The position numbers and the translations under genes are program-made. Source: Xanthomonas hydrangeae (GTDB lineage: Bacteria > Pseudomonadota > Gammaproteobacteria > Xanthomonadales > Xanthomonadaceae). From it: 64,000 nucleotides of DNA. Every line of letters begins with the position of its first letter. Within the stretch, counting starts at the first letter, position 1. Below are positions 1-64,000 of the stretch, piece after piece. The stretch is taken from positions 3,410,001 through 3,474,000 of the forward strand of contig LR990730.1 in assembly GCA_905142475.1 (NCBI GenBank), written 5' to 3'. The notes beneath the pieces were generated by a model. The model did no database searches and was not told the origin of the DNA. It worked only from the letters and a program-made list of their open reading frames with translations.

Positions 1-42
1 AAAGATCGCAACTCGCATGGGGGGGGATACTCCTGTGGGGGA

Positions 43-1014
43 TCAGGGAAGGATACCCATCAGTTCGACATCGAACGTCAACGTTGCGTCTGGTCCGATC
101 GGCCCCCCCTGCGTGCCGTTCGGGCCATAGGCCAAGTTGGATGGAATCCAGAAACGATATTTCGAACCGACCGGCATCAACGCAACGCCTTCGGTCCAAC
201 CTGCAATGACTTGATTCAGACCGAACTCGGCCGGCTGGCCGCGCTGGTAGGAACTGTCGAACACCTGCCCGTTGAGCAGCTTGCCTTCGTAGTTCACGCG
301 CACTGTGTTGGTGGGCATCGGACGCTCGCCGCTACCCTGGCGCAACACCGTGTACTGCAAGCCCGAGGCCGTGGTGATCACGCCTTTTTCGGTCTTGTTC
401 TTGGCCAGGAACGCATTGCCTTCTTCGCGATTCTTGGCACCGGCAGCGCCCTGCTTGGCAGAGGCGAAGGCCTGCATCGTCGCTGCGGCTTCCTGCTGGG
501 TCAGACGCGTGGTGCCCTTGGCGAACACGGTGCGCACGGCCTCGATCAGGATCGACAGATCGATCTCGTCCTTGATGCCCGCCAACGACGGGCCCACGGC
601 GCGATCGCCCAGCATCAGGCCGACGTTTTCCTTGGACGGCGCTGCAGGCGCGCTACCCGGCGCCATGCCCGGAACCTGCTGGCCGTTACGCGCCGCCAGC
701 GCGGTGCGCAATGCGGTGTCGGTGGCCTGGGTCTGCTCGTCGGACAACAGCGGCTTGCCGCCCTTGAATGCATTTTCGATGGCGCGTTGCAGTGCGCTTA
801 CATCGATGTCCTGGGCAATCGGCTCGAACGAGCGCGCCACATCCATACCGATGGCGTAGCTGACGTTGTCGCGGGTGCTCTTCTCAGACGATGCATTCAC
901 AACTGGCTTCTCCTTGGTGGCCGCTGCGGCCGGTTGCTGCGACATCGCCGGCATCGATGCCGACAGTGCCACCATCAGTAGCGACGCCGCCGCGCCGCGC
1001 TTTCCCATCTTCAT
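43..1014 (-). CDS. FKBP-type peptidyl-prolyl cis-trans isomerase (FkpA/Mip-like), periplasmic
   Basis: Catalyses prolyl cis-trans isomerisation and probably helps fold exported proteins. The start at 1014 is chosen because it begins directly with a signal peptide (MKMGKRG, hydrophobic core, then a SMPAMSQ cleavage region); the frame stays open to 1077 but that extension is not signal-like. The 323-residue protein carries two successive copies of the helical FKBP N-terminal (dimerisation) module, one starting near STRDNVSYAIGMD and one near SKENVGLMLGD. The FKBP catalytic domain fills the last ~100 residues (VRVNYEGKLLNGQVFDSSY, then AGWTEGVALMPVGSKY and an IPSNLAYG motif). The second N-terminal module is unusual, since Mip/FkpA proteins normally have one. 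Family assignment is secure; FkpA versus Mip naming is not. Confidence 0.93.
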   Translation of the reverse strand: MKMGKRGAAASLLMVALSASMPAMSQQPAAAATKEKPVVNASSEKSTRDNVSYAIGMDVARSFEPIAQDIDVSALQRAIENAFKGGKPLLSDEQTQATDTALRTALAARNGQQVPGMAPGSAPAAPSKENVGLMLGDRAVGPSLAGIKDEIDLSILIEAVRTVFAKGTTRLTQQEAAATMQAFASAKQGAAGAKNREEGNAFLAKNKTEKGVITTASGLQYTVLRQGSGERPMPTNTVRVNYEGKLLNGQVFDSSYQRGQPAEFGLNQVIAGWTEGVALMPVGSKYRFWIPSNLAYGPNGTQGGPIGPDATLTFDVELMGILP

Positions 1015-1104
1015 TCGATGCACTTCCCGAAAGTGAAAAGACACGCCGACGCCGGCGCTGAATGCGCATTGTCGCATGCGCGCGCGGCGTTGCGAGAGCC
1101 GCGC

Positions 1105-1662
1105 TCAGCGCGACGGCGCCTTGAGCTCGCGTTCGATGGCCGCCAGCACGCTCGGATCGTCCGGTTTGATCTTGCTGGGGAACTGCGCCACCACGTGTCC
1201 ATCGCGACCGATCAAATACTTATGGAAGTTCCAACCGGGCGCTACGCCCGTAGCCTGCGTCAAGCGCTGATACAACGGCGTGGCCTGCGCACCCAGCACA
1301 TGCACCTTCTCAAACATCGGGAACTTGACGCCATAGGTCAATGTGCAGAATTCCTGGATCTGCTTCTCAGATCCCGGTTCCTGCCCCTGGAAATCGTTGG
1401 ACGGGAAGCCCAGCACCGAAAAGCCGCGACTGCCGAAGCGCTGGTTCAGCGCCTCCAGCCCTTCGTATTGCGGCGTATAGCCGCACTTGCTGGCGGTGTT
1501 GACCACCATCAGGACCTTGCCGCCGTAGGTACGGTTCAGGTTGATCGGCGCCTTGCCGGCCAGCGGCCGGTAGTCCAGATCCAGCACCGGCGCACCGGCA
1601 GCCAGTGCCGACGCGGAAAAAAAGCCAGCAAAAACAACGATCAGCAACCGGTTGAGCAACAT
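1105..1662 (-). CDS. Glutathione peroxidase family protein, exported
   Basis: Thiol peroxidase of the GPx family (185 residues) that reduces hydrogen or organic peroxides, in bacteria often with thioredoxin rather than glutathione. The catalytic motif VNTASKCGYTPQYEGLE with the peroxidatic Cys is present, as are the family motif GFPSNDFQGQEPG and the C-terminal WNFHKYLIGRDG block. The start at 1662 is preceded by an AAGGGG ribosome binding site and begins a hydrophobic signal-like segment ending in ASALAAG, so it is probably periplasmic. It lies 90 bp upstream of the FKBP gene on the same strand and may be co-transcribed with it. Upstream it diverges from the GntR operon. Confidence 0.93.
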   Translation of the reverse strand: MLLNRLLIVVFAGFFSASALAAGAPVLDLDYRPLAGKAPINLNRTYGGKVLMVVNTASKCGYTPQYEGLEALNQRFGSRGFSVLGFPSNDFQGQEPGSEKQIQEFCTLTYGVKFPMFEKVHVLGAQATPLYQRLTQATGVAPGWNFHKYLIGRDGHVVAQFPSKIKPDDPSVLAAIERELKAPSR

Positions 1663-1732
1663 GCGCGATCCCCTTGAATAGGTTTCGGCTCCTCGCAGAT
1701 GCGGGGTGCCATCAGTTGGGTATGACAGGCAG

Positions 1733-1773
1733 TTGACTGCCTGCGTGTCGGTGTTATAGTTGAATACAACACC
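1733..1773 (+). promoter_or_regulatory. Sigma70 promoter overlapped by GntR/YtrA-type operator
   Basis: A -35 box TTGACT (1733-1738) and a -10 box TATAGT (1755-1760) are separated by 16 bp. The -10 box lies inside the inverted repeat GGTGTT-N12-AACACC (1750-1773), the type of half-site bound by YtrA-subfamily GntR repressors. The layout implies repression by steric occlusion of the operon beginning at 1797, probably by the GntR protein encoded two genes down. Operator identity is inferred from symmetry and position. Confidence 0.7.
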
Positions 1774-1796
1774 AGTCATCCAACGCAGGGGAAAGC

Positions 1797-2045
1797 ATGA
1801 ACAGCACACGCTTCACGCGACCAGCTCCATTGCTGCTGTTCGGCAGCGCCCTGTTCGTCATTGGTTGCCTGGGAGCCGCTTCCAGTCAGGTCACGGAGTC
1901 CGGCGCCGATTATGGCGTGTCGGAGGCGGTTACGGAAAACGCGACAACTCCCCCCGAGGCGCGCACCCGGCCCAGCCGGCATCTGCGCGCATCGCTGTCG
2001 ATGCCCTATTTCTCCTTCGCGCAGGTCCTGCGTCCACGGAGCTGA
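1797..2045 (+). CDS. Small putative lipoprotein, first gene of the GntR-ABC operon
   Basis: An 82-residue protein with no family that I recognise. It begins with a basic N-terminus and a hydrophobic stretch ending in a lipobox-like VIGC, so it is probably exported and possibly lipidated. A GGGGAAAG ribosome binding site precedes the ATG, and its TGA ends 2 bases before the GntR start codon, which fits translational coupling. Its position as first gene after the operator-promoter suggests a product tied to the ABC transporter, or a leader ORF. It is small enough that existence rests mainly on the ribosome binding site, signal and spacing. Confidence 0.6.
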   Translation: MNSTRFTRPAPLLLFGSALFVIGCLGAASSQVTESGADYGVSEAVTENATTPPEARTRPSRHLRASLSMPYFSFAQVLRPRS

Positions 2046-2047
2046 CC

Positions 2048-2410
2048 ATGAACGACATCCAATGGAGCGACGGCGCTCCCATCTATCGCCAACTCAAGGA
2101 ACGGGTGATTGCCATGATGCTCGATGGAATCCTCAAGCCTGGCGACGCCCTGCCCTCGGTGCGGCAAGTGGCGGCCGATTACCAACTCAACCCCATCACC
2201 GTCTCGCGCGCCTATCAAGAGCTGGCCGACGAGAACCTGGTGGAGAAACGCCGCGGCCTGGGCATGTTCATGACCCCGGAAGCCGCACAGAAATTGCGCG
2301 GCAGCGAACGCGAGCGTTTCCTGAATGAAGAATGGCCCGCGGTGCTGGAACGCATCCAGCGCCTGGGACTGTCCATCGACGATCTGTTGCCACAGGGAAA
2401 AACACCATGA
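2048..2410 (+). CDS. GntR-family transcriptional regulator, YtrA subfamily
   Basis: A 120-residue DNA-binding repressor. The N-terminal winged helix-turn-helix is clear (WSDGAPIYRQLKERVIAMML, PGDALPSVRQVAADY, NPITVSRAYQELADENLVE), followed by the short helical tail typical of the YtrA subfamily. The compact length and linkage to an ABC ATPase and permease (overlaps of 4 bases each) match that subfamily. It probably controls its own operon through the inverted repeat at 1750-1773. X. campestris HpaR1 is a known YtrA-subfamily regulator of virulence, but I cannot tell from sequence alone whether this is its orthologue. Confidence 0.92.
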   Translation: MNDIQWSDGAPIYRQLKERVIAMMLDGILKPGDALPSVRQVAADYQLNPITVSRAYQELADENLVEKRRGLGMFMTPEAAQKLRGSERERFLNEEWPAVLERIQRLGLSIDDLLPQGKTP

Positions 2411-3282
2411 CCGCCGTCTCTTCCGACCATGTGGTCGACGCACGTGGCCTGCGCAAGGCCTACAAGCATCGGCTCGCGCTGGATAACACCAGCTTCACCA
2501 TCGCTGCCGGGCGCATCGTGGGATTGATCGGCCCCAACGGCGCCGGCAAGACCACCGCGCTCAAGGCAGTGCTGGGGCTGACCGATTTCGACGGCGAGTT
2601 GCGCGTGCTCGGCATGGATCCGCGCACCCAGCGCAACGCCCTGATGAACGAGGTCTGCTTCATCGCCGACGTGGCGGTGCTGCCGCGCTGGCTGCGGGTT
2701 GGCGAGGCGATCGATTTCGTTGCCGGCGTGCATCCGCGCTTCGATCGCGCCAAGTGCGAGCGCTTTCTGGCCAATACGCAGCTCAACCGCAAATCGCGGG
2801 TGCGCGAATTGTCCAAGGGCATGATCGTGCAGCTGCATCTGGCGCTGGTGATGGCCATCGACGCGCGCATCCTGGTGCTGGACGAGCCCACGCTGGGCCT
2901 GGACATCCTGTATCGCAAGCAGTTCTACCAGCGCCTGCTGGAAGACTATTTCGATGAGCAAAAAACCATCATCGTCACCACCCACCAGGTCGAAGAGATC
3001 GAACACATCCTCACCGATGTGATGTTCATCCGCGACGGCCGCATCGTGCTGACCGCCGACATGGAGAACGTGGCCGAGCGCTACACCGAAGTGCTGGTCA
3101 ATGCCGAGCATCTCGAGGCTGCCAGAGCCATGAAACCGATCGACGAGCGCAGCCTGCCGTTCGGCAAGACCGTGATGCTGTTCGATGGCGTGCCGAAAGA
3201 GCAGCTCGCCCGCTTTGGCGAAACCCGCAATCCCGGCCTTGCCGACCTGTTCGTTGCGGTCATGAAGGGGACCTACGCATGA
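2407..3282 (+). CDS. ABC transporter ATP-binding protein (ABC-2 type export)
   Basis: A 291-residue ATPase that would energise the permease encoded next. Walker A is GPNGAGKTT (around residue 45), the signature is a variant LSKGM in RELSKGMIVQLHLAL, and Walker B is ILVLDEPTLGLD. A switch-histidine region, TTHQVEEIEHI, is present. The ATG overlaps the GntR stop by ATGA and the gene ends in an ATGA overlap with the permease, so the three are one translationally coupled unit. The LSKGM variant is common in CcmA/YtrB-like ATPases. Substrate is unknown; relatives are linked to cell-envelope stress or antimicrobial export. Confidence 0.93.
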   Translation: MTAVSSDHVVDARGLRKAYKHRLALDNTSFTIAAGRIVGLIGPNGAGKTTALKAVLGLTDFDGELRVLGMDPRTQRNALMNEVCFIADVAVLPRWLRVGEAIDFVAGVHPRFDRAKCERFLANTQLNRKSRVRELSKGMIVQLHLALVMAIDARILVLDEPTLGLDILYRKQFYQRLLEDYFDEQKTIIVTTHQVEEIEHILTDVMFIRDGRIVLTADMENVAERYTEVLVNAEHLEAARAMKPIDERSLPFGKTVMLFDGVPKEQLARFGETRNPGLADLFVAVMKGTYA

Positions 3283-4265
3283 ATGCACTCACCCACCAAG
3301 CATCTCCCGCCCGTACGTTCGGCTGGCTGCTGAAACGCGAATACTGGGAACACCGTGGCGGCTTCGTCTGGGCGCAGATCATCACTGGCGGCATCGCGGT
3401 GTTCTTCGCACTGCTGGGCGCGGTGATCGGGGCGATCAGTGCACGCCGCAACATGATCGGCGACAGCATGACGATGTCGGACATGGCCGAGTACACCCGC
3501 ACCCTCGGCCAGGTCGGCGATGGCCTGCTGCTCGCCGGCATCGGGATTGCCTCGGTGGTGCTGGCGTTCGTGGTGTTCTTCTATGCGCTGGGCAGCCTGT
3601 ACGACGACCGCCGCGACCGCAGCGTGCTGTTCTGGAAATCGCTGCCCGTATCCGATGTGCAGACGGTGCTGTCCAAGGCCGCCTGGGCGCTGTTGCTGGC
3701 GCCGCTGATCGCCATCGCGATCGGCGTACTGGTCGGCCTGGCGCTGTGGTTGATCGCCATCGGCGGCGCGTTGATCGCCGGGGTGCCCAATCCGTGGGGA
3801 TTGGCCACCCACTCGCATCCGTTCTCGTTGTTATGGCTGATGCTGCAGACCGTGCCGATGAGCTTGCTGTGGTCGCTGCCGACCGTGGGCTGGCTGATGT
3901 TCTGCTCGGCCTGGGCTACCAGCAAGCCGTTCCTGTGGGCGGTGCTGTTTCCGCTGCTGGCCTGCGTGATGCTGAGCATCCTTTCGGCAATGCCGGGCGT
4001 ATCGCTGCCGATCGGCTGGATCTGGTACATCGTCGGCTACCGCGGCCTGCTCAGCGCCCTGCCCGGCACCTGGTCGCCGCTTGCAGTCAGCGGCAACCTC
4101 GATAGCAGCGCGATGCAGAACCCCAGCGATCTGCTGCAGTGGGTGCTGCAGCACACCGATAGCAGGCTGGTCTACGGCAACCCCGACATCTGGATCGGCG
4201 CTGCCATCGGCGTGGTGCTGATCGCCGCCTCCATCTATCTGCGCCGTCGGCGCTCCGAAGCCTGA
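3279..4265 (+). CDS. ABC-2 type transporter permease
   Basis: A 328-residue integral membrane protein with about six hydrophobic segments: near residues 25-50, 85-110, 140-170, 190-215, 220-245 and a last one near the C-terminus, followed by the basic tail RRRRSEA. A cytoplasmic loop of YDDRRDRSVLFWKSLPVSD type, found in ABC-2 permeases, follows the second segment. It pairs with the ATPase encoded upstream through a 4-base overlap. No substrate can be deduced. Confidence 0.88.
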   Translation: MNALTHQASPARTFGWLLKREYWEHRGGFVWAQIITGGIAVFFALLGAVIGAISARRNMIGDSMTMSDMAEYTRTLGQVGDGLLLAGIGIASVVLAFVVFFYALGSLYDDRRDRSVLFWKSLPVSDVQTVLSKAAWALLLAPLIAIAIGVLVGLALWLIAIGGALIAGVPNPWGLATHSHPFSLLWLMLQTVPMSLLWSLPTVGWLMFCSAWATSKPFLWAVLFPLLACVMLSILSAMPGVSLPIGWIWYIVGYRGLLSALPGTWSPLAVSGNLDSSAMQNPSDLLQWVLQHTDSRLVYGNPDIWIGAAIGVVLIAASIYLRRRRSEA

Positions 4266-4279
4266 GTAAAGGACACCCC

Positions 4280-5110
4280 ATGCGTTCGCACCTGCATCTG
4301 GGTCTGGCCATCTTGTTCGCGTTGCCCGGCGCTGCGTTTGCCCAGGAGCAATGCAAATTCTCCGAGCCGCGCAACCTGGAGCTGAAACTGAGCGGAGTGA
4401 AGTCGGTGTTGTTCGAGGTCGCCTCCAACGATCTGCATCTGGATGCCTCGCCGGGCAGTAGCGGGCGTCTGAGCGGCCGCGCCTGTGCTGCACGCGCCGA
4501 TCTGCTCAACGGCCTGACCGTCACCCAGAAGCGCGTCGGCGACAAGTTGGTGGTGACGCTGGACGACGACCGCAGCATGCGCATCTCTGTCGGCGACAGT
4601 TACGCGTACCTGGATCTGCGCGGCAGCGTGCCCGACACGCTGCTGGTGCAATTCGACGTGGGTTCCGGCGATGCGGAGATCTCCGGTGCGGCAGCGGTCA
4701 GTGCCGACGTCGGGTCCGGCGACATGGCGATTCGTCGCACCAAGGGCCGCGTCACCGCCAAGGTCGGCTCCGGCGACATCGAGCTGGAAGACTTGGGCGC
4801 GTTGCGTGTCTTGGCAGTGGGCTCGGGCGACCTCAAGGCCACGCACGTGCGTGGCGCAGCAGAGGTCGGCAAGGTGGGCTCGGGCGACGTCAAACTGCGC
4901 GGCGTTGCCGGCAACGTCAAGCTCGGCACGATCGGCTCCGGCGATGTCGACATCGACGATGTGCAAGGCGATGTGGGCGTGGACGCGGTCAACTCCGGCG
5001 CATTGAGCGTGCGCAAGGTGCGCGGCAACGTCAGCGTGGCGCGCAAGGGCAGCGGCGATATCGACGTCAGCGATGTCACCGGCAGCACGCGCGTGCCAAC
5101 CGACAACTGA
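4280..5110 (+). CDS. Exported GSGD-repeat protein (DUF4097/DUF2807-like beta-solenoid)
   Basis: A 276-residue protein with a signal peptide (MRSHLHLGLAILFALPGAAF, cleavage near AQEQ). From residue 128 to 260 it carries a run of short beta-type repeats marked by GSGD at about 128, 145, 163, 181, 200, 219 and 257, with a degenerate NSGA at 238; the period is 17-19 residues. Such repeats are expected to form a right-handed beta-solenoid like the DUF4097 or head-GIN adhesin-type domains. It follows the ABC permease by 14 bases, so it is probably part of the GntR operon and may act in the periplasm or at the surface. Function unknown. Confidence 0.8.
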   Translation: MRSHLHLGLAILFALPGAAFAQEQCKFSEPRNLELKLSGVKSVLFEVASNDLHLDASPGSSGRLSGRACAARADLLNGLTVTQKRVGDKLVVTLDDDRSMRISVGDSYAYLDLRGSVPDTLLVQFDVGSGDAEISGAAAVSADVGSGDMAIRRTKGRVTAKVGSGDIELEDLGALRVLAVGSGDLKATHVRGAAEVGKVGSGDVKLRGVAGNVKLGTIGSGDVDIDDVQGDVGVDAVNSGALSVRKVRGNVSVARKGSGDIDVSDVTGSTRVPTDN

Positions 5111-5142
5111 TCACTCATTGAGGATTTGAGGGGAAACTATTG

Positions 5143-5673
5143 ATGAAACTGTTGATGACCGCAGTATTGGCGAGCGCGTTATTGGTCGGTTGCGGCAAGT
5201 CCGAACCCAAGGTCATTGTGTCGGGCCAGGCCAGCGGGAGTGGCGTGACCTTCAATGGCAAGAGTGTGACGCTCAAGCGCGATGGTCTGCCTGCGGCCAC
5301 CATCGCAGTGGATGGCGCGCTCAGCATCGATGGCAAGCCGGTGGCCTTGAACGATGCGCAGCAGCAGGCCATGCGTGGCTTCTACACGCAAATCCAGGGC
5401 GTGGCCGAAAAAGGCATCGACATCGGCACCCAAGGTGCAGCCTTCGGCGCGCATGCGGCGGGCGAAGCGCTCAAGGGCGTGCTCAGCGGCAATACCGAGC
5501 AGATTGGCGACAAGATCGAAGCCCAGGCGGAAACCTTCAAGCACAAGGCCATGCAGATCTGCGATCAGCTGGCCAAGCTGCGCGCCGCGCAGGACGCCGC
5601 TGCGCAACTGGTGCCGGCGTTTGCGCCCTACTCCACCCTCACGCAACACGACGTCGACGACTGCCGCACGTAA
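5143..5673 (+). CDS. Putative lipoprotein (DUF2884/YggN-like)
   Basis: A 176-residue protein with a clear lipobox LLVGC after a short hydrophobic signal. The ATG at 5143 is preceded by GAGGGGAAA. The mature part has an N-terminal segment of short beta strands (SGVTFNGKSVTLKRDGLP, SIDGKPVALND) and a helical C-terminal part rich in Ala, Gln and Lys. The segment VALNDAQQQAMRGFYTQIQG resembles periplasmic YggN/DUF2884 proteins, an assignment I hold only tentatively. It lies 32 bases after the GSGD-repeat gene and may close the same operon. Confidence 0.75.
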   Translation: MKLLMTAVLASALLVGCGKSEPKVIVSGQASGSGVTFNGKSVTLKRDGLPAATIAVDGALSIDGKPVALNDAQQQAMRGFYTQIQGVAEKGIDIGTQGAAFGAHAAGEALKGVLSGNTEQIGDKIEAQAETFKHKAMQICDQLAKLRAAQDAAAQLVPAFAPYSTLTQHDVDDCRT

Positions 5674-5880
5674 GTGCGGCCGTGACAACCGCTGCGTCGT
5701 CGTTGGCAGGCGCAGCGGCTTTCCGAATTGGATGGAGCGCATACCCATGCCGATTCCTGCACGCGAGTTGAGCGCCACCTTGGCCTGCGACATTTTGTCG
5801 GCCATGCCATGCGGCCCAGGCCCGGATCGCCTGACCGGGGCGGGATTACACTAGTGCGCTCCACTCAACCCATCGACCCC

Positions 5881-6303
5881 ATGAACAAGTTCGTGATGCT
5901 CTGCATGGCGCTGCTGCTGTGCACCCTGGCCGCATGTGGCGACCAGTCGTCCCGTCGCGCCGAACGCGGCAAGCCGCGCGTTGCGATCACCACCCAATCG
6001 GTAATGATCCGCCGCCCACCGGCCGCCAATGCGGAAATCACCCCGGACGGCACACTCAAGATCGACGACATTGCGCTGCCGCAGAAAGAGCCGACGCGCG
6101 CCAAGCTGCAGCTGTTGTTCGGGCATCTGCAGATGCTGCGTCAGCAGGCGGTCAACGAGGCCGGCGCGGACCCGGAATACAAGTCGATCAAGCTGACGGT
6201 CACGCCGGACATCCAGAAGATCAGCGGCGAATTACTCAATGAAATCCCGTCGCTGCAGCCGTATCGCGAGAGCTTCGGCAACGTGCAGGCCGAGCGGCAC
6301 TGA
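5881..6303 (+). CDS. Putative lipoprotein, hypothetical
   Basis: A 140-residue protein with a strong signal and lipobox (LCTLAAC, Cys near residue 20). The mature part contains DGTLKIDDIALPQKEPTR, resembling the central segment of the preceding lipoprotein (short beta strands followed by helix), so the two may be diverged paralogues. No catalytic motif is visible. It is separated from the upstream gene by 207 bp and converges on fumC across the 68-bp palindrome at 6347-6414. Function unknown. Confidence 0.75.
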   Translation: MNKFVMLCMALLLCTLAACGDQSSRRAERGKPRVAITTQSVMIRRPPAANAEITPDGTLKIDDIALPQKEPTRAKLQLLFGHLQMLRQQAVNEAGADPEYKSIKLTVTPDIQKISGELLNEIPSLQPYRESFGNVQAERH

Positions 6304-6346
6304 GTAGCGAAGCTGCGCGAAGACCGCAGATTCGCAAGAACCTTGC

Positions 6347-6414
6347 GTAGGAGCGCACTTGTGCGCGACGGGGCCTTATCGATAACGCCCCATCGCGCAC
6401 AAGTGCGCTCCTAC
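6347..6414. repeat. 68-bp near-perfect palindrome (REP-like), between convergent genes
   Basis: Left arm 6347-6374 starts GTAGGAGCGCACTTGTGCGC and right arm 6387-6414 is its complement with one mismatch in 28. The 12-base centre contains the self-complementary TTATCGATAA, so the whole 68 bases fold on themselves. It sits between the convergent lipoprotein and fumC genes, where it could act as a bidirectional terminator or a REP-type element. There is no T tract. Confidence 0.9.
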
Positions 6415-6430
6415 ACACACGCTGCAGTGA

Positions 6431-7837
6431 TCAGCCACCGCTTCCACTGCTGCCGGCCTGGATGCCGCCCAGCGTCAGCGCGGCCGGATCCAGCAAACGC
6501 CGCAGATCCGCTTCGCTGAGCCCGCTGTCTTCCATGGCCACATCCAGCACCGGGCGCTGCTCCTTGTAGGCACGCTTGGCGATCGCGGCGGCCTTCTCGT
6601 AGCCGATGATCGGATTGAGCGCAGTGACCAGGATCGGATTGCGATCCAGCGCCTCGCGCACGCGTTCCTGACGCACTTTCAGCCCGGCGATTGCGGTATC
6701 GGCCAGCAGACGCGACACATTGCCCAGCAGGGTGATCGAATCCAGCAGGTTGTAGGCGATCAGCGGCAGGGTCACATTCAGCTGGAAGTTGCCAGTCTGC
6801 CCGGCCACGGTAATCGCGGTGTGGTGGCCAATGACCTGCGCGCACGCCATCACGGTGGCTTCGGGAATCACCGGGTTGACCTTGCCCGGCATGATCGAGC
6901 TCCCCGGCTGCAGCGCAGGCAATTCGATCTCGCCCAGCCCCGCCAATGGGCCGGCATTCATCCAGCGCAAATCATTGGCGATCTTGATCAAGGCCACCGC
7001 CAGCGCATTGAGCTGACCGGACAGTTCCACCGCATCGTCCTGCGCGGCCAGGCCCTCGAACTTGTTGTCGGCACTCTCGAACTTGAATTTGCTCAGGCTC
7101 GACAAGGCCTTGGCCACCTTGCCGCCGAGACGCGGATCGGCATTGATGCCGGTGCCGATCGCAGTACCGCCGAGCGGCAGGCGCCGCAAACGCTTGAGCG
7201 CGTCGTCGATGCGATCCTGCGCCGAACTCAACTGCGCCGACCATGCGCCGAACTCCTGGCCGAAGGTCAGCGGCATCGCATCCATCAGATGCGTGCGCCC
7301 GGTCTTGACCACCTTGCTCAGACCCTTGGCGCGTTTGTCGATGGTCTTGCGCAGATGCTTGAGCGCGGGCTGCAAGTGCTCCTGCACCGCAAGCAATGCA
7401 GACACGCGGATGGCAGTCGGGATCACGTCGTTGGAACTCTGCCCCAGATTGACGTGATCGTTGGGATGCACCGCGTCCTTGCCGGCGCGCGTGGCCAACG
7501 TGGCGATCACCTCGTTGGCATTCATGTTGGAAGAGGTGCCCGAGCCGGTCTGATAGACATCGATCGGAAATTGCGCGTCATGCGTGCCCTCGGCCACCTG
7601 CAAGGCGGCGTCCTGCACCGTCTTGGCAATCGACTTGGGCAGCAATCCCAGCTCGGCATTGACACCGGCGGCGGCGGCCTTGATCAGGCCCAGCGCGCGG
7701 ATGAAACCACGCGGCATCGGCTGACCCGATACCGGAAAATTCTGCACGGCACGCTGGGTCTGCGCGCCCCACAAGGCATCGGCGGGCACCTGCAATTGCC
7801 CCATGCTGTCGTGTTCGGTCCTGAAACGTTCGCTCAT
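6431..7837 (-). CDS. fumC: Class II fumarate hydratase
   Basis: Iron-independent fumarase of 468 residues that interconverts fumarate and L-malate in the TCA cycle. The superfamily SS-loop signature GSSIMPGKVNP is present, with the upstream motifs YQTGSGTSSNMNANEV and KTGRTHLMDAMPL that build the active site. The start at 7837 (MSERFRTEHD) is preceded by GGAGAG; the frame extends to 7852 but without a better initiation site. It stands alone on the minus strand. purB, from the same fold superfamily, lies 1.6 kb away on the other strand. Confidence 0.97.
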   Translation of the reverse strand: MSERFRTEHDSMGQLQVPADALWGAQTQRAVQNFPVSGQPMPRGFIRALGLIKAAAAGVNAELGLLPKSIAKTVQDAALQVAEGTHDAQFPIDVYQTGSGTSSNMNANEVIATLATRAGKDAVHPNDHVNLGQSSNDVIPTAIRVSALLAVQEHLQPALKHLRKTIDKRAKGLSKVVKTGRTHLMDAMPLTFGQEFGAWSAQLSSAQDRIDDALKRLRRLPLGGTAIGTGINADPRLGGKVAKALSSLSKFKFESADNKFEGLAAQDDAVELSGQLNALAVALIKIANDLRWMNAGPLAGLGEIELPALQPGSSIMPGKVNPVIPEATVMACAQVIGHHTAITVAGQTGNFQLNVTLPLIAYNLLDSITLLGNVSRLLADTAIAGLKVRQERVREALDRNPILVTALNPIIGYEKAAAIAKRAYKEQRPVLDVAMEDSGLSEADLRRLLDPAALTLGGIQAGSSGSGG

Positions 7838-8103
7838 CTGCACTCTCCGCACATCGTTGGATTTGTGGTCAAGGAAGGCTGGCAGCGGGCGTACCCGGGC
7901 TGGCGAGGCTGCCTACGATACTCGCTCGCAGCGTTGCGGCCATGTCGTCGCAAGCCGTGGGCTAGACTGCCCATTGATCAATACGAGGTACCACGCCGCC
8001 ATGGGCGACGACCCTGACTGTAGAAGCGCAGCACCTGCGCCTTTCTCTTTTGCATACCGCAGCATTGCGCAAGCGCAGCAACTAACACCTCGACCTATCG
8101 TCG

Positions 8104-9450
8104 ATGCACAGCCCGCAGGCGTACGCCATGCTCGGTAATGTGCTGCTGCTGTTGGTGGCATTGTTGCTGGTGCTGTTGAATGGCTTCTTCGTTGCCGCCG
8201 AATTCGCGCTGGTCAAACTGCGTCACACCCAGGCGGTGGGCCTGGCGCAGAACAACGGTTGGCGCGGGCGTCTGCTGTTGGGGGTGCATGCGCATCTGGA
8301 TGCGTATCTGTCGGCCTGCCAACTCGGTATTACCCTGGCCTCGCTCGGCTTGGGCTGGGTTGGCGAACCTGCGTTTGCGCATCTGCTGCAGCCGCTGTTC
8401 GACCTGCTCGGCCTGTCGCCGGAAGCGGCGCAATTCACTGCACTGGCCATTGCCTTCAGCCTGATTTCGTTCCTGCACATCGTGCTGGGCGAACTGGCGC
8501 CCAAGACCATGGCCATTCGCCGTCCGGAGCTGATGTCGCTGTGGACCGCCGCGCCGCTCTACGTCTTTTACTGGGCCATGTATCCGGCGATCTGGGTGCT
8601 CAATACCAGCGCCAATCGGCTGCTGCGCGTACTCGGCTGGGGGGAGGTGGAACATCAGTCGCATCGCTATTCGCGCGAGGAACTGATGCTCATCGTCGGC
8701 CGCCAGGACCCCAACGCGGCCACGCCCGATCACGGCCTGGCCTTGATGAGTCATGCGCTGGAACTGCCCGACCTGGTCGCCGGCGACCTGATGCGCCCGC
8801 GCGAGCACATGCGCAGCCTGCGCGAAGGCATGACGCTGGAATCGGTGCTGGCCGAGTTCAGCGAGACGCGCTACAGCCGCTACCCGTGGTTCGATGCCGA
8901 GGGCGAGCAGGTCTTGGGCATCCTGCATACCAAGGACCTGCTGGTGGCGATGGCGCGCGGCCAGGATCTGGACGATCTGCGCCCACTGCTGCGCCCGGCC
9001 ACCCTGCTGACCCTGGAAACCCCGATCCCCAGCGCACTGGAGCAATTCCGCACCGGCACCACCCATCTGGCGCTGTGCGTAGAGGACCAGGGCCGCATCC
9101 TGGGCTTCTTCACCCTGGAAGACCTGCTGGAAGTGATGGTCGGCGAGATCGAGGACGAGCATCGCCACGTGGTGCGCGATGCGCCGATCCGTAGCCAGGA
9201 CGGCTCGCTGCTGGTGGCCGGCAGCACCTCGATCTTCCGCCTGGAACGCCTGCTCGGCCGGGATCTGAGCGCGCCGGACCACGTCAATTCGGTCGGCGGC
9301 CTGATCGTGCACAGGCTGCAGCGGCTGCCGGAAGAAGGCGAAACCCTGCAGCTGGACGGCCACGCGCTGACCGTGCGGCGGATGGACGGGCACCGGATCC
9401 AGGCGGTCACCGTCCGCCCGATCGGCGAAGCGAGCACCGGGGCGGCGTAG
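8104..9450 (+). CDS. CNNM/HlyC-CorC family protein (DUF21-CBS pair-CorC_HlyC)
   Basis: A 448-residue inner membrane protein. The N-terminal DUF21 domain has about four hydrophobic segments (residues 10-30, 65-90, 105-130, 150-170) and the hallmark ELAPKTMAIRRPE. A tandem CBS pair follows (about 200-345, with MRPREHMRSL and GILHTKDLL), then a C-terminal CorC_HlyC domain (about 360-440). Family members have been linked to magnesium or cobalt efflux, while the old hemolysin label is not a demonstrated role. The start could also be the ATG at 8128, eight codons in, just before the first hydrophobic segment. Upstream, 7838-8103 holds no gene that I can support. Confidence 0.9.
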   Translation: MHSPQAYAMLGNVLLLLVALLLVLLNGFFVAAEFALVKLRHTQAVGLAQNNGWRGRLLLGVHAHLDAYLSACQLGITLASLGLGWVGEPAFAHLLQPLFDLLGLSPEAAQFTALAIAFSLISFLHIVLGELAPKTMAIRRPELMSLWTAAPLYVFYWAMYPAIWVLNTSANRLLRVLGWGEVEHQSHRYSREELMLIVGRQDPNAATPDHGLALMSHALELPDLVAGDLMRPREHMRSLREGMTLESVLAEFSETRYSRYPWFDAEGEQVLGILHTKDLLVAMARGQDLDDLRPLLRPATLLTLETPIPSALEQFRTGTTHLALCVEDQGRILGFFTLEDLLEVMVGEIEDEHRHVVRDAPIRSQDGSLLVAGSTSIFRLERLLGRDLSAPDHVNSVGGLIVHRLQRLPEEGETLQLDGHALTVRRMDGHRIQAVTVRPIGEASTGAA

Positions 9451-10854
<1,404 letters not shown>

Positions 10855-10932
10855 CCTGACTGCCGCACCCGATCTGGCCGCATTGCGGCGACCCGCATCA
10901 TTGCGTCGTATCCAGCTGTCAGGAGTATTGCC

Positions 10933-11538
10933 ATGGCATTGCGCTCGCTGCTGTATGTGTCCCTGCTCGCGTTGGTGGCCTGCGGAAAGCAAGCCGCTCC
11001 CGAGTCCGCTGCTGCCGCGCCGCAAGCGCCGGCCACCACGTCGATCGCACCGGTTCCATCGGTGCCTTCCGTGCCATCGGTCCCGAGCATGGACGGTGCC
11101 ACCCAGGTCGCCAGCACGGGCGAGCGGCCGACACTGATGCTCACCTCGACCAGCGGCACGGTCAGCTGCGACGGGCATAACGTCGACCTGACCGGACAGA
11201 ACGCCAATCTGACCTTCAAGGGCGATTGCGTCACGATCGCGGTGCTGGGTGCGCATGCGATCGTCCAGATCGAGCGCGCCGAAGCGCTGCGCATCGTTGG
11301 CGAGGCTGCCCAGGTCACCCTGGCCAGCGATGCCAAGACCGTCGAGCTATTCGGCCGCAAATCCACACTCAAGGCCGGACGCATCGGCACGCTGCGGATG
11401 CCTGGCGACGACAATCAGGTGCAGGCGCAGGCGATCGCTGCAGCCACGCTGCACGGCCGTGGCAACCGCATCACCCAGCAGTCCGGCACTGCGGTCGTCA
11501 ACGATTACGGTAGCGATAACCAGCTCTCCACCCGCTAA
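10933..11538 (+). CDS. Putative lipoprotein with DUF3060-type repeat domain
   Basis: A 201-residue protein with signal and lipobox LVAC (Cys near 17), a low-complexity linker with three PSVPSVPS-like repeats, then a C-terminal region of short beta repeats (SCDGHNVDLTGQNANLTFKG, LRIVGEAAQVTLAS, LHGRGNRITQQSG). This pattern matches DUF3060 solenoid-like domains. It begins 78 bases after purB. No enzymatic residues are apparent; it is probably anchored in the outer or inner membrane. Confidence 0.78.
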   Translation: MALRSLLYVSLLALVACGKQAAPESAAAAPQAPATTSIAPVPSVPSVPSVPSMDGATQVASTGERPTLMLTSTSGTVSCDGHNVDLTGQNANLTFKGDCVTIAVLGAHAIVQIERAEALRIVGEAAQVTLASDAKTVELFGRKSTLKAGRIGTLRMPGDDNQVQAQAIAAATLHGRGNRITQQSGTAVVNDYGSDNQLSTR

Positions 11539-11865
11539 GAGAGGCTAACAAGACGACGCTCACCGCCGTGCCAGGCGCCGCCGGTGCTCGAACTCACCAA
11601 GCACCAAGCGTACGCATCGATTGCCCAGCCCTGCCCACACCCACCTGGCAACGGCTCATTCCGCTTTGTTAGCCACCCTAAGCCGTCGACGCCCGCAAAC
11701 ATCTGGCGCGACCAGCGCATCCCCGGCCATGCCTGCGTGGTCGGGACGTGCACTGAACCCTTACTGCGACGCTCGCCGGCAAGGCATCGCGCAGCGGGCT
11801 GGGCGACAATAGGCCACTTCGCCGGCCGTACAGCGCCGGCTTTTCCCAGTCGGACCCGTCACACC
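11539..11865. other. Intergenic region with inverted repeat and a pre-start hairpin
   Basis: No credible gene. GGCTAACAA (11543-11551) is repeated inverted as TTGTTAGCC (11666-11674), bounding 132 bases. A GCCGGC/GCCGGC hairpin (11821-11826 with 11835-11840) followed by TTTT (11841-11844) ends 21 bases before the cupin ATG. It could be a weak terminator or attenuator, but the stem is only six pairs. Confidence 0.4.
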
Positions 11866-13377
11866 ATGAAAAAGACCCCCGCAAAAAAGACCGTCACCAA
11901 GAAGGGCGCGCCGCTACCTTTCGAGATCCATGCCAGCCGCGACCAGCCGCTGGGCATGCCGGTCGAGCGCTTCCTTCGCCACTACTGGCACAAGCACCCG
12001 CTGTTGATCCGTAACGCGTTCCCGGACTTCAAGTCGCCGCTGCAGCCCGAAGATCTGGCCGGCCTGGCCTGCGAAGACGGCGTGCTGGCGCGACTGATCA
12101 GCCACGACCGCGCCACCGACGACTGGAAGGTGCGCACCGGCCCGTTCCAGGAAACCGACTTCCCCGGCCTGCCCGACCACGACTGGACCTTGCTGGTGCA
12201 GGACGTGGACAAGTGGGACGCCGACGTACGCGCCTTGCTGGAGCAGTTCCGCTTCCTGCCGCGCTGGCGTATCGACGACATCATGATCAGCTTCGCCGCC
12301 ACCGGCGGCTCCGTCGGCGCGCATGTCGACCATTACGACGTGTTCCTGCTGCAGGGCCAGGGCCACCGCCGCTGGCAGATCGACGCGCGTGCGCAGCAGG
12401 GCCGCAAGGCCGCGCCGCTGGCGTTCCGCGACGATGTCGAGCTCAAGCTGCTCAGCACCTTCAAGCCCACCCACGACTGGGTGCTGGGCCCGGGCGACAT
12501 GCTGTACCTGCCGCCGCTGGTGCCGCACCACGGCGTGGCCGAAGACGCCTGCCTGACCTTCTCCATCGGCACCCGCGCGCCGTCCTCGGCCGAGCTGATC
12601 GGCGACTATCTGGACACCTTGATCGCCGACGCCGACGAGGCCGTGCGCTATCACGACGAAGACCTCAAAGTGCCCGCCGATCCGTACGAGATCGATGTCA
12701 CCGCGATGAACCGCGTGGTCGAAGCGCTCAACGCGCTGCGCATGAACGACCCGGATCGGCTGGGCGACTGGTTCGGCCGCTTCATGACCACCTACCGCGC
12801 CTCCGGCGACGTGGTGCCGGCACCCGAACCGATCCCCCGCGAGGCGGTCGAGCAGGCGCTGGAAGAAGGCGTACTGCTGCACCGTCACCCCTGGTCGCGG
12901 CTGGCCTGGCGGCGTGCCAAGCGTGGCGCCACGCTGTTCTGCAGCGGGCTGGAATTTGCGTTGTCGGCCAAGGACGCCGCGCGCCTGGCTGCCGCCGAAG
13001 AAATCGACGGCGCGCTGTATGCGCAGTTGTCGGTGCGCGGCCGCGAGGTGGTGCTGGAACTGCTGGCGCAGGGCCATTATCAGCGCGCCCACGAGGAGAA
13101 CGACGACGACTTCGAGGACATCGAAGACGATCAGGCACACGCACTGAGCCTGTCGGCCGACCACGACGATGCCGAGACCGACACGCAGGATGCGGACGAG
13201 GAGATCGACGCCGAGGCCGACGTCGAGCAGGTCGCAGACGCCGCAGACGGCCCGGCCGAAGCCGGTGACGCCGGGCAAGGCGAAGACACCGCTCAGAGCG
13301 ACGACAGCGACGACGACGAGGCATCGGACGCTGGCGACGACGCTGGCGACACCGACGCGTCGCCCAAGCGCGCATGA
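11866..13377 (+). CDS. Cupin-fold ribosomal protein hydroxylase (RoxA/YcfD-like) with acidic tail
   Basis: A JmjC/cupin 2-oxoglutarate- and Fe(II)-dependent oxygenase of 503 residues; the E. coli relative hydroxylates an Arg of ribosomal protein L16. The metal triad is visible: HVD at 153-155 (GGSVGAHVDHYDVFLLQ) and a distal His at 221-222 (LPPLVPHHGVAED). The conserved Q-G-HRRW segment follows, and a C-terminal helical domain runs to about 400. Residues ~410-503 are an extraordinary Asp/Glu/Ala-rich tail not expected in YcfD (about 370 residues). The ATG at 11866 is chosen because homologous sequence and the Lys-rich start MKKTPAKKTV begin there. It overlaps the next gene by 4 bases. Confidence 0.88.
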   Translation: MKKTPAKKTVTKKGAPLPFEIHASRDQPLGMPVERFLRHYWHKHPLLIRNAFPDFKSPLQPEDLAGLACEDGVLARLISHDRATDDWKVRTGPFQETDFPGLPDHDWTLLVQDVDKWDADVRALLEQFRFLPRWRIDDIMISFAATGGSVGAHVDHYDVFLLQGQGHRRWQIDARAQQGRKAAPLAFRDDVELKLLSTFKPTHDWVLGPGDMLYLPPLVPHHGVAEDACLTFSIGTRAPSSAELIGDYLDTLIADADEAVRYHDEDLKVPADPYEIDVTAMNRVVEALNALRMNDPDRLGDWFGRFMTTYRASGDVVPAPEPIPREAVEQALEEGVLLHRHPWSRLAWRRAKRGATLFCSGLEFALSAKDAARLAAAEEIDGALYAQLSVRGREVVLELLAQGHYQRAHEENDDDFEDIEDDQAHALSLSADHDDAETDTQDADEEIDAEADVEQVADAADGPAEAGDAGQGEDTAQSDDSDDDEASDAGDDAGDTDASPKRA

Positions 13378-14306
13378 ACCACCACGCCAGGCCGCAGACC
13401 GTTTCGCTGGATCCGGCGCTCGACGCCGCGGCCCTGCGTGCGCTGCGCCTGGCGTGCACCACCGGCACCGCTGGCACCACCAGCGATGCCGAATGGGACG
13501 CACTGGATCCCCTCAGCCTGCAATTGGCCATGCGCACCGACGACGGCCAGCTGATCGCTGCGGTGCGGCTCACACCCGACCGACGCATCGACCGGCTCGG
13601 CGTGCTCCCCGACTGGCGCCGCCGTGGCATTGCCGACCAATTGCTTACAGCCGCAGTCGACACCGCCCGCCAACGCGGCTGGCCCGGCCTGCGCGCACGC
13701 GTCAACCCACCTGCCGAGGCGGTGTTCGCACGCCTCGGCTTTCTGCCCGAAGCCTCCTGCGAATGTCGTCCTGATCGCGCCTTCGATACGGAGGGCGAAG
13801 CAGGTACTGCCCTGCACCGCCGCCTCGACGGCCCGATGGCAGTCGAGAATCTGAGCGCAGCCCTGGCTGCCACCACCGGCCTGCTGTGCGCGGCGCGCCG
13901 TCAGGTGCTGATCTACACGCGCGCACTGGATCCGCCGCTGTTCGACAACGTTGCGGCACTCGATGCGCTGCGTCGCTTCGCCACCGCCCGGCATGACAAG
14001 CGCGTGCATGTCCTGGTGCAGGACACCGCAAGCGCCAACGCCAGTGGCAGCGCGATGTTGCGGCTGGCCCAGCGCCTGCCCAGCGTGTTTCGCTTCCGTG
14101 CGGTCAGCGATCCGGTCGATGGCAGCTACGCGTCGGCCTATGTCGTGGGCGATGACGCCTACTACTTTCGTCCAACAGGCCACCGCTTCGACGACGGCGA
14201 AACCTGGCTGTCGGGCGCCGCGCGCAGTCGTCAGCTGGAGCGCGAATTCGCGCAGATATGGGAGCGCAGCGCGCTTTGGAGCGAACCGCGCGCGCTCGGC
14301 ATCTGA
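13374..14306 (+). CDS. GNAT-family N-acetyltransferase with unidentified C-terminal domain
   Basis: A 310-residue protein. Residues ~45-150 are a GNAT fold: the acetyl-CoA loop is visible in RLGVLPDWRRRGIADQLL, with the beta-bulge segment AVFARLGFLPE at the end. Residues ~160-310 form a second domain (VENLSAALAATTGLLCAARR, QVLIYTRALDPPLFDN, SAYVVGDDAYYFRP) that I do not recognise; it is weakly reminiscent of PLD-like folds but has no HKD motif. The start overlaps the cupin stop by ATGA, so both proteins are made together. A shared role in protein or ribosome modification is inference. Confidence 0.82.
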   Translation: MNHHARPQTVSLDPALDAAALRALRLACTTGTAGTTSDAEWDALDPLSLQLAMRTDDGQLIAAVRLTPDRRIDRLGVLPDWRRRGIADQLLTAAVDTARQRGWPGLRARVNPPAEAVFARLGFLPEASCECRPDRAFDTEGEAGTALHRRLDGPMAVENLSAALAATTGLLCAARRQVLIYTRALDPPLFDNVAALDALRRFATARHDKRVHVLVQDTASANASGSAMLRLAQRLPSVFRFRAVSDPVDGSYASAYVVGDDAYYFRPTGHRFDDGETWLSGAARSRQLEREFAQIWERSALWSEPRALGI

Positions 14307-14395
14307 CGCCGCAGCGCCCTTCGCACGTAGGTGCGAGGCCGGTCGACCTACCCGTCCGGTCAGCTCGCAGACGCCCTGTCATTAGCGCAAGGGGG

Positions 14396-14401
14396 TATAA
14401 T
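14396..14401 (+). promoter_or_regulatory. Candidate -10 box for sucA
   Basis: A perfect TATAAT lies 87 bases upstream of the sucA start, in the only sizeable gap before the suc genes. No good -35 box is visible at 15-18 bp spacing (sequence around 14373-14379 is GCCCTGT), so activator dependence or chance is possible. Confidence 0.4.
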
Positions 14402-14487
14402 TTTTCGAGATTTGATACCGACCGATAGGGCATCTTGCCCTGCCGCTTCCGCACAATCATCCCTCACAGCAGACCCGACTTACCATC

Positions 14488-17316
14488 GTGGATAATCTCC
14501 TAAAGCAGTTCGCACAGTCATCGCAGCTCGCCGGCGGCAACGCCGCCTATATCGAGGATCTGTACGAGCAGTACCTCGTCGCCCCGGACAGTGTCGACCC
14601 GAAGTGGAAGAGCTATTTCGATGGCTTCAAGGGTCGTGATGCCGGTGATGTGCCGCACTCGGCGGCCATTGCCCACATCCTCGCCGCCTCCAAACAGGCC
14701 GCCAATGCCGGAACCGGCGCAGGCGCCAGTGACGAGCGCGAGCGCAACGTCGGCCGCCTGATCACCGCCTATCGTGCACGTGGTCACCTCGGCGCGCAGC
14801 TCGATCCGCTCGGCCTGACTCCGCCGGTCAACCCGCCCGACCTGGACCTGCCGTTCCACAGCCTGTCGCAGGCGGATCTGGACAGCGAATTCAGCACCGG
14901 CGGCGTCGGTGGCCAGCCGCGCATGAAGCTGAAGGATCTGCTGACCCGCCTGAAGGCGACCTACGCCAGCACCATCGGCGCAGAGTTCATGCACATCCAG
15001 GAATTCGACCAGCGCCAGTGGATCTACAAGCGCCTGGAAGATGCCGGCGGCAAGATCGCCGGCGACGCGGCCAGCCGCAAGCGCACGCTGGAGCGGCTCA
15101 CCGCCGCCGAAGGCCTGGAGCGCTACCTGCACACCAAGTACGTCGGCCAGAAGCGCTTCTCTCTGGAAGGCGGCGACGCGCTCATCCCGATGATGGACGA
15201 GATCATTCGCCAGTCCGGCAACGATCAGGTCAAGGACATCGTGATCGGCATGGCCCACCGCGGCCGCCTCAACGTGCTGGTCAATACGCTGGGCAAGAAC
15301 CCGCGCAAGCTGTTCGACGAGTTCGAAGGCAAGTTCGAGCACGCCCACGACGACCGCGCCCACACCGGCGACGTCAAGTACCACATGGGCTTCTCGGCCG
15401 ATATCGCGGTCGGTGGCGACAAGCAGGTGCATCTGGCACTGGCATTCAATCCCTCGCACCTTGAAATCGTCGACCCGGTCGTGGTCGGCAGCGTGCGTTC
15501 GCGCCAGGAACGTTTCGGCGATGCCGAGCGCAAGACCGTGCTGCCGATCCTGATCCACGGCGATGCCGCATTTGCCGGCCAGGGCGTGGTGATGGAGCTG
15601 TTCCAGATGTCGCAGGCGCGCGGTTTCGCCGTCGGTGGCACCGTGCACATCGTGGTCAACAACCAGATCGGTTTCACCACCAGCGCCCGCGACGATGCGC
15701 GCTCCACGCTGTACTGCACGGACGTGGCCAAGATGATCGGCGCGCCGGTCTTCCACGTGAACGGCGACGACCCGGACGCGGTGATGTTCGTGTCCAAGCT
15801 GGCCTACGAATTCCGCCAGCAGTTCAAGAAGGACGTGGTCATCGACCTGGTCTGCTACCGCCGTTGGGGCCATAACGAGGCCGACGAACCGGCAGCGACC
15901 CAGCCGGTGATGTATCAGACCATCCGCAAGCACAAGACCACCCGCGAGCTGTATGCCGCCAAGCTGGAAAGCGAGGGCGTGCTGAGCGCCGACGAGGCCA
16001 AGGCGCTGGTCGACGGCTACCGCAACAAGCTCGATTCGGGCGAATACACCACAGAGCTGGCGACGCGCAAGCCGGACGAATTCGCCATCGACTGGTCCAA
16101 GTATCTGGTCGGCACCGCGGCCGATCCGGTCGACACCCGCGTCAAGCGCGAGCAGCTGGACCGTCTGGCCAAGCTGATCACCACGATCCCGGAAGGTGTC
16201 GAGCTGCATGCGCGCGTGGCCAAGATCTACGACGACCGCGTCAAGATGGCCGCCGGCGAGCAGGCCGGCGACTGGGGCTTTGCCGAGAACCTGGCCTACG
16301 CCACCTTGCTGGCCGAAGGCCACAAGCTGCGCCTGGTCGGCCAGGACGCCGGTCGCGGCACCTTCTTCCACCGTCACGCGATCCTGCATGACCAGAAGAC
16401 CGACAGCTACCACCTGCCGCTGCGCCAGCTGGTGCAGAATCCCGAAGACGCCACCATCATCGACTCGCTGCTCAGCGAAGAAGCGGTGATGGGCTTCGAA
16501 TACGGCTACTCCACCACCGACCCGAATGCGCTGTGCATCTGGGAAGCGCAGTTCGGCGACTTCGCCAACGGCGCGCAGGTGGTGATCGACCAGTTCATCG
16601 CCGCCGGTGAAGCCAAGTGGGGCCGCATCGCGGGCCTGTCGCTGTTCCTGCCGCACGGCTACGAAGGCCAGGGCCCGGAGCATAGCTCCGCACGCCTGGA
16701 GCGCTTCCTGCAGCTGTGCGCGCTGGAGAACATGCTGGTCTGCGTGCCGACCACGCCGGCGCAGTGCTTCCACATGATCCGCCGCCAGATGCGCATGACC
16801 ACCCGCAAGCCGCTGGTGGTAATGACGCCCAAGTCGCTGCTGCGCCACAAGCTGGCGGTATCGAGCCTGGAAGAACTGGCCGAGGGGCAGTTCCAGCACC
16901 TGATTCCCGACGCCAAGGCCGATGCCGGCAAGGTCAAGCGCGTGGTGCTGTGCTCGGGCAAGGTCTATTACGACCTGCTCGAAGACCAGACCAAGCGTGG
17001 CCAGGACGATGTCGCCATCCTGCGCGTGGAGCAGCTGTATCCGTTCCCGCGTGCGCAGCTGGCCGCCGAGCTCAAGGCCTATGCCAACGCCACCGACGTG
17101 GTGTGGTGCCAGGAAGAACCGCAGAACCAGGGTGCGTGGTACCAGATCCGCCATCACCTGAACTTCTGCCTGGCCAGTGGCCAGAGCCTGCATTACGCCG
17201 GCCGTGCCCGTTCGCCCTCGCCTGCCGCGGGCCATATGGCCGACCACATCGTCGAACAGCAGAAGCTGGTCGCCGATGCGCTCCTCAATCCGTTCAACGA
17301 CCAAGTCGCTGAATAA
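14488..17316 (+). CDS. sucA: 2-oxoglutarate dehydrogenase E1 component
   Basis: Thiamine-diphosphate-dependent E1 subunit (942 residues) of the 2-oxoglutarate dehydrogenase complex, producing succinyl-lipoyl-E2 in the TCA cycle. The family N-terminus is present (AYIEDLYEQYLVAPDSVDPK), followed by the ThDP-binding region (IGMAHRGRLNVLVNTLGK, HVNGDDPDAVMF) and the C-terminal transketolase-like domain (FLPHGYEGQGPEHSSARLER). The start codon is GTG at 14488. It is the first gene of sucA-sucB-lpd, with 42 bases to sucB. Length equals the usual 930-945 residues. Confidence 0.97.
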   Translation: MDNLLKQFAQSSQLAGGNAAYIEDLYEQYLVAPDSVDPKWKSYFDGFKGRDAGDVPHSAAIAHILAASKQAANAGTGAGASDERERNVGRLITAYRARGHLGAQLDPLGLTPPVNPPDLDLPFHSLSQADLDSEFSTGGVGGQPRMKLKDLLTRLKATYASTIGAEFMHIQEFDQRQWIYKRLEDAGGKIAGDAASRKRTLERLTAAEGLERYLHTKYVGQKRFSLEGGDALIPMMDEIIRQSGNDQVKDIVIGMAHRGRLNVLVNTLGKNPRKLFDEFEGKFEHAHDDRAHTGDVKYHMGFSADIAVGGDKQVHLALAFNPSHLEIVDPVVVGSVRSRQERFGDAERKTVLPILIHGDAAFAGQGVVMELFQMSQARGFAVGGTVHIVVNNQIGFTTSARDDARSTLYCTDVAKMIGAPVFHVNGDDPDAVMFVSKLAYEFRQQFKKDVVIDLVCYRRWGHNEADEPAATQPVMYQTIRKHKTTRELYAAKLESEGVLSADEAKALVDGYRNKLDSGEYTTELATRKPDEFAIDWSKYLVGTAADPVDTRVKREQLDRLAKLITTIPEGVELHARVAKIYDDRVKMAAGEQAGDWGFAENLAYATLLAEGHKLRLVGQDAGRGTFFHRHAILHDQKTDSYHLPLRQLVQNPEDATIIDSLLSEEAVMGFEYGYSTTDPNALCIWEAQFGDFANGAQVVIDQFIAAGEAKWGRIAGLSLFLPHGYEGQGPEHSSARLERFLQLCALENMLVCVPTTPAQCFHMIRRQMRMTTRKPLVVMTPKSLLRHKLAVSSLEELAEGQFQHLIPDAKADAGKVKRVVLCSGKVYYDLLEDQTKRGQDDVAILRVEQLYPFPRAQLAAELKAYANATDVVWCQEEPQNQGAWYQIRHHLNFCLASGQSLHYAGRARSPSPAAGHMADHIVEQQKLVADALLNPFNDQVAE

Positions 17317-17358
17317 CTCCTCTTCCCCAAAGAACGAAAACCCTAGGACGCTCCCCGA

Positions 17359-18573
17359 ATGGCCACCGAAGTCAAAGTTCCGGTACTGCCCGAATCCGTT
17401 TCCGACGCCACCATCGCCAGCTGGCACAAGAAGGCCGGTGAAGCGGTCAAGCGCGACGAGAATCTGGTCGACCTGGAAACCGACAAGGTCGTGTTGGAAG
17501 TTCCTTCGCCGGTCGACGGCGTGCTGAAGGAAATCAAGTTCGAAGCCGGCAGCACCGTCACCAGCAACCAGATCCTGGCGATCATCGAAGAAGGCGCCGT
17601 GGCTGCGGTCGCACCGGCCGACGAGAAGAAGGCCGAAGCACCGGCGCCGGCCGCTGCTGCCCCGGCCGCCGCGCCGGCCCCGGCTGCTGCCGCTGCGCCT
17701 GCTGCTGCCTCCAAGTCCGCTGCCGATGCGCTGCCACCGGGTGCGCGTTTTTCCGCGATCACCCAGGGCGTGGATCCGGCCCAGGTCGAAGGCACCGGCC
17801 GTCGTGGCGCGGTGACCAAGGAAGACATCGTCAACTTCGCCAAGGCCGGCGGCGTGGGCAAGGCGTCCGGCGCCCGTCCGGAAGAGCGCGTGCCGATGAC
17901 CCGCGTGCGCAAGACCATCGCCAAGCGCCTGATGGAGTCCAAGAACTCCACCGCGATGCTGACCACCTTCAACGAGGTCAACCTCGCCAAGGTCTCGGCC
18001 GCGCGCAAGGAACTGCAGGACGAGTTCCAGAAGGCGCACGGCATCAAGCTCGGTTTCATGAGCTTCTTCGTCAAGGCCGCCGCCAACGCGCTGCAACGCT
18101 TCCCGCTGGTCAACGCCTCGATCGACGGCGACGACATCATCTATCACGGCTACAGCGACATCTCGATCGCGGTGTCGACCGAGAAGGGCCTGGTTACGCC
18201 GGTGCTGCGTAACGTCGAGCGCCAGTCGTTCGCCGATGTCGAACAAGGCATTGCCGACTACGCCGCCAAGGCGCGCGCCGGCAAGCTGGGCCTGGACGAT
18301 CTGCAGGGCGGCACGTTCACCATCACCAACGGCGGCACCTTCGGCTCGCTGCTGTCCACCCCGATCATCAACCCGCCGCAGAGCGCCATCCTGGGCATGC
18401 ACGCGATCAAGGAACGTCCGATCGCAGAGAACGGCCAGGTCGTGATCGCGCCGATGATGTATCTGGCGCTGTCCTACGACCACCGCATCATCGACGGCAA
18501 GGATTCGGTGCAGTTCCTGGTGGACATCAAGAACCAGCTGGAAAACCCGGGCCGGATGTTGTTCGGTCTGTAA
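17359..18573 (+). CDS. sucB: Dihydrolipoyllysine-residue succinyltransferase (E2 of 2-oxoglutarate dehydrogenase)
   Basis: E2 core of the complex, 404 residues. An N-terminal lipoyl domain (lipoyl Lys in [13 protein letters not shown], near residue 43) is followed by an Ala/Pro-rich flexible linker (about 85-120), a peripheral subunit-binding domain (about 125-160, [20 protein letters not shown]) and the acyltransferase core. The core ends with the catalytic motif [13 protein letters not shown] near residue 375. A single lipoyl domain is normal for SucB. It follows sucA directly; lpd comes next after an intervening repeat. Confidence 0.97.
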
Positions 18574-18576
18574 GAG

Positions 18577-18707
18577 CCGGGAATCGGGAATGGAGAGTCG
18601 GGAATGGGACAAGCGCCCATCGACCGCTCCATTCCCGCCTGGACCTGGATGGGGCGCGACAGGCGCGTGCGCTGTTGCGATTCCCCATTCCCTATTCCCC
18701 ATTCCCG
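18577..18707. repeat. Intergenic element with GGGAATCGGGAATGG-type inverted ends (copy 1)
   Basis: The left end reads CCGGGAATCGGGAATGG and the right end (18681-18707) is made of the reverse-complement units TTCCCCATTCCCTATTCCCC. It separates sucB from lpd and reaches to within 13 bases of the lpd start. Related elements occur at 20159-20375, 32849-33002 and 41151-41304, with a one-sided copy at 31681-31713. Confidence 0.75.
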
Positions 18708-18710
18708 TGA

Positions 18711-20156
<1,446 letters not shown>

Positions 20157-20158
20157 CC

Positions 20159-20375
20159 GGGATTGGTGGATTCGGGATTGGGGATTCGCAAGTGCGACTC
20201 CCGGTCCCGGCCCCTCTCCGGCAATGACATGGCGCCGGGTGAAAACCCGGCGTTATGTTTTTCAAGCCAGGCAAGAGCTCAAACAAATCGGCGCGGCCCC
20301 TGCCGACGGCATCACCTGCAATCAGCGCAGCGCTGCCTCGCTTTTACCAATCCCCAATCCCAACTCCCAAATCCC
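20159..20375. repeat. Intergenic element with inverted GGGATT-type ends (copy 2)
   Basis: The left end is GGGATTGGTGGATTCGGGAT with further units to about 20188; the right end (20347-20375) carries the complementary CCAATCCCCAATCCC units. The right end stops at the base before the LOG gene ATG, so that gene has no visible Shine-Dalgarno sequence and its leader is repeat-derived. The 217-base element contains no gene. Confidence 0.7.
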
Positions 20376-20969
20376 ATGAAAAGCATCTGCGTCTACTGCG
20401 GTTCCAATGCCGGCAACAAACCCGCCTACGCCGAGCGCGCCACTGCGCTGGGTCAGCGCATCGCCGAGCAGGGCTTGCGCCTGGTCTATGGCGGCGGCAA
20501 CGTCGGCTTGATGGGCACCGTGGCAAATGCGGTGCTGGCGGCGGGCGGCGAAGTCACCGGGGTGATTCCGCAGCAGCTGGCCGATTGGGAAGTGGCTCAC
20601 CGCGGGCTGACCACGCTGGAAATCGTCGGCTCCATGCATGAGCGCAAGATGCGCATGTTCGAGCTGTCGGATGCTTTCGTCGCCCTGCCCGGCGGCTTCG
20701 GCACCATGGAAGAGATCTTCGAGATGCTGACCTGGCGCCAGCTTGGCATCGGCAACAAGCCCTGCGCGTTTCTGGATATCGAGAGCTTTTACGCACCGCT
20801 GATCGGCATGATCGATCGCATGGTCGAAGAGCGCTTCCTGCATCCGGACCAGCGCACCGACCTGTGGTACGGCAACGATCTGGCGCAGATGCTGGAGTGG
20901 ATGCAGCACTACACGCCGGCGCAGGCATCCAAGTGGATCGACGAGAAGCGCCGCTCCACACTGGTGTAA
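20376..20969 (+). CDS. LOG family protein (cytokinin riboside 5'-monophosphate phosphoribohydrolase-like)
   Basis: A 197-residue Rossmann-fold nucleoside-monophosphate phosphoribohydrolase. Diagnostic motifs are VYCGSNAG at the start, YGGGNVGLMG, the conserved Arg-containing MHERKMRMF and the signature PGGFGTMEE with its catalytic Glu. Plant LOG enzymes release active cytokinin. Bacterial relatives act on AMP or cytokinin nucleotides, and I cannot say which here. The ATG directly abuts the repeat at 20159-20375. Confidence 0.92.
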   Translation: MKSICVYCGSNAGNKPAYAERATALGQRIAEQGLRLVYGGGNVGLMGTVANAVLAAGGEVTGVIPQQLADWEVAHRGLTTLEIVGSMHERKMRMFELSDAFVALPGGFGTMEEIFEMLTWRQLGIGNKPCAFLDIESFYAPLIGMIDRMVEERFLHPDQRTDLWYGNDLAQMLEWMQHYTPAQASKWIDEKRRSTLV

Positions 20970-21100
20970 TCGACTGCTGTCCTTGACCGATGTGATCGGG
21001 CTGCACGAGGTGCGTCGTGCAGCCGCATGTGCGCGCAAGCTGCCAGCTTGCAACCGTAGTCACACTGGCCGCAGCGATAGGCATCACCGGCTCGCATAGA

Positions 21101-21703
21101 ATGGCGACGATGCTCGATACCCTCGCCGCTGACGCGCACCACAGCCTGGACATCAAGCACAGTCGCTTTCTGGCCAACGCTGCTGCATTGGACGCTCCCG
21201 CGCATGCGCTGGAGATCGTGCAGCGCGTGTCTGTTGCAGATGCCACCCACAACTGCTGGGCATACCGGTTTGGGCAGGAGTACCGCTCCAGCGACGACGG
21301 CGAGCCCAGCGGCACTGCCGGGCGGCCGATCCTGGCCGCCATCGATGGCCAGGGCTTTGATCGCGTGGTGGTGGTGGTCACGCGTTGGTACGGCGGTATC
21401 AAGCTGGGCGCCGGCGGGCTGGTACGTGCCTACGGTGGCGCAGCGGCCGAATGCCTGCGGCTGGCGACACGGCAGCCATTGATCGCGTTGTCGCTGCTCG
21501 ACCTGCAGTGCCAGTTCGACGACCTGGGCCTGGTGCATGCCGCACTGAGCGCGTTCCATGCCGACAAGCTGGATGAACATTTCGACGCCAATGGCGCCGC
21601 GCTACGCGTGCAATTGCCTGCCGATCAACTGGCTGGCTTGAAAACCCGCCTGTGCGACGCCACTCGCAACCGTGTCCACCTCTCAACACCGGAAGCCGCA
21701 TGA
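21101..21703 (+). CDS. YigZ/IMPACT family protein
   Basis: About 200 residues. The IMPACT N-terminal domain is clear (SLDIKHSRFLANAAAL, ATHNCWAYRFG, SSDDGEPSGTAGRPIL, VVVVVTRWYGGIKLGAGGL, VRAYGGAA), followed by the short YigZ C-terminal domain. The family is linked to translation control in eukaryotes and has no settled bacterial role. The frame is open from 21017, but MATMLDTL at 21101 (or ATG 21110) is where family homology begins. The stop overlaps the ABC exporter start by ATGA. Confidence 0.9.
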   Translation: MATMLDTLAADAHHSLDIKHSRFLANAAALDAPAHALEIVQRVSVADATHNCWAYRFGQEYRSSDDGEPSGTAGRPILAAIDGQGFDRVVVVVTRWYGGIKLGAGGLVRAYGGAAAECLRLATRQPLIALSLLDLQCQFDDLGLVHAALSAFHADKLDEHFDANGAALRVQLPADQLAGLKTRLCDATRNRVHLSTPEAA

Positions 21704-23466
21704 ACCAGCCAGCCGCCAGGCCCAACCCATTGCGGAAGCTCGGCAGCCTGCGCACCTTGTGGCCGTTCGTACAACGCCAGCGCGGCTTGTTCGCCGCCTG
21801 GCTGATCGCGCTGGCAGTGTCTTCGGCCGCCACGCTGAGCCTGCCGGCAGCGGTCAAGCAGATGATCGACCACGGTTTCTCCGGCGGTTCTCAGATCAAT
21901 CAGGCCTTCGCGCTGTTGTTTGCGGTGGCGGTGGTGCTGGCACTGGCCACGGCCGCGCGCTTTTACTTCGTCGCGTTGCTGGGCGAAAAAGTCGTCGCCG
22001 ATCTACGCGGCCGGTTGTATGCGCATCTGATCGGGCTGGACGCCGGCTTTCATGATCGCAGCCGCAGCGGCGAGCTGGTCTCGCGCCTGTCGGCCGACAG
22101 CGAGCTGCTGCGTGGAGTGATCGGCACCACCATGTCGGTGGCGTTGCGCAGCTCGGTGACGGTGATCGGCAGCATGGTGATGCTGTTCGTCACCAGCCCG
22201 CGGCTGGCCGGGTTCACGCTGATCGGCATCCCGCTGGCAGTGCTGCCGATCGTGCTGGGCGCACGCCGCCTGCAGAAGATCTCGCGCGCGAGCCAGGACC
22301 GTGTGGCCGACGCCAACACGCTGGCCGCCGAAACGCTGGGCGCGGTGCGCACCGTGCAGGCGCATACGCGCGAAGGCTACGAAAGCCACCGTTTCAGCCA
22401 GGCCTTGCTGGCGGCGATCGAAACCGCGCGGCTGCGCATCCGCACCCAGGCCACCGTCACTGCGGTGGCGATCATGCTGATTTTCGGGGCGATCGTCGGG
22501 GTGCTGTGGCTGGGTGCGCACGATGTGATCGGCGGGCGCATGACGCCCGGCACGCTGGGGCAATTCGTGTTGTACGCGTTGATCGGCGGTGGTTCGGTCG
22601 GCGCATTGGCCGAGGTCTGGAACGAGTTGCAGCGCGCGGCCGGCGGCATGGGCCGCGTTGGCGAATTGCTCGACGAACAACCGGCCATCGTCGCACCGGC
22701 CACGCCGCAGCCATTGCCGCAGCCGCTGCGCGGTGCGATCCATTTCGATCAGGTGGTGTTTCATTATCCGCAGCGCCCCGATGCGCCTGCCCTGGATCAC
22801 TTCGATCTGCATGTCCTTCCGGGCGAAACCGTGGCGCTGGTCGGGCCCTCCGGCGCCGGCAAGAGCACGGTGCTGTCGATGTTGCTGCGTTTCCACGACC
22901 CTGTCAGCGGCAAGCTGCGCATCGACGATGTGGATCTGCGCGACACCGACCCGGTGCTGCTGCGCGAACGCATTGCCTTGGTGCCGCAGCAACCCACGCT
23001 GTTTGCCGCCAGCGCCGCCGACAACATCCGTTATGGGCGCCTGGAAGCGAGCGATGCGCAAGTGGAGGCCGCTGCCGTTGCCGCCGAAGCCGATGTCTTC
23101 ATCCGCGCCCTGCCCCAGGGCTATGCCAGCGAACTCGGCGAACGCGGCGCACGCCTGTCCGGCGGCCAGCAGCAGCGTGTGGCGATCGCGCGTGCATTGC
23201 TCAAGGACGCGCCGATCCTGCTGCTGGACGAGGCCACCAGCGCGCTGGACGCGCAAAGCGAGCGTGCCGTGCAGCAGGCGCTGGACCGGCTGATGGAAGG
23301 CCGCACAACGCTGGTCATCGCCCATCGCCTGGCCACCGTACTCAAGGCCGACCGCATCGTGGTGATGGATGCCGGCCGCATCGTCGCGCAGGGCACGCAT
23401 GCGCAATTGATTGCCGAAGGCGGCCTGTATGCAGAGCTGGCACGCCTGCAGTTCATCGATCAATGA
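21700..23466 (+). CDS. ABC exporter, fused membrane and ATPase domains (MsbA/lipid-exporter type)
   Basis: A 588-residue half-transporter. An N-terminal six-helix membrane domain (about 30-320) is followed by a fully intact ATPase: Walker A VGPSGAGKST near 381, Q-loop VPQQPTLFA, signature LSGGQQQR near 486, Walker B LLLLDEATSALD near 506 and H-loop VIAHRL. It probably works as a homodimer exporting a lipid or hydrophobic compound. It is translationally coupled to yigZ (4-base overlap). It could also be a heterodimer partner for the ATPase-dead ABC protein at 24572-26260, but a separate LysR gene lies between them. Confidence 0.92.
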   Translation: MNQPAARPNPLRKLGSLRTLWPFVQRQRGLFAAWLIALAVSSAATLSLPAAVKQMIDHGFSGGSQINQAFALLFAVAVVLALATAARFYFVALLGEKVVADLRGRLYAHLIGLDAGFHDRSRSGELVSRLSADSELLRGVIGTTMSVALRSSVTVIGSMVMLFVTSPRLAGFTLIGIPLAVLPIVLGARRLQKISRASQDRVADANTLAAETLGAVRTVQAHTREGYESHRFSQALLAAIETARLRIRTQATVTAVAIMLIFGAIVGVLWLGAHDVIGGRMTPGTLGQFVLYALIGGGSVGALAEVWNELQRAAGGMGRVGELLDEQPAIVAPATPQPLPQPLRGAIHFDQVVFHYPQRPDAPALDHFDLHVLPGETVALVGPSGAGKSTVLSMLLRFHDPVSGKLRIDDVDLRDTDPVLLRERIALVPQQPTLFAASAADNIRYGRLEASDAQVEAAAVAAEADVFIRALPQGYASELGERGARLSGGQQQRVAIARALLKDAPILLLDEATSALDAQSERAVQQALDRLMEGRTTLVIAHRLATVLKADRIVVMDAGRIVAQGTHAQLIAEGGLYAELARLQFIDQ

Positions 23467-23583
23467 CGCCGCGATGACAGCGGTTGTCTGGGTGACATGA
23501 CTGCCCGTCCGCTCACCGGTGCGTTGCCGGTGGTGCGATCCGAGTACTCCCGCAGTCACGCTGTGACGGTAACGAAGTGACGC

Positions 23584-24483
23584 ATGCCCCGCCCTAGAAC
23601 CACCATTCGCCAACTCAGTTACTTCGTCGCGCTCGCCGATACCGGAAGTTTCACCCGCGCCGCCGAGCAGATGGGCGTGTCGCAACCCTCGCTGTCCCAG
23701 CAGATCCGCGCCTTCGAAACCATCATCGGTGCAGCGCTGTTCGAGCGCGGCGTGCCGGCCATCCTGACGCCGCTGGGACGCGACCTGCTCGACCGCGCGC
23801 GCAGCATCCTGTTGGACGTGGCCGATCTGGAAGACGTGCGCGCCACCTCGGCCGACACCTTGATCGGCACCATTCGGCTGGGCGTGTCGCCGACGCTGGG
23901 CGCCTACCTGATGCCGAGCCTGGTCGCGCGCCTGCACCGCGAACACCCGGCGCTGCGCGTGCATGTGCGCGAGGGCTTGCCGACGGTGCTCGCCGCAGGC
24001 CTGGCCAGCGGCGTGCACGATCTGATCCTGGCGCAATTGCCGGTGGCTGGACGCGGCCTGCATAGCGAACGGCTGTTCCGCGAACCGCTGCATGTGACCA
24101 TGGCCGCCGATCACCCATTGCGTGCCAAGACCTTCATTACCCCAGCCGATCTGCGCGGCGCCAATTTGTTGACCTTGATGCCCGAATACCGTCTGGCCGA
24201 GCAGGTCGCGGCGATCGCCATGGACGTCGGCGCCAATGTCTTGCGCGATTACGAAGGCACCAGTCTGGATGCGATCCGGCAAATGGCCGGCATGGGCATG
24301 GGTCTTGCACTCTTGCCAGACCTGTATGTCCGCCAGGAAATCCGCGAGGGCGACGATGTCGTCGTTCGGCCGATCAAGGGCGGACGCTACTATAGGGAGA
24401 TCGGGCTGTTGTGGCGGCAAGGCGCAGGACGCGCGCCGGCCTTTGGTCTGATCGCCAATCTCCTGCGTGCGGTAGCCGCATAG
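23584..24483 (+). CDS. LysR-family regulator, OxyR-like sequence without cysteines
   Basis: A 299-residue LysR-type regulator. The winged HTH is at the N-terminus (TIRQLSYFVALADTGSFTRA, GVSQPSLSQQIRAFE), followed by a type 2 periplasmic-binding-like effector domain. The effector domain resembles OxyR/hydrogen-peroxide-inducible activators (MAADHPLRAK, EGTSLDAIRQMAGMGMGLAL), but no Cys occurs anywhere in the protein, so the OxyR disulfide switch is impossible. It lies directly upstream of the ABC-HlyD-TolC cluster on the same strand, which it may regulate. The inducer is unknown. Confidence 0.88.
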   Translation: MPRPRTTIRQLSYFVALADTGSFTRAAEQMGVSQPSLSQQIRAFETIIGAALFERGVPAILTPLGRDLLDRARSILLDVADLEDVRATSADTLIGTIRLGVSPTLGAYLMPSLVARLHREHPALRVHVREGLPTVLAAGLASGVHDLILAQLPVAGRGLHSERLFREPLHVTMAADHPLRAKTFITPADLRGANLLTLMPEYRLAEQVAAIAMDVGANVLRDYEGTSLDAIRQMAGMGMGLALLPDLYVRQEIREGDDVVVRPIKGGRYYREIGLLWRQGAGRAPAFGLIANLLRAVAA

Positions 24484-24571
24484 GAAAATCCTATGCGTCG
24501 AATAAGCGCTGCGGCCTTGTTCGCCAGCTGCAACTCGTCAATGCTTCATTGAACTCATCAACGGAAATCGA

Positions 24572-26260
24572 ATGGCGGGCAAGCAGATCGGATGGCGGGA
24601 AGCGGGAGCCTGGCTGGCGGAGATCGTCGGGCCGGACATGCCGTATGTGCGTCTGGCCATGGTGTATGGCGTGGCGATCAGCCTGCTGTCGCTGGCCACA
24701 CCGATCTCAGTGCAGTTGCTGATCAACAGCGTGGCCAACACCGCGCTGCCCGCGCCGCTGTGGACGCTGTCGAGCCTGCTGCTGGGGCTGTTGCTGCTGG
24801 TGGCCGGCCTGAGCGCGATGCGGGTGTGGGTCATGGCGCTGTTCGAGCGCCGCCTGTTTGCGCGCGTGGTCTCGGAGATCACGGTCCGCGCGGTACATGC
24901 GCAAAATCCGTTCTTCGCCGATCAGAACCGCGGCGACATGTTCAATCGCTACTTCGATTTGGTGGTGGTGCAAAAAGCCGTGCCGAGCCTGGCGATCGGC
25001 GCCTTCACCATCGTGCTGCAATCGGCGGTCGGGCTGATACTTACCAGCTTCTATCACCCGTTTTTTCTCGGTTTCAACGCGTTGTTGCTGCTGGTCATCT
25101 TCGGCATCTGGATGATCTGGTCGCGCGGTTCGATCCGCACTGCGGTCGATCTGAGCCATGCCAAGCACGAGGCCGCACGCTGGCTGGAAAGTGTCGGCGG
25201 CTCCAACGGCTTCTATAAATCCAGCCGCCATCTCAATTTCGCGATGGACCGCTCCGAAGCCGTCACTGCAGCTTATGTCGACCGGCACCGGCGCCATTTC
25301 CGCTACAGCTTCACGCAGACGGTGGCGTTTTTGCTGGTCTACGCGGTGGCCAGCGCAGCCTTGCTGGCGCTGGGCGGCAACCTGATCCTGCGCGGCGAGC
25401 TGTCGATCGGCCAGCTGGTCGCCGCCGAACTGATCCTCAGTGCGGTCTTCTACGGCATCTCGCAACTCGGTGGTTATCTGGACGCGTTTTACGACCTGGT
25501 GGCGAGCTCGGAAGAGCTGTCGCTGCTGTTTGCGATCCCGCAGGAACGCGCCGTCGTTGCGCGTGGCAAAACGCCTGGCAACAGCGCGGTGCGCCTGGAT
25601 GGCGTGGTGATCGACGGCGCACGTTTCGATTTTTCGCTGGCCGCTGGCGAGCAGCTGGTGACGATCGCCGATGGCGGTGCGGAGCGGCTGCTGGCGATGA
25701 TCCTCAAGCGCCACGTGGTGCCCGATCGCGGGCTGGTGATGGTGGGCGGCGCAGACATGGCCACCTTCGACATGTATCTGCTGCGCTCGGAAGTGACGGT
25801 GCTCGACCGGCCGACCATTGTCGAGGTCACCATCCGCGAATATCTGGCGCTGGCGTCTGCCGATGTGACTTCGGAGGCGATGCTGGAAGCGATCGATGCG
25901 GTTGGGTTACGCGGCCGCATCGCCGCACTCCCGCAAGGTCTCGATACGCGCCTGGCCGCATCGGGCTACCCGTTGTGGATCGGCGAAGTGATGGCGCTGA
26001 AGCTGGCCAATGCGCTGCTGGTACGCCCGCGCGTGCTGATGCTGGCGCAGGTGTACGATCTGATTCCCGCCGATCGGCTGACCGATGTATTGCGTCGCCT
26101 GAAAGATGCCGGCACCACGGTGCTGCTGTGCACCGGCAGGCCGGAAGACATCACCCTGGATGGCTGGTTCCACCTGCAGCCCGAGCGGCAGCAGCGCTTT
26201 GCCACGCGCGCCGAATTGATCGCAGCGACGCAGGAGGCGAACGATGCAGCACGCTCCTGA
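24572..26260 (+). CDS. ABC exporter-like protein with degenerate (ATPase-dead) nucleotide-binding domain
   Basis: A 562-residue protein with an N-terminal six-helix ABC exporter membrane domain (about 25-325) and a C-terminal domain that keeps the outline of an ABC ATPase but none of its catalytic motifs. The Walker A position reads GEQLVTIADGGAERLLAM (about 359-376; no GKS/T). The signature region reads SGYPLWIGEVMALKLANALL (no LSGGQ). Walker B reads RVLMLAQVYD (Asp-Glu replaced by Ala-Gln), and the H-loop reads LLCTGRPED (His lost). Typical spacer features such as LPQGLDTRL remain. The gene overlaps an HlyD-type adaptor by 17 bases, followed by a TolC-type gene, as in type I secretion. No C39 peptidase domain is present. 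Confidence 0.85.
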   Translation: MAGKQIGWREAGAWLAEIVGPDMPYVRLAMVYGVAISLLSLATPISVQLLINSVANTALPAPLWTLSSLLLGLLLLVAGLSAMRVWVMALFERRLFARVVSEITVRAVHAQNPFFADQNRGDMFNRYFDLVVVQKAVPSLAIGAFTIVLQSAVGLILTSFYHPFFLGFNALLLLVIFGIWMIWSRGSIRTAVDLSHAKHEAARWLESVGGSNGFYKSSRHLNFAMDRSEAVTAAYVDRHRRHFRYSFTQTVAFLLVYAVASAALLALGGNLILRGELSIGQLVAAELILSAVFYGISQLGGYLDAFYDLVASSEELSLLFAIPQERAVVARGKTPGNSAVRLDGVVIDGARFDFSLAAGEQLVTIADGGAERLLAMILKRHVVPDRGLVMVGGADMATFDMYLLRSEVTVLDRPTIVEVTIREYLALASADVTSEAMLEAIDAVGLRGRIAALPQGLDTRLAASGYPLWIGEVMALKLANALLVRPRVLMLAQVYDLIPADRLTDVLRRLKDAGTTVLLCTGRPEDITLDGWFHLQPERQQRFATRAELIAATQEANDAARS

Positions 26261-27329
26261 TCGCAACACGCACTTCCCCACCCTGGCGGCGATGCGCCCA
26301 CCCAGCATCGCCAAGGCGCTGGCGTGGATGCTGCTGATCGGCATTGCCATTGCCAGCGCGATCCTGGCGCTGGCGCCGTGGGTGCAGACCGCCAGCGGCA
26401 AGGGCCAGGTGGTGGCGCTGGATCCGGGCGACCGCCAGCAACAGGTCACCGCCTTCGTGCCCGGCCGGGTCGAGCGTTGGTATGTGCACGACGGCCAGCA
26501 TGTCTCGCGCGGCGATCCGATCGCGCGCGTCGGCGATCTGGATCCGGACCTGCTCACCCGCCTGGCCAGCGAACGTGCGCAGGTGCAGGCCGAGATCGCC
26601 GCGATCCAGCAATCGCGTGCGGTTGCCAGCATCGACGTGGCACGTAGCAGGCAATTGCTTGCCGAAGGGCTGGTCGGCCGCCGCGACTTCGAGCTGACCC
26701 AGATCAAGGTCGCCGAGGCCGACGCCAAGCTGGCCGAATCGCGCGCCAAGCTGACCCGTATCGACATCCAGTTGAACCGCCAGTCCGCACAGCTGGTGCG
26801 CGCACCGCGCGACGGCCGCGTGCAGCAGCTCAACGCCGCCAGCGGCAGCGCGATGGTCTCGCCCGGCACGGTGCTGGCGGTGATCGCGCCGGAGCGGGTG
26901 GAGCGCGCGGTCGAGTTGTACATCGACGGCCGCGACGTGCCGCTGATCCGCCCCGGCCGCCCGGTGCGGCTGGAGTTCGAAGGCTGGCCGGCGATCCAGT
27001 TCAGCGGCTGGCCGTCGGTGGCGCATGGCATGTTCGACGGCCGCGTGCGCGCGATCGACCCCAACGCCGCGTCCGATGGCCTGTTCCGCATCCTGGTCGA
27101 ACCGCAGCCGGGCAAGCCGGCCTGGCCGGCACGCGAGTTCGCCCGCCAGGGCGGCAAGGTGCGCGGCTGGGTGCAGGGCGAAACGGTGAAGGTCGGCTAC
27201 GAATTGTGGCGCCAGCTCAACAACTTCCCGCTGGAATTCGGCCGGCGCCCGGCAGCGGCGACGCAGGATGAGGGCAAAGCCAAACCGGCAGCGTCCAAGG
27301 CCGAAGACGACGAGACCGGCAAAAAATGA
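26244..27329 (+). CDS. HlyD-family periplasmic adaptor (membrane fusion protein)
   Basis: A 361-residue adaptor for a tripartite exporter. One membrane anchor lies at about residues 25-47, followed by a lipoyl half-motif (VVALDPGDRQQQVTAFVPGRV, then VHDGQHVSRGDPIARV), a coiled-coil region (about 85-170, rich in Ala, Glu, Arg) and the returning half (RAPRDGRVQQLNAASG). The tail is Lys/Glu-rich. It overlaps the ABC gene by 17 bases and the TolC gene by 4, so the three are one translational unit. The sequence fits type I secretion adaptors; the cargo is unknown. Confidence 0.88.
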   Translation: MQHAPDRNTHFPTLAAMRPPSIAKALAWMLLIGIAIASAILALAPWVQTASGKGQVVALDPGDRQQQVTAFVPGRVERWYVHDGQHVSRGDPIARVGDLDPDLLTRLASERAQVQAEIAAIQQSRAVASIDVARSRQLLAEGLVGRRDFELTQIKVAEADAKLAESRAKLTRIDIQLNRQSAQLVRAPRDGRVQQLNAASGSAMVSPGTVLAVIAPERVERAVELYIDGRDVPLIRPGRPVRLEFEGWPAIQFSGWPSVAHGMFDGRVRAIDPNAASDGLFRILVEPQPGKPAWPAREFARQGGKVRGWVQGETVKVGYELWRQLNNFPLEFGRRPAAATQDEGKAKPAASKAEDDETGKK

Positions 27330-28729
27330 TCCGCCGTCTTGTCTTCTTGCTGATCGCGCTCGCGCCGGGCGCGGCGGTGGCCCAAACCACTGCGCTGACC
27401 CTGGACGAAGTGCTGCAGTCCTCGGCTCGCTCCGCGCCGCAGATTGTCGAATCGCTGGCCAAGGTCCGTCAGGCCGAAGGCAAGGGCATGTCGGCCGATG
27501 GCGCGTTCGATACCGTGTTCGATATCGACGGCCGTTCGCGCGAGGCCGGCTATTACGACGGCAGCGCGATCGAAAGCACGGTCAAGCGGCCGTTCGATAA
27601 CAACGGCGGTTATTACTACGGTGGTTACCGCTCCTCGCGTGGTTCGTTCCCGGTCTACGAAGACAAGTCCTATACCGACCGCGGCGGCGAAGTAAAAGTG
27701 GGCGCGCTGTATGCGCTGTTGCGCGACCGCGTGGTCGACGAGCGTCGCACCAAACGCAGCGTTGCCAGCGCCGACATCGATGTCGCCCAGTACGAAGCCG
27801 AAATGGTGGCCATTGGCGTGCAGCGACGCGCGGTGGATGCTTACCAGAGCTGGGTCGCGGCCGGCCTGAAACTGCGCGCGTATAACGACCTGCTGCAACT
27901 GGCCGAGCAACGCCGCAACGCGATTTCGCGGCAGGTGACGCTGGGCGCGCGGCCGACCATCCTGCTGACCGAAAACGACCAGAACCTGGTACGCCGACGT
28001 GCGCTGGTGGTGCGTTCGGAGCAGGACTTCGCCAACGCGGCCAATGCCTTGTCGCTGTATCTGCGCGACGACACCGGCATGCCGCTGGTCGTCTCCAGCG
28101 AGCGCCTGCCGGCCGATACCTCGGCACTGGAAGGCCTGGCCGGCGCCAGCAAGATCACCGCACCGGTAGAGCGCCCTGATTACCGCGCCGTGTTGACCCG
28201 CATCGACCAGGCCACCGCGCGGCTGATGCTGGCGCAGAACGATCTCAAACCCCGCCTGGATGTGAGCCTGGAAGTCAGCAAGGATCTGGGAGAACCCGGC
28301 GTCGGCGGCCCGAACCGCTCGCCCACCGATGCCATCATCGGCTTCCGTTTCAGCGTGCCGCTGGAAAACCGTGCCGCCAAGGGCCGCGTTGCCGAAGCGC
28401 GCGCCGAGATCGAAGCGCTGGATCAACGCAGCCGTTACCTGCGCGACCAGATCTCGGTGGAAGTCGAGTCGGTGGTCATCTCGCTCAACGCCGCCGAGCG
28501 CCTGGCCAAGATCGCCGACGAAGAACGCAGCCTGGCCGACCGTCTCGCTGCGGCCGAGCGGCGCCGCTTCGAGCTGGGGTCGGGCGACTTCTTCCTGGTC
28601 AATCAGCGCGAAGAAACCGCCAACGATGCCCGTGTGCGCCTGATCGATGCACAGGCGCGGATTGCCTCGGCCCGCGCTGAGCTGGCAGCGGCCACGGCTG
28701 ATCGGGATGCGTTGCAGCTGAGTCGTTGA
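27326..28729 (+). CDS. TolC-family outer membrane efflux protein
   Basis: A 467-residue exported protein with signal peptide (MIRRLVFLLIALAPGAAVAQ). It has the duplicated helical pattern of TolC: TALTLDEVLQSSARSAPQI opens the first half, and AARLMLAQNDLKPRLDVSLE with a coiled helix region opens the second. A Tyr/Gly-rich insertion (GYYYGGYRSSRGSF) lies in the putative beta-barrel part of the first half. It would form the outer membrane exit of the ABC-HlyD-TolC assembly. Coupled to the HlyD gene by a 4-base overlap. Confidence 0.88.
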   Translation: MIRRLVFLLIALAPGAAVAQTTALTLDEVLQSSARSAPQIVESLAKVRQAEGKGMSADGAFDTVFDIDGRSREAGYYDGSAIESTVKRPFDNNGGYYYGGYRSSRGSFPVYEDKSYTDRGGEVKVGALYALLRDRVVDERRTKRSVASADIDVAQYEAEMVAIGVQRRAVDAYQSWVAAGLKLRAYNDLLQLAEQRRNAISRQVTLGARPTILLTENDQNLVRRRALVVRSEQDFANAANALSLYLRDDTGMPLVVSSERLPADTSALEGLAGASKITAPVERPDYRAVLTRIDQATARLMLAQNDLKPRLDVSLEVSKDLGEPGVGGPNRSPTDAIIGFRFSVPLENRAAKGRVAEARAEIEALDQRSRYLRDQISVEVESVVISLNAAERLAKIADEERSLADRLAAAERRRFELGSGDFFLVNQREETANDARVRLIDAQARIASARAELAAATADRDALQLSR

Positions 28730-28872
28730 GCCGGCGTCGTTCGAACTTTTCCGCATCGCGCAATGACGCCCGGGTAACACGTGCCTGCGCATGCTCGCCT
28801 CCACCGGCCCGGCGCCGGTCGTGCGGTCCCTGGCGGTTCGCACTGCGACCTTGGAATCTTTCGGAGGTGCGT

Positions 28873-29085
28873 ATGTCTTTTCGGCAATTTCCCGCAGTCG
28901 GTGCAGATGGCGAGTCTTACGTCATCATCGAATTCCGCGACGAGCTCGAATCCCCCGACGCGCAGCAAGCCCGCACGACCGCGCACACTGCGCCACGTTA
29001 CGAACTCCCCGATGGCCGCCACCTGCAACGGCAAGGCCAGCGCTTCGTCACCCAGGGTGGCGAGTTGCGGCTTTCGACGTCCTGA
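28873..29085 (+). CDS. Small conserved-looking hypothetical protein (70 aa)
   Basis: The ATG at 28873 follows a strong GGAGGT ribosome binding site at about 8 bases, the main support for this gene. The product (MSFRQFPAVGADGESYVIIE at the start, acidic and basic clusters after) has no signal, no membrane segment and no family that I recognise. It stands 143 bases after the TolC-family gene, and may be transcribed alone. Confidence 0.65.
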   Translation: MSFRQFPAVGADGESYVIIEFRDELESPDAQQARTTAHTAPRYELPDGRHLQRQGQRFVTQGGELRLSTS

Positions 29086-29149
29086 GATGGAGCTGGTCAT
29101 TTTTTGACCACACATGCCGCAGCCGTTGCAGCGCAATGGCTGCGCGCAG

Positions 29150-29197
29150 TTATCCACATGCTTGTGCAGATTTCATCCACACCCTGTGTGGATGAAA
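29150..29197. promoter_or_regulatory. DnaA box followed by perfect 12-bp hairpin
   Basis: A consensus DnaA box TTATCCACA lies at 29150-29158. Just downstream, TTTCATCCACAC (29171-29182) and GTGTGGATGAAA (29186-29197) form a perfect 12-bp stem with a 3-base loop whose arms contain another ATCCACA core. The 256-base gap between the small gene and tyrA holds nothing else I can identify. The hairpin may be a terminator (no T tract), or the cluster may bind DnaA. Both readings are inference. Confidence 0.45.
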
Positions 29198-29341
29198 CCA
29201 AGCGACAATCATCCAGGCGACAATCACTCGCGACGTCGACTCCTCGCCTACGACTGCAGTCAAACCACACATGATTGCTGCTCTCATCCCGGCAGCCCGA
29301 CACCAACATCGACATCGACCAACCGCACGCCGACCCTACCG

Positions 29342-30469
29342 TTACCCAACGCGATCGGAACGCTCCAGCACCCGCCCGATCCCGCTGCGGTCGATCTCGC
29401 TGGCAGCTTGCGTCAACGCAACGCGGTCGCTGTTCGGCTCGAACCCAATCCGGAAATGCAGCTCGCCCACCGGCGTGCGCGAGGAATGGATCGACGACAG
29501 ATTCACCCCATGCTGCTCGAACACATGCAGCAGCGCGCGCAGCGAGCCGGGTTGATCCTCCGGCAGATACACGCTCAGCGTCAGCGGCTCGGTGAGATCG
29601 GCCAACAGGTAACCCACGCGCTCGTAGGTGTAGTTGCCGGCCGCAAGCGACTCGCGTTGCAATGCCTGTGCATTGTCGTGCAGAAATCGACTGCGAAACT
29701 GCGCACGCGCCGCGTCGTCGCCTTGTGCGACCAGGGCGCGCAATGCCTGTAGTTGCAGCAGCAGCCGATCGAGCATCTCGCCCACGTAAGGGTTACCGAA
29801 CTGGATGTCTTCGTAGATCGACGGATTGAGCGAAAGAATGCGCGCGATCACCGCGGTATCCAGCTCGAACGAGGCCGAGCGATACGGCATCAACGCGCGC
29901 AATTCGCCCAGCAGCGGCGCGTAATCGCGCAAGGTGCCGGCCTGCGCCAGATGGGTGGCATGCACCATCGCCTGCACCAGGGCCATCACGCGGTCGTGGT
30001 GCTCGGGCGTGGCGTACACGCACTCGGCCTGCAGCGCGCTGTAGAGCGTCTGCACCCATGCCGACCACCGCTGCAGACGCGCCTCACAGACCACCATCAC
30101 CCGCCCCTTCAAGGTCGGCGACTTGGGCGGTGCGGTCATCGGATGCAAACCGACGACCTCGGCCTGCGAAATGAGCATCGCAGCGACCGGTTCCTGCTTG
30201 ATCGAGGTGACATCCATCCACAACTGCGACGCCGCGCGCGGGCCGGCAAGTTCGACATAGCGCTCGATCAATGCGGCGGTGTGGCGAATCGGCGCAGAAA
30301 AAATCAGCACATCGGCACGCTGCGCCAGGCTCGCCTCGTCCATGCCGCCGGCCTCGGCCGGATCGAAGCCGATCACCTCCAGCCGCATGCGCACGCGCAG
30401 AAACTGCGCCAGCCAGCGACCGTAAGCGCCGGCGATCCCGACGATGCCGACCACCGGCTGCGCGATCAT
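29342..30469 (-). CDS. tyrA: Prephenate dehydrogenase with C-terminal ACT-like domain
   Basis: A 375-residue enzyme of tyrosine synthesis that oxidatively decarboxylates prephenate. The Rossmann motif is VGIVGIAGAYGRWLAQFL, with the family segments DVTSIKQEPV and GLHPMTAPPKSPTLKG. Residues ~300-365 form an ACT-like regulatory domain (TLSVYLPEDQPGSLRALLHV, then EQHGVNLSSIHSS), which probably senses an aromatic amino acid. No chorismate mutase domain is fused. The start overlaps the pdxY stop by 4 bases, so the two are coupled. Confidence 0.88.
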   Translation of the reverse strand: MIAQPVVGIVGIAGAYGRWLAQFLRVRMRLEVIGFDPAEAGGMDEASLAQRADVLIFSAPIRHTAALIERYVELAGPRAASQLWMDVTSIKQEPVAAMLISQAEVVGLHPMTAPPKSPTLKGRVMVVCEARLQRWSAWVQTLYSALQAECVYATPEHHDRVMALVQAMVHATHLAQAGTLRDYAPLLGELRALMPYRSASFELDTAVIARILSLNPSIYEDIQFGNPYVGEMLDRLLLQLQALRALVAQGDDAARAQFRSRFLHDNAQALQRESLAAGNYTYERVGYLLADLTEPLTLSVYLPEDQPGSLRALLHVFEQHGVNLSSIHSSRTPVGELHFRIGFEPNSDRVALTQAASEIDRSGIGRVLERSDRVG

Positions 30470-31374
30470 GCCAAGCGCTCGACGGCAAAGCGCGGGGCAC
30501 CCGCCAGCGCGGCCGGGGCGGCGGCCAACACATCGAACTCCTCAAAGCCTGCAGCCAGTGTGGCTTCCAGCGCGCTATGCACGCCACTGAGCGCATGCCC
30601 CACCGCCTGCTCGAACGGCACATCGCGCAGCAGGAAACCGATCAGCAACGCCATCAACACATCGCCGGTACCGGCGACATCCACCGGCAAATGCGGCGTG
30701 GCCCAGCGATACACCGCCGCATTGCTGACCGCCAGCGTCACCAGCTCGCCGGTCGCGCCGGCCACGCTGTGCGCAAGCACCCACTGCGGACCACGCGCCA
30801 GCAATGCGCGCGCGGCAACGACGGCATCGTCCTGTTCCAGACTCGGCAAACCGGTCAACCGCCCAAGCTCGAAGGCATTCGGCGTCACCAGCCAGGCATG
30901 CGGTAACAGCCGCTCGGCGAACACGCGTTCCAATCCGGGTTCGACATACGGGCCGGTGTGCGTGTCGCCGATCACCGGATCCAGGCAGTAACGCAGCTGC
31001 GGCGCCTGCGGCAAGGTCTGCTCCAGCCAGTCGGCAAAGACTTCGCCATTGGCCAGACTGCCGAAATAGCCCGATACCAGAATGCGCGCGCGTTGCGGCA
31101 GCAAACGTTCGCTCGCACCCAGCAACAGATCTGCCAGCCAATCGGCCGGCAGAATACGCCCGCGTAAGGTGGCGTAAAACGGCGCATTGCTCAGCAGCGT
31201 GGTGGGCACTTCCGCCACCCGCAAGCCCAGCGCACGCAAGGGCGGTACCGCCGCGCTGTTGCCGGCATGCCCATAGACCAGTTGCGATTGCACCGAGATC
31301 ACATCGATCGGCGAAGGACCCTCCGGGCGCTGACGCTGGCCGTGGACCAGATGACTGTCGGGGGCATTGTTCAT
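30466..31374 (-). CDS. pdxY: Pyridoxal kinase
   Basis: A 302-residue PfkB/ribokinase-superfamily vitamin B6 kinase that salvages pyridoxal to PLP. The family segments VISVQSQLVYGHAGNSAAV, CLDPVIGDTHTG, VTPNAFELGRLTG and the nucleotide-binding VDVAGTGDVLMALLIG are present. The GTGD motif carries the catalytic Asp. It is first in a two-gene unit with tyrA. The PdxY versus PdxK distinction is tentative; PdxY fits best. Confidence 0.92.
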   Translation of the reverse strand: MNNAPDSHLVHGQRQRPEGPSPIDVISVQSQLVYGHAGNSAAVPPLRALGLRVAEVPTTLLSNAPFYATLRGRILPADWLADLLLGASERLLPQRARILVSGYFGSLANGEVFADWLEQTLPQAPQLRYCLDPVIGDTHTGPYVEPGLERVFAERLLPHAWLVTPNAFELGRLTGLPSLEQDDAVVAARALLARGPQWVLAHSVAGATGELVTLAVSNAAVYRWATPHLPVDVAGTGDVLMALLIGFLLRDVPFEQAVGHALSGVHSALEATLAAGFEEFDVLAAAPAALAGAPRFAVERLA

Positions 31375-31714
31375 CGCAGCATTTTACGCCAGCGCCACGG
31401 CGCGCCCGCATTCGATCGATGCAACCGCCGCCCGCTCGCCGTTAAGCGCACCGCCGCTAGGCCGGTCTTCGCCAGACCGGTCCGTGCGCTGGCAGCAGCT
31501 GATATCGCCTCCGATCTGCGGGGCTCCTGCCGCAGGAACGCAAATGCCGGCCCCCAGGGCCGGCATTCGTCTGGGGAACCTCGCTCAATCGTGCAACCTT
31601 CCGGACATTCGGGAGCGTTCGTCGGCTCCCGCAAATCTCGAATCGCCAAGATGGCGCACCACCCCGGCCACACCGCCCTTGCGATTCCCCAATCCCGATT
31701 CCCGATTCCCGGCC
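31375..31714. other. Intergenic region after dnaJ with hairpin and one-sided repeat
   Basis: No gene is supported in these 340 bases. An 11-bp perfect hairpin AATGCCGGCCC/GGGCCGGCATT (31543-31553 with 31557-31567) lies 150 bases downstream of dnaJ on the minus strand and is followed on that strand by a loose T-rich stretch, so it may terminate the dnaJ message. Repeat units ATTCCCCAATCCCGATTCCC occupy 31681-31713, just after the dnaJ stop, without an obvious inverted partner. Confidence 0.5.
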
Positions 31715-32845
31715 TCAGGACGTCATCCGATCCCAGAAGCCCTTGACGCCATCGATGAACGTGGCCGACTTGGGCGAATGCTTGCGTGCGTCCTCACCGG
31801 TGAAGGTGGACTCGAACTGCTGCAGCAACTCGCGCTGATCGGCAGTCAGATTGACCGGCGTTTCGACCACCACGCGGCAGTACAGATCGCCTTCGGTGCG
31901 GCTGCGCACCGAACGCACGCCCTTGCCGCGCAGACGGAACAGCTTGCCGGTCTGGGTCTCGGCCGGAATGCGGATTTCCGCCTCCCCACCCAGCGTCGCC
32001 ACACGCACGGTATCGCCGAGCGCGGCCTGCGAAATGCGGATCGGCACCTCGCAATGCAGGTCGTCGCCATCGCGCTGGAAGATCGCATGCTCGCGCACGC
32101 GCACTTCCACATACAGATCGCCCGGCGGCGTGCCGGCGGGGCCGGCTTCGCCCTCGCCTGCCAGACGGATGCGGTCGCCGGTATCCACACCGGCCGGCAC
32201 CTTGATCGACAGCACCTTGTCTTCTTCCACACGGCCGGCGCCGTGGCAGACCTTGCACGGATTCTGGATCAGCGTGCCGCGCCCATCGCAATGCGGGCAG
32301 CTCTGCTGCATCGCAAAGATGCCGCGCTGGATGCGCACCTGGCCACGTCCGTGACAGGTCCCGCACACCTCCACCTTGCCGTCTTCCGACCCGCTGCCGT
32401 GGCAGGGATCGCATTCGACCAGGGTCGGAATCTCGATGCGTCGCTCGATGCCGGCGACGGCTTCTTCCAGATCCAGTTCCAGCACGTAACCGACGTCGGC
32501 GCCACGTCGCGCAGCGCGCGGACCGGCGGCGCCACCGCCGAAAATATTGCCGAAGATATCGCCAAAGATATCTCCCATGTCCGGGCCACCCGGCCCACCG
32601 CCACCACCGCCCATGCCGTGCTCAAACGCAGCGTGGCCATGCGCATCGTAGGCGCGGCGCTTGTTGCCGTCCGACAACACTTCATAGGCTTCCTTGCACT
32701 CCTTGAACATCGCCTCGGCAGCAGCGTCGCCCGGATTGCGGTCCGGATGGTGCTTCATCGCACAGCGCCGATACGCCTTCTTCAGCTCCTCGTCGCTGGC
32801 GCCACGGGCAACGCCCAGCACTTCGTAGTAATCGCGTTTGCTCAT
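31715..32845 (-). CDS. dnaJ: Chaperone DnaJ
   Basis: Hsp40 co-chaperone of DnaK, 376 residues. The J domain holds HPD in the segment [12 protein letters not shown] Gly/Phe-rich linker follows (about 75-105, with repeated [14 protein letters not shown] units). Four CxxCxGxG zinc repeats come next ([32 protein letters not shown]), then the C-terminal substrate-binding domain. The start at 32845 ([11 protein letters not shown]) is the family start; an upstream in-frame extension to 32890 is repeat-derived sequence. Separated from dnaK by the inverted-end element at 32849-33002. Confidence 0.97.
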
Positions 32846-32848
32846 AAG

Positions 32849-33002
32849 CCGGTATTGGGGATTCGTGATTTGAGATTCGTTGAAACGCAAAAGCGGACAG
32901 CATGCGCTGGTCCGCCTTGGCGACGCGACGCGTAAAGGATATCGGGATGGGGATCGGCACCTTTAGCGGCTGCCAATCCCCACTCCCGACTCCCAAATCA
33001 CG
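32849..33002. repeat. Intergenic element with inverted GGGGATT-type ends (copy 3), between dnaK and dnaJ
   Basis: The left end contains GGTATTGGGGATTCGTGATT and the right end (32972-33002) the complementary CCAATCCCCACTCCCGACTC with CAAATCACG. It fills the dnaK-dnaJ gap, ending 2 bases from the dnaK stop and 3 bases from the dnaJ start. Any dnaK-dnaJ read-through transcript must carry this structure. Confidence 0.7.
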
Positions 33003-33004
33003 GC

Positions 33005-34930
<1,926 letters not shown>

Positions 34931-34985
34931 GGATACGCTCCTGATGATTCTGTAGCTGTTTCCGGCGACGCCGGGTCTGGCTGAG

Positions 34986-35013
34986 ATGTGGGGGTGGTGC
35001 GCAGGTGTTCAAG
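34986..35013 (-). promoter_or_regulatory. Sigma32 (RpoH)-type promoter upstream of dnaK
   Basis: Read on the minus strand, a -35 element CTTGAA (35013-35008) is followed after 14 bases by the -10 element CCCCACAT (34993-34986). Both match the heat-shock consensus CTTGAAA / CCCCATNT. The -10 lies 56 bases upstream of the dnaK ATG. Confidence 0.75.
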
Positions 35014-35071
35014 CCACCTGTACGAATCTGCGTTCCGCGTCCGCGCCGGCCAGTTCAGCCGGCAGCAGCCT

Positions 35072-35590
35072 TCAGTCGTGCTTGGCCACGACCACCAGGG
35101 CCGGGCGCAGCAGGCGATCGTTGAGCAGATAGCCTTTCTGGAACACCTGCACCACGTGGCCCGGTGCGATGCCCTCGGCCTCGCCCTGGCTGATCGCCTG
35201 GTGCTGGTCCGGGTTGAACGGCTGGCCGACCGGGTCGAGCAGGGTCAGGCCGTTGTCGGCAGCGACCTTCAGCAACTGCTTGTAGGTCATGTCCAGACCG
35301 TCGCGCAGCGGGCTGGGCTGGCTGCCGGCGGCGGTCAACCCAGCATCCAGGCTGTCGAACACCGGCAGCAGCTCGCCCAGCAGCTTCTCGTTAGCGAACT
35401 TGCGTGCATTGTCGACATCGCGGGCGATGCGCTTGCGCTGATTTTCCAGATCGGCGCGCTCGCGCAGGGCGTCGGCCTTGACCAGCGCGATCTCGCTGCG
35501 CAGCGATTCGATCTCGGCCTTGAGCGGGTCGGTCTCGGGTGGGTTCTGGGACAGGTCTTCGGAGTCGAATTCGGAGTGGTCTTGGTTCAT
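35072..35590 (-). CDS. grpE: Nucleotide exchange factor GrpE
   Basis: A 172-residue DnaK cofactor that triggers ADP release. An acidic N-terminus is followed by a long coiled-coil helix (about 25-80; [20 protein letters not shown], then [20 protein letters not shown]) and the C-terminal beta domain ([20 protein letters not shown], with the RPALVVVAK end). The ATG at 35590 is preferred over an upstream GTG because it has a GGGAA-type site. Located between hrcA and dnaK. Confidence 0.96.
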
Positions 35591-35637
35591 GTGCACAGTT
35601 CCCGGGCCGGCGGAACGCCCGCCCCAACGTCACCCCG

Positions 35638-35664
35638 TATGTGGGCGCCTGCGCGCGTTTCAAG
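35638..35664 (-). promoter_or_regulatory. Sigma32 (RpoH)-type promoter upstream of grpE
   Basis: On the minus strand, CTTGAAA (35664-35658) is followed after about 13 bases by the -10 element CCCACATA (35645-35638), a good match to the RpoH consensus. It lies in the 101-base hrcA-grpE gap, 48 bases before the grpE ATG, and has the same form as the one before dnaK. Confidence 0.75.
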
Positions 35665-35691
35665 CAAAACGATCGCCCCGATCGACTCCGG

Positions 35692-36744
35692 TTATCGCGC
35701 TGCGGGCGGTTCCATGGCCGCGCCCAGCACCTGGGCGGCGGTCTGCACCAGCGGAATCAGGCGGTCGTAGGCCATGCGTTTGGGCCCGATCACCCCCAGT
35801 ACCCCCAGCACCTGACCGTTCGCGGCGTACGGCGCAGTGACCAGCGAGACGTCTTCCAGCGACACCATGCCGGTTTCTTCGCCGATGAAGATACGCACGC
35901 CCGGCGCCTGGATGGTGCGTTCGAGCAATTGCAGGATCTCGCGCTTGCTGGCGAAAGCCTCGAACAGCTCGCGCAGGCGATCCAGGTCCGACAGGTCCTG
36001 CACACCCATCAGACGGGTCTGCCCAGCCATCACCATGTCGTCGGCCTCGGCCGGCACCAGCGCCTCGCTGGCCAGGTCCACGCTGTGCGCCAACAGCTGT
36101 TCCATCTCGTTCTTGGCCACGCGCAGCTCGCGCAGCAGCGAGACGCGGATATCCGATAGCGCGCGCCCGGCAAACTGCGCATTGAGGTAATTGGCCACCC
36201 GCTCCAGCTCGGCCGGCTCGTAGGCGCGGCGCGGCTCGATCACCCGGTTCTGCACCTCGTTATCGGCAAACACCAGGATCGCCAGCACCCGCCGCGCATC
36301 CAGCGGCACGAAATCGATATGCCGGAAGGCGAACTGCTCGCGCCGCGGCGCGCTGACCACGCCGACGAAGTGGCTCATCGCCGACAGCATCTGCGAGGCG
36401 CTGCCCAGCAACGACTGGGTGCCGTTGCCGCTGGCAAGCTCGGCGCGCAGGCGGCGCACTTCTTCCTCGCCCGGCGGCTGCATCTGCACCAGGCTATCGA
36501 CGAACACGCGGTAGCCGTGCGCGGTGGGAATGCGCCCGGCCGAAGTGTGCGGAGAGCTGAGCAGCCCCACGTCCTCCAGGTCGGCCAGGATATTGCGGAT
36601 GGTGGCCGGGCTGACATCCAGCCCCGCATGCCGGGCCAGCGTCTTGGAGCCCACCGGCTCGCCATCGCGGATATAACGGGCAATCAGCGTGCGTAGCAGC
36701 TGGCGTGCGCGGGGGTCGAGCGTTGGGGACTGTGACGCGCGCAT
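35692..36744 (-). CDS. hrcA: Heat-inducible transcription repressor HrcA
   Basis: A 350-residue repressor that binds CIRCE operators in Gram-positive and many other bacteria, with GroEL as modulator. The N-terminal HTH block is intact (LDPRARQLLRTLIARYIRDG, EPVGSKTLARHAGLDVSPATI, LADLEDVGLLSSPHTSAGRI), followed by the GAF-like middle (FVPLDARRVLAILVFADNEV) and C-terminal domains (VLGVIGPKRMAYDRLIPLV). The start at 36744 is the family start; open frame continues to 36852 without support. No CIRCE element is visible in the window, so its targets probably lie elsewhere (for example groESL). Confidence 0.96.
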   Translation of the reverse strand: MRASQSPTLDPRARQLLRTLIARYIRDGEPVGSKTLARHAGLDVSPATIRNILADLEDVGLLSSPHTSAGRIPTAHGYRVFVDSLVQMQPPGEEEVRRLRAELASGNGTQSLLGSASQMLSAMSHFVGVVSAPRREQFAFRHIDFVPLDARRVLAILVFADNEVQNRVIEPRRAYEPAELERVANYLNAQFAGRALSDIRVSLLRELRVAKNEMEQLLAHSVDLASEALVPAEADDMVMAGQTRLMGVQDLSDLDRLRELFEAFASKREILQLLERTIQAPGVRIFIGEETGMVSLEDVSLVTAPYAANGQVLGVLGVIGPKRMAYDRLIPLVQTAAQVLGAAMEPPAAR

Positions 36745-36768
36745 GGGATCATCCGGTGAGACTGGGCA

Positions 36769-36797
36769 TAGATAATCTCTGGCCCCGTGATTGGCAA
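36769..36797 (-). promoter_or_regulatory. Sigma70-type promoter of hrcA
   Basis: On the minus strand, TTGCCA (36797-36792) and TATCTA (36774-36769) are separated by exactly 17 bp, ending 24 bases before the hrcA ATG in the divergent hrcA-recN gap. It lacks the RpoH-type boxes found before grpE and dnaK. Confidence 0.55.
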
Positions 36798-36860
36798 GGG
36801 TCTCATTCCCTCGCCGCCCCTCCCACCCTAAGCTTGCCCAAAGCGTCCACACTCGATCCC

Positions 36861-38525
36861 ATGCTCAGACACCTCTCCATCAAGGATTTCGCCGTCGTCC
36901 GCGCCACCGAACTGGAATTCGGGCCGGGCATGACCGTGGTCTCCGGCGAAACCGGCGCCGGCAAGTCGCTGATGGTGGACGCGCTGGGCTTTCTGTCCGG
37001 CCTGCGCGCCGACAGCGGGGTGGTCCGCCACGGCGCCGACCGCGCCGAGCTGTCGGCCGAATTCCAGCTGCCAAGCGAGCACCCCGGCCTGACCTGGCTG
37101 GCCGACAACGAGCTGGACGACGATGCGCAATGCCAACTGCGCCGCATCATCCGCGCCGATGGCGGCTCGCGCGCCTGGATCAACGGCCGCCCGGTCACCT
37201 CTTCGCAATTGTCCGAGCTGGCGTCACGGCTGGTGGAAATCCACGGCCAGCACGAGCACCAGGCCCTGATGGCCCGCCACAGCCAGCTCACCCTGCTCGA
37301 CGCCTACGCACGCAACAGCGCGCAGCGCGAACAGGTGCGCCAGGCCAGCCGGCAGTGGCAGGCGCTGCTGGACGAGCGCGATGCGCTCTCGGCGCAGGGC
37401 GATGTCTCCGACCGTATCGGCTTCCTCGAACACCAGTTGGGCGAACTCGAACGCGAAGACCTGGACCCGGCCGCAATTGCCGCGCTGGACGTCAATCATC
37501 GTCGTCAGGCGCATGCCACCGCGCTGATCGACGCCTGCGAAAGCATCGTCCAGCAGCTCAACGGCGACGATGGCGCATCGGCGCTGGGCCTGCTGCAGGG
37601 CAGCCGCCACGACCTGGCCCGCGTCGCCGAACACGAGCCGCGCCTGGGCGAAGTGGACGCACTGCTGGACAGTGCCGCAATCCAGATCGACGAAGCGCTG
37701 GCCCTGCTCGACCGCGTACGCGACGACCTGGATGCCGACCCGGCCCAGTTCGAGGCGATGGAACGCCGGCTCGGCCGCCTGCACGATCTGGCGCGCAAGC
37801 ATCGCGTCACCCCGGACGAACTGGCTGCGCACCGCGATCGCATGAGCCAGGAAGTGGAAAGCCTGCGCGGCGCAGACGAACGCCTGCAGCAGTTGGACAA
37901 GCACATCGCCACCGCAACCGACGTCTGGCGCAACGCCGCCTCCGCCCTCAGCGCTAGCCGCACCAGCGCGGCAGACTCCTTGTCGGCCGCCACCACCACG
38001 CTGATCGGCGAGCTGGGCATGGGCGGTGGGCAGTTCCTGATCCAGCTGCAGCCGCAGGACACATTGCGCCCGGATCCCAACGGCGCCGAGCGGGTGGAAT
38101 TCCTGGTCGCCGCCAATGCCGGGCAGCCACCGCGCGCATTGCGCAAGGTCGCCTCCGGCGGCGAGCTGTCGCGGATTTCGCTGGCCATCGAGGTGGCCGC
38201 ACTCGGGCTGGACAGCGTGCCGACCATGGTCTTCGACGAGGTCGATTCCGGCATCGGCGGCGCGGTGGCCGATATCGTCGGGCAGAAGCTGCGCGCCCTG
38301 GGCGAAGAGCGCCAGGTGCTGTGCGTCACCCATTTGCCGCAGGTCGCAGCCAAGGGGCACGCGCATTACCGGGTCAGCAAGGCGCCGGTGGACGGCATGA
38401 CCCAGAGCGCGGTCGAACTGCTCGGCCCGCAGGCCCGCCAGGAAGAACTGGCGCGCATGCTGGGCGGGGTGGAAGTGAGCAAAGAGGCTCGCGCGGCCGC
38501 ACGCAAGCTGCTGCAGAGCGCGTAA
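36861..38525 (+). CDS. recN: DNA repair protein RecN
   Basis: A 554-residue SMC-like ATPase acting in double-strand break repair. Walker A is GETGAGKSLMVDALGFL near the N-terminus. Long coiled-coil-forming segments fill the middle (about 160-380), and the C-terminal half carries ASGGELSRISLAIEVA (signature) and TMVFDEVDSGIGG (Walker B), then THLPQVAAKGHAHYRV. The start at 36861 (MLRHLSIKDFAVV) is the family start. recN beside grpE follows the enterobacterial order. No LexA box was identified in the short upstream gap. Confidence 0.96.
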   Translation: MLRHLSIKDFAVVRATELEFGPGMTVVSGETGAGKSLMVDALGFLSGLRADSGVVRHGADRAELSAEFQLPSEHPGLTWLADNELDDDAQCQLRRIIRADGGSRAWINGRPVTSSQLSELASRLVEIHGQHEHQALMARHSQLTLLDAYARNSAQREQVRQASRQWQALLDERDALSAQGDVSDRIGFLEHQLGELEREDLDPAAIAALDVNHRRQAHATALIDACESIVQQLNGDDGASALGLLQGSRHDLARVAEHEPRLGEVDALLDSAAIQIDEALALLDRVRDDLDADPAQFEAMERRLGRLHDLARKHRVTPDELAAHRDRMSQEVESLRGADERLQQLDKHIATATDVWRNAASALSASRTSAADSLSAATTTLIGELGMGGGQFLIQLQPQDTLRPDPNGAERVEFLVAANAGQPPRALRKVASGGELSRISLAIEVAALGLDSVPTMVFDEVDSGIGGAVADIVGQKLRALGEERQVLCVTHLPQVAAKGHAHYRVSKAPVDGMTQSAVELLGPQARQEELARMLGGVEVSKEARAAARKLLQSA

Positions 38526-38585
38526 TCGGCTCGATTGCCGGGCGACACGCTCGGCGTTGTCGAGGCGGCTAGCGTCTGCAAACGT

Positions 38586-38609
38586 ACAAGGCGGCCGAAG
38601 CCGCCTTGT
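38586..38609. terminator. Hairpin between convergent recN and fur
   Basis: ACAAGGCGGC (38586-38595) pairs perfectly with GCCGCCTTGT (38600-38609) across a CGAA tetraloop. It lies between the 3' ends of recN and fur and could terminate both. The T tract is weak on either side (GTCGTT on the plus strand). Confidence 0.65.
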
Positions 38610-38635
38610 CGTTGCCGCCGTGCTGCACGCCGCGT

Positions 38636-39046
38636 TTAGCGCACGCGCTTCTTGCGCACGTACAGCACCAGCGAGTGCTCTTCCAGCTCGTAGCCATGCT
38701 GGGCGGCGATCTGACGCTGCAAGGCCTCGATCTCTTCGCTTTCGAACTCGATCACATGGCCGGTATCCACGTCCACCATATGGTCGTGATGGCCGCCGCG
38801 ATCCAGCTCATAGACGGCCTGGCCGCCTTCGAAATTGTGCTTCAGCACCAGGCCGGCAGCCTCGAACTGGGTCAGCACCCGATACACCGTGGCCAGACCG
38901 ATTTCGTCGCCGTGGTCGAGTAGCTGGCGGTAGATGTCTTCTGCGCTGAGGTGATGGTGATTGCTCTTTTGTTCGAGCAATTCCAGTATCCGCATACGCG
39001 GATGGGTCACCTTGAGCCCGACTTTGCGCAGGTCGTGGGTTTCCAT
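38636..39046 (-). CDS. fur: Ferric uptake regulator Fur
   Basis: A 136-residue iron-responsive repressor. The winged-helix DNA-binding domain is clear (LRKVGLKVTHPRMRILELLE, AEDIYRQLLDHGDEIGLATVYRVLTQFEAAG is spread over about residues 35-70), followed by the metal-binding HHDHMVDVDTGHVIEFESEE. The CxxC structural-zinc motif of E. coli Fur is absent: DVDTG replaces the usual CLDCG segment. The start at 39046 (METHDLRKVG) is preceded by GGAGAA. Divergent from bamE, a common gammaproteobacterial arrangement. Confidence 0.95.
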   Translation of the reverse strand: METHDLRKVGLKVTHPRMRILELLEQKSNHHHLSAEDIYRQLLDHGDEIGLATVYRVLTQFEAAGLVLKHNFEGGQAVYELDRGGHHDHMVDVDTGHVIEFESEEIEALQRQIAAQHGYELEEHSLVLYVRKKRVR

Positions 39047-39150
39047 ACGTTCTCCGTTCATTGGCGATTTAGCGCCAGCTGCCTTCAAACGGGTCGCGGC
39101 GACCGGGGGGAGTGTATCATCGGCGTGATTTCCTCAGCACTTAATCCCCG

Positions 39151-39546
39151 ATGCGCAATCTCCTGCTGGTCGCCGCCGTTGCTCTTTCCACCGCTGGCTG
39201 CGGCATCATCTACAAGCAGCCGATCTACCAGGGCAATCTGATCAAACAGAATGCCGTGGAGCAACTCCAGGTCGGCCAGAGCAAGCAGCAGGTCAGCGCG
39301 TTGCTGGGCACCCCCTCGATCCCGGACCCATTCCACTCGCAGCGCTGGGACTACACGTCTACCCAACGCGTGGACCGTCTGGCGCGCACAGAGATCAAGA
39401 ACTTCACCGTATTTTTCGAAAACGAGCAGGTCGTGCGCTGGGAAGGCGATTATTTCCCGTCCCAGGACGAGCAGCTGGCCAAGTCGGCGCCCAAGCAGTT
39501 CGGCCGCAATCTGGCGCGCGACAAGAAGAAGCAGCGCGGCCGTTGA
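39151..39546 (+). CDS. bamE: Outer membrane assembly lipoprotein BamE (SmpA)
   Basis: A 131-residue lipoprotein of the BAM complex that inserts outer membrane proteins. Signal and lipobox STAGC (Cys near 17) are followed by the conserved IYKQPIYQGNLIKQNAVEQL, then QVGQSKQQVSALLGTPSIPD and RWDYTS. The Lys/Arg-rich tail is longer than in E. coli. Its place between fur/recN and rnfH-ratA-smpB matches the enterobacterial neighbourhood. A strong terminator follows at 39597. Confidence 0.95.
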   Translation: MRNLLLVAAVALSTAGCGIIYKQPIYQGNLIKQNAVEQLQVGQSKQQVSALLGTPSIPDPFHSQRWDYTSTQRVDRLARTEIKNFTVFFENEQVVRWEGDYFPSQDEQLAKSAPKQFGRNLARDKKKQRGR

Positions 39547-39596
39547 TGCGGCTGCTCGGCGATTTTGCGATCGTCCGAGTGTTGGCAGGACCAGAG

Positions 39597-39626
39597 AACG
39601 CATCCCTTTAAACGGATGCGTTTTTT
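39597..39626 (+). terminator. Intrinsic terminator after bamE
   Basis: AACGCATCC (39597-39605) pairs with GGATGCGTT (39614-39622) across an 8-base loop and is followed by a T run (39621-39626). Classic Rho-independent structure, 50 bases after the bamE stop. The following gap to rnfH (39627-39873) holds no gene that I can support. Confidence 0.9.
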
Positions 39627-39873
39627 AGTTTTGGCTGGTCGGAAACCGGCTCCGGGCGGCAGTTCCGGCCAGGCGATGACCGCGATGGAGGAGGACGTAT
39701 TGGATCAAGGACTGCAACGCGAGCCCTGACACCGATACAGCGCGTTTTCTGTCGGGTGCGTCGTGTTCACAGGCGCTTGTCCGAACCAACGGCTACGTTC
39801 GGCGTTGCAGGAAAGTTACCGGAAGAGTTCGCTGTGCCGCACCATGCACGTGCGTCGCAGCGCTGGCAAACGA

Positions 39874-40149
39874 CTAGGCGTTGGGACCGGCTTTTTTGCT
39901 GGGTCCGGCACGGCGGCGACGCGCCTCTTTCGGATCCAGCAGCAGCGGCCTGAGCAATTCGACCCGGTCGCCATCGCGCAGCGCCTGATCCGGTCGCGCA
40001 ATTACCCCATGAATCGCCTGTGCTGCGATCGGCTGATCCACCGCCAGACCAGAGGCGGCAATCGCCTCGGCTACCGTGGCGCCGTCAGCCAGATCCAGTT
40101 GCATCGAGCTGTAGCGATCCGGCCATGCCAGCACCACTTCGACCTGCAT
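39874..40149 (-). CDS. RnfH family (UPF0125) protein
   Basis: A 91-residue ubiquitin-like beta-grasp protein (MQVEVVLAWPDRYSSMQLDL, GATVAEAIAASGLA, RDGDRVELLRPLLLDPKEAR). The last motif is characteristic of the RnfH/RatB family, whose role is unsettled. It begins 3 bases after the ratA stop on the same strand, as in E. coli where ratA and this gene form a pair. The C-terminus is basic. Confidence 0.92.
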   Translation of the reverse strand: MQVEVVLAWPDRYSSMQLDLADGATVAEAIAASGLAVDQPIAAQAIHGVIARPDQALRDGDRVELLRPLLLDPKEARRRRAGPSKKAGPNA

Positions 40150-40152
40150 GGC

Positions 40153-40584
40153 TTACACGTCGCCACGATCGGCGACCCGCACGAAATCGTTGACCATGCG
40201 ATCGGCCAGCCCCTGAAAGCCCAGCGCCAGCGCCGGACCCAGCAGCCGCGAGCTGGTCTCCACTTCCATCGTCAAACTGACCTTGCAGGCGTTTTCGCCG
40301 AGCGACTGAAATTCCCACAGCCCTTCCAGACGCTTGAACGGGCCGTCGCGCAGATGCATGACGATGCGTTCCGGACGCTCAAGCAGATTTTCGGTGGTGA
40401 ACCAGGTGCGGAACGACCCCAGTCCCAGATCCAGGCGCGCCACGATATGCGCCTGGTCCTGTTCAAGCACCTGCGCAGCATAGCACCAGCCGAAACGGCG
40501 CGGATAGGCGGCAACATCATTGACCAGGTCGAACATGCGGGTGGCGCTGTGTTCGACCAGGGCGCTGCGACGGATGGTAGGCAT
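40153..40584 (-). CDS. RatA/Coq10-like START-domain protein
   Basis: A 143-residue polyketide-cyclase/START fold (RRSALVEHSATRMFDLVNDV, AYPRRFGWCYAAQVLEQD, GPFKRLEGLWEFQSLGENAC, FQGLADRMVNDFVRVAD). E. coli RatA was described as a toxin inhibiting 70S ribosome assembly, whereas homologues such as Coq10 bind ubiquinone; either could apply here. It is divergent from smpB, with the two starts 61 bases apart, and co-directional with the RnfH-family gene. Confidence 0.92.
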   Translation of the reverse strand: MPTIRRSALVEHSATRMFDLVNDVAAYPRRFGWCYAAQVLEQDQAHIVARLDLGLGSFRTWFTTENLLERPERIVMHLRDGPFKRLEGLWEFQSLGENACKVSLTMEVETSSRLLGPALALGFQGLADRMVNDFVRVADRGDV

Positions 40585-40644
40585 TCGCTAACTTGTGAAA
40601 GACAGAAGATCGTTTGATGACGCCGAATCGGCGACAATGGCGGC

Positions 40645-41148
40645 ATGAGCAAGAAACCAGCCAAGGATAAAGCAAACGGCGCGACGGCCACGAAAACCAT
40701 CGCGTTGAACAAGCGTGCGCGCCACGAGTACCACCTGGAAGAGCGCTACGAAGCCGGCCTGGCGCTGCAGGGTTGGGAAGTCAAGGCGATCCGCGCCGGC
40801 CGCGCCAACATCATCGACGGCTACGCCTACGTGCGTTCAGGCGAGATCTTCCTGATCGGCGCGCAGATCACACCGCTGATCCAGGCCTCCAGTCACACCG
40901 TGCCGGTGGAACGCCGCGACCGCAAGCTGCTGCTGCATCGTCGGGAAATCGACAAGGTGCTGAGCAGCGTCGAACGCGACGGCTACACCCTGGTGCCCAC
41001 TGCGCTGTACTGGAGCAACAACAAGGTCAAGCTGGAAATCGCACTGGCCAAGGGCAAGCAGAACCACGACAAGCGCGACGCCGCCAAGGACCGCGACTGG
41101 CAGCGCGACAAGCAGCGTGTGATGCGGCGGCATAACCGCGATGCGTGA
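40645..41148 (+). CDS. smpB: SsrA-binding protein SmpB
   Basis: A 167-residue partner of tmRNA in trans-translation. The conserved core is intact (IALNKRARHEYHLEERYEAG, LALQGWEVKAIRAGRANI, the GYAYVRSGEIFLIGAQI strand, and RDRKLLLHRREIDKVL). The basic C-terminal tail (KRDAAKDRDWQRDKQRVMRR) is the element that enters the mRNA channel. ssrA lies 2.7 kb downstream on the same strand. The stop is 2 bases before an inverted-end repeat. Confidence 0.97.
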   Translation: MSKKPAKDKANGATATKTIALNKRARHEYHLEERYEAGLALQGWEVKAIRAGRANIIDGYAYVRSGEIFLIGAQITPLIQASSHTVPVERRDRKLLLHRREIDKVLSSVERDGYTLVPTALYWSNNKVKLEIALAKGKQNHDKRDAAKDRDWQRDKQRVMRRHNRDA

Positions 41149-41150
41149 GT

Positions 41151-41304
41151 GGCGGGGATTGGGGATTCGGCATTAGGGATTCGTAACGGCGAAGCCGCCC
41201 GTGGCCGACGTCTGCCTGTTGCTCGGTCACGGCACTGGCGATAGAAAACACGGCGGGTAAAGCCGGCGCTTTTGCGAATCCCCAATCCCCACTCCCGAAT
41301 CACG
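41151..41304. repeat. Intergenic element with inverted GGGGATT-type ends (copy 4)
   Basis: The left end GGCGGGGATTGGGGATTCGG and the right end (41274-41304) GCGAATCCCCAATCCCCACT bound 154 bases between smpB and the convergent peptidase gene. The right end overlaps the peptidase stop codon (41300-41302), so the repeat supplies the last coding bases. Same end sequences as the elements at 18577, 20159 and 32849. Confidence 0.75.
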
Positions 41305-43750
41305 TCTTCCCAAGCATCCGCATCAGATTCGGCACCCCCCTGCCCTGCACATAGCGATCGCGTTGCAGGTCGGTGCTGGTGTCCAGCATCAGCTGTTTGA
41401 CCCGATCCGGGAAGCCGATGAACTCGCGACGGGCGGAAAGGAATCCGGCCAGCACCCCGGAGACGTGCGGTGCGGCCATGCTGGTGCCGCTCATCTCCAC
41501 CATCAGGCTGGCCGCATCGTTCGGGTCGAAGTCGTAATAGGCCGACAGGATCTTTTCGCCTGGTGCGACCACATCGGGCTTGCCGCGACCATCGGCGGTC
41601 GGCCCGCGCGAGGAAAAATACGACACGCCGTAATTGTGCGGGCTGCTCTTGTGCACCGAGCCGACCACGATGGCGTCTTCCAGATTCCCCGGGTCGCTGA
41701 TCGACAGATCCATGTTGGCCGGATACGCATCGCCATCGTTACGCATCAGCCAGGCCATACCCTCGTTGCCGGCGGCGACGACAACCAGTACGCCTTGCCG
41801 CCATAGCCGGCGCAACTCGTTGCACAAGGGCGTAAAACCACAGCCGTAACTCTCCGGGTCGAAGTAGCCGCCCAGGCTCAGATTGACCCCGTGGATGACC
41901 AACTCGCCTGCGCGCTCGTTGATCGCAGCCACTTGCTGTACCGCCTTGATCATCCACGAATCGCGGCCATTTCCCGCATCGTCCAGCACCTTGAATCCAT
42001 ACAGCTGCGTGTCCGGCGCCATGCCGGCGAACTCCTGTGGTTTACCGGGATTGCCCTCCACGTCCGCGATCACCGCGCTAGATTGGCCGGCGATGATGCC
42101 GGCGATATGGGTGCCGTGCCCATGCCGATCGAGTCTGGCGAACGCATCGCCATCTGCGCGCGTCAATCGTTTAGGCGCGCCACGCCGCGTGCAATCCCAT
42201 TGCGCCACCACACTGTCACGCTCGCCCTTCACGAAGAAATGCGGATGACTGGCCGCGATGCCGGTATCCAGCACCGCCCAGCCGATCTGCTGACCGCGCG
42301 CGCGATACGCGGTGCGCGCAGCATCGGCATGCAAGACGTTGCCGGAGACGTTGATCAGCGCGCGCTTGCCGGCATCGCGCCACACGCGCCGGAATCCGAG
42401 TGCACGGTAGCGATCCTGCAGCGATTCGATCTCGAACCGCGTCAACCGCGCCGAGACGAAACGCTGCAAGCCGTCTTCCAGTTCGATCGCCTCATCCAAT
42501 GCGTCGCCGCTCAAGCCAGTGCTGCGTGCAGCGGTCTCGCGCAGCTGCGCCAGCAGCAGCGCACGCGTAGCGGCCGGGTCGTTGCCGAGCAGGCGACGAT
42601 CCAGTTCGATCAGCACTTCGTGCCGATGCTCGGACCCATGCGCTTCCAGCTGCTCGCTGAGATCCTTGATCAACACCGCATTGGACACCGGCTGATCGAA
42701 GCCCACGCCGACGGCCTCACGCACCGCCGCACGCACCTGCGGAATCGACAGATAGCCCGAGCCCGAATGCGGGTTGTGCTGCCAATCCGGATTCAAGCGC
42801 GCGTCCGAGAGGTTTTCGAAACGTCCCTTGGCATTGGCGATGTCGTCGGTGAGATCCGGATCCAGCGCGATCGGGTCGCGTGTCTCGGCTACGTTGATCC
42901 AGCGCCGCACGCACTCGGGAAACGGCAGCTTGCGCGTGCCGGTCCAGCGTTTGAACATGCTGCGCACTTGCGGCAAGCCCAGCGGCGAGCCCAGGGTCAG
43001 GAACAAGCTGACCTCGCACTCGGCGGCTTGCAGCTGGCGCAGCACATCGAAGGCGATCATCGAGCCCTGGCTGTGCGCGACCACCACGAACGGCCCGCCG
43101 CCCGAACGCAGGCGCTGCGCGAGGCTTTCGCGCATCAACGCCGCACGCCCGGGCACGAAGAACAGATCGTGTACGTCCTGCAGCAGCGCGGCAGAGATCA
43201 AGCGCAGCAGCACGCGGTTGATCGCATCGATCGGGCCTTTTGCCTGCACGTCACCAACGGCAGGCGTGGCGGACGCCGTGTCCAGCTCGTCCAGCAATCG
43301 ATGCAGATCGCTGCGTTCCTGCTCGCTCTGCGCCAATGCATCGGCCAGCAGATGCAGATCCTGCTCGCCCGGGACCAACCCAAGCGTACTCAAGGCGCGC
43401 TGCACACTCTGATTGAGCGCAGGGCCGACATCGCGCGCATCGCAACTGCCGGGCTCGGCGACCGGATACCGCTCGCGATTGACCCAGTACGCCAGGCGCG
43501 TGCGCTCGCCCATCGGCCGCCCGAACAAGGCCTTGTCCCATTGGCAGCGCAACACCTCGGCCGGCGGCTTGTTGCCGATGCCATGGATGTAGATCACCGT
43601 GCGCGCCTTGTCCTGCACGCGGCTCTTCGCCGTGGTCTGAGGCTGCGCGCTGCGCGCTGCACGTTTGCGCGCGGGTTGATCGGCAGTGGCCGCTGGTTTG
43701 CGGGGCGCTGCACGCGCCGGCCGTGGACGTGGGGGCTTGCTGGTCGCCAT
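41300..43750 (-). CDS. Alpha/beta-hydrolase (lipase-like) fused to S8 subtilisin-family peptidase
   Basis: An 816-residue two-domain protein. Residues 1-50 are Lys/Arg/Ala/Pro-rich with no signal peptide. Residues ~50-345 look like a serine esterase: YIHGIGNK (oxyanion His-Gly near 56), nucleophile motif VVAHSQGS (Ser 227), Asp 292 in ETRDPIALD and His 328 in HNPHSGSGY. Residues ~485-810 are a subtilase with an intact triad: Asp 495 in WAVLDTGIAASHP, His 545 in HGHGTHIAGIIAG and Ser 757 in MSGTSMAAPHVSG, plus the oxyanion Asn in AAGNEG. A helical linker joins them. The gene lies between smpB and ssrA, genes that are neighbours in E. coli. Substrate and location are unknown; lack of a signal suggests cytoplasmic action or non-classical export. 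Confidence 0.88.
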   Translation of the reverse strand: MATSKPPRPRPARAAPRKPAATADQPARKRAARSAQPQTTAKSRVQDKARTVIYIHGIGNKPPAEVLRCQWDKALFGRPMGERTRLAYWVNRERYPVAEPGSCDARDVGPALNQSVQRALSTLGLVPGEQDLHLLADALAQSEQERSDLHRLLDELDTASATPAVGDVQAKGPIDAINRVLLRLISAALLQDVHDLFFVPGRAALMRESLAQRLRSGGGPFVVVAHSQGSMIAFDVLRQLQAAECEVSLFLTLGSPLGLPQVRSMFKRWTGTRKLPFPECVRRWINVAETRDPIALDPDLTDDIANAKGRFENLSDARLNPDWQHNPHSGSGYLSIPQVRAAVREAVGVGFDQPVSNAVLIKDLSEQLEAHGSEHRHEVLIELDRRLLGNDPAATRALLLAQLRETAARSTGLSGDALDEAIELEDGLQRFVSARLTRFEIESLQDRYRALGFRRVWRDAGKRALINVSGNVLHADAARTAYRARGQQIGWAVLDTGIAASHPHFFVKGERDSVVAQWDCTRRGAPKRLTRADGDAFARLDRHGHGTHIAGIIAGQSSAVIADVEGNPGKPQEFAGMAPDTQLYGFKVLDDAGNGRDSWMIKAVQQVAAINERAGELVIHGVNLSLGGYFDPESYGCGFTPLCNELRRLWRQGVLVVVAAGNEGMAWLMRNDGDAYPANMDLSISDPGNLEDAIVVGSVHKSSPHNYGVSYFSSRGPTADGRGKPDVVAPGEKILSAYYDFDPNDAASLMVEMSGTSMAAPHVSGVLAGFLSARREFIGFPDRVKQLMLDTSTDLQRDRYVQGRGVPNLMRMLGKT

Positions 43751-43827
43751 CGCTTCGCTCCTTCGTTTACAGATTGTTCCGTTCGGTACGGGACTGAAGC
43801 CACTGTAAGCGCTGCGTATCTCACCAC

Positions 43828-43856
43828 TTGTGACAGGGCGCGCCGATCCCTACACT
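43828..43856 (+). promoter_or_regulatory. Promoter of ssrA
   Basis: TTGTGA (43828-43833) and TACACT (43851-43856) with an exact 17-bp spacer, ending 28 bases before the mature tmRNA 5' end. The implied short leader would be removed by RNase P. Sequence upstream is divergent from the peptidase gene start at 43750. Confidence 0.7.
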
Positions 43857-43884
43857 GGGCACGTCAGCGTTTTGATGCTTTCCC

Positions 43885-44282
43885 CGGGGGTGCACTGGTT
43901 TCGACGGGGGTCGCGAAGTCGCTTGGCGCATGCCGAGGGGGCAGCTTTCCTCGTTAATCCAGCAGCAAACTTTTAGTTGCCAACGATGACAACTACGGTT
44001 CGGACCACGCTATCGCCGCTTAACTGGCTTTAGTTTTAGTTCTACAGCCGCCTAAGGCGAACCCCCGAACCTACTTGTGCCCGTGCTCGTAGATGTAGGG
44101 TCATTATCACGGAACCGTCGGTAGTGGCTGCCTGTCAGCTACCGGTTAGATAAAGCAGGCTGGTTTCCAGGTGCGCTTTGCCAACCGTGCTGCCTGGAAA
44201 TGAGATCTAACGGAGGGCTAAGCATGTAGTGCTGGGGATGGAGTGCTTCCGGACGGCGGTTCGATTCCGCCCACCTCCACCA
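43885..44282 (+). ncRNA. ssrA: Transfer-messenger RNA (tmRNA)
   Basis: A 398-nt RNA. The 5' end GGGGGTG pairs with CACCTCC before the 3' ACCA (44271-44282), forming the Ala-type acceptor stem; the tRNA-like T-arm GGTTCGATTCC is near the 3' end and the characteristic GGTTTCGACGGGG near the 5' end. The resume codon GCC at 43979 opens the tag ANDDNYGSDHAIAA, ending in TAA at 44021-44023. The C-terminal AIAA is suited to recognition by ClpXP-like proteases. A terminator follows at 44308. No integrase gene is near its 3' end in the window. Confidence 0.97.
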
Positions 44283-44307
44283 AACAACGGTCCTAAGACG
44301 ACCGACC

Positions 44308-44347
44308 AAGGCCGGGGCTCTCGATGCAGAGGGTTCCCGGCCTTTTT
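44308..44347 (+). terminator. Intrinsic terminator after ssrA
   Basis: AAGGCCGGG (44308-44316) pairs with CCCGGCCTT (44336-44344), and a five-base T run ends the structure at 44347. It lies 26 bases after the tmRNA 3' end. Confidence 0.88.
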
Positions 44348-44418
44348 CATGTGCGCTGCAAAGTGGTCGGATCGACGGCCCATCCGATGAAGCGCCACGC
44401 CCTGCGCTGCGCATTGCG

Positions 44419-44589
44419 TCAGATTGTGACGTGACCCGCCTGTTCGGTGGCCAGGGTCGGCGCGACCGCGATCTGTGGCGAGCTCGCCTCTGCGGGCAAG
44501 GCATCGCCGCGCAATCGGTGGAAAAGCTGCAGTAATTCGGTGGCTTCTTGCTGCAGCAGGACCAGGGCGCTCTTGTTGGGCTCTTCCAT
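44419..44589 (-). CDS. Small hypothetical protein (56 aa)
   Basis: ATG at 44589 is preceded by an AGAGGAG ribosome binding site with good spacing. The product (MEEPNKSALVLLQQEATELL, then QLFHRLRGDALPAEASSPQI) is a short amphipathic helix followed by a Pro/Ala-rich tail, with no signal or recognisable domain. It converges on ssrA. The 346 bases from here to the next gene (44590-44935) show no gene or clear site beyond the likely promoters of both flanking genes. Existence rests on the ribosome binding site and intact frame. Confidence 0.5.
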   Translation of the reverse strand: MEEPNKSALVLLQQEATELLQLFHRLRGDALPAEASSPQIAVAPTLATEQAGHVTI

Positions 44590-44935
44590 CTCACGCTCCT
44601 CTGGAGACACTCTCCAGCATCTTGATGCAGTAGGAGCAAACCTCGTGCCAGCGTCGTGGCTGCAGGCAGACGTGTGCTGTATTCGCACCACACAGAATCC
44701 GGGACATCAGCGCAGGAGCTGTGGGGCCGAGCACCAGCACAATCGATGGACAGCAGCATTCAACGAGTGACCAAGACGTGTTGGCGGCGCCAACGTGCCA
44801 GGCGATATCGACACACCGTTCTCGGCACGCGCCTCATTGTCACTAGCGGAATTCTGAACGAACGGCCAAACGAGGTGAAGCATAGGCACACGCCTTGCAT
44901 CGACCTCTACCAGACAAACGGTGTTGGGGAACACG

Positions 44936-46636
44936 GTGTTGACCAAAAAAGCAAAACGCCATGCTGCCGGGGCTCTACTGCTCGGCGGGGTGATCTTCGT
45001 GCTGATCGGTGTGGGCGGTTATTTCACCACGCAGCGTTCGCTCTCCGACGCCGGCTGGGTGACGCATACGCAGGAAGTGATCGCCGCCATCGATGAAATC
45101 CAGGCCGGCATGCTGTCGGCGGAGTCGTCTGTGCGTGGCTATGTGCTGACCGATGACGAGGCATTTCTGGGCGTGTATGCCGATGCGATCGGGCGCTTGC
45201 CCGAACGCATCGTGCGCCTGGAAGCGCTGGTGCAGGACAACGCGGCGCAGGAGCACAATGTCGTGCTGCTGCGGCGATTGATGGACATGCGCCTGGTGCA
45301 GATCAACGACCTGTTGCACAGCTACCGCGCAAGCGGCCTGGATGGCGCACGTGCTTCGATTGCGCGCGGGGTGTTTCAGACCTCCTCCACGCTGCGTCGC
45401 CAGGTGCAGACCATGACCGAGCTGGAACGCCGCCAGTTGGTGACGCGTACCGAGACCAACCAGACCAGCGCGCAGTGGGTGCTGCGCGTCACAGTGATCG
45501 GCATCATCAGCGGACTGTTGGTGATGTTGCTTGCCTACCGCCTGCTGTCGCGCGAACTGGAACGACGCGTGCGTGCCGAGGACGAGGCCAGCAGCACCAG
45601 CGAGCGACTGGTGGAGTCGTTCGCCGCACTCGAACGCACTTCCGCCGGGCTGGAGGCGCTGTCGCGCTATTCGGGGCTGCTGCAGAACTGTCGCGATGCC
45701 GAAGAAGCGCTGGAAATCACCGCGCGCACGATTGCGCCGTTGATCCCCGGTGCCTCTGGCGCGGTCTACCTGCTGCGCGCCTCACGCGATCGCGCCGAGC
45801 CGGTGGTCGCCTGGGGCGCGATGGCCGACGACGACAGTGCCGGCATTGCGCCGCACGACTGTTGGGCGCTACGTCGCGATCGCACGCATGTGGTGGAGGA
45901 CATCAGTCAGGGCATGGTCTGCCAACATGCCGGCGCCAATCTTCCGGCGCATGCGAGCACGGTCTGCATTCCGTTATCGGCGCAGGGCACGCAATTGGGC
46001 ATGCTGGCGTTGCGCAGCGAGGATCCGCGCGAACTGACCTCGTTGACCGTGGCCGAAGCGGCCGCAGAACAACTGTCGCTGGCGCTGCACAACCTGCGTT
46101 TGCGCGAGACGCTGCGTCAGCAATCCATCCGCGACCCGCTGACCGGCCTGTACAACCGCCGCTATCTGGAAGAGGCGCTCAACCACGAACTGGCACGCTG
46201 CACGCGTCGGGCGCTGCCGTTGTCGGTATTGATGCTGGACGTGGACCATTTCAAACAGTTCAACGATCTGCATGGGCACAGTGGTGGCGATCGCGTGCTG
46301 GCGGCGATTGGCGAATTCCTGCTGACGCAGATGCGCGGCGAAGACATCTGCTGCCGCTATGGTGGCGAAGAATTGACCATCATCCTGCCGGAAGTGGATC
46401 TCCCCACCGCCAGCAGGATGGCCGAGAAGTTGCGCGTGGGCATCGAGGCCTTGCAGGTCATGGCCGACGGGGTATCGCTACCCAAGATCACCGCATCGTT
46501 TGGTGCAGCCAGCTTCCCCGAGCATGCGGGCAATGCAATGCAACTGCTGCGGCGTGCGGACGAGGCGCTCTACCGGGCCAAACAGGCTGGGCGCAATCAG
46601 GTGGTGAGCGCGAGCGCTTCGACTGCCGCAGTGTAA
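44936..46636 (+). CDS. Diguanylate cyclase: CHASE3-like sensor, GAF, GGDEF
   Basis: A 566-residue membrane sensor that makes c-di-GMP. A membrane anchor (about 13-35) is followed by a periplasmic CHASE3-like four-helix region (EIQAGMLSAESSVRGYVLTD), a second anchor (about 178-200), a GAF domain (about 245-385) and GGDEF. The active site is GGEEL at 476-480; an RxxD inhibitory site (RGED, 467-470) lies five residues before it, so product inhibition is expected. The start is GTG at 44936, five bases after GGGGAA; an upstream GTG at 44921 is the alternative. The Leu in place of the Phe of GGEEF is common and usually active. Confidence 0.9.
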   Translation: MLTKKAKRHAAGALLLGGVIFVLIGVGGYFTTQRSLSDAGWVTHTQEVIAAIDEIQAGMLSAESSVRGYVLTDDEAFLGVYADAIGRLPERIVRLEALVQDNAAQEHNVVLLRRLMDMRLVQINDLLHSYRASGLDGARASIARGVFQTSSTLRRQVQTMTELERRQLVTRTETNQTSAQWVLRVTVIGIISGLLVMLLAYRLLSRELERRVRAEDEASSTSERLVESFAALERTSAGLEALSRYSGLLQNCRDAEEALEITARTIAPLIPGASGAVYLLRASRDRAEPVVAWGAMADDDSAGIAPHDCWALRRDRTHVVEDISQGMVCQHAGANLPAHASTVCIPLSAQGTQLGMLALRSEDPRELTSLTVAEAAAEQLSLALHNLRLRETLRQQSIRDPLTGLYNRRYLEEALNHELARCTRRALPLSVLMLDVDHFKQFNDLHGHSGGDRVLAAIGEFLLTQMRGEDICCRYGGEELTIILPEVDLPTASRMAEKLRVGIEALQVMADGVSLPKITASFGAASFPEHAGNAMQLLRRADEALYRAKQAGRNQVVSASASTAAV

Positions 46637-46759
46637 TCGTCGATCAGCTGCGACAAGGCGCACCGTCGCCAGAAATGCGATCCGCAGATGCCGCCTCGCG
46701 GTCGGGTCGCGCCTACCTGATTGCCGCACCCTCGCATTGCCAAACATGCAGAGCAAAAC

Positions 46760-46993
46760 TCAAACGCAGCCCTGCCCGTCTTTGTCGGTTGGAATCAGGC
46801 CGGCGCCGGCAAGCATTGCATCGACGCGGGTCCGCACATAGGCGGCCTCTTCGGGCTCGACGCTGCTCAGCAGGGCTTCGGCGCGTGCCTGGAAATCGAG
46901 ATAGTCGAAATCCGCATCTTCATCGGCCGACAGCTGCGGCAATGCATCCTGCAACGCATCCAGGCGCGTCTCGAGTTCTTCGCGGGTAGGCAT
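46760..46993 (-). CDS. Small hypothetical acidic protein (77 aa)
   Basis: ATG at 46993 (MPTREELETRLDALQDALPQ) has a GGAG site upstream. The protein is acidic and mostly helical, with EDADFDYLDFQARAEALLSS in the middle and a C-terminal Cys. No family is recognised and no signal or membrane segment is seen. It sits on the opposite strand between two diguanylate cyclase genes. Confidence 0.62.
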   Translation of the reverse strand: MPTREELETRLDALQDALPQLSADEDADFDYLDFQARAEALLSSVEPEEAAYVRTRVDAMLAGAGLIPTDKDGQGCV

Positions 46994-47158
46994 GGCAGAC
47001 TCCAATGGCAAAGCGGATACGGTTGCGGCAAGGCCGTCAACAAGGTGCGAAGTCCTGCCCTGCAATGCTTCATCTTCCTACCCGATGCAGCGGCACTGCA
47101 CGCTCAATTTCCACGGTGCGCAGCCGATAATGATGCCGACTCCTATAGAACCTTCCCT

Positions 47159-48133
47159 GTGATCCTCCACCTGCGGCGGGATTTCCGCCTCGGCATCGTG
47201 AAGATGCTCGGGCCAATCACTGCGCTGTTGCTCTGCCTCTATGCGGTGTACCTGGCCATCACCGGTCAGGCGCTGGCCTGCCTGATCACCGCATCGCTCG
47301 GTGTGCTTGCGATATGGCGTGGCTGGAAGATGCGCGATGCCGAACGCACCCGTGCCGGCGGGGTGTGGCTGGCATCGATCAATGTCGGCGGCTGTCTGGT
47401 GGCGTGCTGGACCGGCGGCGATGGCGCACTGCCCTGGCTGTTTCCGGTGCTGGCGACCAACTATTTTCTATGCGGGCCGCAACGTGCAGTGCTGCTCAGC
47501 CTGCCGTTGCTCGCGGCATTGTTGTTGCTACCCGGTTTGATCGTCAGCCCCGGTCAAGGCGTGTCGACGATCGTGGTGACCTTAGTGACGCTGACGGTGG
47601 GCTATGCGTTTTCGCTACGCATGCAGGACGACCGCGTGCATCTGGAAGAACTGGCCTCGCTGGATGCGCTCACTGGCTTGCCCAACCGACGCATGCTCGA
47701 ACGTGCGCTCACCCATCAGATCGATCAGCGGCAACCGCATGATCGGCTCAACAGCCTGATCATCCTGGACCTGGATCATTTCAAGGAGGTCAACGATCTG
47801 TACGGGCATGCTGCAGGCGATGCGGCGCTATCGGATCTGGCCACCATCCTGCGCTACGAGGTACGCGATCCGCATCAGGTGTTCCGCTTCGGCGGCGAAG
47901 AATTCGTGGTGTTGCTGCGCGCCGGCTCGCTGCAGGAACTGGAAGCGGCGACCGAGCGCCTGCGCAAGGTCATTCGCAACGGCCTGCGCGGCCCGGGTGG
48001 ACGTATCACGGTGTCGCTGGGTGCGGCCCGTCACGATGGCGAGACGCACTGGCAGGACTGGTTTTCACGCGCCGATGCGGCGCTGTATCTGGCCAAGAAC
48101 GGCGGCCGCGATAGCGTGCGGGTTGCCGACTGA
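47159..48133 (+). CDS. Diguanylate cyclase with multi-helix membrane domain
   Basis: About 324 residues. The N-terminal ~155 residues contain about five hydrophobic segments (for example MLGPITALLLCLYAVYLAIT and LPWLFPVLATNYFL) without a recognised sensor name. The C-terminal GGDEF domain has SLDALTGLPNRRML, DLDHFKEVNDLYGHAAGD and the active-site GGEEF (about 245-249). The RxxD inhibitory site is altered to RDPH, so feedback inhibition may be lost. The start is uncertain: GTG 47159, GTG 47198 or ATG 47204; none has a strong ribosome binding site. Confidence 0.85.
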   Translation: MILHLRRDFRLGIVKMLGPITALLLCLYAVYLAITGQALACLITASLGVLAIWRGWKMRDAERTRAGGVWLASINVGGCLVACWTGGDGALPWLFPVLATNYFLCGPQRAVLLSLPLLAALLLLPGLIVSPGQGVSTIVVTLVTLTVGYAFSLRMQDDRVHLEELASLDALTGLPNRRMLERALTHQIDQRQPHDRLNSLIILDLDHFKEVNDLYGHAAGDAALSDLATILRYEVRDPHQVFRFGGEEFVVLLRAGSLQELEAATERLRKVIRNGLRGPGGRITVSLGAARHDGETHWQDWFSRADAALYLAKNGGRDSVRVAD

Positions 48134-48142
48134 CCCAGCGGT

Positions 48143-48170
48143 TGCGGGGCGACACCTTGGCCGCCCCGCA
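48143..48170. terminator. Hairpin between convergent diguanylate cyclase and efflux operon
   Basis: TGCGGGGCG (48143-48151) pairs perfectly with CGCCCCGCA (48162-48170). It occupies most of the 45-base gap between the two convergent genes and could act in both directions; no T tract. Confidence 0.55.
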
Positions 48171-48178
48171 TGCCCGCT

Positions 48179-49603
48179 TCAACGATTGACCACAGCCACC
48201 GGTACCGCAGGTGCTTCACCCTGCTTCCAGCCGCCCAGCGCTTTGTAGACACCGACCACACCAACATTCACTGCCGCTTCGGCCTGTGCCAACGCATCGT
48301 CTGCGGCCAGTTGGGTGCGTTGTGCATCCAGCAGCGTGAGGAAGTCTTCCGAGCCCTCGCGGTAGCGGATCTGCGCCAACTGTTCGGCACGCCGTGCGGC
48401 ATTGGCCTGCTCCACCACGATCGCCAGGCGCGCCTGCTGGCGGCCGTAGCCGATCAGTGCGTTCTCGGTGTCTTCCAGCGCCAGCAACACGGCCTGCTGG
48501 TATTGCGCCAACGCGCCTTCGGCCTGCGCCTTGCTGGCACGCAGGCGCGCACGCACGGTGCCGAAGTCGAACGCTGCCCAGCTGATCGACGGGGTGATCG
48601 ACCAGGCCTTGCCACTGCCCTCGGTCAGCCTGGCCGCATCGCCGGACAGAAAACCGACAAAGCCGCTCACGCTGATGCGCGGGAACAGGTCAGCAGTCGC
48701 AACGCCCACCTGCGCGGTGGCTGCCGCCAGGCGTCGTTCGGCACTGCGCACGTCCGGTCGCTGACGCAGCAGCCCGGCGGTGTCGCCCAACGGTAACGCA
48801 CGTGCGAACGCGGGCGTGGTGCGCGGTACCAGGGTGGCATCCAGCGCGTCCGGCGCCTGGCCGAGCAACACGGCCAGACGGTGGCGGTATTGCGCCTCGG
48901 CGGTTTCCAGCAACGGAATATCCGCCTCGATCGCCTTCAGCCGCGCCAGGCTGCTCTGCACATCCAGCTCGCTGCCGGCGCCCAGGTCCCAACGCGTCTG
49001 CGTCAGTTTCTGGGTGTCGTGCAGGTTGGTCAGCGTGCGCTTGGAGACATCCAGCTGCTTCTGCGTGCCACGCAACTCGAAATAGTTGCGGGCCACTTCG
49101 GCTGCGACCGTGACCTGCACGTCGAGCAAACCGGCTTGCTCGGCTTCCAGATCGGCACGTGCCGCTTCCGACGCACGCCGCTGGCGACCGAACAGATCCA
49201 GCTCCCAGGCCGCATCCAGACCCAGGGTGGTCTGTTCGGTGAGGAAACGCTGATTGCCGGCGATCACCTGCTGCTGTTCGCGCCGGTCGAAGGTGCCTTG
49301 CGCGGTGATATGCGGTGCCTGGTCCAGACGACGTTCGACGAACACCGCACGCGCCTGCTTGACGCGCGACACGGCGATGCGCAGATCGTGGTTGGCGAAC
49401 AAGCCATCGCGCACCAGCTGTTCCAGCACCGGGTCGTCGAACTGCGACCACCAGTTGCCGACCGGCGATGCGGTGCTGAAGGCCGCATCCTGCGCGCCCT
49501 GCAGCGTTACCGCGGCGGGCGGGTCGGGCCGGTAATCCGGGCCGACCGCACAACCGCTGAGCACCAGCGCGGCCAGTGCCACGCTCAAGAATGTCCTTAC
49601 CAT
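48179..49603 (-). CDS. RND efflux outer membrane factor (OprM/NodT family lipoprotein)
   Basis: A 474-residue outer membrane channel. Signal and lipobox LVLSGC are followed by the family opening AVGPDYRPDPP. The duplicated TolC-like halves (NWWSQFDDPVLEQLVRDGLF, NHDLRIAVSRVKQARAVF; then LRQRPDVRSAERRLAAATAQ and ADLFPRISVSGFVGF) are characteristic. It is the last gene of the efflux operon, overlapping the preceding SDR gene by 7 bases, and completes the tripartite pump with the MFP and RND proteins. Confidence 0.94.
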   Translation of the reverse strand: MVRTFLSVALAALVLSGCAVGPDYRPDPPAAVTLQGAQDAAFSTASPVGNWWSQFDDPVLEQLVRDGLFANHDLRIAVSRVKQARAVFVERRLDQAPHITAQGTFDRREQQQVIAGNQRFLTEQTTLGLDAAWELDLFGRQRRASEAARADLEAEQAGLLDVQVTVAAEVARNYFELRGTQKQLDVSKRTLTNLHDTQKLTQTRWDLGAGSELDVQSSLARLKAIEADIPLLETAEAQYRHRLAVLLGQAPDALDATLVPRTTPAFARALPLGDTAGLLRQRPDVRSAERRLAAATAQVGVATADLFPRISVSGFVGFLSGDAARLTEGSGKAWSITPSISWAAFDFGTVRARLRASKAQAEGALAQYQQAVLLALEDTENALIGYGRQQARLAIVVEQANAARRAEQLAQIRYREGSEDFLTLLDAQRTQLAADDALAQAEAAVNVGVVGVYKALGGWKQGEAPAVPVAVVNR

Positions 49604-50328
49604 GGCAACACGTCTCCCAAGTACGTAAAGCTGCCGGTGGCGCCGTGTGCGTCGAGCAGCGCCATCTGCACGCTGCTGTGCGCGCCCTGCTCCACTTCGA
49701 TCTCACCGTTACCAGCGTTCATATCGGTTTTGACGTAGCCCGGATGCACGCTGTTGACCTTGATGGCGGTGTCGCGCAACTCATGGGCCAGATGCACCGT
49801 CCAGCTGTTGACCGCGCTCTTGGAGGCGTCGTAGGCGGGAATCTTGAAGTCGTAGATCGGCGAGCCGGGCTGGGTATGCAGGGTCAGCGAGCCGAGCATG
49901 CTGGACACATTGACGATGCGCCCGGCCAGCGAACGACGCAGCAGCGGCAGGAACGCCTTGGTGACGCTGACGACCGCGAACAGGTTGGTGTCGAAGGTCC
50001 GCTTCCACACGTCCAGGCTCTGCTGCGACGGGGTGCGCTGCATGTCCTCGATCATGATGCCGGCGTTGTTGATCAGGATGTCCAGGTGACCGTGACGCTG
50101 TTCCACCGTACCCACTGCGGCGGCGATGCTGATGTCGTCGTTGACGTCGAGCTGGATGGCTTCCACCGGCAGGCCCTCGGCCTGCAGCTTGAGTGCGGCA
50201 GCGACCGCGTCATCGCGCTTGCGGCCGGCCAGCAGCGTGTGCACGCCGGCCTGGGCCAATTGCCGAACGGTTTCCAGACCGATACCGCGGGTGGCACCGG
50301 TGACCAGTGCAATTTTGCTGTTGCTCAT
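49597..50328 (-). CDS. Short-chain dehydrogenase/reductase within the efflux operon
   Basis: A 243-residue classical SDR: cofactor motif TGATRGIG near the N-terminus, NNAG (about 88-91), catalytic Ser in NVSSMLG, and YxxxK as YDASK. The Arg-rich segment AGRKRDDAV suggests NADPH preference. The ATG at 50328 follows GGAGGA. It sits between the RND pump and the outer membrane factor, so it is co-expressed with them and could modify a pump substrate; the substrate is not deducible. Confidence 0.92.
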   Translation of the reverse strand: MSNSKIALVTGATRGIGLETVRQLAQAGVHTLLAGRKRDDAVAAALKLQAEGLPVEAIQLDVNDDISIAAAVGTVEQRHGHLDILINNAGIMIEDMQRTPSQQSLDVWKRTFDTNLFAVVSVTKAFLPLLRRSLAGRIVNVSSMLGSLTLHTQPGSPIYDFKIPAYDASKSAVNSWTVHLAHELRDTAIKVNSVHPGYVKTDMNAGNGEIEVEQGAHSSVQMALLDAHGATGSFTYLGDVLPW

Positions 50329-50366
50329 TTCAAAATCCTCCGAATGTAAGGAATGCACCGCGGCGC

Positions 50367-53300
50367 TTACGCCTTGACGGGTTCATGCGAGACGGCAGCC
50401 GGCGCGGCGGGTTGTTCGCCACGGGTCACCCACTTGCGCAGGGCCACGTAGAACACCGGGGTCAGGAACAGGCCGAACAAGGTCACACCCAGCATGCCGG
50501 CGAACACGGTGATACCGGTGACCGAGCGCACTTCGGCGCCGGCGCCATGGCCGAACACCAGCGGCACGGTGCCGGCGATGAAGGCGATAGAGGTCATCAC
50601 GATCGGGCGCAGACGCAGGCGGCAGGCTTCCAGCGCGGCTTCGACGATGCCCTTGCCGTGCATCTCGAGTTCGCGGGCGAACTCCACGATCAGGATCGCG
50701 TTCTTGCACGCCAGGCCCATCAGCACCACCAGGCCCACCTGCACGAACACGTTGTTGTCGCCGCCGGTGAGCCACACGCCGAACAAGGCAGACAGCAAGG
50801 TCATCGGCACGATCAGGATCACCGCCAGCGGCAGCGTCCAGCTCTCGTACAACGCGGCCAGCACCAGGAACGCCAGCAACACCGCCATCGGGAACACGAT
50901 CAATGCCGAGTTGCCCTGCGTGGACTGCTGATAGCTCAGGTCGGTCCACTCGATGTTCATGCCGTTGGGCAACACCTTCGGCGCCATCCCGGTCAGCGTC
51001 TGCATCGCTTCGGTGGAGGAGAGCACGCGCGGGTCCGCTTCGCCGATCAGATCGGCGGCCGGGTAGCCGTTGTAGCGGATCACCGGATCCGGGCCGTAGG
51101 TCTGACCCAGCGTGACCATGCTGCCGATCGGCACCATCTGCCCGCGATCGTTGCGGGTGCGCAGGTTGGCGATGTCTTCGACGCTGTCGCGGAACTGTCC
51201 ATCGGCCTGGGCGATCACCTGATAGGTGCGACCGAAGCGATTGAAGTCGTTGATGTAGGCCGAACCCAGATAGGTCTGCAGGGTGTCGAACAGATTGGTC
51301 AGCGGCACGCCCTGCGCCTTGGCCTTGTCGCGATCGACCTTGGCATCGAGCTGCGGCACGTTGGCCTGATACGTGCCGATCGGGAACTGCATGCCCGGCG
51401 TCTGCGAGATCGCACCGGACATCGCATTGACCGCACTCTGCAACTGGCCATAGCCCAGACCGGCACGGTCCTGGATGTACAGCGAGTAGCCCGAGCCCTG
51501 CCCAAGTCCCAGAATCGGCGGCGGCATGAAGGCGAACGCGAAGCCCTGCTGGATCTGGCTGATGCGTGCATTGAGCTCGGCATTGATCTGCACGGCGCTG
51601 CGGCTGCGCTGGCTGAACGGCTTGAGCGTAATGAAGACCGTGCCGGTGTTGGGCGTGTTGGTGAACTGCAGCGGATTCAGACCCGGGAATGCAATCGTGT
51701 GATCCACACCTTCGGTCTGCATCGCGATCTGGCTGATCTGACGGATCACCTCGTTGGTGCGTTCCAGCGAGGCGCCTTCCGGCAACTTGGTACCGGCAAT
51801 CAGGTACAGCTTGTCCTGGGTCGGAATGAAGCCGCCCGGCACCACCTTGAACATGAAACCGGTGGCCACCAGCAGCAGCACATACACCATGAACACCGCA
51901 CCACGCTTGCCCAATGCACGCGACACCGCGCCCTGGTACTTGTTGGAGCTGGTATTGAAGAAGCGATTGAACGGACGGAACAACCAGCCGAACAAACGAT
52001 CGATCAAGCGCGACGGACCATCCTTCGGTGCGTCGTGCGCCTTGAGCAACATCGCCGCCAGCGCCGGCGACAAGGTCAGCGAATTGATCGCCGAAATCAC
52101 CGTGGAGATCGCGATGGTCACCGCGAACTGCTTGTAGAACTGGCCGGTCACGCCCGACAGGAACGCCATCGGCACGAACACCGCGCACAGCACCAGCGCA
52201 ATGGCGATGATCGGCCCAGACACTTCGCGCATCGCCTGATGCGCAGCAGCCAACGGGCTCAGGCCTTCTTCGATGTTGCGTTCGACGTTTTCCACCACCA
52301 CGATCGCGTCGTCGACCACGATGCCGATCGCCAGCACCAGGCCGAACAGGCTCAGCGTGTTGATCGAAAAACCCAGCAGGTATAGCGCGGCAAACGTACC
52401 AACCACCGACACCGGCACCGCCAGCAACGGAATGATCGAGGCGCGCCAGGTCTGCAGGAACAGGATCACCACCAGCACCACCAGCAGCACCGCTTCCAGC
52501 AGCGTGTGCACCACCGCGCTGATCGAGTCGCGCACGAACACGGTCGGGTCGTACGCAGCCGACCACGCCATGTCCTGCGGGAACTGCTTTTCCAGCTCGG
52601 CCATCTTGGCGCGCACCGCATCGGACAATTCGATCGCGTTGGCACCGGGCGACTGGAACACGCCCATGCCCACCGCGTTCTGGTTGTCCAGCTGCGAGCG
52701 CAAGGTGTAGTTGCCGGCGCCCAGCTCCAGACGCGCCACATCCGACAGGCGCACGATCTCGCCGCTGTTGCCGCTGCGGATCACGATGTTGCCGAACTCT
52801 TCTTCGGTGGTCAGGCGACCCTGCGCATTGATCGACAGCAGGAAATCGCTCTTGTTGGGCATCGGCTCGGCACCGAGCTGGCCGGCGGAGACCTGCACGT
52901 TCTGCTCGCGGATGGCCGCGACCACATCGCTGGCGGTGAGCCCGCGCGCGGCGACCTTGTCCGGGTCGAGCCAGATGCGCATGGCGTAGTCGCCGGCACC
53001 GAAGATCTGGATCTGGCCCACGCCCGGCAGGCGCGACAGCTCGTCCTTGACCTTCAAGGTAGCGTAGTTGCTCAGGTACAACGAGTTGTACTTGCCCTTG
53101 GGCGAGGTCAGATGCACGACCATGGTCAGCGTCGGCGACTGCTTCTGCGTGGTCACGCCCTGGCGCCGCACGTCCTCGGGCAGACGCGCCTGCGCCTGAC
53201 TGACGCGGTTCTGCACCTGCACCTGCGCCTGGTCCGGATCGGTACCCGGCTTGAAGGTCACGGTGACCACCAGCACGCCATCGGAGCCGGCGACCGACTT

Positions 53301-53540
53301 CATGTACATCATGTCTTCCACGCCGTTGATGGCTTCCTCAAGCGGCGTGGCGACGGTCTCGGCGATGACCTTGGGATTGGCGCCCGGATACACCGCACGC
53401 ACCTGCACGCTCGGCGGCACCACTTCCGGGTACTCGCTGATGGGCAGTAGCGGCATGGCGATCAGGCCGGCAGCGAAGATGATGATCGACAGCACCGCGG
53501 CAAAGATCGGCCGGTCGATGAAAAAACGGGAAAAGTCCAT
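50367..53540 (-). CDS. RND multidrug efflux pump, inner membrane (AcrB/MexB family, HAE-1)
   Basis: A 1057-residue proton-driven transporter. The start MDFSRFFIDRPIFAAVLSII is the HAE-1 family start, so 53540 is chosen over the open frame up to 53585. Twelve membrane segments in two halves are apparent. Family motifs include YPGANPKVIAETVATPLEEA, the TM4 proton-relay motif GIVVDDAIVVVENVERN and, in the second half, LVVLMGLACKNAILIVEFA. Encoded downstream of the matching membrane fusion protein. Substrate range cannot be read from the sequence. Confidence 0.96.
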   Translation of the reverse strand: MDFSRFFIDRPIFAAVLSIIIFAAGLIAMPLLPISEYPEVVPPSVQVRAVYPGANPKVIAETVATPLEEAINGVEDMMYMKSVAGSDGVLVVTVTFKPGTDPDQAQVQVQNRVSQAQARLPEDVRRQGVTTQKQSPTLTMVVHLTSPKGKYNSLYLSNYATLKVKDELSRLPGVGQIQIFGAGDYAMRIWLDPDKVAARGLTASDVVAAIREQNVQVSAGQLGAEPMPNKSDFLLSINAQGRLTTEEEFGNIVIRSGNSGEIVRLSDVARLELGAGNYTLRSQLDNQNAVGMGVFQSPGANAIELSDAVRAKMAELEKQFPQDMAWSAAYDPTVFVRDSISAVVHTLLEAVLLVVLVVILFLQTWRASIIPLLAVPVSVVGTFAALYLLGFSINTLSLFGLVLAIGIVVDDAIVVVENVERNIEEGLSPLAAAHQAMREVSGPIIAIALVLCAVFVPMAFLSGVTGQFYKQFAVTIAISTVISAINSLTLSPALAAMLLKAHDAPKDGPSRLIDRLFGWLFRPFNRFFNTSSNKYQGAVSRALGKRGAVFMVYVLLLVATGFMFKVVPGGFIPTQDKLYLIAGTKLPEGASLERTNEVIRQISQIAMQTEGVDHTIAFPGLNPLQFTNTPNTGTVFITLKPFSQRSRSAVQINAELNARISQIQQGFAFAFMPPPILGLGQGSGYSLYIQDRAGLGYGQLQSAVNAMSGAISQTPGMQFPIGTYQANVPQLDAKVDRDKAKAQGVPLTNLFDTLQTYLGSAYINDFNRFGRTYQVIAQADGQFRDSVEDIANLRTRNDRGQMVPIGSMVTLGQTYGPDPVIRYNGYPAADLIGEADPRVLSSTEAMQTLTGMAPKVLPNGMNIEWTDLSYQQSTQGNSALIVFPMAVLLAFLVLAALYESWTLPLAVILIVPMTLLSALFGVWLTGGDNNVFVQVGLVVLMGLACKNAILIVEFARELEMHGKGIVEAALEACRLRLRPIVMTSIAFIAGTVPLVFGHGAGAEVRSVTGITVFAGMLGVTLFGLFLTPVFYVALRKWVTRGEQPAAPAAVSHEPVKA

Positions 53541-53645
53541 TGGGGTGGTCCTGAAAGAGGTTGCCGCCAGGTGGCGGCGCGGCACAGCGGCCCCGAACCG
53601 GCCTTTTAAAAAGACCGGTGCTCATGGGTGCGATGCAGCGATGAA

Positions 53646-54836
53646 TCAGTTCGACGCGGTGCGCTTGTCCGACGCGGGGACCATTGCCACGGTCTTGGCA
53701 TCGACGGGCATGCCGGGCATGAAGATCTTCTGCACGCCGTCGACCACCACGCGGTCGCCAACGGCCAGGCCCTTGCGCACGATGCGCAGACCATCGGCAT
53801 TGCGGCCGAGCTCCACATCGCGCCGCTGCGCCTTGCCGTCCTTCTCCACCACGTAGACGTACTTGCGGTCCTGGTCGGTCAGCACGGCTTTTTCGTCGAC
53901 CAGCATGGCCTTGAACTGGCCACTGCCCAGCAGTTGCACGTGGGCATACAGGCCCGGCGTGAACTGCCGCTGCGCGTTGTCCAGCACCGCGCGCACGCGG
54001 ATGGTGCCGGTGCTGCGGGTGACCTGGTTATCCAGGAAATCCACGCGTCCGGCATGCGGGAACCCCTGCTCGCCGACCAGGCCGATCCGCACCGGCAACT
54101 CGCCGCCACGCGCGTCCGGACGCTCGCCATCGCGGGTCATCTGCGAATAGCGCAGGAAGGTGCCTTCGTCGGCATCGAAGTAGACGAACATCTTGTCCAG
54201 CGACACCAACGTGGTCAGCACGCTGGCACTGTCGCTGGCCGTGACCAGGTTGCCGGCAGTGACCATCGCACGCCCGGCGCGGCCGTCGATCGGTGCGCGA
54301 ACGCGGGTCCAGTCCAGGTTGAGCTTGGCGGTATCCACCGCGGCCTGCGCGGCCAGCACCTCGGCATCGGCCTGGTCGCCAGCGGCGCGGCGCTGCTCCC
54401 AGGTTTCGGTGGAAATGGCCTGCTGCTCGGACAACTTGCGCGCACGTGCCGCTTCGCTGCGAGCCAGGTTGGCCTGCGTGCGGGCACGCACCAGCGCCGC
54501 ATTGGCACGCGCGAATTCGGCGCGGTAGCTGCGGTCATCGATGCTGAAGAGCACATCGCCCTTCTTCACTTCGGCGCCTTCGACATAGTTGACCTTGTCG
54601 ATATAGCCGGACACGCGCGGGCGCAGCTCGACGCTTTCCACCGGCTCGATGCGGCCGCTGAACTCGTCCCACTGGCTGATTTCCTTGGTCAGCACCGGGG
54701 CGACGCTGACGCTGGGCGGCGGCGGTGCACCGGTTTCGGCGGCCTTGCTGCCGCAACCGGCCAACACGACCGCCAGTACGGCGCCCGTCAATACGGTACG
54801 CAAGGGAAAACGGAACGGGGTGGCGTTCGGGGTCAT
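53646..54836 (-). CDS. RND efflux membrane fusion lipoprotein (AcrA/MexA family)
   Basis: A 396-residue periplasmic adaptor. Signal and lipobox VLAGC (Cys near 26) are followed by SGRIEPVESVELRPRVSGYI (lipoyl and barrel region), a coiled-coil hairpin (about 100-170, ending ADAEVLAAQAAVDTAKLNLD), then RVRAPIDGRAGRAMVTAGNL and the C-terminal membrane-proximal domain. The ATG at 54836 overlaps the preceding SDR stop by ATGA. The RND gene follows after 105 bases. Confidence 0.95.
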   Translation of the reverse strand: MTPNATPFRFPLRTVLTGAVLAVVLAGCGSKAAETGAPPPPSVSVAPVLTKEISQWDEFSGRIEPVESVELRPRVSGYIDKVNYVEGAEVKKGDVLFSIDDRSYRAEFARANAALVRARTQANLARSEAARARKLSEQQAISTETWEQRRAAGDQADAEVLAAQAAVDTAKLNLDWTRVRAPIDGRAGRAMVTAGNLVTASDSASVLTTLVSLDKMFVYFDADEGTFLRYSQMTRDGERPDARGGELPVRIGLVGEQGFPHAGRVDFLDNQVTRSTGTIRVRAVLDNAQRQFTPGLYAHVQLLGSGQFKAMLVDEKAVLTDQDRKYVYVVEKDGKAQRRDVELGRNADGLRIVRKGLAVGDRVVVDGVQKIFMPGMPVDAKTVAMVPASDKRTASN

Positions 54837-55600
54837 GGGGAAATCTCTCGGGTGGGGATGGGGAAATGCAGACCGGCCAGCCGGTCCGCCGATGGAGCGG
54901 CGTGCAAGCGACGACTGACGGTCACGACAGCTTGTCCGGGCTGGCCAGGCCCGGCGATCAACGACACAGCGGCGCGACCGACATCCACGGCGCGGATCCA
55001 CTCCGGACATGCATCCTTGGCACGGCCCGGCGTACACACCGGTTGCTCGATCGACAGCAGGTGGACACGCACGCCCAGCGGCCTGGCTTCTTCGTGCAAC
55101 ACCTGCGCGAGCATGCGAGTGGCCGCAGCGGCGATGGAAATATCGCCATGCGCGGCCCAGGCGCGCAGCGGGCTGCCGAGCAACAGATAGCGGCCACCGC
55201 CATCGGTCTCGCTGAGCAGCGGCAACAGATGGCGGGCAGCAGCCAGATGCGGCAGCACGTCGCGCTCCAGGCGGCGACGCAACGTGGTGACCGGGCGGTC
55301 CAGCAAGCGGCCTGCCTTAAGCGGGCTGCCAAGGCTGGCGATCACTGCGGCCAGCGGACGTGGCCGCTGCGCCAGTTCGGTCGCCAGCGCCTGCGCGGAG
55401 GTGTCGTCGGCCACCGAGCCTTGCAGGGTGTCCAACAGGGGAGAGTTGCCGTGCTCCGCGCGTAGCGCATCGAGCTTGGCAGCATCGCGTCCAATCACGA
55501 GCACCCGCATGCCGGCGTCGAGCAGCGCGGCGACAATACCGGCGCCTACATTGCCCGCGCCACCGATGACAGCCGTCTCGGATTGGACCATCCCGGTCAT
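54833..55600 (-). CDS. NAD(P)-binding SDR-like protein at the head of the efflux operon
   Basis: A 255-residue Rossmann protein with GGAGNVGAGIVAALLDAG near the N-terminus and the SDR-like order of elements (VIGRDAAKLD, AVIASLGSPLKAGRLL, YLLLGSPLRAW). The canonical YxxxK is missing: the region after LLLGSPLRAWAAHGDISIAA has no Tyr-X3-Lys. It may bind cofactor without classical SDR catalysis, perhaps as a redox sensor. It overlaps both its neighbours by 4 bases (short ORF upstream, MFP gene downstream). The start is 55600, or ATG 55591 three codons in. Confidence 0.82.
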   Translation of the reverse strand: MTGMVQSETAVIGGAGNVGAGIVAALLDAGMRVLVIGRDAAKLDALRAEHGNSPLLDTLQGSVADDTSAQALATELAQRPRPLAAVIASLGSPLKAGRLLDRPVTTLRRRLERDVLPHLAAARHLLPLLSETDGGGRYLLLGSPLRAWAAHGDISIAAAATRMLAQVLHEEARPLGVRVHLLSIEQPVCTPGRAKDACPEWIRAVDVGRAAVSLIAGPGQPGQAVVTVSRRLHAAPSADRLAGLHFPIPTREISP

Positions 55601-55824
55601 GGGACTTTCACTCCCGACATCGGGACAATTCCGCGCTGCATCCAGTGCGCCGGCAGTCCAGTCCGTTTGGCCGGCGCACCGCCGGCCTGACGCTTCGGTG
55701 ACGCTGCAAACGTACGCGAAACACTGGCGCGCGGGCTTTTCGCCGACGAAATCACTGGATCGAAGGCACCTTCAATCGCGTCGCGTGAGGTGGAGGACAA
55801 ACCGAAAACGTCGCACAACCACAT
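55597..55824 (-). CDS. Short ORF translationally coupled to the efflux operon (75 aa)
   Basis: ATG at 55824 has an AGGAG site about 8 bases upstream and its TGA overlaps the SDR ATG by 4 bases, which argues for real translation. The product (MWLCDVFGLSSTSRDAIEGA at the start, then basic Ser/Arg/Pro-rich) resembles nothing I know and has no signal. It could be a leader peptide that couples expression, or a spurious frame in the operon leader. Confidence 0.42.
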   Translation of the reverse strand: MWLCDVFGLSSTSRDAIEGAFDPVISSAKSPRASVSRTFAASPKRQAGGAPAKRTGLPAHWMQRGIVPMSGVKVP

Positions 55825-55872
55825 GGCCGTGCTCCTGCATGGAGGGGATGACGTACAAGTTAGGCCTCAAAG

Positions 55873-55891
55873 CAGGACTTGATTAGTCCTG
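55873..55891. promoter_or_regulatory. Inverted repeat, candidate LysR operator between efflux operon and regulator
   Basis: CAGGACT (55873-55879) and AGTCCTG (55885-55891) form perfect 7-bp arms with a 5-base spacer. It lies in the 128-base divergent gap, 61 bases upstream of the lysR start, where a LysR regulator normally binds to control itself and the opposite operon. Confidence 0.55.
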
Positions 55892-55952
55892 ATTTAGGGG
55901 AATAATCGTCCCGTAAGCGGTCCAATCCTCCTGACCCCCTGGAAGGCACCCC

Positions 55953-56987
55953 ATGATCCACAATCTCAACGACACCCTGATCTTCGTCAAGGTGGTCGAG
56001 CAAGGTAGTTTCATCGCCGCCGCCAACGCGCTCGGTCTGCCCAAGACCACCGTCAGTCGCAAGGTGCAGGAACTCGAAACCCGGCTCGGCGCGCGCCTGC
56101 TGCATCGGACCACGCGCCGGATCGGCCTGACCGAGGCCGGCTCGGTCTATCACGAACATTGCCAACGCATCGCCCGCGAACTGGAAGAGGCCGAAAGCGC
56201 GGTCGGGCAATTGCAGTCAGGCCCGCGCGGCTGGTTGCGCTTTACCGTGCCCTACTCGCTGGGTATTACCTGGATCGCACCGTTGCTGGGCGAATTCCAT
56301 GCGCAATATCCGGAGATCCAGCTGGACATGCACCTGGGCAACGAGAAGCTGGACCTGATCGGCGGCGAAGCCGATCTGGCGCTGCGTGTCGGTGCGCTGC
56401 CGGATTCGAATCTGGTCGCACGCAAACTCGGCAGCCTGCGCACGCAGGTCTTCGCCAGCCCGTCCTATATCGAACGCTATGGCGAGCCGCTGCATCCGGA
56501 CGAGCTGCAATTCCATCGCACGCTGGCACTGCGCAAGAACCGCAACGTGCACAACAACCGCTTTTTCTGGTCGCTCAGCGATGGCAGCGACGTGCGCGAC
56601 TTCCCGGTCAATCCGCTGATGGTGGCCAACGATCCGGCCGCGCTCAACGGTGCAGTACTCTGCGGCGAAGGCCTGCTATTGACTGGCGATGTAATGGCCA
56701 AACCGTTCGTGCAATCTGGCCTGGTACGCCGCGTGCTCGCTGGTTGGACAGGCCCGGAGGTCGACTTCAACGCAGTGTTTGCCGGCGGCCGTCTGGTCTC
56801 GCCGAAAGTGCGCGCCTTCGTGGACTTTCTGGTCACCCGGATGAACTTCGACGCCGACTACATGATGGCACAGTGCCCGGCGCGTCTGGCAGCGCAGAAA
56901 GCAGATAACGATGCGAAGGTGGAAGTGGTCACAGAGGCGAAATTGCGCGCCGAAGGCAAGCGCATCCTGGAAAACGTCACCGCGTAA
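55953..56987 (+). CDS. LysR-family regulator divergent from the RND efflux operon
   Basis: A 344-residue regulator. The N-terminal winged HTH is LNDTLIFVKVVEQGSFIAAA, then LGLPKTTVSRKVQELETRLG with ARLLHRTTRRIGLTEAG. The effector domain (GPRGWLRFTVPYSLGITWIA, DLALRVGALPDSNLVARKLG) belongs to the CrgA/PA1141-like group of LysR proteins. The C-terminus is extended by about 40 charged residues compared with most members. Divergent position and the inverted repeat at 55873-55891 suggest it controls the pump operon and itself. Confidence 0.92.
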   Translation: MIHNLNDTLIFVKVVEQGSFIAAANALGLPKTTVSRKVQELETRLGARLLHRTTRRIGLTEAGSVYHEHCQRIARELEEAESAVGQLQSGPRGWLRFTVPYSLGITWIAPLLGEFHAQYPEIQLDMHLGNEKLDLIGGEADLALRVGALPDSNLVARKLGSLRTQVFASPSYIERYGEPLHPDELQFHRTLALRKNRNVHNNRFFWSLSDGSDVRDFPVNPLMVANDPAALNGAVLCGEGLLLTGDVMAKPFVQSGLVRRVLAGWTGPEVDFNAVFAGGRLVSPKVRAFVDFLVTRMNFDADYMMAQCPARLAAQKADNDAKVEVVTEAKLRAEGKRILENVTA

Positions 56988-57139
56988 TACCGAATCAAGC
57001 AGCCGCCCAACGGAGTAACCCTTCTCCCTCCGGGAGAAGGTGCCCGAAGGGCGGATGAGGGTACGGTTGCACGTTTGGATGCAATCAACATTTAGGTCAA
57101 CGGCCTAGCTACAGGTCAAAAGCCTAGTCAGTCGAGGGC

Positions 57140-57242
57140 GCGGTGCCCTCACCGCTCGCGGGACACGCCGCAAGTACGTCCGTGTAGGCTCGGTGGCGGC
57201 ATCCATGCCGCCACACGGTCCCGCAATCGGTGAGGACACCGC
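57140..57242 (+). repeat. 103-bp palindromic structured element (copy R1)
   Basis: Outer arms GCGGTGCCCTCACCG (57140-57154) and CGGTGAGGACACCGC (57228-57242), a middle pairing of GCGGGAC with GTCCCGC, and an inner hairpin GTGGCGGCAT/ATGCCGCCAC around 57194-57214. The one-sided core contains GGACACGCCGCAAGTACGTC. Shares core and layout with 57566-57720, 60372-60526 and 60630-62157. Confidence 0.85.
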
Positions 57243-57565
57243 ACCAGAGAGTTAGTCGGTTGCTTTCTTAAAAGCTTGTTGGTGCTCGGCTTGCGTTGGA
57301 AAGCTGACCGAACTCACCGTTATCCGAACGATATGCATCGTGCATTGCTTGCACCATGCACACCGACACTCTCGACCGGCCCTTGCAGCAAACCCGCAGA
57401 TCAGCCGCTCTGCAAATGATCTATCCGCACTGTCCAGTCACTACAAGACAATCGAGATGTCGATTCGTAGCGTCGTTTAGATGCAATCAAATTCCAAGTC
57501 ACAAGCCGAGTCGGTTGAGGGCGCGGCACCCTCGCCAGACAGTTGGCAAGTTGCTTTATTGAAAA

Positions 57566-57720
57566 CATGCACACCGACCATCTCGACCGGTCCTTGCCCG
57601 CCCACCGTCGCGGGACCTTACGCGGCATGGATGCCGCGTAAGAGCCTACAGGGACGTACTTGCGGCGTGTCCCGCGACGGTGGGCGGGCAAGGGCCCTGC
57701 AGCCAAGTCTCAGATCAGCC
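57566..57720 (-). repeat. Palindromic structured element, reverse orientation (copy R3a)
   Basis: Perfect 25-bp inverted arms at 57592-57616 and 57669-57693 (left arm begins CCTTGCCCGCCCACCG). An inner 12-bp hairpin CTTACGCGGCAT/ATGCCGCGTAAG spans 57617-57642. The reverse complement shows the same core as the 57140 copy (GGACACGCCGCAAGTACGTC). Nearly identical to 60372-60526 over about 155 bases. Confidence 0.88.
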
Positions 57721-57747
57721 GCACTTAACCAACAAAATCCGTAGCGC

Positions 57748-57777
57748 AAAAAAACAGGCCGCTTTCGCGACCTGTTT
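57748..57777 (-). terminator. Intrinsic terminator downstream of the OmpA-like gene
   Basis: On the minus strand, AAACAGGTCGC pairs with GCGGCCTGTTT (plus-strand arms 57767-57777 and 57752-57762) with one G-T pair, and a run of seven T residues (plus-strand A tract 57748-57754) follows. It ends the transcript of the gene at 57831-58556. Confidence 0.85.
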
Positions 57778-57830
57778 CTTTTGACATAGCGGTTTCGTCA
57801 ATCGACTCGCCACGATCCACTGCGTCAAAC

Positions 57831-58556
57831 TCAACGCATACCCGTGTTGTTACCAGTGCCCTCGGAGCGCAGCGGAATCAAACGGATTTCCACGCGACGG
57901 TTCTGTGCGCGACCGGCATCGGTGTTGTTGTCGGCGATCGGGTAACGCTTGCCGGCACCCATCGTTTCCATGCGCTCGCGCTGCACGCCTTGCGCGGTCA
58001 GATATTGCGCAACTGCGCCGGCGCGTTCTTCGGACAGACGCTGGTTCACTGCATCGCTGCCGACGCTGTCGGTATGACCGACCACTTCCACCATGGTCTG
58101 GTTGTACTCACGCAACGTAGACGCCACACCATTGAGCGCGCTGTAGAACTGCGGCTTCAACGCCGACTTGCCGAAGTCGAAGGTGATGCCATCCGGCAGG
58201 TTCAAGGTGATGTTGTCGCCCTGGCGCTGCACTTCGATACCGGTGTTGGCGGTGCGCTCGCGCAGTGCGCGCTCCTGACGATCCTGGTACTGACCCACGG
58301 CCGCACCACTCAACGCGCCGATACCGGCGCCGACCATCGCGTGCTGACGGCGCTCGGTGGCGCTGTCGCCGGTGAGCAACCCTGCAGCGACACCAATGGC
58401 GGTGCCGATCAGCGCATTGCGGCCGGTGCGGTTCTGCTGTTGGGTCTGATCGCCGTATTGGTCGCGCTGCACATACGAGCCGCCGGTGGCGCAGGCGGAC
58501 AGCGCAATGGCGCCGGCCAGGGCGACGGCCAGACTCTTGGTAGCTGCTGGGGACAT
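57831..58556 (-). CDS. OmpA-family peptidoglycan-associated lipoprotein (YiaD-like)
   Basis: A 241-residue lipoprotein with lipobox ALSAC (Cys near 22). A Gly-rich segment follows (NALIGTAIGVAAGLLTGDSA, then VGAGIGALSGAAVGQYQ; glycine-zipper type), then a C-terminal OmpA-like peptidoglycan-binding domain (FDFGKSALKPQFYSALNG, VVGHTDSVGSDAVNQRLSEE, GAGKRYPIADNNTDAGRAQN, then RRVEIRL). The ATG at 58556 follows CAGGAGAA. It anchors the envelope to peptidoglycan. Monocistronic, with a terminator at 57748-57777. Confidence 0.93.
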   Translation of the reverse strand: MSPAATKSLAVALAGAIALSACATGGSYVQRDQYGDQTQQQNRTGRNALIGTAIGVAAGLLTGDSATERRQHAMVGAGIGALSGAAVGQYQDRQERALRERTANTGIEVQRQGDNITLNLPDGITFDFGKSALKPQFYSALNGVASTLREYNQTMVEVVGHTDSVGSDAVNQRLSEERAGAVAQYLTAQGVQRERMETMGAGKRYPIADNNTDAGRAQNRRVEIRLIPLRSEGTGNNTGMR

Positions 58557-58690
58557 GGTGTTCTCCTGTGGCCGGACCATCCGGCACTCAATCGTGTCGG
58601 CGAGGATAAACAGACCAACGCGACTGGCACATGATGAAAGCGGCCGCAGATTGCCTGCGACAGGTACTGCATTCAGGAAAACGTTTCCGG

Positions 58691-60109
58691 TTATCCCCGC
58701 GTCTTCGCATACGCCGCCAACGCCGCGTCGCGACCTTCGGCCAATCCGATAATTGGCGTGCGCGGGTACTCCGGCGCAAATCGCGCCAACGACAACGCAG
58801 ACAACCATGGTGCGAAGCGCTCCTTCACCGCAAGCTTGCCGAGCTCCGGCACCCAGCGCGTGATGTAAGCCGCCTGCGGATCGAATTTCTCCGCCTGCGT
58901 CACCGGATTGAACACGCGAAAATACGGCGCCGCATCGGCGCCGGTACCGGCCACCCACTGCCAGCCCAAGGTGTTGTTGGCCAGGTCCGCATCCACCAGC
59001 GTGTCCCAGAACCAGCGCGCCCCTTCGATCCAGTGGATGCGCAAATGCTTGCACAACAGACTCGCCACGATCATGCGCACACGGTTGTGCATCCAGCCGG
59101 TGTGCCAGAGCTGACGCATGCCGGCATCGACGATCGGAATGCCGGTACGGCCGCGCTGCCAGGCCTGCAATGCGACCGGGTCGACCTTGGCCCAATCGAA
59201 GCCTTCGAAGCGCGGATTGAGATTCTGGTTGGTGGTCTCCGGGAAGTGATGCAGCAGGTGATAGGCAAAATCGCGCCAGCCCAACTGGCGGACGTAACCA
59301 TCGATCTCTGCGCTGTTGCGCGCAGTGCGGTTGGCTTCCAGCGTGCTGACGATCCGCCATGGCGCGATCTCGCCGAAATGCAGATGCGGTGACAGCTGCG
59401 AGGTGCCGACCCGATCGGGCCGATCGCGGTTTTCGCGATAGCCCGACAGCGCGCCGTCGATGAAAATTTCCAGCATCTCGTGCGCACCAGCCTCACCAGG
59501 TTGCCAGTGCTCCCAGAAACCCTGATCCCACTCCAGTTTCGGCACTAATTCCAGCGTCTCAAGCGCGGCGCCTTTCAACGTCGCAGGCAGCGCCGGCAGG
59601 CTGCGTGGCGCAGCCACTGCAGCGGGCAACTGCAGTTGCGTGAGTGCGTTGCGCCAGTACGGAGTGAAGACCTTGTACGGGCCGCCCTGCTGGGTCGACA
59701 ACTGCCACGGCTCCATCAACAGCGCGGCATTGCAGCTCTGCACTTCGATGCCGTGCTCACGCAAGCTGCGCTTGATCTGCGCATCGCGCGGCTGGGTGGC
59801 CGGTTCGTACTTGCGGTTCCAATACACCGCAACCGCACCGGTCTGGGCGATCACCTCATCCAGCACCTGGGCGCTGTCGCCCGCGCGAATCACCAGGCCG
59901 CTACCGAGCGCGCGCAACGCTGCATCCAGTGCCGCCAGCGAGCGATGCCGCCAACTGCGCGAAGCGGCACCAGGCGTCCACTGGCCTTCCTCGTGCGGTG
60001 CATCGATATACAGCGGAATCGGGGCATGCCCGGCATCCAGCGCAGCGCGCAAGGCCGGGTTGTCCTGAAGGCGCAGATCGCGACGGAACCAGACGATGGC
60101 GTAGGACAT
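58691..60109 (-). CDS. phr: Deoxyribodipyrimidine photo-lyase (CPD photolyase)
   Basis: A 472-residue flavoprotein that splits cyclobutane pyrimidine dimers using light. The antenna-binding N-terminal domain opens with IVWFRRDLRLQDNPALRAAL. The FAD-binding domain carries TSQLSPHLHFGEIAPWRI, WHTGWMHNRVRMIVASLL and the block ANNTLGWQWVAGTGADAAPY with FRVFNP following. Folate-type class I photolyase is most likely. The start at 60109 (MSYAIVWFRR) is the family start although the frame remains open upstream. Confidence 0.96.
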   Translation of the reverse strand: MSYAIVWFRRDLRLQDNPALRAALDAGHAPIPLYIDAPHEEGQWTPGAASRSWRHRSLAALDAALRALGSGLVIRAGDSAQVLDEVIAQTGAVAVYWNRKYEPATQPRDAQIKRSLREHGIEVQSCNAALLMEPWQLSTQQGGPYKVFTPYWRNALTQLQLPAAVAAPRSLPALPATLKGAALETLELVPKLEWDQGFWEHWQPGEAGAHEMLEIFIDGALSGYRENRDRPDRVGTSQLSPHLHFGEIAPWRIVSTLEANRTARNSAEIDGYVRQLGWRDFAYHLLHHFPETTNQNLNPRFEGFDWAKVDPVALQAWQRGRTGIPIVDAGMRQLWHTGWMHNRVRMIVASLLCKHLRIHWIEGARWFWDTLVDADLANNTLGWQWVAGTGADAAPYFRVFNPVTQAEKFDPQAAYITRWVPELGKLAVKERFAPWLSALSLARFAPEYPRTPIIGLAEGRDAALAAYAKTRG

Positions 60110-60672
60110 ACGAACTCGGCAGCGACGATAAGGCTGCGCAGCATAAGCCAGCAGGTGCAACGATGGCGCGATGCAGAGGGAACACCCCTCGCCCGGCTGA
60201 GAGCAGCCAACAAACCCTCTCGAACGCTGTAGCGCGATGGCGGTAACGTGTTGGCCACGCTCGCCTTCGTTGACGAGTGAAGTGATGTCGGGAATGGCAG
60301 CCACATCGATCGGATCGAAAGGAGCCGATCAGACCGCACCGCATCGACCGGCCGCATGCACTGCTGGCAACCATGCACACCGACCGTCTCCACTGGTCCT
60401 TGCCCGCCCACCGTCGCGGGACCTTACGCGGCATGGATGCCGCGTAAGAGCTTACAAGGACGTACTTGCAGCGTGTCCCGCGATGGTGGGCGGGCAAGGG
60501 CCCTGCAGCCAAGCCACAGATCAACCGCCCCACACCTGATCTATCCCTGCTGTCTGACTACTCAAGACAACCGAGTTATCGAGTCATCGTGTCGTGTGAA
60601 TGCAGTCAAAAGCTGAGTCGGTCGAGGGCGCGATGGCCTCACCGCTCGCGGGACACGCCGTGAACCCGTCCC
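60110..60672. other. Intergenic region with repeat elements
   Basis: No gene is supported. It contains the structured repeat at 60372-60526 and the left half of a second element (60630-60672) that was split by the IS insertion. The remaining bases, 60110-60371 and 60527-60629, show no clear feature. Confidence 0.6.
60372..60526 (-). repeat. Palindromic structured element, reverse orientation (copy R3b)
   Basis: Nearly identical to 57566-57720 and of equal length, with the inverted arms starting CCTTGCCCGCCCACCG and the inner hairpin CTTACGCGGCAT/ATGCCGCGTAAG. The right arm has one change (GATGG for GACGG) that turns a pair into G-T. Confidence 0.88.
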
Positions 60673-60706
60673 TGAAGTGACCCCCAAAAGCTGGACAGTT
60701 GGGCGA

Positions 60707-61540
60707 TCAGGCGACCAGCTTGCTCTGCTCCCGGTACTTTACCGGACTCAGGCCCTTCAATTTGAGCTTGATCCGGTCTTCGTTGTAGTACCTGATGTAC
60801 TCCACCAGCCCGGCTTCCAGACTTTCGACGCTGTCAAAGCTGTTTAGATAAAAGAATTCGGACTTCAGCGTCCCGAAGAAGCTCTCCATGGCCGCATTGT
60901 CCAAGCAGTTGCCGCGTCGGGACATGCTTTGTTTCAGAGAGTGCTTTTCGAGTTGATGCCGGTAGTTCTCGTGCTGGTAGTGCCATCCCTGGTCAGAGTG
61001 GATCATCGGCCGAGCGTCGGGCGAAAGTTTTTTGATTGCCTGATCCAGCATCTGGCCCACCAGGTCGAATACCGGTCGGCGTTTCATCTGATAGGCCACG
61101 ATTTCGCCGTTGTACAGATCCATGATCGGTGAAAGATAGAGCTTCATGCCCTGCACCTTGAACTCGGTGACATCGGTCACCCACTTCTGGTTGGGCATCT
61201 GAGCTTCAAACTGGCGGCTCAGTTCGTTGGCTACGATGACATTGGCTGCGCCCTTGAATGCGCGATAGCGCTTGATGCGCACCCGCGATCGCAGCCCCAG
61301 TCCGGCCATCAGGCGCTGCACCCGCTTGTGGTTGATCCTCTCACCCTGATTGGCTAGTTCCAGTGCGATGCGGCGGTAGCCATAGCGCCCTTGGTTTTCA
61401 TCGTAAATCGCGCGGATGCGCTCACACAGGTCGATCTCACCTTCATCGGGACGGGCCAGGGCACGAATCTGGTAATAGAACGTGCTGCGCGATAGCTCGG
61501 CCGCCTTGAGCAAAAGCGGCAGTGCGTAGGTCTGCCTCAA
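60707..61540 (-). CDS. IS3-family transposase OrfB (DDE integrase core)
   Basis: The 277-residue catalytic part of the transposase. The HTH_21-type segment (YGYRRIALELANQGERINHK) is followed by an rve-type integrase core with DDE: Asp in WVTDVTEF, Asp in MIHSDQGWHYQ and Glu in NAAMESFFGTLK. The N-terminal codon is TTG at 61540, but the functional protein is probably an OrfAB fusion made by -1 frameshifting. Intact and full-length for IS150-type OrfB. Confidence 0.93.
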   Translation of the reverse strand: MRQTYALPLLLKAAELSRSTFYYQIRALARPDEGEIDLCERIRAIYDENQGRYGYRRIALELANQGERINHKRVQRLMAGLGLRSRVRIKRYRAFKGAANVIVANELSRQFEAQMPNQKWVTDVTEFKVQGMKLYLSPIMDLYNGEIVAYQMKRRPVFDLVGQMLDQAIKKLSPDARPMIHSDQGWHYQHENYRHQLEKHSLKQSMSRRGNCLDNAAMESFFGTLKSEFFYLNSFDSVESLEAGLVEYIRYYNEDRIKLKLKGLSPVKYREQSKLVA

Positions 61541-62046
61541 TCCGTGGACGGCTTGCGCTTTGCGCGCTGCGCCGCCTGCTCTTCCTGGATCAAGGCATCG
61601 AGTTTTTTTAAGTAGGCCGTCTCCGCACGCAGGTAGGCCACTTCCTTGAGCAGCTCATCGCGGCTCATGTCCTCGGCGGGCTTGGACGAGCGTTTTTTTT
61701 TCATCGGCTTCTGGGGCGGCGATAACGCTTGGGCGGCGCCGTCAGCATACAGCCGTTGCCAATGCGCTACCGCACCGGCGCTGCCTATCTGGAAGTAGGT
61801 CGTGGCCTCGCGCGCAGACATCCCCTCTTGGCGCATCTTTTCAAGAACTTCCAGCTTGAACGCAAGATCATAGGAGCGGGCCTTGCGGTGAAACCCGCGC
61901 CAACCGTGCAACTGATAGGTCGCTGCCCAACGCCTGACCGTGGAGAACTCCAGACCATGACGGCGAGCCACCGCCTTGACCGAGATGGAGGTCTTGCAGG
62001 CCTCCTTGGCGACCTGAAGTTTGAAGCGAGCGTCATATCTGTGCAT
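61537..62046 (-). CDS. IS3-family OrfA (HTH DNA-binding subunit)
   Basis: A 169-residue protein with two helix-turn-helix units (KLQVAKEACKTSISVKAVAR, then LEVLEKMRQEGMSAREATTY) and a C-terminal leucine-zipper-like region (DELLKEVAYLRAETAYLKKL). The ATG at 62046 follows GAGGA; a TTG at 62076 is possible. Near the end, an A7 run (plus-strand T7 at 61603-61609) reads A AAA AAA in the OrfA frame, a -1 slippage site leading into the orfB frame. A second A9 run lies at 61693-61701. Confidence 0.9.
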   Translation of the reverse strand: MHRYDARFKLQVAKEACKTSISVKAVARRHGLEFSTVRRWAATYQLHGWRGFHRKARSYDLAFKLEVLEKMRQEGMSAREATTYFQIGSAGAVAHWQRLYADGAAQALSPPQKPMKKKRSSKPAEDMSRDELLKEVAYLRAETAYLKKLDALIQEEQAAQRAKRKPSTD

Positions 62047-62260
62047 GAAATCCTCGGAGTTGGACGGAGTGTCCAACTTCCGGGGGTCACTTCACCCTGG
62101 GGGCTCGGTGGCGGCATCCATGCCGCCACACGGTCCCGCAAGCGGTAAGGCCATCGCGCCTGCCAACATTGTCGTGGACTGACGGGAACCACAAAGCCGG
62201 CCGCACCCGCCTTACAGTGAACGTGGTCGGTTCTGTCAGCGACACTAAACGCAGACCCGC

Positions 62261-63691
62261 TTACTCGAAACTGCCCACCGAATCGTGCGCCAGATTGTCG
62301 AAACGGGTGTATTCGCCGAAGAATTTGAGCTTGCACGAGCCGGTAGGACCACCGCGGTGCTTGCCGATGATGATCTCGGCCAGGCCCTTGTCCGGCGAGT
62401 TTTCCTTGTTGTAGTAATCGTCGCGGTAGATGAAGACGATCATGTCGGCGTCCTGCTCGATCGCGCCGGATTCGCGCAAGTCGGCCATCACCGGGCGCTT
62501 GTCGGTACGCGTTTCCAGCGAGCGATTGAGCTGCGACAGCGCGATCACCGGCACGTTGAGTTCCTTGGCCAGTCCCTTCAGACCACGCGAAATCTCCGAG
62601 ATTTCGGTCGCGCGGTTTTCGCTGTTGCCAGGCACCGACATCAACTGCAGGTAGTCGATGACGATCAGGCCCAGATCGTGCTCGCGCTTGAGCCGGCGGC
62701 ACTTGGAGCGCAGCACTTCCGGCGACACGCCTGGCGTGTCGTCGATGAAGATCTTGGTTTCCTTCAACATCTTGATCGCACCGGTCACGCGCGCCCAATC
62801 CTCGTCTTCCAGCGCACCGGTACGCAGGCGCTGCGCGTTGATGCGGCCATTGGACGAGATCAAGCGCATCGCCAGCTGCGAGGCGGACATTTCCATCGAA
62901 AACACCGCAACGCCTTTCTTGGATTTGATCGCAGCGTATTCGGCGATGTTCAGCGCCAGCGTGGTCTTGCCCATCGCAGGACGTGCGGCCAGGATGATCA
63001 GATCGGTCGGCTGCAGGCCGGCGGTCATCGCATCGAAATCGGTGTAGCCGGTCGGCAGGCCGGTGATGTTGCCGCCGTTTTCGAAACGGTTACGCAGCTC
63101 TTCGAAGGCATCTTTCAACGCGCCCGGCATCGCCACGAAGTCGGTGCGCCCGCGCGCGCCGGCCTCGGCGATCTTGAACACCGCTTTTTCCGCCGATGCC
63201 AGCAGCTCCACACTCTCGCGGCCTTCCGGCTGGAAGCCATCGTTGACGATGGTGGTGCCGACTTCGATCAACTGCCGCAGCACCGCCTTGTCGCGCACGA
63301 TTTCGGCATAGGCGGCGATGTTCGCCGCCGACGGCGTGGTGCTGGCCAGCTCGATCAGATACGCGCCATCGGCCACCTGCTCCAGCTTGCCTTGCGACTC
63401 GAACCATTCGCCCAGCGTCACCGCATCGAACGGGTGGTCCTTCTCGTTCAACTCGCGAATCGCGCGGTAGATCAGCCGGTGGTCGCGGCGGTAGAAATCG
63501 TTGTCGGTGAGCTGGTCGTTGACCCGGTCGAACGCCTCCGGCGCCAGCATCAACCCGCCAAGCACAGCCTGCTCGGCCTCGACCGAATGCGGCGGCACGC
63601 GCAGCTGGTCCAGCCGTGGCTCGGGACGATCGTAATCGTCGTCGTCGCGATCGCGATTGCGTTTGGAACGGAAACCAGGACGAGCGGACAT
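62261..63691 (-). CDS. dnaB: Replicative DNA helicase DnaB
   Basis: A 476-residue hexameric helicase at the replication fork. The N-terminal domain is marked by RVPPHSVEAEQAVLGGLMLA. The RecA-like helicase domain has Walker A AARPAMGKTTLALN, Walker B LIVIDYLQLM and the C-terminal block DLRESGAIEQDADMIVFIYR. The charged N-terminal extension (RNRDRDDDDYDRPEP) is longer than in E. coli. The ATG at 63691 is preferred over a TTG at 63697. The region between dnaB and the IS (62158-62260) shows nothing. Confidence 0.97.
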   Translation of the reverse strand: MSARPGFRSKRNRDRDDDDYDRPEPRLDQLRVPPHSVEAEQAVLGGLMLAPEAFDRVNDQLTDNDFYRRDHRLIYRAIRELNEKDHPFDAVTLGEWFESQGKLEQVADGAYLIELASTTPSAANIAAYAEIVRDKAVLRQLIEVGTTIVNDGFQPEGRESVELLASAEKAVFKIAEAGARGRTDFVAMPGALKDAFEELRNRFENGGNITGLPTGYTDFDAMTAGLQPTDLIILAARPAMGKTTLALNIAEYAAIKSKKGVAVFSMEMSASQLAMRLISSNGRINAQRLRTGALEDEDWARVTGAIKMLKETKIFIDDTPGVSPEVLRSKCRRLKREHDLGLIVIDYLQLMSVPGNSENRATEISEISRGLKGLAKELNVPVIALSQLNRSLETRTDKRPVMADLRESGAIEQDADMIVFIYRDDYYNKENSPDKGLAEIIIGKHRGGPTGSCKLKFFGEYTRFDNLAHDSVGSFE

Positions 63692-63768
63692 GGACAAACA
63701 GACCTGACGCTAGGGGGATGAGGGCAGGAAGCATAGTCATCGACGGCGTCGACGACCATGCACAACTC

Positions 63769-63777
63769 TGTGGATAA
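63769..63777 (-). promoter_or_regulatory. Consensus DnaA box upstream of dnaB
   Basis: TTATCCACA on the minus strand (plus-strand TGTGGATAA), 78 bases upstream of the dnaB start. It may allow DnaA to influence dnaB transcription. It is a single isolated box, so function is inference. Confidence 0.45.
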
Positions 63778-63910
63778 CCGGTGCACAGCCAGTGCATCGG
63801 ATGCTATGCGCCGCCTGTCGCAGCCGCCGCGACCCCTGCCCCACCTGCGTTTGCGCCGCATGACCAGTCCGCCTGGCGCAGTGCGTCAGGCGGACCACAT
63901 CAGCTGCAAC

Positions 63911-64000
63911 TCAGCGCTGGCGCTGTTCGATCAGGCCCAGGAAGGCGTCGACAAACCCCTGCAGGAACTTGCGGCTGTCGGCGTTGGCAATCTGATCGTC
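63911..64000 (-). CDS. C-terminal fragment of a gene running off the window
   Basis: The last 29 codons of a minus-strand gene are present, ending at the TGA at 63911-63913. The peptide (DDQIANADSRKFLQGFVDAF, then LGLIEQRQR) looks like the C-terminal helix of an NAD(P)H-dependent FMN reductase-type flavoprotein, but 29 residues cannot establish this. It is transcribed in the same direction as dnaB, 220 bases upstream of it. Confidence 0.55.
   Translation of the reverse strand, partial: DDQIANADSRKFLQGFVDAFLGLIEQRQR

Follow-up and report, generated by a model that had tools for sequence, protein, structure and literature searches.

The stretch of DNA analysed here, referred to as the window, comprises 64,000 nucleotides of Xanthomonas hydrangeae contig LR990730.1 and carries three overlapping genes on its forward strand (24572-28729). 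The first (24572-26260) is predicted to encode a protein of 562 amino acids with the fold of an ABC exporter, made up of a membrane domain (approximately residues 1-335) and a degenerate ABC ATPase domain (approximately residues 340-562). It shares 17 nucleotides with a gene (26244-27329) for a HlyD-family periplasmic adaptor of 361 amino acids with a short hairpin (PF13437, PF13533 and PF16576), which in turn shares 4 nucleotides with a gene (27326-28729) for a TolC-family outer-membrane channel of 467 amino acids (OEP domain; PF02321, E 2.1e-31). The adaptor and channel genes share an operon with the ABC gene, as in type I secretion, and this ABC-HlyD-TolC operon was repeated in most of the alpha- and gammaproteobacterial loci examined and in one annotated Bacteroidota record. 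Upstream on the same strand lie a LysR-type regulator which travels with the cassette (23584-24483; PF00126 and PF03466) and, as a neighbour, an intact MsbA-related exporter (21652-23466; TIGR02204, 865 bits), which is a near-universal gene. The coordinates and frames of the overlapping genes in the initial annotation were correct, and all four strings that it quoted as replaced ATPase motifs were found in the ABC protein.

Pfam did not detect ABC_tran in the ABC protein, and ABC_membrane scored 26.3 bits, under its cut-off of 28 bits. In a profile search proposed in the initial annotation, residues 340-562 alone matched solved ABC ATPase domains (phmmer, best E 3e-26). A profile of 41 dead domains matched a profile of 53 intact domains with a probability of 99.8% (hhalign, E 2.5e-30), while a profile match to HlyB (8dck) spanned both domains (HlyB 141-677, E 6.5e-36). 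Judged by these sequence comparisons, the C-terminal part belongs to the ABC ATPase domains, and the protein has the order of an ABC exporter, in which the membrane domain comes first.

Degenerate forms of the ATP-site motifs were located from ortholog and family alignments: Walker A (GEQLVTIADGGAERLLAMI; 25646-25702), the signature (PLWIGE) together with Walker B (RVLMLAQVYD; 25961-26059), and the switch-histidine region (TVLLCTGRPEDIT; 26117-26155). The window protein lacks the Walker A lysine, the Walker B aspartate and glutamate, the Q-loop glutamine and the switch histidine, which with the altered signature sets it apart from a functional ABC ATPase. In 53 intact relatives (56 rows, less those under 550 amino acids and L003) the first four of these residues were present in all 53 and the switch histidine in 52. 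Each of the five was kept in 0 of 44 aligned orthologs, consisting of the window, 25 Xanthomonas and 18 sphingomonad sequences with whole frames; the Q-loop position is a gap in all 44 rows, and in another alignment its commonest letters are Asp, Asn and Ser. Among the 33 rows of the group that includes the window protein, 31 have Glu, Gln or Asp in the Walker A lysine column and none has the Walker B aspartate. The signature serine is retained in 26 of 33 group P rows and in 15 of the 44 close orthologs, and is replaced by tryptophan in the 26 Xanthomonas rows.

The ABC gene was present in all 35 Xanthomonas genomes tested, as a single family copy in each (some in pieces), so that there is no intact family paralog to serve as a partner. 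Its frame was open in 32 of the 35 and broken in three; the broken frames among named records, those of X. axonopodis (L065) and X. phaseoli (L076), were left out of the ortholog alignment. These broken frames are what a decaying pseudogene or sequencing damage would predict, but that explanation is refuted by the open frames, by a dN/dS of approximately 0.1 over 190 pairs, and by the occurrence of the same residue losses in other bacterial classes. In Xanthomonas, dN/dS was 0.108 for the dead domain, 0.090 for the membrane domain and 0.071-0.080 for neighbouring genes; in Sphingomonas it was 0.114 for the membrane domain and 0.207 for the dead domain. The dead domain is under purifying selection. 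The initial annotation had inferred a maintained pseudo-ATPase and proposed ortholog alignment and dN/dS as checks, and on both counts the proposal was borne out: the losses are fixed among the 44 orthologs and the dead domain is constrained. Intact Walker motifs were sought in close orthologs and none was found, the near-intact sequences (L242, L243 and nearly L245) being confined to the family's deep branches. We are all but certain that the cassette is headed by a maintained, ATPase-dead exporter. The Xanthomonas genes are nested among Sphingomonadaceae copies, the cassette being found in 36 of 298 Sphingomonadaceae genomes, and no phage record matched at E 1e-10. A homolog in Novosphingobium aromaticivorans DSM 12444 (SARO_RS19820) is 61% identical.

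ABC exporters that work as heterodimers with a single degenerate site are a familiar type. The dead protein might pair with an intact ABC exporter whose gene lies elsewhere, such as the MsbA-related one, and the ATPase of that partner would drive transport through the HlyD-TolC conduit. The initial annotation had pointed to the exporter at 21700-23466 as a power source. That gene belongs to the same superfamily and has an intact ATP site, and it lies approximately 1.3 kb or less from the dead gene on the same contig in each of the 34 Xanthomonas genomes that yielded it. However, 17 of 18 sphingomonad cassette loci, some of which end at contig ends, gave no match to it on either strand at E 1e-5, and the remaining locus (L058) gave only a 27% partial match. 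Eleven of 15 cassette genomes tested carry a copy 51-54% identical outside the cassette locus, and the other four gave weaker matches, so co-occurrence within the genome does stand; it is uninformative, since the gene is near-universal (142 of 149 Sphingomonadaceae, against 36 of 298 for the cassette). The neighbouring exporter is unlikely to be a dedicated partner and probably stands outside the system.

No second ABC exporter frame was recognised beside the family member in 41 listed loci; an adjacent intact exporter was seen in Xanthomonas but not in the sphingomonad loci or in these. An intact HlyB-type exporter was also rejected as an obligate partner, because 8 of 35 cassette-bearing Xanthomonas genomes (one only 81% complete) had no match to that of the window genome at E 1e-100. 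The signature serine kept in some rows speaks for a heterodimer, but the dead protein is missing its Walker side and most features of its signature side, with tryptophan in place of the serine in Xanthomonas, so that neither composite site would be complete. In TAP, TM287/288 and BmrCD, catalytic residues are likewise lost in one ABC domain; there the gene for the intact partner is often adjacent and Walker A survives in the degenerate half, whereas the window protein has lost Walker A and no intact partner was found in the operons. Taken together, powering in trans is considered unlikely.

The membrane domain contains invariant or near-invariant polar residues in or beside predicted transmembrane (TM) segments. 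Glu286 in predicted TM6 (GQLVAAE; codon 25427-25429) was present in 100 of 100 family rows, representing 99 genes, and in 0 of 53 intact ABC exporters; frames in the 50 examined loci were chosen by this TM6 motif, which was present in every locus. His162 at the predicted TM3-TM4 hairpin (FYHP; codon 25055-25057) was present in 97 of the 100 rows, while intact exporters have serine in 39 of 53. The three exceptions (L242, L243 and L245) also carry serine and are the sole rows with both the P-loop lysine and the switch histidine. They form one clade, and the relation of His162 to the state of the ATP site is a single phylogenetic contrast. Near-intact family members carry Glu286 as well, so by itself it is no marker of lost ATP use. 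Its invariance is at most consistent with putative ion-gradient-driven transport, and it could instead serve in folding, substrate binding or adaptor contact.

A further alternative is that the dimer acts as a scaffold, valve or gated channel, anchoring the conduit, opening passively down a gradient or sensing a ligand without pumping. The sequence itself does not demonstrate active transport, and the dead domain is kept in all 100 rows, with at least 187 residues beyond the membrane domain. Against this, the membrane domain is slightly more constrained than the dead domain in both Xanthomonas and Sphingomonas, and this constraint, together with the conserved polar TM residues, suggests a working translocation path. 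A non-pumping role is viewed as improbable.

Of the three mechanisms offered in the initial annotation, namely another ATPase, a scaffold or a different energy source, the last is the best supported, through the TM6 glutamate and the TM3-TM4 histidine. In our main reading, to which we assign a probability of roughly 0.45, an inner-membrane ABC-fold dimer, a HlyD-type adaptor and a TolC-type channel would form a dedicated, ion-driven tripartite exporter. Its inner-membrane protein would have ceased to hydrolyse ATP, and a proton (or other ion) gradient would drive transport by protonating Glu286, perhaps with a part played by His162. The dead ABC domains may be kept as a dimerising clamp which still docks on the membrane domain. 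The ion gradient and the clamp are proposed by analogy with LmrA-MD and SbmA. In the available text of the LmrA study, LmrA-MD, from which the ABC domain has been removed, performs ethidium-proton symport, and the TM6 change E314A abolishes dependence on the pH gradient while dependence on the potential is kept (PMC2704374). A pH gradient is likewise described as powering efflux by MsbA-MD (PMC4979069), and SbmA as a transporter of ABC origin, driven by protons and bearing a glutamate ladder (PMC13316013). Retention of the ABC domain, unlike in SbmA, would be odd if the domain were inert.

The adaptor and the neighbouring genes were examined for clues to the substrate. Two gaps of 46 alignment columns make the HlyD hairpin shorter than that of less decayed relatives; among 18 hand-chosen sequences the short form was found in 11 of 11 from groups P, G and M and in 0 of 7 from groups T, B, C and R, and the shortening may have been a single event. 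In 12 of 18 sphingomonad loci the gene directly upstream, in the same orientation, is a LysR gene 64-87% identical to that of the window (84-87% in seven). The TolC gene scored 19 bits with the NodT model and 11 bits with the type I secretion TolC model, both far below the cut-offs. Apart from LysR, ABC, HlyD and TolC, no open frame was shared between the sphingomonad and Xanthomonas loci compared. In a search for linked RTX- or bacteriocin-type proteins, which leaves room for small peptides or an unlinked substrate, seven large neighbours were typed and none was common: those of 930-940 amino acids in L228, L229 and L240 are PEP carboxylase, those in L057, L071 and L072 are TonB-dependent receptors and that in L186 is UvrA. 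Given the short adaptor, the linked LysR regulator and the lack of any linked substrate gene among the neighbours compared, the exported substance is probably a compound of small or medium size.

Ninety genomes matched the family, and 50 loci were examined (30, plus 20 hand-chosen from more distant matches). L158 is a shorter reading of the L196 gene, hence the 100 rows for 99 genes, and L155, which has no usable frame, was replaced by L174. The deeper relatives, from gammaproteobacteria and two Bacteroidota, have ATP sites decayed to graded degrees, and Lys, Asp, Glu and His are all kept in just 2 of the 100 rows. In group T the Walker A lysine and Walker B aspartate are each present in 30 of 30 rows, the catalytic glutamate in 5 of 30 and the switch histidine in none, so that some members of the family may have gone on binding ATP after they ceased to hydrolyse it. 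This speaks for residual nucleotide use, in which the domain would bind a nucleotide or other phosphate ligand and switch conformation without the classical motifs; the loss of the Walker A lysine and Walker B aspartate throughout nearly all of the window's own group speaks against it, and for the exporter studied here it is regarded as quite improbable.

Trees were built on subsets of 71, 93 and 50 rows. In the 50-row tree the family forms one clade apart from intact exporters (support 100/99), within which the near-intact clade C joins the degenerate Bacteroidota group R (99/98) and the two together join group M (99/96). These two branches imply at least three losses of catalytic residues, always in Glu286-bearing proteins, unless clade C regained them. 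The best tree favours separate losses for P+G and for M, the fully dead groups; a single clade of fully dead P+G+M (AU test, P = 0.154) or of all His162 rows (P = 0.347) is also compatible with the data, and in a quick tree of 93 rows without Bacteroidota clade C is a separate branch near the base. We tentatively raise the possibility of an apparently undescribed, widespread exporter family of Alpha- and Gammaproteobacteria and Bacteroidota, in which the TM6 glutamate would have come first and at least three decays of the ATP site, to different depths, would have turned an ABC exporter into an ion-driven secondary transporter with its dead domains as clamps. Near-intact, ATP-binding-only and fully dead members would be living stages of that change. 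No earlier description of such an exporter was found among open-licence PubMed Central papers.

Compared with known systems, the window protein resembles the type I secretion exporters HlyB, LssB and PrtD in domain order, partner genes and the HlyB profile match. It differs in its dead ATP site and in having no linked substrate found, and it scored 91, 82 and 70 bits with the corresponding models (TIGR01846, TIGR03375 and TIGR01842) against cut-offs of 726, 693 and 510 (for TIGR01846, 91.1 against 725.55). The SbmA/BacA transporters (SLiPTs) are described as sharing an ABC-exporter-derived membrane domain, conserved intramembrane glutamates and the absence of ATP hydrolysis (PMC13316013), but they have neither the ABC domain nor coupling helices and take peptides up, whereas the window family keeps the domain in every row and its partners point to export. 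The laboratory truncations LmrA-MD and MsbA-MD show that the membrane domain of an ABC exporter can use a proton gradient (PMC2704374, PMC4979069), and in LmrA a TM6 carboxylate, a putative counterpart of Glu286, matters (PMC2704374). The natural LmrA and MsbA proteins are active ATPases, while in the window it is the natural protein itself that lacks an ATP site.

Such cassettes can escape surveys of secretion systems. In the available text of an X. arboricola study, two pv. juglandis strains examined were without any type I system studied there (PMC12448352). Another pv. juglandis strain (L038) carries the dead ABC gene. ABC exporters are textbook ATP-driven pumps, and the question of how a primary pump becomes a secondary one has so far been approached through truncated forms of LmrA or MsbA and through SbmA, in which the domain is wholly lost. 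If the present reading is true, a natural, conserved and repeatedly evolved ATPase-dead exporter at the head of a HlyD-TolC conduit would show this passage from primary to secondary pump.

The ABC-exporter-like gene (24572-26260; 562 amino acids), the gene for an HlyD-family adaptor (26244-27329) and that for a TolC-family channel (27326-28729) each overlap the next, while a LysR regulator gene (23584-24483) lies upstream in the same direction, itself preceded by an intact MsbA-related exporter gene (21652-23466; TIGR02204). The source genome is 5.58 Mb and is most closely related to Xanthomonas hortorum, in which a 99% identical ABC protein was found (loci L035 and L041). Some minus-strand frames antisense to likely genes are very long (14518-18714 and others; one example, of 1398 amino acids, lies partly opposite a 404-amino acid frame at 17359-18573), but these resemble shadow frames of high-GC DNA more than real genes.

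A Pfam search of the ABC protein did not detect ABC_tran and scored ABC_membrane slightly below the cut-off, while NCBIfam T1SS models aligned over residues 10-551 at low score and matches were obtained to P-glycoprotein-like and HlyB chains. A profile of 33 family rows spanned both domains of HlyB (8dck; E 6.5e-36), residues 340-562 on their own matched ABC domains (best E 3e-26), and 41 dead domains aligned profile to profile with 53 intact ABC domains (probability 99.8%); by sequence, the C-terminal domain is thus an ABC domain. Its ATP site is gone, as the initial annotation of the cluster had claimed: the Walker A Lys, Walker B Asp, catalytic Glu, Q-loop Gln and switch His were each present in 0/44 sequences (the window protein and 43 whole-frame orthologs, so that the losses are not local), compared to 53/53 intact relatives for the first four residues and 52/53 for the switch His.

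The gene is nevertheless kept by selection, in agreement with its proposed status as a maintained pseudo-ATPase. Among 20 Xanthomonas sequences (190 pairs) dN/dS was 0.090 for the membrane domain and 0.108 for the dead domain, compared to 0.078 for HlyD, 0.080 for TolC, 0.072 for LysR and 0.071 for the intact MsbA-related gene; the values for nine Sphingomonas ABC sequences (36 pairs) were 0.114 and 0.207, respectively. The dead domain is therefore somewhat more relaxed than the other parts, yet far from neutral.

Among named genomes 45 loci were identified, of which 27 were in Xanthomonas and 18 in Sphingomonas, Sphingobium or Novosphingobium (61-84% identical to the window protein), with whole reading frames in 43. 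The gene was present in all 35 Xanthomonas genomes tested, intact in 32 and broken in three. Broken copies were noted for X. axonopodis DSM 3585 (record L065), X. phaseoli ATCC 49119 (record L076) and a 4.1 Mb Xanthomonas genome (G1351, C1:2227194-2228320). Matches were found in 40 of 297 genomes of the window's taxonomic family (18 from the same genus at ≥86% identity, 22 from other genera at 24-27%) and in 36 of 298 Sphingomonadaceae genomes; the weakest of 37 matches in the latter (G316) was an intact ABC protein and was not counted. In the Alpha class, profile searches of 385 genomes recovered the gene from only three, all sphingomonads already known to carry it. LysR and the operon form a horizontally acquired cassette, since Xanthomonas rows nest within sphingomonad rows in the membrane-domain tree and a LysR gene (64-87% identical) lies directly upstream of the operon in 12/18 sphingomonad loci; the nesting points to a Sphingomonas-like donor. 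Copies are carried on 15 plasmid records from Sphingomonas, Sphingobium, Novosphingobium, Croceicoccus and Sphingopyxis. On plasmid pNL2 of N. aromaticivorans DSM 12444 (L246), a strain that is not pathogenic, another efflux operon, MarR-HlyD-MFS, is found close to the cassette (SARO_RS19820-19810). In one Xanthomonas genome (G265, C1:1834706-1838859) the regulator may have been lost, because the gap of about 700 bases between the ABC and MsbA-related genes is too small for a full LysR gene.

Profile searches identified relatives in 13 further gamma-proteobacterial genomes among 369, and L158, a gamma relative used as query, matched 90 of the 251 genomes of its own order. The rows were divided into P (the window's own group), G (seven gamma-proteobacterial and one sphingomonad) and M, the latter two more divergent and mostly dead, T (mostly about 700 amino acids, ATP-binding residues kept, catalytic Glu mostly missing) and B (about 560 amino acids, intermediate); L158, counted in M, and L196, counted in T, represent one gene. 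In P, G, M, T and B, respectively, the Walker A Lys was retained in 1/33, 0/8, 2/6, 30/30 and 8/20 rows, the Walker B Asp in 0/33, 0/8, 3/6, 30/30 and 17/20, the catalytic Glu in 0/33, 1/8, 1/6, 5/30 and 3/20 and the switch His in 0/33, 1/8, 1/6, 0/30 and 5/20, and the Q-loop Gln in 0/97 overall, tallies in which uneven sampling over-counts close relatives and the columns of the most divergent rows are alignment-dependent. In clade C, three nearly intact B rows (L242:4217-5968, L243:822-2570, L245:4003-5772), the P-loop, the Asp of Walker B and the switch His are all present but the Q-loop Gln is missing. Relatives were also found in two Bacteroidota, Riemerella (L248) and Persicobacter (L249), and both are degenerate. 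The family thus appears to have been caught in the decay of its ATP site, and none of the open-licence papers searched was found to describe such a family. The longer relatives, most of about 700 amino acids (L177:8586-10655 and L196-L225), have an extra N-terminal segment, with no Pfam domain in the first 170 residues of the one typed, and keep the P-loop; lacking the catalytic Glu in 25/30 and the switch His in all, they are perhaps ATP-binding, non-hydrolysing exporters.

The ABC-HlyD-TolC operon recurs in most family loci, the exceptions being contig-end loci or those with an unrecognised partner frame (e.g. L180-L182, L227, L243). Downstream of the dead ABC-HlyD pair in L180-L182, from three related genomes, two open frames (481 and 473 amino acids) lie one after the other, and the TolC model recognised neither. 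Within one gamma-proteobacterial order, phosphoenolpyruvate carboxylase adjoins the operon in several genomes (typed in L228, L229 and L240). Among 18 chosen adaptors that were aligned, the hairpin is shortened by two gaps of 46 alignment columns in all 11 from P, G and M (329-382 amino acids) but in none of the seven from T, B, C and the Bacteroidota rows, R (434-452 amino acids); the periplasmic part was thus altered, once or twice, in the most decayed groups.

Glu286, in predicted TM6 (segments were placed by hydropathy only), was Glu in 97/97 family rows and, with three added rows, in 100/100 (99 genes), compared to 0/53 intact exporters, most of which (41/53) have Asn at this position; Gln150 is also typical (94/97 versus 0/53). 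His162, at the predicted TM3-TM4 hairpin, was conserved in 97/100 rows and replaced by Ser in exactly clade C, the only rows pairing a P-loop Lys with the switch His, which amounts to one phylogenetic contrast only. In a careful tree of 50 rows, built without the columns for positions 286 and 162, the family formed one clade apart from intact exporters (support 100/99), C grouped with R (99/98) and C+R with M (99/96). This branching implies three or more losses of catalytic residues, unless clade C regained its own, and makes Glu286 older than the ATP-site losses. Stronger claims are not justified, as testing rejected neither a common clade for the fully dead P, G and M (P = 0.154) nor one for every row with His162 (P = 0.347).

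A less likely alternative is that a partner ATPase powers the dead protein; the initial annotation suggested the neighbouring exporter (21700-23466). That exporter does co-occur, as a 51-54% identical copy in 11/15 cassette-bearing genomes, but it cannot be singled out because it is near-universal (142/149 Sphingomonadaceae) and missing from the sphingomonad cassette loci; it may still take part. Several results argue against a partner ATPase: a second ABC exporter frame was recognised in none of the family loci examined for operon content, Xanthomonas genomes hold one family copy each, an intact HlyB-type exporter is not universal (no match reached E 1e-100 in 8/35 genomes), and any composite site would be damaged on both halves.

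Use of an ion gradient has three precedents: LmrA without its ABC domain, a proton symporter in which TM6 E314 is required for pH-gradient dependence (PMC2704374), MsbA without its ABC domain (PMC4979069) and SbmA (PMC13316013). In LmrA and MsbA the ABC domain had been removed, whereas the family described here keeps a dead one. Most likely, we infer, these proteins would work as ABC-exporter dimers driven by an ion gradient, in which protonation would take place at Glu286 and the dead ABC domains would act as clamps.
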